This document shows, in pieces, positions 1-32,443 of a stretch of 32,443 nucleotides of DNA. The notes beneath the pieces were generated by a model. It did no database searches, was not told the origin of the DNA, and saw only the letters and a program-made list of their open reading frames with translations. Positions within the stretch are counted from its first letter, which is position 1. Each line of letters begins with the position of its first letter. A program made the translations under genes and the position numbers. Source of the stretch: Synechococcales cyanobacterium PMM_0082 (GTDB lineage Bacteria > Cyanobacteriota > Cyanobacteriia > Pseudanabaenales > Pseudanabaenaceae); contig CASBQR010000006.1 in assembly GCA_949127865.1 (NCBI GenBank), forward strand, positions 1 to 32,443. Direction: 5' to 3'.

Positions 1-401
1 ACTCTTTCTAAGCTTGCCCAATTAGGACGACGACGTAAACCATCTTCAAAATTCTCAATAATTTCTGCCTTCAAATCCGTCATTACCATTAATAGGGTTT
101 GAGTAAGCTGAATATGTTCTCTAACCCCACTTTGAGAAGTTTCAAGCATGGCGATCGCTAAATTAACTCTAGCTTGGGGATCTTCAGGATTAAGCTTTAC
201 AGATTTTTGAGCAGCTTTTAATGCCAAAGTCGGTTGTTTATTAATTAAATAGAGCCATGATAGGCAAATCCAAGAACTTGCCACCTTGGGAGATTGATCA
301 CATACATCTTTGAATAATGGAATTAATGTCGATGCATCTTCTCCTGCTTTGTATCTTTCTAATCCTAGGGTGAATAATTCTTCTGCGGTTTCTTTAGTCA
401 T
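1..401 (-). CDS. TPR-like protein, N-terminal part
   Basis: The gene runs off the left edge of the window, so only the first 133 or so residues are visible, beginning MTKETAEELFTLGLERYKAG. The start is the ATG at 399-401; no better start lies upstream. The visible part is alpha-helical and reads like tetratricopeptide units: an ELFTLGLERYKAGE stretch, then SWICLSWLYLINKQPTLALKAAQKSVKLNPEDPQARVNLA, the spacing of one helix-turn-helix TPR unit with the usual small residues and the closing NP. The family role would be protein-protein scaffolding in the cytoplasm; there is no signal peptide or membrane segment. The MerA-like gene lies on the same strand, upstream in transcription order with 95 bases between, so the two could share a transcript. 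Specific function unknown. Confidence 0.75.
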   Translation of the reverse strand, partial: MTKETAEELFTLGLERYKAGEDASTLIPLFKDVCDQSPKVASSWICLSWLYLINKQPTLALKAAQKSVKLNPEDPQARVNLAIAMLETSQSGVREHIQLTQTLLMVMTDLKAEIIENFEDGLRRRPNWASLER

Positions 402-496
402 TTTTACATTAATATATCCATCTCTAATAGTCTAGATTTTAATAGCTCCAAATTAATTAGAAATATCCTGAGAATAAATAATTTATTTCCTCAACC

Positions 497-2041
497 TTAA
501 CTAAATTTGGTTAATATTTTAAGAAAAAATTTAGTCCGAGGAGTTAGTAGGGTTTTGCGATAGGTATCAGCCGCTTTTTTGATAGCATCAGCTTGGGTGG
601 GGTAGGAATGAATTATGCCTGATAGTTGATTTAGTCCTTGTTTAGTAGCGATCGCTAAGGTAATTTCACTAATCATTTCTCCAGCATGGCGGGCAACAAT
701 GGTGGCTCCGAGGATGCGATCGCTACCTTTTTGATGCAAGATTTTTACAAATCCCTCTGTTTCTCCGTCCAAGATCGCGCGATCAACTTTAGTAAAGGGA
801 ATTTTAATCTCATTAGTTGCTAATCCTTTAGCTTCGGCATCGGACGCATAGAGACCAACGTGGGCAATTTCTGGATCGGTAAATGTCACCCAAGGCATGA
901 TTAAATCACTGACCTTACTTTTGCCTAAGCCCAAGGGAGAGAAGAGCGTATTTTTAATGACAATACGGGCAGCAGCGTCGGCAGCGTGGGTAAATTTCCA
1001 ATTCAGACATATATCACCTGCCGCATAAATATGAGAATTAGTGGTTTGCAAGTAGTCATTGACACATACGCCTTGGTGCTGATCGTATGCCACACCAGCA
1101 GCTTCAAGATTTAATCCTTCTACATTTGGCGATCGCCCCGCACTTACTAAAATTTCATCAACTTCTAAGTTCCTAATTTCGCCATTGTGCTGAAAGTGAA
1201 TAACTTTACCTGTCTCTAATTTCTCAACTCTCTCTACTGCCGATCCCAAAATTACCTGAACACCATCATGGATTAGGCTATTCTGCACGATTTCCGCCGC
1301 ATCTATATCTTCGCGATCGAGTACATGGGCATTTTTATGAAATAATGTCACTTCACAACCTAGTCTTTGAAATGCCTGTGCTAGTTCGCAACCAATGGGA
1401 CCACCACCAATTACAGCTAAGCGTTTAGGTCGTTCGGTTAAGGAAAATATGGTTTCATTCGTCAAGAATCCAGCTTCTTTAAGTCCAGAGATTTGTGGAT
1501 CAGCAGCCCTTGTTCCTGTGGCAATTACGGCTTTTTTGAAGTTTAAGCGCTCCCCATTTACTGCCACGGCTTTTTCTGATAGAAACTGGGCTTCTCCAAA
1601 AAACACATCAATTCCCAAATTTTGAAAACGTTGTGCCGAATCATTATGACTAATCTCAGCACGCAGTCTTCGCATCCTTGCCATCACTGTGACAAAATCT
1701 ACATCAATAGGTTCATAAGAGCAAATCCCTAAGGATACTGCATTTCGCAGATCGGCAACCATACGAGCGGAACAAATGAGAGATTTTGATGGTACACAAC
1801 CAAAATTAAGGCAATCACCGCCCATGAGATGCTTCTCAATTAGCGCAACTTTTAAGCCTAAGCCCAACCCCGCCGCCCCTGCTGCGACTACTAATCCTGC
1901 TGTGCCTGCCCCAATTACCACTAAGTCATAGAGCTTTGCTGGATTAGGATTTTGCCAATGTTCGGGATGTACCTGATCCAGTAGCGATCGGTTATATGTA
2001 TCTAGGGGCTGAATTAAGGAATGCTCAGGAAAATAGGGCAT
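497..2041 (-). CDS. MerA-like FAD/NAD(P) disulfide oxidoreductase
   Basis: A 514-residue flavoprotein of the pyridine nucleotide-disulfide oxidoreductase class I family. After a 37-residue leader the FAD dinucleotide fold begins (VIGAGTAG, 43-50), then the redox-active pair C77-x4-C82 in GGDCLNFGCVPSKSL. A second fold, VIGGGPIGCELAQAF near 210, binds NAD(P)H, and a further FAD motif (YAAGD) precedes the C-terminal dimerisation domain. Where lipoamide dehydrogenases carry HxHPTxxE, this protein reads HSYPTQAD, so the catalytic His is Tyr. This argues against a lipoamide dehydrogenase and fits the MerA-like branch common in cyanobacteria. The C-terminal vicinal Cys pair of true mercuric reductases is absent and the tail is basic and hydrophobic, so mercury reduction is not shown. 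An in-frame hexamer duplication (GGCTTA twice) adds GL in the first nucleotide fold. Confidence 0.85.
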   Translation of the reverse strand: MPYFPEHSLIQPLDTYNRSLLDQVHPEHWQNPNPAKLYDLVVIGAGTAGLVVAAGAAGLGLGLKVALIEKHLMGGDCLNFGCVPSKSLICSARMVADLRNAVSLGICSYEPIDVDFVTVMARMRRLRAEISHNDSAQRFQNLGIDVFFGEAQFLSEKAVAVNGERLNFKKAVIATGTRAADPQISGLKEAGFLTNETIFSLTERPKRLAVIGGGPIGCELAQAFQRLGCEVTLFHKNAHVLDREDIDAAEIVQNSLIHDGVQVILGSAVERVEKLETGKVIHFQHNGEIRNLEVDEILVSAGRSPNVEGLNLEAAGVAYDQHQGVCVNDYLQTTNSHIYAAGDICLNWKFTHAADAAARIVIKNTLFSPLGLGKSKVSDLIMPWVTFTDPEIAHVGLYASDAEAKGLATNEIKIPFTKVDRAILDGETEGFVKILHQKGSDRILGATIVARHAGEMISEITLAIATKQGLNQLSGIIHSYPTQADAIKKAADTYRKTLLTPRTKFFLKILTKFS

Positions 2042-2170
2042 GGGAATTAATTAAGTAGGTACTACCTTCCCAGTGTAGGATCAAGCCTTAAAAAAGGGTG
2101 CAAAATTGTATAGAGTAGTACAGTTAAAAGAAAAAGGGTTAGATACCCAAGAATGGCAAAGATTATATTA

Positions 2171-2688
2171 GAACTTACGCAAGATCCATAAGAATAGAAG
2201 GGTGCCTGAGTTGCTGAATCAAGTAATCAGAGATTAGCCCCGCCTCGAGTTGATAAATAGTTTTACCAACTTTGATAGCCAAATACTTAAGATGAGTCCA
2301 AACTAACATGGCACAAGCAACATGATCGCTTCTCAATTTCTTACACTTTTGCGGCGGAACGCATCCTGAAAGGAATCGCAAATTATCTCTCCTAACACAA
2401 CTATTTTTGCTAGCCCAATCTCGAATATAAACAAATAATCGCAACGGACGCATCGGTTCGGCATAACGCATTAACTGAAGAACGCAGACAATGACGCTAC
2501 ACTTTGGAGTGAACATCCCGACACCTGTATTATGCACGCTAAACAATAGCTTATCTTCCATTACCTGATCGCACTAGTACAATGCGGCTGAAATCTAGAC
2601 ACTCATTTTAGTCTGTTATAGTCTTACCAGAATAGATTTTTTGAGTAACCTTACTTTAGCCCTGTTGTACTGGTATTGCTGTGAGTTC
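2171..2688 (-). mobile_element. Decayed insertion sequence remnant
   Basis: This fills the gap between the MerA-like gene and the glycosyltransferase gene. The left edge carries GAACTTACGCAA (2171-2182), a sequence resembling terminal repeats of several cyanobacterial IS elements (recalled, not searched). The right edge carries TTGCTGTGAGTTC (2676-2688), which matches its reverse complement TTGCGTAAGTTC except for one inserted base and one substitution. The transposase-like reading frame ends inside the left repeat, as in many compact IS elements. At about 520 bases it is much shorter than an intact IS, so most of the transposase is gone. No clear target-site duplication is visible. The flanking stretches 2042-2170 and 2562-2675 hold no recognisable gene. 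Confidence 0.4.
2175..2561 (-). pseudogene. Transposase C-terminal remnant
   Basis: An open frame of 128 codons whose last 50 or so residues (DHVACAMLVWTHLKYLA, then GKTIYQLEAGLISDYLIQQL) resemble the C-terminus of cyanobacterial DDE transposases, where an RNHIACA-like motif is followed by a helical tail ending in LxxPSxxM. The N-terminal part matches nothing recognisable and lacks DDE motifs. A neighbouring frame just upstream of DHVACA reads FQDAFRRKSVRN before a stop, close to what should precede the motif in an intact protein, so a frameshift around 2340-2370 is likely. The gene cannot make a working transposase. The exact family is uncertain. Confidence 0.55.
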
Positions 2689-2693
2689 TATCT

Positions 2694-3842
2694 TCATAAA
2701 GATAAAAATTCCTGCCAACGTGCATCCACAAAAGCACTAAACTCCTCCCTAAATCTTTCAGGTGCAAATCTCAGGGCATTAGTTCTACATGCGTCAACTG
2801 TAAAGCGATCGCTATATTTCTCAAATTCCCCAACTGCTAGTTTTATACTTTCCACTGACTGCTCCGAAAAAAATACTCCCGTCGGCTGCTCTTGCTCTAA
2901 TCCTTGAATTGTTTCCAAGGCTCCCCCCTTACCAAAGGCAATTACAGGCGTACCACAGGCTTGAGCCTCCACCACCGTAATTCCAAAATCCTCTTCGGCA
3001 GCAAAGACAAAGGCGCGCGATCGCTGCATATATTCCCGTAATACCTGCGGGGGCTGATAGCCAATTAGCGTAATATTTGCGGAATTAGCAGCTAAATTCC
3101 GAATTTTAGGTAAACCCGCCCCATCGCCAATCACAATCAACTTTTTATCAGGCATTTGCAAAAAAGCTTCTACAATTAAATCCACCCGCTTGTAAGGCAC
3201 AAACCTCGCCGCCGTCAGGTAAAAATCATCCTTCACCCCATCCCCAACCTGAAAATCTTGCACATTTACAGGTGGATAAATTACCTTTGCCTCCCGTCGA
3301 TAAACCTTGTAAATTCTACGCGCAATAAACCTAGAATTAGCTACAAAAGCATCAACTCCATTGGCAGTGCGAGTATCCCAAAGCCGAATTTGATGTAAAA
3401 ACCACCGTGCCAGCCAGCTTTTAAACCCCGTTTCTAAATTAGCCTCCCGTAAATACTGATGCTGCAAATCCCACCCATAGCGAATTGGAGAATGAACATA
3501 GCAAATATGCAATTGATTGGGACTGGTTAAAACCCCTTTTGCCACCGCATGGGAACTAGATAATACCAAGTCATAACTAGATAAATCTAACTGCTCAATG
3601 GCGATCGGCATCAACGGTAAATAAGATCGATATTTAGTTTTAGCAAAGGGCAATTTCTGAATAAAAGTCGTTTTAACTGACTTATTTTGAATAAATCCCC
3701 GTAATTCCGATGGCAAAAATTCTACAACTGCGAACAAATTTGCCTGAGGGAAAATCTGTAAAATCTGTTCTACCACACGCTCTGAGCCAGAATAATCAAT
3801 AAACCATTCATGGACTAATGCCACTCGCAGGTTATTTAGCAT
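2694..3842 (-). CDS. GT4-type glycosyltransferase
   Basis: A 382-residue GT-B fold glycosyltransferase, family 4 by motif. The N-terminal acceptor domain begins RVALVHEWFIDYSGSERVVEQI, with the GxxR-like loop for phosphate or acceptor binding. The donor domain starts near 205 (DFYLTAARFVPYKRVDLIVEAF) and contains LIVIGDGAG, followed by the signature E284-x7-E292 in EDFGITVVEAQACGTPV, which contacts the nucleotide-sugar. It probably transfers a sugar to a lipid-linked or polysaccharide acceptor at the cytoplasmic face of the membrane. There is no membrane span. The WbaZ-like start (VHEWF...GSERV) suggests O-antigen or exopolysaccharide assembly, but no other polysaccharide gene is nearby. It lies 57 bases downstream of pdhA on the same strand, with a weak hairpin between them. 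Substrate unknown. Confidence 0.88.
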   Translation of the reverse strand: MLNNLRVALVHEWFIDYSGSERVVEQILQIFPQANLFAVVEFLPSELRGFIQNKSVKTTFIQKLPFAKTKYRSYLPLMPIAIEQLDLSSYDLVLSSSHAVAKGVLTSPNQLHICYVHSPIRYGWDLQHQYLREANLETGFKSWLARWFLHQIRLWDTRTANGVDAFVANSRFIARRIYKVYRREAKVIYPPVNVQDFQVGDGVKDDFYLTAARFVPYKRVDLIVEAFLQMPDKKLIVIGDGAGLPKIRNLAANSANITLIGYQPPQVLREYMQRSRAFVFAAEEDFGITVVEAQACGTPVIAFGKGGALETIQGLEQEQPTGVFFSEQSVESIKLAVGEFEKYSDRFTVDACRTNALRFAPERFREEFSAFVDARWQEFLSL

Positions 3843-3869
3843 TAATTTACTTATTGATCTGAATCAACT

Positions 3870-3895
3870 AAAAGAATTCAGTAACTTCAAGTTAC
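3870..3895 (-). terminator. Possible weak terminator after pdhA
   Basis: GTAACTTCAAGTTAC (3881-3895) is a perfect palindrome around one base and can fold as a 5 to 6 bp hairpin just downstream of the pdhA stop. On the minus strand it is followed by TGAATTCTTTT, a broken rather than clean U-tract. It may attenuate rather than stop transcription into the glycosyltransferase gene. Confidence 0.35.
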
Positions 3896-3899
3896 CTAA

Positions 3900-4913
3900 T
3901 CATTCATCCTCAGCAAATTGGAAGCGATAAAGCTCATCAGGACTAGGCTCTGGAGAAGTTTCCGCAAATTTGACTGAATCTTCGACTAAAGTTTGAATTT
4001 TTTTATCAATAGACTTTAATTCTTGCTCAGTTGCCATATCTAATTCTAATAACTTAGCCGCCAGAATTTTAATCGGGTCACGTCCAAACCACTCATCTTT
4101 TTCTGCTTTAGGTCTAAGCTCATCAGGGTCGGCAAGGGAATGACCTCGGAAGCGATAGGTCATACATTCCATCAAAGTTGGACCCTCTCCAGCTCTAGCA
4201 CGGCGGACAGCCTCTTCTGCTACTTGGCGTACAGCTAAAACATCCATACCATCAACTTCAAAGCCTGGCATACCGAATACAGCCGCCTTTTTATAAATAG
4301 AAATATCAGAGGTGGCTCGAACATGTTGCATCCCGATCGCCCATTTATTATTCTCAACCACAAAAATAATTGGCAAGCTCCATAGGGAAGCCATATTCAG
4401 AGTTTCAAAAAATTGCCCGTTGTTAGTAGCCCCATCGCCAAAGAAACAAGCGGTCACATGATCGGCATTGGGATCATTCATCACTTCCCGCCGATACTTA
4501 CTTTGAAAAGCTGCCCCTGCCGCTACGGGAATCCCTTCAGCCACAAAAGCAAAGCCGCCCAAAAAGTTATGCTTACCAGAAAAGATATGCATAGAGCCAC
4601 CACGCCCTTTGCTGCATCCAGTTGCCTTGCCAAATAGTTCTGCCATGACCTCATTGGCTGGAACCCCTGCACTCAAAGCATGAACGTGATCGCGATAGGT
4701 ACTACATACATAATCATGATCGCGGCGCATTGCTCTGATTACACCCGTCGCCACAGCTTCTTGCCCGTTGTATAGGTGCACAAACCCAAACATTTTTCCC
4801 CGATAGTACATTTCTGCACATTTATCTTCAAACGTCCGACCTAAGACCATGTCTTCGTAGAGCATTAAGCCTTCTTGAGCAGTTATGGAAAGATTTGTAA
4901 GTTCTTGAAGCAT
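3900..4913 (-). CDS. pdhA: Pyruvate dehydrogenase E1 component, alpha subunit
   Basis: The 337-residue alpha subunit of the thiamine-diphosphate E1 enzyme that decarboxylates pyruvate and reductively acetylates the E2 lipoyl domain, feeding acetyl-CoA synthesis. The order of motifs is canonical: [28 protein letters not shown] at 26-53, then [11 protein letters not shown], then the ThDP/Mg motif [12 protein letters not shown] from 159 closing at ENNKWAIG (187-194). The phosphorylation-loop equivalent reads [13 protein letters not shown]. Length matches cyanobacterial and plastid E1 alpha, which lack the mitochondrial presequence. The beta subunit and E2/E3 are not in the window; in many cyanobacteria these genes are scattered. 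The start at 4911-4913 gives [22 protein letters not shown], the usual N-terminus. Confidence 0.96.
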
Positions 4914-5037
4914 TGGATCGAGTACGAATTTTGCTGTTGTCTAGTTTAGGGCTATTTTAGAGTTTGAGTTCATGTTGTCCCAAACAATCTTTAGGTTTTG
5001 AATATTTTAATTGCTTTAGTTCGGCATTGACCAAATT

Positions 5038-5460
5038 TTAAGCATATAACGGTAATGCCTCTGACCAGCTAGGAGAATTACCATTAGACCATTGCTCATA
5101 ACCAATTTTTAAAAGGTTCATGATTGGATCGGTCTGATCGGAAATTGGGCAGTAATTTTCTACATCCCGACAACTAATCGCATAAACAGGAATTCCCAGC
5201 TGTTCACCAAGAGTTCGAGCCAAAACTATGCCAATCCGAGTACTGGTAAAACTGCCTACCCCAGAGGCGATCGCTACAAAGACCAAATCAGACCAATTAT
5301 AACCCTGCATAAATTCAGCCAAACAAGTATGAATTTGTACAGATAACTCTCGATCTAACTTCCATTCGCTATGCTTTAGATAGATTAACGGATTGACTTG
5401 AGCGATCGCTAGTTCTAAAACTCCTGTGGTGGTATTCAAAGCTAGAACAAATTGGGGCAT
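5038..5460 (-). CDS. tsaB: Short TsaB-like tRNA t6A protein
   Basis: TsaB dimerises with TsaD and TsaE to make threonylcarbamoyladenosine at position 37 of ANN-decoding tRNAs. The N-terminal ASKHA lobe is clear: VLALNTTTGVLELAI (5-19), the conserved SVQIHTCLAEF helix, and GVGSFTSTRIGIVLARTLGEQL (67-88), matching the family's GPGSFTGLRIG. After PVYAISCRDVE (about 101) it jumps to PIMNLLKIGYEQW and ends SWSEALPLYA, which looks like the C-terminal tail of ordinary cyanobacterial TsaB (tail ending in LPxYG). At 140 residues it is therefore much shorter than the usual 200-230, missing the middle of the second lobe rather than an end. No frameshift is evident. It lies 17 bases downstream of the 63-residue protein gene. 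Annotation as TsaB is likely; activity is uncertain. Confidence 0.8.
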   Translation of the reverse strand: MPQFVLALNTTTGVLELAIAQVNPLIYLKHSEWKLDRELSVQIHTCLAEFMQGYNWSDLVFVAIASGVGSFTSTRIGIVLARTLGEQLGIPVYAISCRDVENYCPISDQTDPIMNLLKIGYEQWSNGNSPSWSEALPLYA

Positions 5461-5477
5461 TAATAATTACCTTAATA

Positions 5478-5669
5478 TTACCTAGTACCGCTTTCCGCAC
5501 CTTCTTCTGTATTTTCAGTCTCATTTTCAGTATCTTCACTTTCACCAAAGCGATTACCGCCAAAGCGTTTGCGACCGAAGCGTCCAATGGGTGTACGTTT
5601 ACGGAATTTACGAGCATAGGCTTGATTACGAAGAGCCTTTTCTTTTTTCTGATTACGGCGTTTAGCCAT
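5478..5669 (-). CDS. Small charged conserved-looking protein (63 aa)
   Basis: A 63-residue protein with two opposite halves. Residues 1-42 are strongly basic (MAKRRNQKKEKALRNQAYAR, then KFRKRTPIGRFGRKRFGG). Residues 43-60 are acidic and unstructured (ESEDTENETENTEEGAE). It resembles short cyanobacterial proteins that begin MAKRRN.KKEKA.RN.AYARKFRKR, recalled as conserved and unnamed. The basic part suggests RNA or ribosome binding; the acidic tail might mask it. It probably forms one transcription unit with tsaB, which starts 17 bases downstream. No cysteines, no membrane segment. The start ATG at 5667-5669 is the only good one. Function unknown. Confidence 0.75.
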   Translation of the reverse strand: MAKRRNQKKEKALRNQAYARKFRKRTPIGRFGRKRFGGNRFGESEDTENETENTEEGAESGTR

Positions 5670-5811
5670 TTTGAACTACTTAACCTTTATAGAACTATTG
5701 TTTGCATCAGGCAAAGATACCATAAATTGCGGTTCTCGATCTAGTGCATAAATATTTTTAAAATGAAATAAATGGGAAGTATTTGTGTCTAGTGATACTT
5801 AAAATCTAAAT

Positions 5812-5839
5812 TTGTGTTAATTTATTAATCAGGTATATT
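5812..5839 (+). promoter_or_regulatory. Candidate thrC promoter
   Basis: TATATT (5834-5839) could serve as the -10 box, with TTGTGT (5812-5817) 16 bases before it as a poor -35 box. A start near 5846 would leave a leader of about 19 nt before the ATG. Only the -10 is convincing. Confidence 0.3.
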
Positions 5840-5864
5840 TAAGGCATATTCAGGGAAATCTACT

Positions 5865-7172
5865 ATGGCACCTATTACTAACTCCCCTACAACTCGTAGC
5901 ATTACGCAAACTTTTAGTCATCTCAAGTGTAAAGAATGCGGAGCCAAGTATGAGCCTATAGCTATGCATGTCTGCGAATTGTGTTTTGGTCCCTTAGAAG
6001 TTGACTATAACTATGAGGCGATCGCTTCTAAGGTCAGTCGTGAAACCATTGCCGCAGGTCCTAATTCTATCTGGCGTTATCGTCATTTTCTACCAGTCCA
6101 AACTGAGAACTATATAGATGTTGGTACTGGCATGACCCCTTTGTTAAAAGCTAATCGCTTGGCACGAAGACTAGGCATCAAGAATCTCTACATCAAAAAT
6201 GATGCAGTTAATATGCCCACTTTAAGCTTTAAGGATCGGGTAGTTTCTGTAGCTTTAAGCCGTGCTCGTGAACTAGGATTTAGTACCGTTGCCTGTGCTA
6301 GTACGGGAAATTTAGCTAACTCTACAGCCGCGATCGCTGCCCATGCTGGTTTAGATTGTTGTGTATTCATTCCCTCGGATTTAGAAGCGGGTAAGGTTCT
6401 AGGTACGGTGATCTATGCGCCGAAAGTATTTGCGGTTAATGGAAATTACGACCAAGTTAACCGTCTTTGCTCAGAAGTTGCTAATACTCACGGTTGGGGC
6501 TTTGTAAACATCAATCTACGTCCTTACTATTCTGAAGGTTCCAAGACCTTGGGCTATGAAGTGGCTGAACAACTTGGTTGGCAGTTACCAGATCACATTG
6601 TGGCACCTTTGGCATCTGGCTCACTATTCACAAAAATCTATAAGGGCTTCCAAGAATTTATCAAGGTGGGCTTAGTCGAAGATAAACCCGTCAGATTTAG
6701 TGGTGCCCAAGCTGATGGCTGTTCTCCTATTGCTGTTGCTTTCCGTGAAGGTCGAGATTTTATAACTCCTGTAAAACCTAAAACCATTGCCAAGAGTATT
6801 GCAATCGGGAATCCTGCGGATGGTGTATATGCCTTGGATATTGCTCGTAAGACCAACGGAAATATTGATTCAGTTAGCGATGCCGAAATTATCGAAGCCA
6901 TGAAGCTATTGGCAGAAACTGAGGGTATTTTTACCGAAACGGCAGGTGGTACGACGATCGCTGTTTTAAAAAAATTGGTAGAAGCAGGAAAAATTGATCC
7001 TGATGAAGTTACGGTCGTTTACATTACAGGGAACGGACTTAAAACCCAAGAAGCCATTCAAGGATATGTAGGTGAACCCCTGCAAATCGAGCCTAAGTTA
7101 GATAGTTTTGAACGGGCTTGGGAACGTTCCATTACCCTTGAACGTTTGGAATGGCAGGAAGTTTCAGTTTAG
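5865..7172 (+). CDS. thrC: Threonine synthase
   Basis: A 435-residue PLP enzyme converting O-phosphohomoserine to threonine. It starts with a zinc-ribbon-like knuckle, C22xxC25 and C37xxC40 (KCKECGAKYE, HVCELC), found in this branch of threonine synthases. The PLP Schiff-base lysine is K123 in TLSFKDR, in the context YIKNDAVNMPTLSFKDRVVS. The phosphate-binding ASTGNLANS follows at 145-153, and the C-terminal glycine loop is ITGNGLKTQEA. Length and motifs match the cyanobacterial enzyme. Cofactor-binding residues look intact. It is monocistronic: divergent from the 63-residue gene and followed by a strong hairpin terminator. No leader peptide or T-box-like structure is evident upstream. Confidence 0.96.
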   Translation: MAPITNSPTTRSITQTFSHLKCKECGAKYEPIAMHVCELCFGPLEVDYNYEAIASKVSRETIAAGPNSIWRYRHFLPVQTENYIDVGTGMTPLLKANRLARRLGIKNLYIKNDAVNMPTLSFKDRVVSVALSRARELGFSTVACASTGNLANSTAAIAAHAGLDCCVFIPSDLEAGKVLGTVIYAPKVFAVNGNYDQVNRLCSEVANTHGWGFVNINLRPYYSEGSKTLGYEVAEQLGWQLPDHIVAPLASGSLFTKIYKGFQEFIKVGLVEDKPVRFSGAQADGCSPIAVAFREGRDFITPVKPKTIAKSIAIGNPADGVYALDIARKTNGNIDSVSDAEIIEAMKLLAETEGIFTETAGGTTIAVLKKLVEAGKIDPDEVTVVYITGNGLKTQEAIQGYVGEPLQIEPKLDSFERAWERSITLERLEWQEVSV

Positions 7173-7204
7173 CGTCAGTTCTAATTCTGTTAAGTCTGGT
7201 TCAT

Positions 7205-7229
7205 AGGTACCCCATCAGGTACCTTTTTT
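7205..7229 (+). terminator. Intrinsic terminator of thrC
   Basis: A perfect 7 bp stem, AGGTACC (7205-7211) and GGTACCT (7218-7224), closes a 6-base loop and runs directly into a T-tract (7224-7229). It lies 33 bases after the thrC stop codon. The arrangement is a textbook intrinsic terminator and separates thrC from the Uma2 gene. Confidence 0.85.
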
Positions 7230-7319
7230 CTATATAACGCAAGAACTAACCTATCTAAACTCAGCCAAGCTAGAGGTATTTTTAGCCCATAATCCTGATT
7301 TGATTGGAGTCTACTAACG

Positions 7320-7964
7320 ATGACCTATAGTTTGCTTGATAAGCCTCAACTTGATCCTACTCAAATAATTGCTTTACCAAATGTTAGTTGGCAGACTTAC
7401 CAGAGCTTAAAGAAGGATATGGGCGATCATCGGGGCATTCGTCTGAGCTATAGCCAAGGACTTTTACGGATTAAAATGCCATCGAAAATCCATGAAATTA
7501 TTAACCGATTGTTGGCTAGATTAGTTGTCACATTAACCGAAGAACTAGGACTAGAGATTGTGGATATGGGATCAGCTACCTTAGATCGGGAAGATTTAGC
7601 CCGTGGCGTAGAGCCAGATACCTGTTTCTATATTCAAAATGCTCAACAATTAGGCGGACTTAATCCCAACATTCCTCCTAACTTGCCACCAGATTTAGTG
7701 ATAGAAGTAGATATTACTAGCCCATCCAATCAGCGCATGGAAATTTATCAAAAGCTTGGTATTCCTGAAGTGTGGCGTTATGCTCCCAATCAAGGCTTAA
7801 GAATTTATCATCTTCGAGCTGAGTACGAAGTAGCTGCCTATAGTCTTGCTTTTCCGATTCTGCCCGTAGCTAAGGTAAACCAAGTTCTGAGCGATCGCCA
7901 AACTAGAACTGAGAATAGCGTGATTTATGATTTTAGGCAGTGGATTAGAGCCGAGGCTGGATAA
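7320..7964 (+). CDS. Uma2 family (DUF820) putative endonuclease
   Basis: A 214-residue member of the Uma2/DUF820 family, which has a PD-(D/E)xK nuclease fold and is greatly expanded in cyanobacteria. Visible hallmarks are RLSYSQGLLRIKMPSKIHEII near 41-61, ARGVEPDTCFYI with D100, PPDLVIEVDITSPS with D125 and E129, and EIYQKLGIPEVWRY (141-154), the equivalent of the family's (K/Y)xxxGVPEYW. The final VIYDFRQWIR is the usual helix. Core acidic residues look intact. Target and biological role are unknown for almost all family members; they are often scattered singly with no partner, as here. The ATG at 7320 follows a poor ribosome site. Confidence 0.88.
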   Translation: MTYSLLDKPQLDPTQIIALPNVSWQTYQSLKKDMGDHRGIRLSYSQGLLRIKMPSKIHEIINRLLARLVVTLTEELGLEIVDMGSATLDREDLARGVEPDTCFYIQNAQQLGGLNPNIPPNLPPDLVIEVDITSPSNQRMEIYQKLGIPEVWRYAPNQGLRIYHLRAEYEVAAYSLAFPILPVAKVNQVLSDRQTRTENSVIYDFRQWIRAEAG

Positions 7965-8077
7965 ATTTTGAGGAATGGTATAAGCGATCGCAGGATCAAG
8001 CAAAAGATCATAATATTTCTATAGCCGAACTGGATTGGTTAAATGTGGCGATCGCCATTGTTCAATCTGATTACTAG
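7949..8077 (+). pseudogene. Possible prmC N-terminal relic
   Basis: Overlapping the end of the Uma2 gene in another frame is a 42-codon open stretch with no ATG start: SRGWINFEEWYKRSQDQAKD followed by HNISIAELDWLNVAIAIVQSDY and a TAG. The pattern W..W...A...A..HNIS..ELDWL resembles the N-terminal helical domain of cyanobacterial PrmC (HemK), the methyltransferase acting on the GGQ glutamine of release factors. That is from memory, not a search. Nothing of the methyltransferase domain follows before ispG. It is best read as a truncated relic, or possibly as a chance match. Confidence 0.35.
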
Positions 8078-8164
8078 GTTTTAACTTTGAGTTAATGAAT
8101 GAGTGGACTCAATTTTGGTTAAACTAGGCTTATAGCTAAGATAAAAAAGAAGTTAAATAACACA

Positions 8165-9433
8165 ATGCAAACTTTATCTGTAGAAACTTCCCAAGATACT
8201 TTAGAGAATACTCCGCAGAGGGATTTAAAAAATAGTGCAGTTGAGAGTAATGATGAATATTCAGGAGCGATCGCTCGGCGTAAGACTCGTCCTGTGCAAG
8301 TAGGCAGCATTATAGTCGGTGGTAACAATCCAGTCGTCGTGCAATCAATGATCAACGAAGATACTCTGGATATTGCTGGCTCGATTGCGGGAATTCGCCG
8401 ACTACATGAAATAGGCTGTGAAATCATGCGGGTCACTGTACCTAGTCTAGCCCACGCCTATGCCTTAGCAGAAATTCGTCAAGGCTTGATTAAGACTTAT
8501 CAAAATGTGCCTATAGTCGCTGATGTGCACCATAACGGCATGAAAATTGCCCTAGAGGTTGCCAAACACGTTGATAAAGTGCGAATTAACCCAGGGTTAT
8601 ATGTATTTGAGAAGCCTAAACCTAATCGGACTGAATATACTGCCGCAGAATTTCAAGAAATTGGGGACAAAATTAGAGAGACCTTGAGTCCTTTGGTAAT
8701 TTCCCTTAGAGATCAAGGTAAAGCCATGCGCATTGGCGTAAACCATGGCTCTTTAGCAGAGAGAATGCTATTTACATACGGAGACACTCCCCAAGGCATG
8801 GTAGAGTCTGCGATCGAGTTTATTCGGATTTGTGAAAGCTTGGATTTCCGTAACCTTGTAGTTTCCCTTAAAGCCTCCCGTGTGCCTGTCATGATTGCGG
8901 CTTATAAGCTGATGGCTAAGCGCATGGATGAGTTGGGTATGGACTATCCTCTCCACCTAGGAGTCACTGAAGCAGGTGATGGTGAGTATGGCAGAATTAA
9001 GTCTACTGCTGGTATTGCCACCTTATTAGCTCAAGGCATTGGAGATACGATTCGGGTGTCGCTGACGGAAGCTCCAGAGAAAGAAATTCCTGTATGTTAT
9101 AGCATCTTGCAGGCTTTAGGTTTACGCAAGACTATGGTTGAGTATGTGGCTTGTCCGTCCTGTGGTCGCACCTTATTTAATCTAGAAGAGGTTTTACATA
9201 AAGTTAGAGAGGCAACCAAACATTTAACAGGTTTGGATATTGCGGTGATGGGATGTATTGTGAATGGCCCTGGCGAAATGGCAGATGCTGATTATGGCTA
9301 TGTGGGTAAAACTCCGGGCATGATTTCTCTATACCGTGGCAAAGAGGAAATTAGAAAAGTACCCGAAGCGGATGGGGTATCGGAATTGATTGCTTTAATT
9401 AAGTCTGATGATCGCTGGGTTGAGCCTGAATAG
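8165..9433 (+). CDS. ispG: 4-hydroxy-3-methylbut-2-enyl diphosphate synthase
   Basis: IspG (GcpE) reduces the cyclic diphosphate MEcPP to HMBPP in the methylerythritol phosphate pathway, supplying isoprenoids for chlorophyll, carotenoids and quinones. In phototrophs ferredoxin usually donates electrons. The TIM-barrel part starts [20 protein letters not shown] (38-57) and includes [11 protein letters not shown]. The C-terminal domain carries the [4Fe-4S] ligands C330 and C333 (CPSCGR) and C364 ([10 protein letters not shown]), with E371 the fourth ligand in this family. The 422-residue length includes an N-terminal extension of about 37 low-complexity residues, somewhat longer than usual for cyanobacteria. 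The ATG at 8165 is the first in frame; a later start would cut no domain. A hairpin terminator follows. Confidence 0.97.
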
Positions 9434-9436
9434 ATT

Positions 9437-9471
9437 AAAAAACCTCAAGTAGGAATATCGCTACTTGAGGT
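9437..9471. terminator. Bidirectional terminator between ispG and rpsF
   Basis: An 11 bp perfect stem, ACCTCAAGTAG (9442-9452) and CTACTTGAGGT (9461-9471), encloses an 8-base loop between two convergent genes. Six A residues at 9437-9442 give a clean U-tract for minus-strand transcripts (rpsF). The plus side is followed by AAAGTTATTTTATTTT, a looser tract for ispG. It most likely serves both genes. Confidence 0.85.
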
Positions 9472-9501
9472 AAAGTTATTTTATTTTCAGAGTGAATATC
9501 T

Positions 9502-9876
9502 CTAAATATCCATAGCTCCAGGTCCACGTTGCATGGCAATAGGCTCAGCTACAATTTCTACAGGCTGATCTGCCGCCGCAATTTGTTCTGGAGTAACTTT
9601 TAAAGTCATGAATCGGATGACTTCATCGCTAAGTTTCATAATCTTTTCCATAGTTTCAACTGCAACTGGAGGGGCAGTATAGTTGAGTTGGACATAAATA
9701 CCTTCACGATTTTTCTTGACTTCGTAAGCAAGGCGACGCTTACCTCTATTTTGAATCGCAACTTCTTCTGCCCCTTTTTCTTCTAGTAGGGTTTTATATT
9801 TAGCGATCGCAGCTTCAAGATCCTGTTCATTTAGATCAGGACGCAGAATATACATGGTTTCGTAAAGACGGCTCAT
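9502..9876 (-). CDS. rpsF: 30S ribosomal protein S6
   Basis: bS6, 124 residues, binds the 16S rRNA platform together with bS18. The ferredoxin-like fold is evident: YETMYILRPDLNEQDLEAAI (5-24) as strand 1 and helix 1, RGKRRLAYEVKKNREGIYVQL as strands 2 and 3, and the closing DEVIRFMTLKV strand. The C-terminal tail of about 25 residues (TPEQIAAADQPVEIVAEPIA) is flexible and typical of cyanobacterial and plastid S6. A good ribosome-binding site AAAGGA (9886-9891, minus strand) lies 9 bases before the ATG. No ssb or rpsR follows, unlike the rpsF-ssb-rpsR order of many bacteria. A shared hairpin terminates it. Confidence 0.97.
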   Translation of the reverse strand: MSRLYETMYILRPDLNEQDLEAAIAKYKTLLEEKGAEEVAIQNRGKRRLAYEVKKNREGIYVQLNYTAPPVAVETMEKIMKLSDEVIRFMTLKVTPEQIAAADQPVEIVAEPIAMQRGPGAMDI

Positions 9877-10016
9877 AAATTAATTTCCTTTTGGACAATA
9901 GGGCTAATGAATACACAAAAGCAAGGATTTATAAGCATAGCAAATAACTATGAAATTCTCTCGAAATTATTTAATTTTTGTCAGATATTTTCAAGGATGG
10001 GAGTTCTAGTCCTTAC

Positions 10017-11663
10017 TTAAGTAGGGCTGGTTGAACTAGATCTACGAGAAAACAGCATATTTTCGCGATAATCCACAGGACAATCAATAATGGTAGGAAC
10101 GGACTGTGCCAATGCTTCTTTTAATGTGGGGACTAATTCGGCAGCAGATTCAATCCTATAACCCTTCAACCCCATACTATCTGCCAACTTAACAAAGTCA
10201 GGATTACCAAACTGAGTATAGGCACTTCTGCCATAGTGTACCTGCTGCTTCCATTCGATTAAGCCATAGCCGCCATCATTAAAAATTAAAGTGACAAAAC
10301 TTAGTCCTAATCTGACAGCAGTTTCTAGTTCTTGCATATTCATCATAAAACCACCATCGCCTGTCACAGCCACAACTTGACGTTCGGGATAAACTAACTT
10401 TGCGGCTAATGCGCCGGGAATGGCAATACCCATCGCCGCAAATCCATTGGAAATAATACAGGTATTAGGGCGATCGCAATGATAATGCCTTGCCATCCAC
10501 ATTTTATGCGCTCCAACATCGGAAATCACAATGTCTTCAGCTCCCATTACCTGCCGCAAATCATAGACAATTTTTTGGGGCTTGACGGGATAACCAATGT
10601 CATTGGCATACTGCTCATAGTCAGCGCGAATACTATGTCTAAGTTCGATCGCCTGGGGATTTGGCTTACCTTCGCGATCGCAGCGATGAATAATCTCGTC
10701 TAAGGCATCGGCAATATCGCCAACTACTTCAACCTTTGGAATATAGCTACTATCAACTTCAGCCGTATTTTCACTAATATGAATTATGGGAATTGCGCCA
10801 CTAGCATTCCATTTTTTGGGTGAATATTCCACTAGGTCATAGCCCACGGCAATCACTAAATCCGTCTCATCAAAGGCATAACTAATAAAATCTCGTTGTT
10901 GTAAACCCATTGTCCATAGCGACAGGGGATGGGTGTAGGGAATTACGCCTTTACCCATAAAAGTATTGACCACGGGAATATTTAATTTGGTGGCAAACTC
11001 AGTCAAGGCATCACTAGCATAGGAACGAATTGCTCCATTCCCGACTAGGATTAAGGGATTTTTTGCCTTACAAATCAAACCTGCGGCTTCACCTAAACTG
11101 TGATACGAAGCATAAATTTTTCCACCTTTCCCGCGATCATTTGACTGCTTTAATGGAGAACCAGTTACAGGCATTGCCGCAATATTTTCAGGTAGATCAA
11201 TATGTACAGCTCCAGGTTTTTCGCTTTGGGCTACCTTAAATGCCTTGCGGACAATTTCTGGAGTAATACTAGGGCGCACAATTTGGGCATTCCATTTAGT
11301 TATTGGTGCAAACATTGCCACTAAATCTAAGTATTGGTGGGTTTCAATATGCATGCGATCTGTCCCAACCTGCCCAGTAATTGCCACTAAAGGCGCACAG
11401 TCAAGGTTAGCATCCGCAACACCTGTTATTAAATTTGTGGCTCCAGGTCCTAAAGTTGATAGACAAACTCCGGCGGTACCAGTAAGGCGACCATAAACAT
11501 CTGCCATAAATGCCGCCCCTTGCTCATGGCGAGTGGTAATAAATTGAATTGAAGACTTTTCTAGGGCATTCAAAACTTCCATATTTTCTTCCCCAGGTAG
11601 TCCAAAAATATATCTTACGCCTTCATTTTCCAAGCACTGTACTAGAAGCTCTGCCGTATTCAT
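10017..11663 (-). CDS. Acetolactate synthase large-subunit-like ThDP enzyme
   Basis: A 548-residue enzyme of the acetohydroxyacid synthase group. The frame is open to 11708, but MNTAELLVQCLENEGVRYIF at 11663 is the family N-terminus, and the extra 15 residues upstream look like leader, so that start is chosen. Visible are GLPGEENMEVLNAL, the catalytic Glu E47 in TTRHEQGAAFMADVYGR, GPGATNLITGVADA, and the C-terminal ThDP/Mg motif GDGGFMMNMQELETAVRLGL ending in FNDGGYG. These support carboligation of pyruvate (acetolactate synthase). No ilvN regulatory subunit or other branched-chain gene adjoins it. Cyanobacteria commonly carry two such paralogs, and this one resembles the IlvG-type copy. Whether it is the main biosynthetic enzyme or a catabolic ALS-like paralog cannot be decided here. 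Confidence 0.88.
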   Translation of the reverse strand: MNTAELLVQCLENEGVRYIFGLPGEENMEVLNALEKSSIQFITTRHEQGAAFMADVYGRLTGTAGVCLSTLGPGATNLITGVADANLDCAPLVAITGQVGTDRMHIETHQYLDLVAMFAPITKWNAQIVRPSITPEIVRKAFKVAQSEKPGAVHIDLPENIAAMPVTGSPLKQSNDRGKGGKIYASYHSLGEAAGLICKAKNPLILVGNGAIRSYASDALTEFATKLNIPVVNTFMGKGVIPYTHPLSLWTMGLQQRDFISYAFDETDLVIAVGYDLVEYSPKKWNASGAIPIIHISENTAEVDSSYIPKVEVVGDIADALDEIIHRCDREGKPNPQAIELRHSIRADYEQYANDIGYPVKPQKIVYDLRQVMGAEDIVISDVGAHKMWMARHYHCDRPNTCIISNGFAAMGIAIPGALAAKLVYPERQVVAVTGDGGFMMNMQELETAVRLGLSFVTLIFNDGGYGLIEWKQQVHYGRSAYTQFGNPDFVKLADSMGLKGYRIESAAELVPTLKEALAQSVPTIIDCPVDYRENMLFSRRSSSTSPT

Positions 11664-11759
11664 ATTTTTGATTTTGGGATTAAGGGAACTTAGGCAAAAG
11701 TCTAGCAAAGATTGTTGGCACTATTTATAGATTCGTAAATACTCAAAAATCAATTTAAC

Positions 11760-11858
11760 AAGCTGCTTCTGCTATTTTGTCTAGCTTTTCCTTAAATATT
11801 CTGGGAATATAGGGGCATTAAATTTAGATTTAAACTAAAATCTTGATACAAGCAGCTT
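11760..11858. repeat. 9-bp inverted repeat pair
   Basis: AAGCTGCTT (11760-11768) and AAGCAGCTT (11850-11858) are exact reverse complements in the divergent space between the ThDP enzyme and the Nudix gene. The right copy ends 7 bases before the Nudix ATG. With about 80 bases between arms it could be two operator half-sites or chance. Confidence 0.3.
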
Positions 11859-11865
11859 AGAGTTA

Positions 11866-12270
11866 ATGGCAAAGAAAATTGTAAACGTTGGAGTGGCAAT
11901 CATTTGGAATAGCGATCGCTCGAAAATTTTAATAGATAAAAGATTACCTAAGGGTGAATTTGGTGGATTTTGGGAGTTTCCGGGTGGCAAGCTTGAGGAA
12001 AATGAAGATGCGATCGCCTGTATCCATCGGGAAATTAAAGAAGAGTTAGGTATTGAGATAGAAGTGCAAGATCACCTAATTACCGTTGCCCAAAACTATG
12101 GCGATCATTTTTCTTTAAATTTAATTGTGCATCAAGCCAGTTATATCACTGGTGAACCTCAAGCTCTGGAATGTGCGGAGATTCGCTGGGTAAGACTAGA
12201 TGAACTTAATCAATATTCTTTACCACCTGCTAATTGTGAAATTGTGGAAGCTTTACTAAAACTAGTTTAG
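11866..12270 (+). CDS. mutT: MutT-like Nudix hydrolase (8-oxo-dGTPase type)
   Basis: A 134-residue Nudix protein. The Nudix box GGKLEENEDAIACIHREIKE followed by ELGI fits Gx5Ex7REUxEExGU exactly, so the Mg-binding glutamates are present. The flanks are MutT-like: KIVNVGVAIIWNSDRSKILI at the N-terminus, and a FGGFWEFPGGK strand-loop where MutT has GGxWEFPGGK. The C-terminal ECAEIRWVRLDELNQYSLPP matches the usual W(V/L)xxxEL...PPAN ending of MutT, which sanitises 8-oxo-dGTP to prevent A:T to C:G transversions. It is monocistronic and ends 5 bases from the convergent phosphatase gene, with no terminator between. The symbol is by motif similarity; another (d)NTP substrate is possible. Confidence 0.85.
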   Translation: MAKKIVNVGVAIIWNSDRSKILIDKRLPKGEFGGFWEFPGGKLEENEDAIACIHREIKEELGIEIEVQDHLITVAQNYGDHFSLNLIVHQASYITGEPQALECAEIRWVRLDELNQYSLPPANCEIVEALLKLV

Positions 12271-12275
12271 TAATA

Positions 12276-13118
12276 TTATCTTCCTGCGGACACTTGAGCT
12301 AATTTGGGTAAATACAAATCTACAAACTGCGACCAGCCCACAACTACATCCTGTTGATGCGCTAGATTAGTTGGATCGATGACTTGGGAATGATATTGAA
12401 TTACAGCCCCATCAAGATCACAGGAGGTAATACCCGCAAATTTTGCCATCGCCATGGGTGCGACAGTATCCCACAACTTCACACGGCGGTTTAAATAAAA
12501 ATATAATTCAGTATTTCCCATCAATACTTCCATAACTTTTAAGCCAAAGCCCCCCATATTATAAAATTCAATTTCAGGAGCGAGATTTTGAATCGCCTCA
12601 CCATACTTAAGTTGATCTTTATCGCCAATTAATAATTTATGGCGATCGCGTAATGGTGGAATTTTAGGAATAAGCTGCATTGGATAGTTGTCGCCCCTTT
12701 GCGTAAATAAGCCCCCGATCGCACTACCACCATAAAACATCAGATCCATCTCAGGGGCATAAATCCAGCCCATAGTCGGTTGATCATTTTCGAGTAAGCC
12801 CACCATCACGGCATAGTTTTCACCACCTGCAATAAAATCATCGGTACCATCAATGGGGTCAATCAGCCACATCCGCTTATGATTTTGCTGCCAAATTTGC
12901 ATAGAGTCAGGATTTTCTTCGGTAATAATGCCATCGTTGGGAAACCATGTTTGAAACTGCTCTGTACAAATTTGATCGATAGTGCGATCAACCGTAGTCA
13001 CATAGTCCAAATGTCCCTTTTGGATTACCTCAAACTTGTCTTGGCGCAGATCCTTAGCTTTTTGTCCAACTTGGCGAATAAACGCTCTAACTTGATCAAA
13101 GGTGTTAATCGGATTCAC
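12276..13118 (-). CDS. Inositol monophosphatase family phosphatase
   Basis: A 280-residue Li-sensitive-type phosphatase. Metal ligands are visible: E67/E68 in IITEENPDS, D87, D90 and D93 in LIDPIDGTDDF (85-95), and D217 in LWDTVAPMAMAKFAG. The family hydrolyses inositol phosphate, fructose-1,6-bisphosphate, histidinol phosphate or 3'(2')-phosphoadenosine 5'-phosphate. The insertion FIAGGENYAVMVGL is the substrate strand, and the residues do not settle which substrate is used. The PAP/CysQ-like or histidinol-phosphatase branches are both possible. Its ATG overlaps the stop of the upstream desaturase/SDR gene by four bases (ATGA), so translation is probably coupled and the products may act in one pathway. 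Confidence 0.88.
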   Translation of the reverse strand: MNPINTFDQVRAFIRQVGQKAKDLRQDKFEVIQKGHLDYVTTVDRTIDQICTEQFQTWFPNDGIITEENPDSMQIWQQNHKRMWLIDPIDGTDDFIAGGENYAVMVGLLENDQPTMGWIYAPEMDLMFYGGSAIGGLFTQRGDNYPMQLIPKIPPLRDRHKLLIGDKDQLKYGEAIQNLAPEIEFYNMGGFGLKVMEVLMGNTELYFYLNRRVKLWDTVAPMAMAKFAGITSCDLDGAVIQYHSQVIDPTNLAHQQDVVVGWSQFVDLYLPKLAQVSAGR

Positions 13119-14344
13119 TCTCTTACTCCTGCGGCTTTGGCAATAGCAATAGTTGGAGCATTTTTAGAAAATAAACGGAAATATATTGATTTACCTAGCT
13201 CTTTAATCGGGAAAAATACATAGGTAAAAGGATTAAAGGTGACGATGATATCGCGAAAATCTCGTTTTGCTAGCACTAAAATTGCCCAAGCCACAAAGTC
13301 GGGAGACATAATGCCAATGGGATTGAGATTACTCTTAAATGCCCCTAATACTAATTTGCGAACAACACAGGGCGCACCTAACCGCCGCAGGGTAATTAAA
13401 TCGCCAAGGGTGCGTTTTGACATTTCATATAAAGGGCTAAAGGCAGGGTTAACTTCAGCTTCAGAGGTATTAATCCAAACTTCTTTCAAAGCTTTATGTT
13501 TAGATTGCTGCACTGTATTAAAAAATATCTCCATCAGTCGCCATGCCGAAAAAGTATTAACCTCAAAGGATTTTTGAATTGCCTCAGGGGTGCGATCGCC
13601 ATGGGCATTAGTACCGTGATTAATAATTAAAATATCTACTTTTTGCAGGCGGTTAGCTAGTTCTATTTCGTTACCCACAGACCATTTCAGCACTTCCACA
13701 TTTTCGCTAAAGTCACAGTCACTGCTAGTTAAGGCGACTACCTTTGCTCCTTGTGTTTGCAGTTGATGTACGAGCGATCGCCCCAAAGCCCCATTAGCTC
13801 CAGTGACTGCAATAGTTTTACCCTTTAATGCCAAAGCCGTACCCAAAATTTTATCTACAAGTGTAAAGGTACTACAAAAATATGCCTCACCGCGATCAAA
13901 ATGATGCCGCCAGTGGTAGGTTCTATTTACTGTCCACTCCGTCGGGATTGTCAACAGGTCTCCAGGTTTGTGGGTTAAATCCGTTGACATCAGCCAACCC
14001 TTTGCCCTGGCAATGCTGGTAATTAAGAATAGTACAGAATAAAGACAGCCAATAATGAAGCCGTAACCCTGTGTAAAAAAATAAGCTAAATAGGCGATCG
14101 CCCCAGTTAATACCACCATAACCGTAGCTTCAGGAACGTCATTGCGCCATTGTGCCTGTCGATATGCTTCAATGCTGACCATACTTAAATCAGAACGATA
14201 GGCTTTGTGATGCATCAAATGTCCTACTTGGATGGGCTGCCAATAATGACCAGCAATATGGTAAAGATCGCGAATAACTTCGGCTATGACTATAGATAAA
14301 GCAACCAAAGGCAACTGGGAAATTAATTCCACAAGATAATTCAT
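13115..14344 (-). CDS. Sterol desaturase-like / short-chain dehydrogenase fusion
   Basis: A 409-residue two-domain protein. Residues 1-170 form a membrane fatty acid hydroxylase/sterol desaturase-like part with hydrophobic segments at about 5-22 and 72-110 and diiron-type histidine clusters: H29xxxH33, H42xxHH46 (HLMHHK) and H144xxHH148 (TYHWRHHFDRGEAYF). Residues 171-409 are a classical SDR: TGANGALG (181-188) for NAD(P), IINHGTNAHG where most have NNAG, and the catalytic S294, Y306 and K310 (YEMSK). Fusions of this kind recur in cyanobacteria. It probably works at a membrane on a lipid or carotenoid-like alcohol or ketone; the substrate is unknown. The N-terminal histidines are fewer than the eight of a full desaturase motif set, so oxygenase activity is not assured. 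It shares an ATGA overlap with the downstream phosphatase gene. Confidence 0.85.
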   Translation of the reverse strand: MNYLVELISQLPLVALSIVIAEVIRDLYHIAGHYWQPIQVGHLMHHKAYRSDLSMVSIEAYRQAQWRNDVPEATVMVVLTGAIAYLAYFFTQGYGFIIGCLYSVLFLITSIARAKGWLMSTDLTHKPGDLLTIPTEWTVNRTYHWRHHFDRGEAYFCSTFTLVDKILGTALALKGKTIAVTGANGALGRSLVHQLQTQGAKVVALTSSDCDFSENVEVLKWSVGNEIELANRLQKVDILIINHGTNAHGDRTPEAIQKSFEVNTFSAWRLMEIFFNTVQQSKHKALKEVWINTSEAEVNPAFSPLYEMSKRTLGDLITLRRLGAPCVVRKLVLGAFKSNLNPIGIMSPDFVAWAILVLAKRDFRDIIVTFNPFTYVFFPIKELGKSIYFRLFSKNAPTIAIAKAAGVRE

Positions 14345-14352
14345 AACTCTAG

Positions 14353-14381
14353 TTTGACTTGAATTTGACTTGATTTGACTT
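14353..14381. repeat. Three phased TTTGACTT direct repeats
   Basis: TTTGACTT occurs at 14353-14360, 14364-14371 and 14374-14381, that is, spaced 11 and 10 bases, one DNA helical turn. On the transcribed (minus) strand they read AAGTCAAA, and the nearest copy is 8 bases upstream of the desaturase/SDR start codon. They could be regulator binding sites or a leader RNA element. Confidence 0.5.
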
Positions 14382-14542
14382 TAAAGAGGGCTTCACAATT
14401 CTACATCTTAGTTAGAGCGATCGCTTAGGGCATTAATTTAGAATTACTGTTTTTATGCGGTTGCCCTATAAACCAAGGGGAGCCTGAGCGGCAAGAATTG
14501 CTACAATTGGGTGTAAATATAGTCAATTAGTAAATTAAACCT

Positions 14543-15253
14543 ATGCAAACAACTGAAAAACCTTTAGAAAATAGTGCCCGTGATTTGTTTCAAACTGCTT
14601 ACGAAAATCGTTATACATGGGACTCCAACTTTCCTGGGTTAAGTGCAGACGTAGCGATCGCTATCGATGGAAATACGCGTACAGGCAAAGCAACTATTAG
14701 CAAAGACCTAGCCGTAGAAGTAATTATGGATGATCAAAAGCTAATTACTCGTACCAGTCGTACCCCCAGTGGTGAAGAAAAAACAGTTACCGTTGATGAA
14801 GAGCAAGAATGGTTAACTAATCAATTAAAAGATGTTGTTACCCATCGTAAGCGCAAATCCTTTGTAGATGCCCACGGTAAGTCTAGTTTTTCTATGGGCG
14901 ATCGCGATGCCTCTGGAGCCGTAGAAATCTTAGTAACTGGGGATTCTATGGGTTCAAATTACAAAGTTAAAGATAATCAAATTTCCTTAGTAAGTCGAGT
15001 AATGGGACGCATTGGCTTTGTGATTAATCACCTTGGACATTTAGATACAGGCGAAGGTTATATTTCCAGTGCCTACAATGCGATCTTTCGCAATCCCCAA
15101 ACCGATGAAATTACCCGTCAGGCAAAATTTGAAGATAACTACGAAAAAATTGGTAATTATTATGTAATGGCTAGCCAAATTGTCCAAGTCAATGAGCAAG
15201 GTACTCAGAAAAATTACGAAATTAGATTTTCTAATATTCAACTTTTGGCTTAA
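14543..15253 (+). CDS. DUF3386 family protein
   Basis: A 236-residue soluble protein without signal peptide or membrane span. It begins with a helix (ARDLFQTAYENRYTWDSNFPGL) and continues as alternating beta strands, among them VAIAIDGNTRTGKATIS, SFVDAHGKSSFSMGDRDASG, EILVTGDSMGSNYKVKDNQI and SLVSRVMGRIGFVINHLGHL. This matches, from memory, the DUF3386 family, found in cyanobacteria and plant chloroplasts, of unknown biochemical role. The all-beta layout with a repeated glycine pattern suggests a lipocalin- or lipoprotein-sorting-like barrel, but that is inference. The neighbour on the left is divergent and a hairpin follows. The ATG at 14543 is the only start that preserves the family N-terminus. 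Confidence 0.85.
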   Translation: MQTTEKPLENSARDLFQTAYENRYTWDSNFPGLSADVAIAIDGNTRTGKATISKDLAVEVIMDDQKLITRTSRTPSGEEKTVTVDEEQEWLTNQLKDVVTHRKRKSFVDAHGKSSFSMGDRDASGAVEILVTGDSMGSNYKVKDNQISLVSRVMGRIGFVINHLGHLDTGEGYISSAYNAIFRNPQTDEITRQAKFEDNYEKIGNYYVMASQIVQVNEQGTQKNYEIRFSNIQLLA

Positions 15254-15319
15254 ACATCTAGTTTGGGGGAATTGTCTCTAATTGCGATCGCCCAAGCAAA
15301 AACACCAAAAAAATAAAGC

Positions 15320-15339
15320 GGGGAACCTCTTCCCTTTTT
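15320..15339 (+). terminator. Terminator after the DUF3386 gene
   Basis: GGGAA (15321-15325) pairs with TTCCC (15330-15334) around a CCTC loop, with a G-T pair possible at the base (15320 with 15335), followed by TTTTT (15335-15339). The stem is short but GC-rich enough for a modest intrinsic terminator, 67 bases after the stop. Confidence 0.55.
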
Positions 15340-15412
15340 AAGATGGATTTGAACGAGAACTGCTGCAAGTTAATTATTGGAGTTTGTATGTGCCATTTTT
15401 GGAACATTTTCA

Positions 15413-16084
15413 TTATTCCAGATAATTAACCCAATCTTTGATTAGTTCGAGAGAGCCATACCATAACCCAGCTTTAGGCGAGTGATTCGCCCTCTCTAGG
15501 ATTAAATTCTCTGCACCTACTAGATGCGCGCATTCAATAGGAATAATGCCATCACCCCAAGTATTACCTAATCCACAGGTTAATTCATAGCTACTATGGG
15601 CTAACCAAGATCCCCACTTTTTTTCGCCATAAATGGCTTTACCTGCAACACAAATATATTTCACATTGTCGTGAAACGCATCGGGATAGTTATTATTCAC
15701 AAAGTCTAAATTTGATGCCGCCCATGGCTCTTTACTCCGATGGGGAGTGCCGAGGGTAATTAGGCGATCTACCCGTGAATTTGCGCCCCAAACCTTGTCA
15801 TAGTAGGGAATCTCTCCCAAATAAATCCTTGAGACCCAGCCTCCTGCGGAATGAGCAATGAGATTTACCTTAGATACTTGAAATTCTTGACAGACTTTTT
15901 GCACCGTTTGATCTAACTTTAATAAAATTGGGGCGATTGATCGCCCGCCCACCGTTGGCAACCATTCCCACCACAGTAAAGGTACGATAGTTGCTTTGAA
16001 TCCCAAATTTTCTAAAGATGCCTGTAAGCCCAGATAATCCTTAGAGCCTGCTAAGTAGCCGGGAAGAATAATGTTAGGGATCAT
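15413..16084 (-). CDS. Alpha/beta hydrolase, lipase-like
   Basis: A 223-residue serine hydrolase. It starts with an HG-like oxyanion strand, NIILPGYLAGSKDYLGL, then carries the nucleophile elbow AHSAGG (S79), D178 in WGDGIIPIE and H201 in RANHSPKAGLWYGS, giving a plausible Ser-Asp-His triad. The pattern LITLGTPHRS before the lid is shared with PGAP1/LipA-like lipases and acyltransferases, so an ester-linked lipid substrate is likely. There is no signal peptide, so it is probably cytoplasmic or membrane-surface. Its start codon overlaps the hisZ stop by four bases (ATGA), suggesting coupled translation, though no metabolic link between them is obvious. Confidence 0.82.
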   Translation of the reverse strand: MIPNIILPGYLAGSKDYLGLQASLENLGFKATIVPLLWWEWLPTVGGRSIAPILLKLDQTVQKVCQEFQVSKVNLIAHSAGGWVSRIYLGEIPYYDKVWGANSRVDRLITLGTPHRSKEPWAASNLDFVNNNYPDAFHDNVKYICVAGKAIYGEKKWGSWLAHSSYELTCGLGNTWGDGIIPIECAHLVGAENLILERANHSPKAGLWYGSLELIKDWVNYLE

Positions 16085-17265
16085 AATTGCTCAGTCCCGA
16101 TAACTCCAGAGGCACCGATCCAAGCAATTTGCTTTATTCCTTGCGATCGCCCGTAGGCAATTACTGCTGAGCGATCGCGAAACTCTAATTCTATTTCAGC
16201 CGATACTGCATATTTAGAGCGCAATTCTGCTGCATAGACAAAGGTGTGTTTAATGGCTTCATGGGCGATCGCTACCACCAACCATTCACTAGAATCGATT
16301 TCCTGCGGTAGGGTGGGCATCAATACCTTGTGCAAGTCCTCTAAATTCAAGCAAAATCCAATACTAGGATGGCTAATACCTTGGCTATTGTAAAGCCCCA
16401 GTAACTGATCATAGCGTCCCCCTTGGGCAATTACGTAATTACCGCTAACCACCTCAAAGACAATTCCAGTATAGTAACCACAGCTTTGTAATAAACTTAA
16501 ATCCAAAACTGGCGGCGTAGGAAAGTTATTTTCTAAAAGCTCAACTAGGGATTTAAGATAGCTAATTTCGGCATCTAAATTATGAACCCAGCTTAAAGCA
16601 AGAACCTGATCTAATACCTGTTGGGGCTGACCACGCAAATCCAATAAATCTAAAGCTTGGGATTTTAATTGATCTGGTATTGCTAAATTTAGTAAGCCCA
16701 CTCGATCTAAGTCCGCAATACACTGTCGGATTTTTTGCCGATACTGACTAGGAAATGTATTCAGTAAAGCTGTTGTTAAGCCCACATCTCCCAAGACCAT
16801 TTGCCAATGGGGTAGATTCACACTTTCTAGGCACTTTGCTAATAAAAGCAAGATTTCCGCATCAGCTAATAAGCCGACTCCACCCAATAACTCTACGCCC
16901 GACTGATAAAATTCCTGTTGACGATTACTAGAAGGTAGCTTCCGAAAGACATTGTCGTTATAGTAAAGGCGTTGGGGGCTGTTAATTTTGCCTATTCTCG
17001 AAGCGTATGCCCTAGCGATAGAGGCGGTTAACTCTGGTCTTAATCCCAAAATCTCGGCATTACTACCATCAACTTGGATTACAGATTCGAGTTTGACCGC
17101 ACCACCAACGGTTAAGGTACCCAAATGCTCAAGGGTAGGGGTAATGATGCAATGATAGCCCCAAGCTCGAAATTCAGTTTGTAATCGACTCTCAATCCAT
17201 TGCTTTTGAGCTACATCCAAGGGTAATAGATCCTTAGCCCCAGCAGGAAGTGTTAAATTTACCAT
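16081..17265 (-). CDS. hisZ: ATP phosphoribosyltransferase regulatory subunit
   Basis: A 394-residue histidyl-tRNA-synthetase-like protein that partners the short form of HisG in the first step of histidine biosynthesis and confers histidine feedback. The N-terminus LPAGAKDLLPLDVAQKQWIE and the class II synthetase motifs (WGYHCIITPTLEHL; GLRPELTASIARAYASRI; FYQSGVELLGG, about 120-130) are present. Also visible is the HisZ-like CGYYTGIVFEVV followed by AQGGRYDQLLG, in place of a HisRS active site. The C-terminal anticodon-binding domain typical of HisS is replaced by a shorter domain from about 310. Length is as expected. hisG is not adjacent. The downstream lipase-like gene overlaps it. Confidence 0.93.
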   Translation of the reverse strand: MVNLTLPAGAKDLLPLDVAQKQWIESRLQTEFRAWGYHCIITPTLEHLGTLTVGGAVKLESVIQVDGSNAEILGLRPELTASIARAYASRIGKINSPQRLYYNDNVFRKLPSSNRQQEFYQSGVELLGGVGLLADAEILLLLAKCLESVNLPHWQMVLGDVGLTTALLNTFPSQYRQKIRQCIADLDRVGLLNLAIPDQLKSQALDLLDLRGQPQQVLDQVLALSWVHNLDAEISYLKSLVELLENNFPTPPVLDLSLLQSCGYYTGIVFEVVSGNYVIAQGGRYDQLLGLYNSQGISHPSIGFCLNLEDLHKVLMPTLPQEIDSSEWLVVAIAHEAIKHTFVYAAELRSKYAVSAEIELEFRDRSAVIAYGRSQGIKQIAWIGASGVIGTEQL

Positions 17266-17476
17266 TTATTAGCTTTTACAATTTACCCCACGAATATTGA
17301 TCTAACTTTAAGCCTTCTGATCGATATGTATACGATCTAGGGCTGTTAAAGCTTGCAATTTTAATAATACCCGTTATCCAGAAACGAAAGATCGGAATCA
17401 TCCTGTTCTCACATCCTAATCTCAGTTGTGAAGTAAGATTTAGATATAGAGATCTTTGTCAAAAACTTAAAAACTC

Positions 17477-18469
17477 ATGCCTGCGCTTTCAGTTCAAAAT
17501 CTTAGGAAGTTATATGGAAATCAAGTTGCCGTTGATGATGTTTCCTTGAATGTAGAAGTAGGTCAAATCTATGGACTTTTAGGTCCTAATGGGGCTGGCA
17601 AGACTACTACACTCAGATGCATTGCGACTTTAACTGTACCTGATGCTGGAGCGATCGCAGTTTGTGGTGCGACAGAAGCTAGAACTATCCGTCAAAATTT
17701 GGGTTATATCGCCCAAGAAGTTTCCCTAGACAAGGTTTTGACTGGACGAGAGCTATTGGAATTACAAGCAGCTCTGTATCATATGCCAGCTAAAACTATT
17801 AAACCTAGAATTAATGAGGTTTTAGAACTTTTACAGCTAAATGAGTATGCCGATAAGTTGACTGGAACCTATTCAGGCGGTTTAAAGAAACGGTTGGACT
17901 TAGCGGCTGGACTCCTGCATCAACCTAAAGTTTTAATATTGGATGAACCAACTGTAGGGCTAGATATTCAAACTCGGTTAACTATTTGGAATTTTTTGCG
18001 TCAACTCAAATCCCAAGGAATTACGGTGCTAATTACCAGTCATTATCTAGAAGAAATAGATGCACTGGCGGAACGGGTAGCGATTATTGATCGGGGTAAA
18101 GTTATAGCTGAAGGTACACCTAGTGATTTAAAAGCTCAACTGGGCGGCGATCGCCTCACAATTAAAATCAAAGAGTTTGCCGAATATTCAGAAGCAGAAC
18201 AGGCATTAAATCAATTAAAAAATCTAGCATTTGTCACCAGTGGCTTGATTAATAACGCCCAAGGTAATGCCATCAATCTTGTAATTTCTCCCGATCCAGC
18301 CGCCGTAGGTGAAATTCAATCTAGTTTAAATGCTGCTAATATTCCAATTTTTAGCCTATCTCAGTCAAAGCCCAGTCTTGATGATGTATTTTTATCAGCC
18401 ACAGGGCAAACCATCCAAGATGTAGAAATTGCTCTATCGGAAATTGCTCCAACTAAAAAGCGACGTTAG
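17477..18469 (+). CDS. ABC transporter ATP-binding protein (DrrA-like)
   Basis: A 330-residue ABC ATPase. Walker A is GPNGAGKTT (36-44), the signature is YSGGLKKRL (132-140), Walker B is VLILDEPT (152-159), and the switch histidine lies in ITSHYLEE near 194. The C-terminal 100 residues form the extra domain seen in DrrA/NatA-type export ATPases. Both ATP-site halves look intact. Such proteins work with a separate ABC-2 permease, which is not encoded next to it here: the next gene is on the other strand only 6 bases away. It may pair with a permease elsewhere in the genome. Substrate unknown. Confidence 0.93.
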   Translation: MPALSVQNLRKLYGNQVAVDDVSLNVEVGQIYGLLGPNGAGKTTTLRCIATLTVPDAGAIAVCGATEARTIRQNLGYIAQEVSLDKVLTGRELLELQAALYHMPAKTIKPRINEVLELLQLNEYADKLTGTYSGGLKKRLDLAAGLLHQPKVLILDEPTVGLDIQTRLTIWNFLRQLKSQGITVLITSHYLEEIDALAERVAIIDRGKVIAEGTPSDLKAQLGGDRLTIKIKEFAEYSEAEQALNQLKNLAFVTSGLINNAQGNAINLVISPDPAAVGEIQSSLNAANIPIFSLSQSKPSLDDVFLSATGQTIQDVEIALSEIAPTKKRR

Positions 18470-18475
18470 GCAGTT

Positions 18476-18784
18476 CTACTCTCCTAGAACATTAGGCAAA
18501 TCAGCATACCGATCTAAATTACTACCTATAGGTTTAGTCTTAACCTGAGTTTCGTGAAGTTCAATATTAGTCCCAAACTTATCCCTAAGAGCGATCGCCT
18601 TGTCAGTTTTAACTAATTGGTAAGATGCTGTAAAACCTGTGTCAGTCCAGCGCGTGATTTGACCCTCTTTAAACCAATGCTTTCCATCCAGCAGCTTATC
18701 TGGATTAGTAGACTTGAGCTTGCGTATATAAACTTCTTCAGACCCCAAAAGATATACTACATCTACACTTAAATATACTGGCAC
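18476..18784 (-). CDS. Small hypothetical protein, possible HTH
   Basis: A 102-residue protein not recognised as a named family. Its start is GTG (18782-18784), fixed by a TGA immediately upstream in frame. Residues about 4-50 (YLSVDVVYLLGSEEVYIRKL, then KSTNPDKLLDGKHWFKEGQI) read like a small winged helix-turn-helix: helices followed by a HWFKEG...TRWTDTGF hairpin of the kind seen in phage-type antirepressor and excisionase-like proteins, where GxHW and a following W-T/N-x-x-G are common. The latter half (KTDKAIALRDKFG) is helical. There is no recognisable ribosome site. It is convergent with the ABC gene and divergent from the large kinase, so it could regulate either, but that is speculation. 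Confidence 0.5.
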   Translation of the reverse strand: MPVYLSVDVVYLLGSEEVYIRKLKSTNPDKLLDGKHWFKEGQITRWTDTGFTASYQLVKTDKAIALRDKFGTNIELHETQVKTKPIGSNLDRYADLPNVLGE

Positions 18785-18865
18785 TCAGTCAATAATCTGG
18801 ATGGTAACGCTCTGTGTTACTAATAATTACGTTTGATTTGAAGATAAATAAACTATCGAAATCGG

Positions 18866-18871
18866 TATAAT
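18866..18871 (+). promoter_or_regulatory. Consensus -10 box at the kinase start
   Basis: A perfect TATAAT sits 7 bases before the ATG of the large kinase gene. No -35 box lies at the correct spacing: the TTGA motifs at 18833-18843 are too far away. If used, transcription would begin at or next to the start codon, producing a leaderless mRNA. Confidence 0.4.
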
Positions 18872-18878
18872 TTCCTCT

Positions 18879-21800
18879 ATGTACGACAAAATTTCTTCAA
18901 ATTGCCAAAAACTACACATTAACCAAGCGATCGCCACGGATTATTTGGTCACCACACCAGATGCCTTAATTTCGGACATTCTTAAAATTTGGCAGCCCTC
19001 TAATTTGGGGTGTGTATTAGTACAACAGCATGATTTCCTTCTAGGGATATTTACCAGTAGTGATATTGTGCGGACATTGGCAAGATCGTCACTAGAGCAT
19101 ACAACCGTCTCGGAAGTGATGACACCAAATGTCGTAACACAACGTTTATCAGAGTGCGGAGATCCTTCGGCATTGTTAAAGGTTTTACAACAACATCACA
19201 TTCGGTTTCTTCCCATTCTGGGCGATCGCGATCACGTAATAGGCATTGTCTCGTTAGAAAGCTTGATTACCCTATTACAAACAGAATTTGATGATAAAGT
19301 CGCGGCATCACAACTGGAACAGCAGCAGACAGAGGCTTTACTCCATCACTACGAGCGCATTGTTTCCGCAACACCCGACTGTATCTCTCTAGTTGATCGA
19401 AACTATATCTATCAAGTTGTTAATGAATCTTACTTAACTTGGAATCAGAAATCTGCCGATGAGATTGTGGGACATTCTATAGCCGATCTGGTTGGACAAG
19501 AACTTTTTGAGACTCTGGTAAAACACTATCATGATCTTTGTCTGGCTGGAGAACCTCAGACAATTTTCCATACTTCTAAGGTCTATGCTGATGGTAAACA
19601 AAGATATATTAAAGCCACCTATAGCCCTTATGTAGAATTAGATGGCACAATCTCAGGTGTAGTTGCGAATATTCACGATCTGACTGATGCCAAATTAGCA
19701 GAAGATGCTCTACGCGAGAGTGAAGAGAGATTCCGTCAAATGGCTACAAATATTCATGAAGTATTTTGGCTGACGGATATTGATTTAAGCCGATTGATTT
19801 ATATTAGTCCCGCTTATGAACAGATTTGGGGTCGTAGTTGTGCTAGCCTCTACGAGAACCCTATGTCATTTCTGGAAGCAATTCACCCAGATGATCGAGC
19901 CACGGTATTTAATACCATTCAACAACATTGTCTAACTGGCTTTAGTCATGAGTATCGCTTACTTCATGACGACGGTACCATTAGTTGGATATGGGAGAGG
20001 GGTTTTTCAGTGCATGATGATTCAGGAACACCCTATCGGTTGGTTGGGATTTCTCAAGATATTACTGATCGCAAGCAAGCTGAGGAACAATTAAAGAAAA
20101 GTGAAGCTTTTTTGGCTGAGACTCAGGCGATCGCTCATATTGGTAGTTGGCAGCTTGATATCCAAACACAGAAAGTTACTTGGTCAAAAGAACTTTTTCG
20201 GATGTTTGGGCTTGATCCAGAGCAACCAGAGCCTTCTTATACCGATTTTCTACAGTTGATTTACGCAGATGATCGAATAATACTTCAAGAGCTTGTAGAA
20301 CAGGCATCGATACATGGAACTCCATATAGTATTATCTGCCGCGCACTTCTTCCCGATCAATCTATTCGTTACCACGAAGGAATTGGTGAAGTTGAAATAA
20401 ATGATCAGGGACAAGTCATTCGGTTATTAGGTACTGCTTTAGACATCACCGATCGCAAAAAATTAGAAAATGCTTTACAAGATTCTGAAACCAAGCTCAA
20501 TGACATCTTAAATAGTGCTATAGCAGCAATTTCTCGCCATATGGTTAAGGCAGATGGGAGTTGGGAAAATGACTATATTTCTAATGGCTGTGAACTGATT
20601 TCTGGTTTTACTGTTGCTGAATTAAATGCTGACAAATTCCTATGGAGCCGCCGCATTAATCCAGAAGATCTCCAAGCGATAGAAGCTCAAGCTTATGCAG
20701 ATATCTTTGCTGAACGTCGTGGCACCTATATCTATCAACTGCGCCATAAAGATGAATCTTGGCGGTGGATTTCTCAAACAAATTGTTCACGTTGGGATGC
20801 ATCTCATAATGCTTGGTCGGTTACGATCATTTCTTCAGATATCAGCGATCTCAAGCAAGCAGAAGCAGCTTTAAGATCTAGCGAATCTAGGAGTCGAGCA
20901 ATTCTAGCAGCAATTCCTGATCTAATCATCTTAGCAAATGCCGATGGGGTGTATCTAGATTACGTGATTGGTAATCGTCAGTTTAGTATCATTCCCGAAG
21001 AAGTTGAAATAATCGGCAGATCGATGGCAGATTTTATACCTGCTGAAGTTTGGCAGCGCCATTCCCATTATATTCAGAGAGCCTTGCATACAGGTGAGTT
21101 ACAAATATACGAGCAAACAGTGCGACTGCGCGATCGCCCGCATCATGAAGAAGTCCGTATTATCAAAAGTGGTGAAAACGAAGTCTTGTTTATAATTCGC
21201 AACATCAGCGATCGCAAGCAAGCTGAAGAATTATTGCGGCATAGTGAAGCAGCTTTAATTGAAGCTCAAAGTGTTGCTCATATTGGTAGTTGGCAGTTTG
21301 ATCTCCAAACACAAAAAATTACTTGGTCAAAAGAACTTTTTCGGATGTTTGGGCTTGATCCAGAGCAACCAGAGCCTACCTTTACCGATTATCTGCAGTT
21401 AATTTATGCAGATGATCGAATAATACTTAAAGAGTCCGTAGAACGGGCAGTGACACATGAAATTCCATATCATATTGACTACCGTATAGTTCTTCCCGAT
21501 CAATCTATTCGTTACCACGAAGGAATTGGTGAAGTTGAAATAAATGATCAAGGACAAGTCATGCGGTTATTTGGTACTGCTTTGGACATCACCGATCGCA
21601 AGCATCTTGAAAATACTATTCGAGAAGGAGAGGCGTACTTGCAAAGCCTTATACAAAACGCTCCAGTAATTCTCTACGGATTGAATAGTACGGGAGCTAT
21701 TACTGTATTAGAAGGGCACGGACTAGAATCCTTAAACATAAAGCCATCCGAACTTATTGGGCAGTCAGTTTTCGACTTACTCTCCGCGTACCCACAGGTT

Positions 21801-24089
21801 CTAGAAGGAATTCGCTCCGCTCTTACTGGTAATATCGCCACGCCTTGGGTAACGCATCTAGGGAATTTTGTCTTTGAAAATCGGTTTACAATGCTGCATG
21901 ATCAAAATGGTGAGATTTCGGGGCTGATTGGAGTAGCAACTGACTGTACAGAACGCGATCGCGCTGAAGAGGCTTTGCATAGGCAATTACTCCAAACTCA
22001 AGTCCTTAGTCTTATAGTTCAGCAGATCCATGACTCTTTAGATCTAGACACTACTTTTAATGCAGTGGTTTCGACCGTTGGCAAATTTTTAGAAATTGAT
22101 CGACTGGCAATTACTCAGTATATGGCTGAACCGCAAATTTGGAGACCCGTAGCTGAATATAGGATAAATTCAACCATTCCTTCGATTTTGGGAGTCAGCA
22201 TCCAGAGTAATAATCCTATGTCTGAGCAATTACTTAAAGGTGAGGGCATTTTTATTGATAGTAAATCTTCTGACAAAGATAAAGTAAATTACCAATACGC
22301 TCATACCTTTGTGGGCAGCTGGTTTATGATTCCATTGATCGTCAATAACATAACTTGGGGCGCAATTACTGCGAATTATCACGACCGCCAACATCTATGG
22401 GAAGCTGACGAAATAGATATCATAAATGCCATTTCAAAACAAATTGCGATCGCCATTCAACAAGCAACACTTTATCAACAGGTGCAGCAAGACGCACAGA
22501 AGGAGCGATTACTGCGTATGCTGGCTGAGCGGATTCGTCAATCTCTTGAACTAGATGAAATCCTCGTCTCTGCAACTTTTGAAGTTCGACAATTCCTCCA
22601 AACCGATCGAGTTGTGGTCTTCAGAGTTGACCCCGCGATCAATGGTATGGGAAAAGTCATTGCCGAATCCGTGATTGAACCTTGGCAAAAACTATTGGGA
22701 CAAAAACTGGAGGATGGCTGTTTTCGGCAAAATGGCTACGATCTAATGTATCAAGAAGGTTGCGTCCGTGCAATTACTGATATTGATAGTGGCGAGATCA
22801 CACCTTGTCATGCTGATTTCCTACGGCAACTAGATGTACGCTCCAATTTAGTAGTGCCAATTAGGCAAGCCGACAATCTTTGGGGCTTACTGATCGCTCA
22901 CCAATGCGATCGCCCTCGGAAATGGACAAGAGGAGAAATTGACTTTCTGCAACAACTAGCTGAGCAGGTTGGTATAGCTATTCAACAATCCTCTCTCTAT
23001 GAGCAGTTACTACAAGAACTAAGCCATCGAAAACGTGTTGCTAATGCTCTAGAACGACTAAATCAACAGTTGGAGCAAAAAGTTGAAGAACGAACGGCAG
23101 AACTCCAAAGCATTTTTCAGCTTGCTGCCGTTGGCATTGCCCAAACAGATGCCCAAACCAATTACTTCCTAAAGGTAAATCAGAAATTCTGCGAAATTAT
23201 CGGATATACCCATGCCGAACTCCTAAGTAAAACTTTCCGAGATATTACTCATCCTGACGATCTGCAATTAACTGATACCTTTGTCTATCGTCTTCAAATG
23301 CAAAAGATCCAAGAATATACTTTGGAAAAACGTTATATCCGCAAGGATAATAAAGTCATCTGGGTTTTAAATACAGTATCTCTTTTGCGAAACCCTGATG
23401 GCACCGCCAAATATAGGATTGCGATCATACAAGATATTACCGATCGCAAATATGCCGAAGAAACTATACAGCGATCGCTTGTTGAGAAAGAAACACTGCT
23501 TAAAGAAATTCACCACCGCGTTAAAAATAACATGCAACTTGTTACAAGCTTAATGCGGTTGCAAGCCTCACAAATTGAAGACCCAACATTGTTGGCAGCA
23601 TTCACGGATAGCCAAAATCGTATTCATACTATGGCTCTGATTCATGAACATCTTTACCAATCTCAAAATCTCGCTCAAGTTGACTTCTATGCTTATCTGA
23701 AGGCATTGGTAGAAAGTTTATTTCATAGTTATACAACTAGTGACAGTGGCTTAACTTATCAGGTTACAGTTGAAGCAATACTAAACCTTGATGCGGCTAT
23801 TCCCTGTGGACTGATTGTGTGCGAACTAGTATCAAATGCCCTAAAATATGCTTTCTTGGGACGACAACATGGGACAATTTGGGTGGAATTGGGCAATCAA
23901 GGCAAAAATTACTCACTAGTTGTCAAAGACGATGGGATCGGACTACCCGAAAACTTCGATCCAGAGTCTACAGCCTCACTGGGCTTAAGATTAGTGACTG
24001 GGCTAGTGGAGCAGCTTGATGGTAAATTAGCAGTAATAAAAGAAACTGGGACTATATTCTCAATCAAGTTTCCAATAGAAAACACATAA
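18879..24089 (+). CDS. Multi-PAS/GAF sensor histidine kinase, candidate cyanobacteriochrome
   Basis: A 1736-residue soluble sensor kinase. Order by residue: CBS pair 10-140; PAS at about 155-272, 282-400, 409-528, 535-660, 672-780, 788-908 and 915-1030; GAF1 1053-1195; GAF2 1225-1370; coiled coil about 1375-1410; PAS 1407-1525; HisKA_2 with EIHHRVKNNMQ (H1545/H1546); HATPase with N1653 in CELVSNALKYAF and the G-box DDGIGLPENF. Most PAS units end in the linker DITDRK. GAF2 has the DXCF motif D1279-G-C1281-F1282 and the canonical bilin pair C1310-H1311 in ITPCHADFL, then NLVVPI and LWGLLIAHQC, as in DXCF cyanobacteriochromes. GAF1 has neither cysteine. There are no membrane segments. The PAS at 409-528 and 788-908 are near-copies. 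It ends 21 bases before the receiver-kinase gene. Bilin binding is inferred. Confidence 0.92.
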   Translation: MYDKISSNCQKLHINQAIATDYLVTTPDALISDILKIWQPSNLGCVLVQQHDFLLGIFTSSDIVRTLARSSLEHTTVSEVMTPNVVTQRLSECGDPSALLKVLQQHHIRFLPILGDRDHVIGIVSLESLITLLQTEFDDKVAASQLEQQQTEALLHHYERIVSATPDCISLVDRNYIYQVVNESYLTWNQKSADEIVGHSIADLVGQELFETLVKHYHDLCLAGEPQTIFHTSKVYADGKQRYIKATYSPYVELDGTISGVVANIHDLTDAKLAEDALRESEERFRQMATNIHEVFWLTDIDLSRLIYISPAYEQIWGRSCASLYENPMSFLEAIHPDDRATVFNTIQQHCLTGFSHEYRLLHDDGTISWIWERGFSVHDDSGTPYRLVGISQDITDRKQAEEQLKKSEAFLAETQAIAHIGSWQLDIQTQKVTWSKELFRMFGLDPEQPEPSYTDFLQLIYADDRIILQELVEQASIHGTPYSIICRALLPDQSIRYHEGIGEVEINDQGQVIRLLGTALDITDRKKLENALQDSETKLNDILNSAIAAISRHMVKADGSWENDYISNGCELISGFTVAELNADKFLWSRRINPEDLQAIEAQAYADIFAERRGTYIYQLRHKDESWRWISQTNCSRWDASHNAWSVTIISSDISDLKQAEAALRSSESRSRAILAAIPDLIILANADGVYLDYVIGNRQFSIIPEEVEIIGRSMADFIPAEVWQRHSHYIQRALHTGELQIYEQTVRLRDRPHHEEVRIIKSGENEVLFIIRNISDRKQAEELLRHSEAALIEAQSVAHIGSWQFDLQTQKITWSKELFRMFGLDPEQPEPTFTDYLQLIYADDRIILKESVERAVTHEIPYHIDYRIVLPDQSIRYHEGIGEVEINDQGQVMRLFGTALDITDRKHLENTIREGEAYLQSLIQNAPVILYGLNSTGAITVLEGHGLESLNIKPSELIGQSVFDLLSAYPQVLEGIRSALTGNIATPWVTHLGNFVFENRFTMLHDQNGEISGLIGVATDCTERDRAEEALHRQLLQTQVLSLIVQQIHDSLDLDTTFNAVVSTVGKFLEIDRLAITQYMAEPQIWRPVAEYRINSTIPSILGVSIQSNNPMSEQLLKGEGIFIDSKSSDKDKVNYQYAHTFVGSWFMIPLIVNNITWGAITANYHDRQHLWEADEIDIINAISKQIAIAIQQATLYQQVQQDAQKERLLRMLAERIRQSLELDEILVSATFEVRQFLQTDRVVVFRVDPAINGMGKVIAESVIEPWQKLLGQKLEDGCFRQNGYDLMYQEGCVRAITDIDSGEITPCHADFLRQLDVRSNLVVPIRQADNLWGLLIAHQCDRPRKWTRGEIDFLQQLAEQVGIAIQQSSLYEQLLQELSHRKRVANALERLNQQLEQKVEERTAELQSIFQLAAVGIAQTDAQTNYFLKVNQKFCEIIGYTHAELLSKTFRDITHPDDLQLTDTFVYRLQMQKIQEYTLEKRYIRKDNKVIWVLNTVSLLRNPDGTAKYRIAIIQDITDRKYAEETIQRSLVEKETLLKEIHHRVKNNMQLVTSLMRLQASQIEDPTLLAAFTDSQNRIHTMALIHEHLYQSQNLAQVDFYAYLKALVESLFHSYTTSDSGLTYQVTVEAILNLDAAIPCGLIVCELVSNALKYAFLGRQHGTIWVELGNQGKNYSLVVKDDGIGLPENFDPESTASLGLRLVTGLVEQLDGKLAVIKETGTIFSIKFPIENT
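20133..20459 (+). repeat. Duplicated PAS module, copy A
   Basis: This encodes residues 419-527 of the large kinase and is a near-copy of 21276-21602, offset by exactly 1143 bases (381 codons). Two blocks are identical base for base: 20176-20234 (59 bases) equals 21319-21377, and 20347-20407 (61 bases) equals 21490-21550. Between the blocks the copies differ. Identity including silent positions points to recent duplication or gene conversion. Confidence 0.9.
21276..21602 (+). repeat. Duplicated PAS module, copy B
   Basis: The second copy (residues 800-908) of the module at 20133-20459. Only the GSWQ/GLDPEQPEP region and the PDQSIRYHEGIGEVEI region are base-identical; the middle helix region (residues about 844-868) has diverged. 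Homologous recombination between copies could delete two PAS units in frame. Confidence 0.9.
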
Positions 24090-24110
24090 GAGTCGATTAC
24101 TTAGCTTGAT

Positions 24111-25208
24111 ATGACAATACAAATACTTATTGTTGAAGATGAAAATATCATTGGGATGGATTTGAAGGCAACATTACAAAAAATTGGCTACTCCGTTCTT
24201 GCCATAGTTTCCTCTGCCGAAAAAGCATTTTCTATATTGCAGAAGCAAAGACCCGATCTGATCCTGATGGATATTCATTTGAAGACTTCAATGAATGGAA
24301 TTACGGCGGCGGCGGAAGTACGAAAATCTTGGGGTATTCCAGTAGTTTTTTTAACAGCTCATAGTGATGCTGCTACACTGACCAAAGCCTATGAGACAAG
24401 ACCTTTTGGTTATGTTACAAAGCCATTTCACCAAAGAGATTTACAGATCGCTATTGAAATCGCCTGCTCAAGACACGAAGCTGAGAAAAATCTTCAGATG
24501 GCAGTGACTAAAGAACGGGAATTAGGTGAACTAAAATCTCGATTGTTAGCTACTGTGATTCATGATATTCGTAACCCTTTGGCAGTAATTGGTTTGGGTG
24601 TCGATCTGTTGGAGATGAGTATTAGCGATTCGATCTCGTCCCATCAAGAAAAACGACTTAGAAAAATTCGTGATGCTAATCAATTTATTCAGCAACTTCT
24701 TAATGAGGTTCTGGAATTAGAGCATTTAGAATCTGAGAAATTAGCTTTTCGTCCTGAATCAATTGATTTAGTCCAATGGTGCATCGAGTTTATTGAGGAA
24801 ATCCAACTTTTAACTAGCAATCAGATTTCTTTCTCTTGGCAAGGTACCGAAACTCTGGTTTTTATGGATGCAATTCTACTCCAACGTATTTTCAGTAATT
24901 TGCTATCCAATGCCATTAAGTATTCTCCCCCAGATAGTCCTGTTGAATTTCACCTGAACTTAACCTCAGATTTGGCAATATTTCTAGTTAGCGATCGCGG
25001 GATTGGGATTCCCCTAGAAATGCAGGAAAGATTATTTGAGCCTTTCCAACGTGCTGTTAATGTCGGCAAAATAGTAGGAATGGGGCTAGGGCTATCTATT
25101 GTCAAAACCTGTATCGATCTTTGTCAAGGTGATATTCAAATGCAATCAACTTCAGATCAAGGCACACAGGTTACAGTTAGCTTGCCAATTTTTACTATGT
25201 CTTTGTAA
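24111..25208 (+). CDS. Receiver-histidine kinase hybrid
   Basis: A 365-residue protein with a receiver domain followed by a full kinase. The receiver (1-118) has E9 and D10, phospho-acceptor D54 in LILMDIHL, T82 in LTAHSD and K104 in VTKPF, so it is complete. A coiled linker (about 120-140) leads to HisKA, ATVIHDIRNPLAVIG with H151. HATPase_c follows with SNLLSNAIKYS (N-box), SDRGIGIP (G1) and GMGLGLSIVKT (G2). There is no output DNA-binding domain, so it probably passes the signal on by phosphotransfer. Gene order predicts that its receiver is the target of the large kinase 21 bases upstream, making a relay H1545/H1546 to D54, then H151 to an unidentified regulator elsewhere. Pairing is inference. 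Confidence 0.93.
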   Translation: MTIQILIVEDENIIGMDLKATLQKIGYSVLAIVSSAEKAFSILQKQRPDLILMDIHLKTSMNGITAAAEVRKSWGIPVVFLTAHSDAATLTKAYETRPFGYVTKPFHQRDLQIAIEIACSRHEAEKNLQMAVTKERELGELKSRLLATVIHDIRNPLAVIGLGVDLLEMSISDSISSHQEKRLRKIRDANQFIQQLLNEVLELEHLESEKLAFRPESIDLVQWCIEFIEEIQLLTSNQISFSWQGTETLVFMDAILLQRIFSNLLSNAIKYSPPDSPVEFHLNLTSDLAIFLVSDRGIGIPLEMQERLFEPFQRAVNVGKIVGMGLGLSIVKTCIDLCQGDIQMQSTSDQGTQVTVSLPIFTMSL

Positions 25209-25293
25209 CACCTCTAGAGCAGATGAATCTAAGGGTTTGACAGACCATGATTTTCATAATGAGAATTGCTGAATTAATCCACCTAACCTGAGA

Positions 25294-26952
25294 TTAGGGT
25301 TTTAAGAGTGGTAACTGCAAGAAAGAGGGAAATTGCTGATCGTGATAAATTTGCTGAGTCGCTTCAAAAAATTCACTAACAGTGCAGTTAGACGGGGATT
25401 TGGCTGTATTGCTATGTCTTTCAATTAAAGGAAATGCGGCAGAGGCGATCGCTACACCCACTCGATGACCTAGCTCAAACCCATGACAGGTAGGACGCAA
25501 TTTAATCTTATATGCCAAAACTGTCTCTGGTTCAATTAATTCTGGCTGATCAAAGGAATTCCGAAATTTTGCCCTAATTACACCCATTGTCACTAGCATT
25601 TGCCGACCATCGGGATAGATATCTAATAACCTCACTACCCAATCTGTATCAGGAGCAGAGGTATTTGCATAAAGCGTAAATTCGCCAACTCCACTAATTC
25701 TAAGATCGGTAGTTAAGGGCGGACTGATATAGGTCAGAACATCCGATCGCTGATTAATAGTTTTTTGATCGTAGGCTCCGTATGCATTGCTAGGCGTAGG
25801 AATTCGAGGATCGTAGATATAAATATCGGGAAAGGATGAAGGGGTGAGTTCGGAAATATTAGGAGTGAGCTGATTATGCTCATTTAAGTAAAATTTTTGA
25901 TATTCAGATGCTTGGTTCCACGCATTTAGGTTAAGCCAGCGATTTTCACCCATTAAAAATATTTGTACTGGCGATCGCCCGATCATGCCATTATCTATAC
26001 CTTTTAACCAATAATCAAACCAATCGATTTGCAGCTGATCAATCTTGGGAATTGCGGCATCACCAAAATTAAGCTCTCCCACCTGCGATCGCCAAGGCAT
26101 ATGCTGCCAAGGTGAGCCGATTAAAAATTGAGGCTGTTTGGTAACTTGTTTTGCTTTTTCGTAGGTAGCGATCGTGCCTTCAATAAAAATATCTGCCCAT
26201 CCAGCAATATGCAAAGCAGGGAGATCAAACTGATCAAACCGACTGAGAGGATTTAGCTCTTGCCAATAGGAATCATGGGGTTGAGAATGCCCAATCCAAT
26301 CAAAGAAGAACTGTCCCAAGGGTTCAGATTTTAGGATCTCAATTTGATTAAGGGGAATACTCTGCAACCATTTAGAAATATCTGCTTGTGCCTGTAATAA
26401 ATTTGTAGCTTGAGGTTCTAATTTATGAAAATAAGCTTGATTTTGGGTTAGTTGTAATGCCCAACTTAGAGTGAATTCGAGGGCGATCGCTCCACCAAAA
26501 TAAAACCAGCCATGATAAAAATCAGCACTTGCCATGGCGGGACAAATTGTAATTAATCCTTTTGGTTTCATCACGGCTGCTTGAAACTGGGTTACACCCT
26601 GATAGGAGAATCCATACATTCCTACCTTGCCATTACTGCCTTCTAATTCCTCTGCACACCAAGTGACGGTATCGTATCCATCTTCGTATTCATGGCGAAA
26701 CGGATAAAACTCCCCCTCGGAAGTACCGCAGCCCCTAACATCTTGAATGACGACTATGTAACCCTGATTCGCATACCAACTAGGATGGGCATAGGTAACT
26801 GTAGAGGCGATCGCTCTGCCATAGGGAAGGCGCATGAGTAAAACAGGCAGGCTTATATCTACACCTCTAGGACGATAAATATCCGCAGTGAGTATAATCC
26901 CATCTCGCATCGGAATTTTGACTTGGCGATCGACTTTAATTCTAGAGTGCAT
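25294..26952 (-). CDS. CocE/NonD family hydrolase
   Basis: A 552-residue serine hydrolase of the X-Pro dipeptidyl-peptidase/CocE group (peptidase S15-like). The catalytic core starts RQVKIPMRDGIILTADIYRP, contains DVRGCGTSEGEFYPF, and has nucleophile S116 in GFSYQG, D254 in GWADIFIEG and H284 in PWQHMPW, a complete triad. The C-terminal jelly-roll domain (about 355-552) is typical and carries DTDWVVRLLDIYPDGRQ. There is no signal peptide. Substrates for cyanobacterial members are unknown; family members hydrolyse acyl esters (cocaine esterase) or amino-acid esters and amides. It is convergent with the two-component genes; a weak CCTAA/TTAGG hairpin at 25282-25298 overlaps its stop. On the minus strand it follows the nusA-ylxR region with 41 bases between. 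Confidence 0.9.
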   Translation of the reverse strand: MHSRIKVDRQVKIPMRDGIILTADIYRPRGVDISLPVLLMRLPYGRAIASTVTYAHPSWYANQGYIVVIQDVRGCGTSEGEFYPFRHEYEDGYDTVTWCAEELEGSNGKVGMYGFSYQGVTQFQAAVMKPKGLITICPAMASADFYHGWFYFGGAIALEFTLSWALQLTQNQAYFHKLEPQATNLLQAQADISKWLQSIPLNQIEILKSEPLGQFFFDWIGHSQPHDSYWQELNPLSRFDQFDLPALHIAGWADIFIEGTIATYEKAKQVTKQPQFLIGSPWQHMPWRSQVGELNFGDAAIPKIDQLQIDWFDYWLKGIDNGMIGRSPVQIFLMGENRWLNLNAWNQASEYQKFYLNEHNQLTPNISELTPSSFPDIYIYDPRIPTPSNAYGAYDQKTINQRSDVLTYISPPLTTDLRISGVGEFTLYANTSAPDTDWVVRLLDIYPDGRQMLVTMGVIRAKFRNSFDQPELIEPETVLAYKIKLRPTCHGFELGHRVGVAIASAAFPLIERHSNTAKSPSNCTVSEFFEATQQIYHDQQFPSFLQLPLLKP

Positions 26953-26993
26953 GAAAAAATATGGGCTAAATGGAGAGTTGAACCAGGATAATA

Positions 26994-27230
26994 TTACAAT
27001 TTATCCATTTTCAGCATAGCCTCATCAAAAAGAGTTTTTGCCTTACCTGTGGTCGCTTCTTTTTCAATATCCACGTAATTGACTCCTAATTTTTTACAAT
27101 CTTTGACAAGCTTAAATACCCAATTAGGTAGACCTATGCCACCTTGCCCTGCATTCATGCGATCGTAAAGATTGCCATCACCAGCAAGCATCCCTTTAAC
27201 TGTTTTAATTAGCGATTCTCTAGGAGTCAT
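26994..27230 (-). CDS. Unrecognised 78-residue protein in the nusA operon
   Basis: A basic, 78-residue, probably helical protein: RESLIKTVKGMLAGDGNLYD, GLPNWVFKLVKDCKKLGVN, then YVDIEKEATTGKAKTLFDEA. It is not recognised. The gene starts 17 bases after the ylxR stop on the same strand, so co-transcription with rimP-nusA-ylxR is likely. No Shine-Dalgarno sequence is seen before the ATG at 27230. It occupies the place where infB follows ylxR in most cyanobacteria. It has none of the GTPase motifs of IF-2 and is not a fragment of one. It could be a small RNA-binding or stress protein; no function is claimed. Confidence 0.6.
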   Translation of the reverse strand: MTPRESLIKTVKGMLAGDGNLYDRMNAGQGGIGLPNWVFKLVKDCKKLGVNYVDIEKEATTGKAKTLFDEAMLKMDKL

Positions 27231-27247
27231 ATTTTTACTAATTGCTA

Positions 27248-27484
27248 CTAAAGCCTTGATTTCAAAGTTTCATAGATTTCAGGATTAATGGCAATTCGGA
27301 GCGATCGCCCTAGTCGATTCTTTTTTTGCGCTTTTTCTAAACATTGCAAATTAGGGCAAATATAAGCAGATCGCCCCATCCCATCATCTAGTTTAATCAC
27401 GCCATCAACTCGAACTACCCGCCAAAACTCTTGCTTAAGCCCCACCTTCTGACAACTTAAGCACCGCCGAAAATTAGGCTTCAT
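27248..27484 (-). CDS. ylxR: YlxR/RnpM family RNA-binding protein
   Basis: A 78-residue DUF448/YlxR protein. Family hallmarks are RRCLSCQKVGLKQEFWRVVR near the N-terminus, DDGMGRSAYICPNLQC (GRGAYxC equivalent), and the closing LGRSLRIAI. Members bind RNA and, in Firmicutes, RNase P RNA. Its gene overlaps the 3' end of nusA by 11 bases (nusA stop at 27474, ylxR start at 27484), so it is translated from the same message, probably by coupling. The classical order rimP-nusA-ylxR is preserved up to here. C8 and C11 form a CxxC pair, and a second Cys pair (CPNLQC) follows, which may bind zinc. Confidence 0.9.
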   Translation of the reverse strand: MKPNFRRCLSCQKVGLKQEFWRVVRVDGVIKLDDGMGRSAYICPNLQCLEKAQKKNRLGRSLRIAINPEIYETLKSRL

Positions 27485-28712
27485 CCTCTTCTTCGTAATT
27501 ATCTGAGTAATTATTAGCTTGGATTCGAGACTGTCTAAGCGCCATTTCTACTTGAACTTTTTGATCTTCAGCTTCGTAATCGTACTTAGAGGCATCTTTA
27601 ATATCAATTTTCCAGCCAGTTAGCCTTGCTGCCAGTCGGACATTTTGCCCTTCCCGCCCGATCGCTAAACTAAGTTGATCTACAGGTACTAAAACATGGG
27701 CTTGGCGATCGTCAGCATTAATCAAGCGTACTTCTTGAATTTTGGCAGGACTCAAAGCATTAGAGATATAGGTGGCAGGATCTGGTGACCAAGAGATGAC
27801 ATCAATTTTCTCTCCCCTTAACTCTGAAACTACAGCCTGAATTCTAGAACCCTTAGCCCCAATACAAGCACCAACGGGATCGACATCTCGCTCTAAAGTA
27901 TCAACAGCAATCTTGGTTCTAGCTCCGACTGAGGGCGAAGGCGGATTTGCTTCACGGGCAACAGCGACAATTCTGACAATTTCATCCTCAATTTCTGGTA
28001 CCTCATTGGCAAATAAATCGACGACCAAACCAGCATCAGCCCGAGAAACTACTAACTGGGGCTTGCGCCGAGGCACATCATGAATTTTTTTCAAATACAC
28101 CTTAATAGTCGAATTAGGACGATAGGGTCTTTCACTAGGTAGTTGCTCCCGACGGGGCAGTTCAGCTTCGACTTCAGGCTGACCGATACCGCTACTAATT
28201 GACATAATTACGGAGTCATTCTCAAACCTTAGCACCCTTGCCTGCATGACTGTGCCTTCTAAATCTTGAAACTCTTCTTGAATTAAGCGCCGTTGTTGGT
28301 CGAGTAGTTTCTGTGCCAGTACCTGCTTAGTTTGCATCGCTGCCATCCGCCCAAAATCACCTTGCTTTGGGGTTACATCTACTACCACAGTGCCGCCCGC
28401 CTGTGCCTCTGGAGCCACTTCTTGCACTTCTGCTAAGGAAATTTCATGATCGGTATTTTCCACACTTTCAACAATGGTTTTAGTGGCTAAAACTCGAAAT
28501 CCTTCATTTTCAGCGTCAAGTTCGACATCAAAGTTTTCAAAATATTCCTCTTCAAAATTGCCACCATCAGGACGATAGGTTTTGCGATAGCGTTCATAAC
28601 CTTTTAACAGAGCTTCGCGCAAAGCATTCTCTACAGCGTGTTTGGGTAGGTTACGCTCTTTGCTGATCACATCCACCATACTTCCTAAACCGGGCAAATC
28701 TACAATTGACAT
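27474..28712 (-). CDS. nusA: Transcription termination/antitermination factor NusA
   Basis: A 412-residue NusA, which binds the RNA polymerase flap and nascent RNA to modulate pausing, termination and antitermination. Recognised parts are the N-terminal domain (1-130; SIVDLPGLGSMVDVISKERN and VENALREALLKGYERYRKTY), the S1 domain (about 130-200; GTVMQARVLRFENDSVIMSI), the KH1 start (VSRADAGLVVDLFANEVPEI), and KH2 with GACIGAKGSRIQAVVSEL and LAIGREGQNVRLAARLTGWK. It ends with an acidic tail, YEEEDEA, instead of the C-terminal acidic repeats of E. coli NusA, as usual in cyanobacteria. A very good Shine-Dalgarno AAAGGAGA (28722-28729, minus strand) stands 9 bases before the ATG. The ylxR gene begins inside its end. 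Confidence 0.97.
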   Translation of the reverse strand: MSIVDLPGLGSMVDVISKERNLPKHAVENALREALLKGYERYRKTYRPDGGNFEEEYFENFDVELDAENEGFRVLATKTIVESVENTDHEISLAEVQEVAPEAQAGGTVVVDVTPKQGDFGRMAAMQTKQVLAQKLLDQQRRLIQEEFQDLEGTVMQARVLRFENDSVIMSISSGIGQPEVEAELPRREQLPSERPYRPNSTIKVYLKKIHDVPRRKPQLVVSRADAGLVVDLFANEVPEIEDEIVRIVAVAREANPPSPSVGARTKIAVDTLERDVDPVGACIGAKGSRIQAVVSELRGEKIDVISWSPDPATYISNALSPAKIQEVRLINADDRQAHVLVPVDQLSLAIGREGQNVRLAARLTGWKIDIKDASKYDYEAEDQKVQVEMALRQSRIQANNYSDNYEEEDEA

Positions 28713-28799
28713 ATTTTAAAATCTCCTTTGGTTAATTCAAATAAAAATAAATAAATAATTAGTCAGCCAGCCTTTTCGAATTAATCAGTATTAAAAAAG

Positions 28800-29240
28800 C
28801 TAATTTGACAGCTCTACTTTGGTAATTGCTTGTCTGGGAATATTAACTAAGCGTCCTTTTTGGCTAATAGTTAGATTTTCTAGATCACGACCAACTAGTT
28901 GTCCTGTCCAAGTATCATTTGCCGCGATCGCTTTTATAGTAAATCCCCGAAATGCCATAAATTCTCGATCGGTTTTAATTTCTCGATCTGTACCAGGACT
29001 AGATACCTCTAAGAGGTATGGAAAGGGAATTATATCTGATTCATCCAATGCTACCTCCAGTGATTTACTCATGCGTTCGCAGTCTTCTAAACCTGTATGT
29101 TGGCTCAGATTACGAATGTCAAGGCGCAAAGTAGCAGGATTTTTATGGGTATGCATAATCACATCAACCACCTCTAACTCTAGGGTTATGGCGATCGCCT
29201 CAGCAATTTCCATGATTTTGGGAATTAAAGGATGACTCAT
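28800..29240 (-). CDS. rimP: Ribosome maturation factor RimP
   Basis: RimP helps 30S subunit assembly. The open frame reaches 29264 (MFYSAFLFMSHPLIPKI), but MSHPLIPKIMEIAEAIAI at 29240 is the better start: the eight codons before it contain TATAGT, a plausible -10 box, and encode no conserved residues. That gives 146 residues. The first domain has ELEVVDVIMHTHKNPATLRLDI, then CERMSKSLEVALDE and YLLEVSSPGTDREIKTDREFM. The second, SH3-like, domain has WTGQLVGRDLENLTI. These match the RimP family. It is first in the rimP-nusA-ylxR transcription unit, 87 bases upstream of nusA, and follows the terminator of the YkgJ gene. Confidence 0.92.
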   Translation of the reverse strand: MSHPLIPKIMEIAEAIAITLELEVVDVIMHTHKNPATLRLDIRNLSQHTGLEDCERMSKSLEVALDESDIIPFPYLLEVSSPGTDREIKTDREFMAFRGFTIKAIAANDTWTGQLVGRDLENLTISQKGRLVNIPRQAITKVELSN

Positions 29241-29252
29241 AAACAAAAACGC

Positions 29253-29258
29253 ACTATA
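29253..29258 (-). promoter_or_regulatory. Candidate -10 box of the rimP-nusA operon
   Basis: Reading the minus strand, TATAGT (29258 down to 29253) lies 12 bases before the chosen rimP ATG. A poor -35 (TTCTGT, 29281 to 29276) sits 17 bases upstream of it. The position argues that the longer frame of rimP is not translated. Confidence 0.35.
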
Positions 29259-29294
29259 AAACACACTACAAATTTACAGAACTAATTAAAAAAC

Positions 29295-29316
29295 AAAAAA
29301 AGTGGGCTGCTCCCAC
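29295..29316 (-). terminator. Terminator of the spkB-like/ykgJ unit
   Basis: On the minus strand GTGGG pairs with CCCAC around an AGCAG loop, and the stem is followed at once by seven T residues (plus-strand A tract 29295-29301). It lies about 100 bases after the YkgJ stop and just ahead of the rimP promoter region. Confidence 0.75.
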
Positions 29317-29416
29317 CAATGCTGCATCTAAATAGTCAGACATATTGTACGCCCTTTTGCCTAGAGGGAAAAGTTAATATATCCTTCTAGCTAAAAAGCG
29401 ATCCAATGTATCTATA

Positions 29417-29779
29417 TTAAAGTATACAAGAACTACCGATCGCCTGTTCAAATCTAATTTCTTCTAGGGAATACTGCCCGTAGCGATCGTCAATCTGTTC
29501 CCGACAACAATCTATGGCAAAATCATTCATCTGCTCAGGGTCTATGCCAAACATTTCTTGAAATACTTCTGGCTCAACTCGGCAAAATCTCGGGCGATCA
29601 TCATAAATTTGACAGGTTCTCGTACCTTGATCAAAGTTAATACACCAACCATCAATACCCACCATACTCAGATACTGCTCTAACTGCAAAGGCGTTAAAT
29701 ATTCTGCTAAATCAGGGCGATCGGCTGGATCGAGGTGACAACAAGCCCCACAATTTTGAATGCATTGCCATCTAGCCAT
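29417..29779 (-). CDS. YkgJ-type cysteine cluster protein
   Basis: A 120-residue protein of the YkgJ (CxxCxxCC-type zinc/iron-chelating) family. The clusters are C6, C10, C13 and C14 (CIQNCGACC), a mid pair WCINF and TCQIY, the invariant RPRFCRVEP, CC near 92-93, and a Cys close to the C-terminus (SSCIL). The family is thought to bind a metal or Fe-S centre; its function is unsettled. Its ATG overlaps the stop of the upstream SpkB-like kinase by one base (TAATG), so translation is coupled. The pairing with a kinase that has its own cysteine knuckle suggests redox or metal sensing. A hairpin terminator follows at 29295-29316. Confidence 0.88.
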   Translation of the reverse strand: MARWQCIQNCGACCHLDPADRPDLAEYLTPLQLEQYLSMVGIDGWCINFDQGTRTCQIYDDRPRFCRVEPEVFQEMFGIDPEQMNDFAIDCCREQIDDRYGQYSLEEIRFEQAIGSSCIL

Positions 29780-31458
29780 TAAAATAACCTTTTACTTCCA
29801 TCTGGACGAATTGTTGACCAATTAGTTTTTGCTGTTGCTAATTGGTCATCGGAAATTCTAGCCCCCTTTAAATCAGCACCACACAAATTTGTCCCCCGCA
29901 GATTGGCTTGACTCATATACGCTCCTTTAAGGTTAGCCCCCGACAAATCTGCCCCCGACAAATCGGCTTTACTCATGTATGCAGACTGGAGGTTTGCCTC
30001 TTTCAAATCCGCCTGATTCAAGCAAGCTCCGCCGAGGTCAGCCTTGGTTAAAATGGCACGTTGCATCTTTGCCTGAGATAGATTACTGCCATTTAATTTA
30101 ACCTGAGTCATAATAGCGCCAATAAAACTAGCATTACTTAAATCAGATTGACAAAAGTCGGTTTCTACCAATCTAGACCGACTCATCACAATCCCAGCCA
30201 ATGTTGCCCCCGATAATGATGCCCTAGACAGATCTAAGTTCGCAAAATTCCGCTTACCATGTCCATACTCTGCCATGACTTTTTTGCCACCTTTAAGCTC
30301 ATTGCCAATGTAAGTTTGATCCCTAGTCCGCGTAAAGCTATCATCTTCTAGATTTTGTGACTTTGTCCAGCCCCGAGTAGATTGAGTGCGGGGTTTGATA
30401 GTTCTTCCAGTTGTATTCCCACTTGATGAATCTTGAGTAGAAGGCTTGACTTGACTATATTGATTGGTTCCACCTTTACTGACCGTAGTAGAGGAGCGAA
30501 AATTAGAGCGAGATGGCGTGACTGGGTTTGGGGTCGATCTTGATGCCGTAATACTTGGTGTTGACTTTGCTCCCATCGCCGCTATGACCTCTTCAGCCAT
30601 GCGGAAGCGCTGAGAAACTGAAATTTGTAGCATTTTATTAAAAATACCAACAAGATTTTCACTCATAGTGACTTCGCTGCGCCAATTAATTTCACCTGTA
30701 TAGGGATCGTGAGGAAAGTCCTTAGGCGATCGCCCTGTCATTAAATACAAACAGGTCATAGCTGTAGCATAGATATCGCTGGAATAAACAGGACGCATCG
30801 CCATTTGTTCGGGAGGAGCAAACCCCGGAGTCCCAATGGCAAAACTAGTATTTAGTCCGCCATCGTCTTCTTCAGGGGTACTTCGATTTGTTTGAGTTGA
30901 AACTGCCCCAAAGTCGATTAAAACTAGTTGGGCATCTTGTTTACGACGGATAATATTTGCAGGTTTAATATCTCGATGGATTACGCCATTTTGGTGCATG
31001 AACCCTAATGCAGGCATAATCTCTGAAAGGATTTTAATAATATCTACTTCCTTAAATAAACCTTTGCGCTCATATTCTTGCTTCAGAGTTTCCCCTTCCA
31101 CATATTCTTGAACTAGATAAAAGTTTTGAGCTTCTTCAAAATATGCCAAAAGCCTAGGGATTTGGGGATGGTTGCCAATTCTGCCTAAAGTTGTGGCTTC
31201 TCGTTCAAATAGCTCCCTTGCCATTTTAAGAACACTAGCAGATTGAGTATTTGGACGTAGTTGTTTAATTACACAGGGTGGATGTCCGGGTAAGCTTTCA
31301 TCAACTGCTAAATACGTTGCTCCAAAACCACCACGACCGAGTGGCCTAATGGCAGCAAAACTACCTTTAAGTTTGAGTGAATGACCACAGGTAAGACATA
31401 CTGTTGCCTTATCAGGATTTTCGGGTTTATTACAGGTAGGGTTAACGCAATAGCTCAC
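29779..31458 (-). CDS. SpkB-like Ser/Thr kinase with pentapeptide repeats
   Basis: A 559-residue Hanks-type kinase. It opens with a zinc-ribbon-like Cys motif, C4-C9 and C21-C24. The kinase domain covers about 33-295: GRGGFGATYLAV (41-52), K65 in VIKQLRP, HRDIKPANI with D163, DFGAVS with D182, and GTPGFAPPEQ. All catalytic residues are present. A low-complexity Ser/Thr-rich linker (about 300-385) follows, then a pentapeptide-repeat solenoid (about 395-535) of A(D/N)LxxA units such as ADLSGADLSGANLKGAYM. There is no membrane span. This layout is that of SpkB of Synechocystis, whose N-terminal Cys motif has been linked to oxidative stress. The linker could be autophosphorylated. The stop overlaps the YkgJ start. 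The trailing MS...CGHSL of the Cys motif looks complete. Confidence 0.93.
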   Translation of the reverse strand: MSYCVNPTCNKPENPDKATVCLTCGHSLKLKGSFAAIRPLGRGGFGATYLAVDESLPGHPPCVIKQLRPNTQSASVLKMARELFEREATTLGRIGNHPQIPRLLAYFEEAQNFYLVQEYVEGETLKQEYERKGLFKEVDIIKILSEIMPALGFMHQNGVIHRDIKPANIIRRKQDAQLVLIDFGAVSTQTNRSTPEEDDGGLNTSFAIGTPGFAPPEQMAMRPVYSSDIYATAMTCLYLMTGRSPKDFPHDPYTGEINWRSEVTMSENLVGIFNKMLQISVSQRFRMAEEVIAAMGAKSTPSITASRSTPNPVTPSRSNFRSSTTVSKGGTNQYSQVKPSTQDSSSGNTTGRTIKPRTQSTRGWTKSQNLEDDSFTRTRDQTYIGNELKGGKKVMAEYGHGKRNFANLDLSRASLSGATLAGIVMSRSRLVETDFCQSDLSNASFIGAIMTQVKLNGSNLSQAKMQRAILTKADLGGACLNQADLKEANLQSAYMSKADLSGADLSGANLKGAYMSQANLRGTNLCGADLKGARISDDQLATAKTNWSTIRPDGSKRLF

Positions 31459-31589
31459 AGTTAGTGTTGCTAGTAGGGTTTATCGGGCAGAATTTGTTTG
31501 GTAATCCAACAATAGTCTAATTCACATAGCTAATAAAAATATATTTTGATGCTCAAGATTGTTTCAAGCTTAATTAGCCCAATGAAACC

Positions 31590-32327
31590 CTACCAATCCT
31601 GCTCATCCGCTTCGTAATTAGATGAAGGCTCGGGGTTTCTGGGTCTTTTGCGACGGGGAGGTTGATCGTCGGTATTCCATTCGGAGTTGATGGGTGGCTC
31701 AGTGGGGCGATCGCTAGTTTCAGGGCGATCTGAGGGTCTAGGGCGGCGGGGCTTAGGGGAAACTGGACGAATATCATCTTCATCAATATCTATAACCGCA
31801 TCGGAAGGTCTCCGAGGACGACGGGGTTTTTGATCCGAGTCTGCATTTCTAGGTGTAGAGCTTCTACCATCACTTCTTCTTTCCACATCTCCCCTAAGCT
31901 CAGTTTGCTGGGCAGGTGTACCTCGCATTTGACGAGTATTTTTGGAACGCCGAGGCGCAAATTCACGATTTGGATCAATTTCGGCTCGATAACCTCTGTA
32001 GTCTGGTTCCATGGGATCATCTTCGATGGGATTCATGGGCGACCGCCTAGCTTGGGTAGATAGAGCTTGCCGCAAAATTAACGACTCTACCGCAAACCAA
32101 CCAGCAAAACCAACAACTAAGACCTGAGCTAGTTGGGTGGTAATTTCCATCCGAAAGTTAAATGCCAAGAGGATAATTCCATAAACTAGGGCGATCGCCG
32201 AAAAGAAAATATCGTGGTCTCTAGCTAGTTCAGGTCGAAAGCTACGGACAAAATATAGTCCTATTCCTCCCATGGCTGCAACAATTGCCAAAAGGATCAT
32301 TAGCGGATTGCCGCCAATATTAATCAT
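31590..32327 (-). CDS. ycf66: Ycf66 family protein
   Basis: A 245-residue membrane protein named after the plastid ycf66 frame; function unknown, confined to cyanobacteria and some plastids. Three hydrophobic segments occupy about 8-27 (PLMILLAIVAAMGGIGLYFV), 42-57 and 65-84. After residue 95 the protein becomes a charged, Pro/Arg/Asp-rich disordered tail (RRPRRPSDAV and similar), ending YEADEQDW. The tail varies widely in the family. Translation is well supported: AGGAGAG (32335-32341 minus strand) lies 7 bases before the ATG. The upstream 38-codon ORF ends in the start codon (ATGA overlap), so the two are probably translated together. The gene precedes the spkB-like gene on the same strand with 131 bases between. 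Confidence 0.92.
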   Translation of the reverse strand: MINIGGNPLMILLAIVAAMGGIGLYFVRSFRPELARDHDIFFSAIALVYGIILLAFNFRMEITTQLAQVLVVGFAGWFAVESLILRQALSTQARRSPMNPIEDDPMEPDYRGYRAEIDPNREFAPRRSKNTRQMRGTPAQQTELRGDVERRSDGRSSTPRNADSDQKPRRPRRPSDAVIDIDEDDIRPVSPKPRRPRPSDRPETSDRPTEPPINSEWNTDDQPPRRKRPRNPEPSSNYEADEQDW

Positions 32328-32440
32328 GATTTATCTCTCCTAAACATTTCACTTAATACAAAGTACAGTCCAATGATTCCGAGCACTAGGATAATTATAA
32401 AAACTATCATCACTAGCGGATTAATACCAATATTAATCAT
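32324..32440 (-). CDS. 38-residue peptide resembling the Ycf66 N-terminus
   Basis: An ORF of 38 codons: MINIGINPLVMIVFIIILVL then GIIGLYFVLSEMFRRDKS and TGA. Its first nine residues match Ycf66 (MINIGGNPL) except one, and the single hydrophobic segment ends in GIIGLYFV against GGIGLYFV in Ycf66. The first 14 bases of the two genes are identical. It looks like a single-span membrane peptide with a short basic cytoplasmic end. The stop overlaps the ycf66 start (ATGA), and its last codons contain the ycf66 ribosome site. It could be a duplicated, truncated paralog that accompanies Ycf66 in the membrane, or a translational coupling leader. Three bases before the ATG lie inside the window, so its own ribosome site is not visible. 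Confidence 0.65.
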   Translation of the reverse strand: MINIGINPLVMIVFIIILVLGIIGLYFVLSEMFRRDKS

Positions 32441-32443
32441 GAA

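Follow-up and report, generated by a model that had tools for sequence, protein, structure and literature searches.

The best overall explanation, and one that we consider quite probable, is that the second GAF domain (GAF2) of a 1736-residue kinase encoded in the window (the whole stretch of DNA analysed, 32,443 nt) is a dual-cysteine DXCF cyanobacteriochrome (CBCR) sensor, set in a cytoplasmic multi-sensor histidine kinase that would signal to a partner protein. The reading of GAF2 as a DXCF CBCR, proposed in the initial annotation, is supported by its cysteine motif, by sequence matches to TePixJ and other CBCRs, and by its predicted fold, tree neighbours and tuning residues; that the kinase would sense light through this domain likewise has good support from homology. 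Judged by its sequence, GAF2 is one more DXCF cyanobacteriochrome of a large known subfamily. The features discussed below are:

18879..24089, + strand: sensor kinase, 1736 aa; CBS pair, several PAS, GAF1, GAF2 (cyanobacteriochrome), PAS, HisKA_2, HATPase_c (ORF, Pfam)
18912..19283, + strand: CBS (Bateman) pair, CBS1 GIFTSSD and CBS2 GIVSLES (Pfam CBS; best PDB match 2ef7, E 7.5e-14)
20106..20468, + strand: PAS unit, duplication copy 1 (versus copy 2, 78.5% amino acid identity over 121 residues and 89.6% nucleotide identity over 326 bases)
21249..21611, + strand: PAS unit, duplication copy 2 (same comparison)
22038..22460, + strand: GAF1, no bilin cysteines (Pfam GAF_2, residues 1054-1194; alignment)
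22548..22988, + strand: GAF2, predicted DXCF cyanobacteriochrome GAF, residues 1224-1370 (Pfam, PDB matches, AlphaFold2 model, tree, Foldseek)
22713..22724, + strand: DXCF motif D1279-G1280-C1281-F1282, containing the second Cys (sequence, alignment)
22761..22763, + strand: third cysteine C1295, at the TePixJ R507 position (alignment with TePixJ)
22806..22811, + strand: canonical bilin Cys C1310 and H1311 (sequence, alignment)
23505..23732, + strand: HisKA_2 dimerisation/phosphoacceptor domain, HHRVKNN at residue 1545 (Pfam E 1.2e-28)
23811..24080, + strand: HATPase_c, N box CELVSNALKYA and G boxes
24111..25208, + strand: partner gene, REC (D54)-HisKA (H151)-HATPase_c, 365 aa, 21 bases past the kinase stop codon (Pfam)

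Domain Organization of the Kinase

Pfam places in order CBS domains, a PAS series, GAF domains at residues 1054-1194 and 1224-1368, a further PAS, HisKA_2 (1543-1618) and HATPase_c. The motifs of a HisKA_2 sensor kinase are intact: the HHRVKNN phosphoacceptor box, and the N and G boxes of HATPase_c. A PHY domain was found neither in this protein (by Pfam) nor elsewhere in its genome. The high identity of the two duplicated PAS units suggests that the duplication is fairly recent, or that the copies have been homogenised. A search of 39 related genomes with the whole kinase gave a single match, partial and covering part of the CBS and PAS regions, and the viral contigs searched held no relative.

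Sequence and Predicted Fold of GAF2

The two motifs described in the initial annotation, D1279-G-C1281-F1282 and C1310-H1311, lie 29 residues apart in the second GAF of the kinase, as it had said; NLVVPI (starting at 22845) and LWGLLIAHQC (starting at 22878) are also where it placed them, and its span for the domain (22551-22988) agrees with the Pfam GAF at 1224-1368. GAF2 thus combines the defining features of a cyanobacteriochrome (a CBCR-type GAF without PHY, with a canonical Cys followed by His) with the second Cys of the DXCF subfamily. The contrast drawn with GAF1, which lacks both cysteines, holds in the alignment. The two-Cys motif did not arise in any of 2000 shuffles of GAF2, and in an alignment of about 80 homologous rows, 54 have C at the second-Cys position and 68 have it at the canonical one, a conservation that argues against a chance motif. 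The spacing of 29 was considered as a possible peculiarity, and rejected: dual-Cys homologues show 27, 28, and 29. GAF2 does have small departures, namely G1280, C1295 (a column that is R, E, or K in most homologues), and a one-residue insertion between the cysteines. The TePixJ counterpart of C1295, R507, has been described as touching a propionate of a crystal neighbour (PMC6955287).

In a PDB sequence search, the hits of GAF2 to structurally solved CBCRs range from E 3e-41 (6oap, the best) to E 1e-20; GAF1 matches the same set far more weakly. The alignment to CBCR GAFs and the structure prediction that had been suggested as a check both give a TePixJ-type match: in sequence, TePixJ (3vv4) is matched at E 5e-31, with DGCF...PCH of GAF2 aligned over DPCF...ECH, while a Foldseek search with the AlphaFold2 model (mean pLDDT 90.5; C1281 and C1310 each close to the beginning of a different helix) returns bilin-binding GAFs as its top matches, with TePixJ (4fof) at TM 0.82. 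GAF2 lacks the sequence marks of the extended red/green (XRG) CBCRs: it has DGCF where these have W-x-D-x-x-L, and V1260 and L1318 in place of the trapping Phe pair.

Close relatives of GAF2 are found in 127 of 145 cyanobacterial genomes in a class-wide search (E < 1e-30), so that the domain family is evidently common. The closest, at 54-59% identity, are in proteins of about 770 residues (L021-L026), where the dual-Cys GAF is in tandem with a GAF of the red/green (WxDxxL) type.

Position in the GAF Tree

The GAF tree was built without the two Cys columns. The six rows nearest to GAF2 nevertheless all have both cysteines (support 96/66), as do 17 of the 22 rows in the starred set around it, which also includes RcaE-type single-Cys rows. 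TePixJ is not sister to GAF2. While the best tree puts GAF2 with dual-Cys GAFs, an AU test does not reject joining it to the GAF1 type (p 0.36) or to the red/green CBCRs (p 0.16), the domain being short and its deep branches poorly resolved; the constraint joining GAF2 to the outgroup is roughly equivalent to a change of root.

Colour Tuning and Photocycle

In DXCF proteins, the canonical Cys holds the bilin and the DXCF Cys is linked to its C10 in the dark, a link that light breaks (PMC11284453, PMC6628166). Typical domains are blue/green and contain phycoviolobilin (PVB; PMC11284453). The beta-2 and helix-4 positions are occupied by trapping Phe residues in red/green and teal-DXCF types (PMC5240096). 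The corresponding residues of GAF2 are V1260 and L1318, the Val and Leu of TePixJ, where the red/green references in the alignment have F and F; this favours blue/green over blue/teal, and a blue/green photocycle would be the likeliest for GAF2. The colours are a residue-based guess, since the tree does not place GAF2 specifically with TePixJ.

By analogy, phycocyanobilin (PCB) would be attached, most likely through C1310, and at least part of it isomerised to PVB. In the 15Z dark state C1281 would form a second thioether, to bilin C10, giving blue absorption; light would flip C15=C16, the C1281 link would break, and a green-absorbing 15E state would result. The C-terminal helix of GAF2 and then one PAS domain might relay the signal to the HisKA_2/HATPase core, which would phosphorylate the neighbouring REC-HisKA-HATPase protein at D54 of its receiver, with the CBS pair and PAS array acting as metabolic inputs to the same kinase.

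One alternative, possible though not our preference, is that GAF2 switches without the classical blue/green PVB cycle, whether by keeping PCB (blue/orange or blue/red), by holding a PCB/PVB mixture, or through weak ligation by C1281. Photoproducts of DXCF CBCRs are known to range from teal through orange (PMC6628166), full-length Tlr0924 contains mixed PVB and PCB populations (PMC4067208), and both the RcaE-type rows in the starred set and the extra residue past the DXCF motif would be compatible with such behaviour. The argument for the classical cycle is that GAF2 keeps D, C, F, and CH as well as both TePixJ-like tuning residues.

The CBS Pair

The ribose motif G-h-h-T/S-x-x-D is complete in CBS1 (GIFTSSD), while CBS2 (GIVSLES) lacks the D. 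Adenylate sensing by the pair is therefore possible; from these motifs we would call it no more than plausible. The CBS domains might instead be merely structural, or serve in dimerisation, with no ligand role, which would make the kinase a simple light sensor that also receives PAS inputs. This is also a tentative alternative, somewhat short of an even chance: the missing D of CBS2, which is often absent from compact homologues of the kinase (described below) too, is in its favour, and it is opposed by the complete T-x-x-D of CBS1 and by the fusion of CBS domains to dual-Cys GAFs, in kinases with the same partner, in several lineages.

The initial annotation had seen in this kinase a joining of light and energy status. 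The joining of light and CBS sensing is backed by its recurrence with the same partner gene, but it is less singular than was worded: that CBS and CBCR domains should be combined only in the 1736-residue kinase was rejected, as the combination is found in other cyanobacteria. Nothing specific on CBS domains joined to cyanobacteriochromes, or on CBS-CBCR kinases, was found in the open-access literature, which is weak evidence of novelty. SesA (Tlr0924) has an N-terminal CBS domain joined with a DXCF GAF. Because of this precedent, and of the restriction of the literature search to open-access papers, no claim to a new kind is made.

A Recurring Two-Gene Module

Loci for comparison were picked across 145 genomes by the sequence of the partner protein, not by light sensing. 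Homologues at E < 1e-75 occur in 26 of these genomes, including the window's own. Of the other loci, 21 were examined (20 new regions, plus L063, first fetched by its CBCR), and in 20 of them the partner homologue is directly downstream of a HisKA_2 kinase gene on the same strand, mostly overlapping it or a few bases away; in L125, no HisKA_2 kinase gene was found upstream.

Ten of the kinases are compact (737-764 residues; L063, L118-L123, L128, L129, and L133), each joining CBS domains and HisKA_2 with a single dual-Cys GAF that retains both DXCF and CH. They come from ten genomes in five families (codes f13, f16, f21, f24, and f25), indicating that light-plus-CBS sensing is a recurrent design. 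A longer kinase with CBS domains and three CBCRs (L072) has the same partner. As a separate observation, the Pseudanabaena galeata plasmid NZ_CP112875.1 (L056, 5975-9308) encodes a CBS, dual-Cys GAF, and PAS protein that lacks a kinase domain; a receiver-kinase gene comes next.

In a tree of the module (HisKA_2/HATPase plus partner), the ten compact kinases form one starred clade, with L072 and the window apart from it. The CBS-DXCF label requires three changes on this tree, two of them forced by starred branches, which suggests that the CBS-plus-DXCF front end was probably joined to the HisKA_2/partner core more than once. The window holds an elaborated, separately placed version of the CBS-DXCF-HisKA_2 module, although its branch is long and its place in the module tree correspondingly unsure.

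The recurring pairing of CBS-DXCF kinase and partner is of more interest than the single DXCF domain. If the CBS domains do bind adenylates, a conserved cyanobacterial kinase would read light colour and energy charge together, and the compact homologues of about 740 residues would make this light/adenylate idea easy to test in vitro. A stronger version, which we think unlikely, is that CBS-DXCF-HisKA_2 kinases and REC-HisKA-HATPase partners form a widespread, undescribed module acting as a coincidence detector for adenylate status and blue/green light, with a front end assembled repeatedly, including in the window.

Chromophore Supply

The genome encodes a heme oxygenase, and has four strong phycobilisome protein matches as well as weaker ones. 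A PcyA-family gene was not found in the assembly, which is 85% complete; a same-genus relative has one, and at least one is present in 22 of the 24 genomes searched. Gaps in the assembly are the likeliest reason for its absence. It is very improbable that GAF2 is a former cyanobacteriochrome that has lost bilin binding and become a dimerisation or metabolic sensor domain: the missing PcyA gene, the odd C1295 and insertion, and the loss of one or both cysteines from other GAFs of this genome (L005, L008) could be read that way, but GAF2 retains its two Cys, its Asp, and its His, none of which GAF1 of the same protein has, and the occurrence of PcyA in the genus and in most genomes searched, like that of the phycobilisome genes in this one, also counts against such a loss.

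Other Light-Sensor Genes

Elsewhere in the genome, a 920-aa ORF (L003, contig C117) encodes a histidine kinase with both a LOV-type sequence (GGNCRFLQG) and a DXCF GAF (DDCF...PCY), two types of blue-light sensor in one protein. The GAFs of two chemotaxis receptors (L006, contig C74, and L009, contig C225) keep the DXC cysteine (DACI, DPCIP) and have lost the canonical one (PDH, PAH), consistent with the DXCIP lineage (PMC6628166).

Comparison With Known Systems

Several known or related proteins resemble GAF2 or its kinase, each in different respects. The dual sensor histidine kinase CBCR 6oap is the best PDB match to GAF2 in both sequence and fold, but has a Y in place of the DXCF Cys, making it a single-Cys type. 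Tlr0924/SesA and Tlr1999/SesB of Thermosynechococcus (PMC4067208, PMC8846402) have DXCF two-Cys photochemistry in common with GAF2; their output is c-di-GMP synthesis or breakdown, while the window protein is a histidine kinase.

The blue/green DXCF GAF of TePixJ (3vv4, 4fof, 4glq) is like GAF2 in its D-x-C-F and C-H motifs, its tuning Val and Leu, and its fold. It differs in having a Cys spacing of 28 rather than 29, DPCF rather than DGCF, and R507 at the position of C1295; it is also part of a chemotaxis-type receptor rather than a kinase, and the tree does not make the two domains sisters.

The compact kinases have a CBS region about twice as long as that of the window kinase, lack its PAS array and GAF1, and are separate from it in the module tree; the one compact-kinase GAF compared (L035_366) is elsewhere in the GAF tree than GAF2. 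Like the window kinase, they have CBS domains, HisKA_2, and a GAF with both cysteines, and the gene immediately downstream encodes the same partner.
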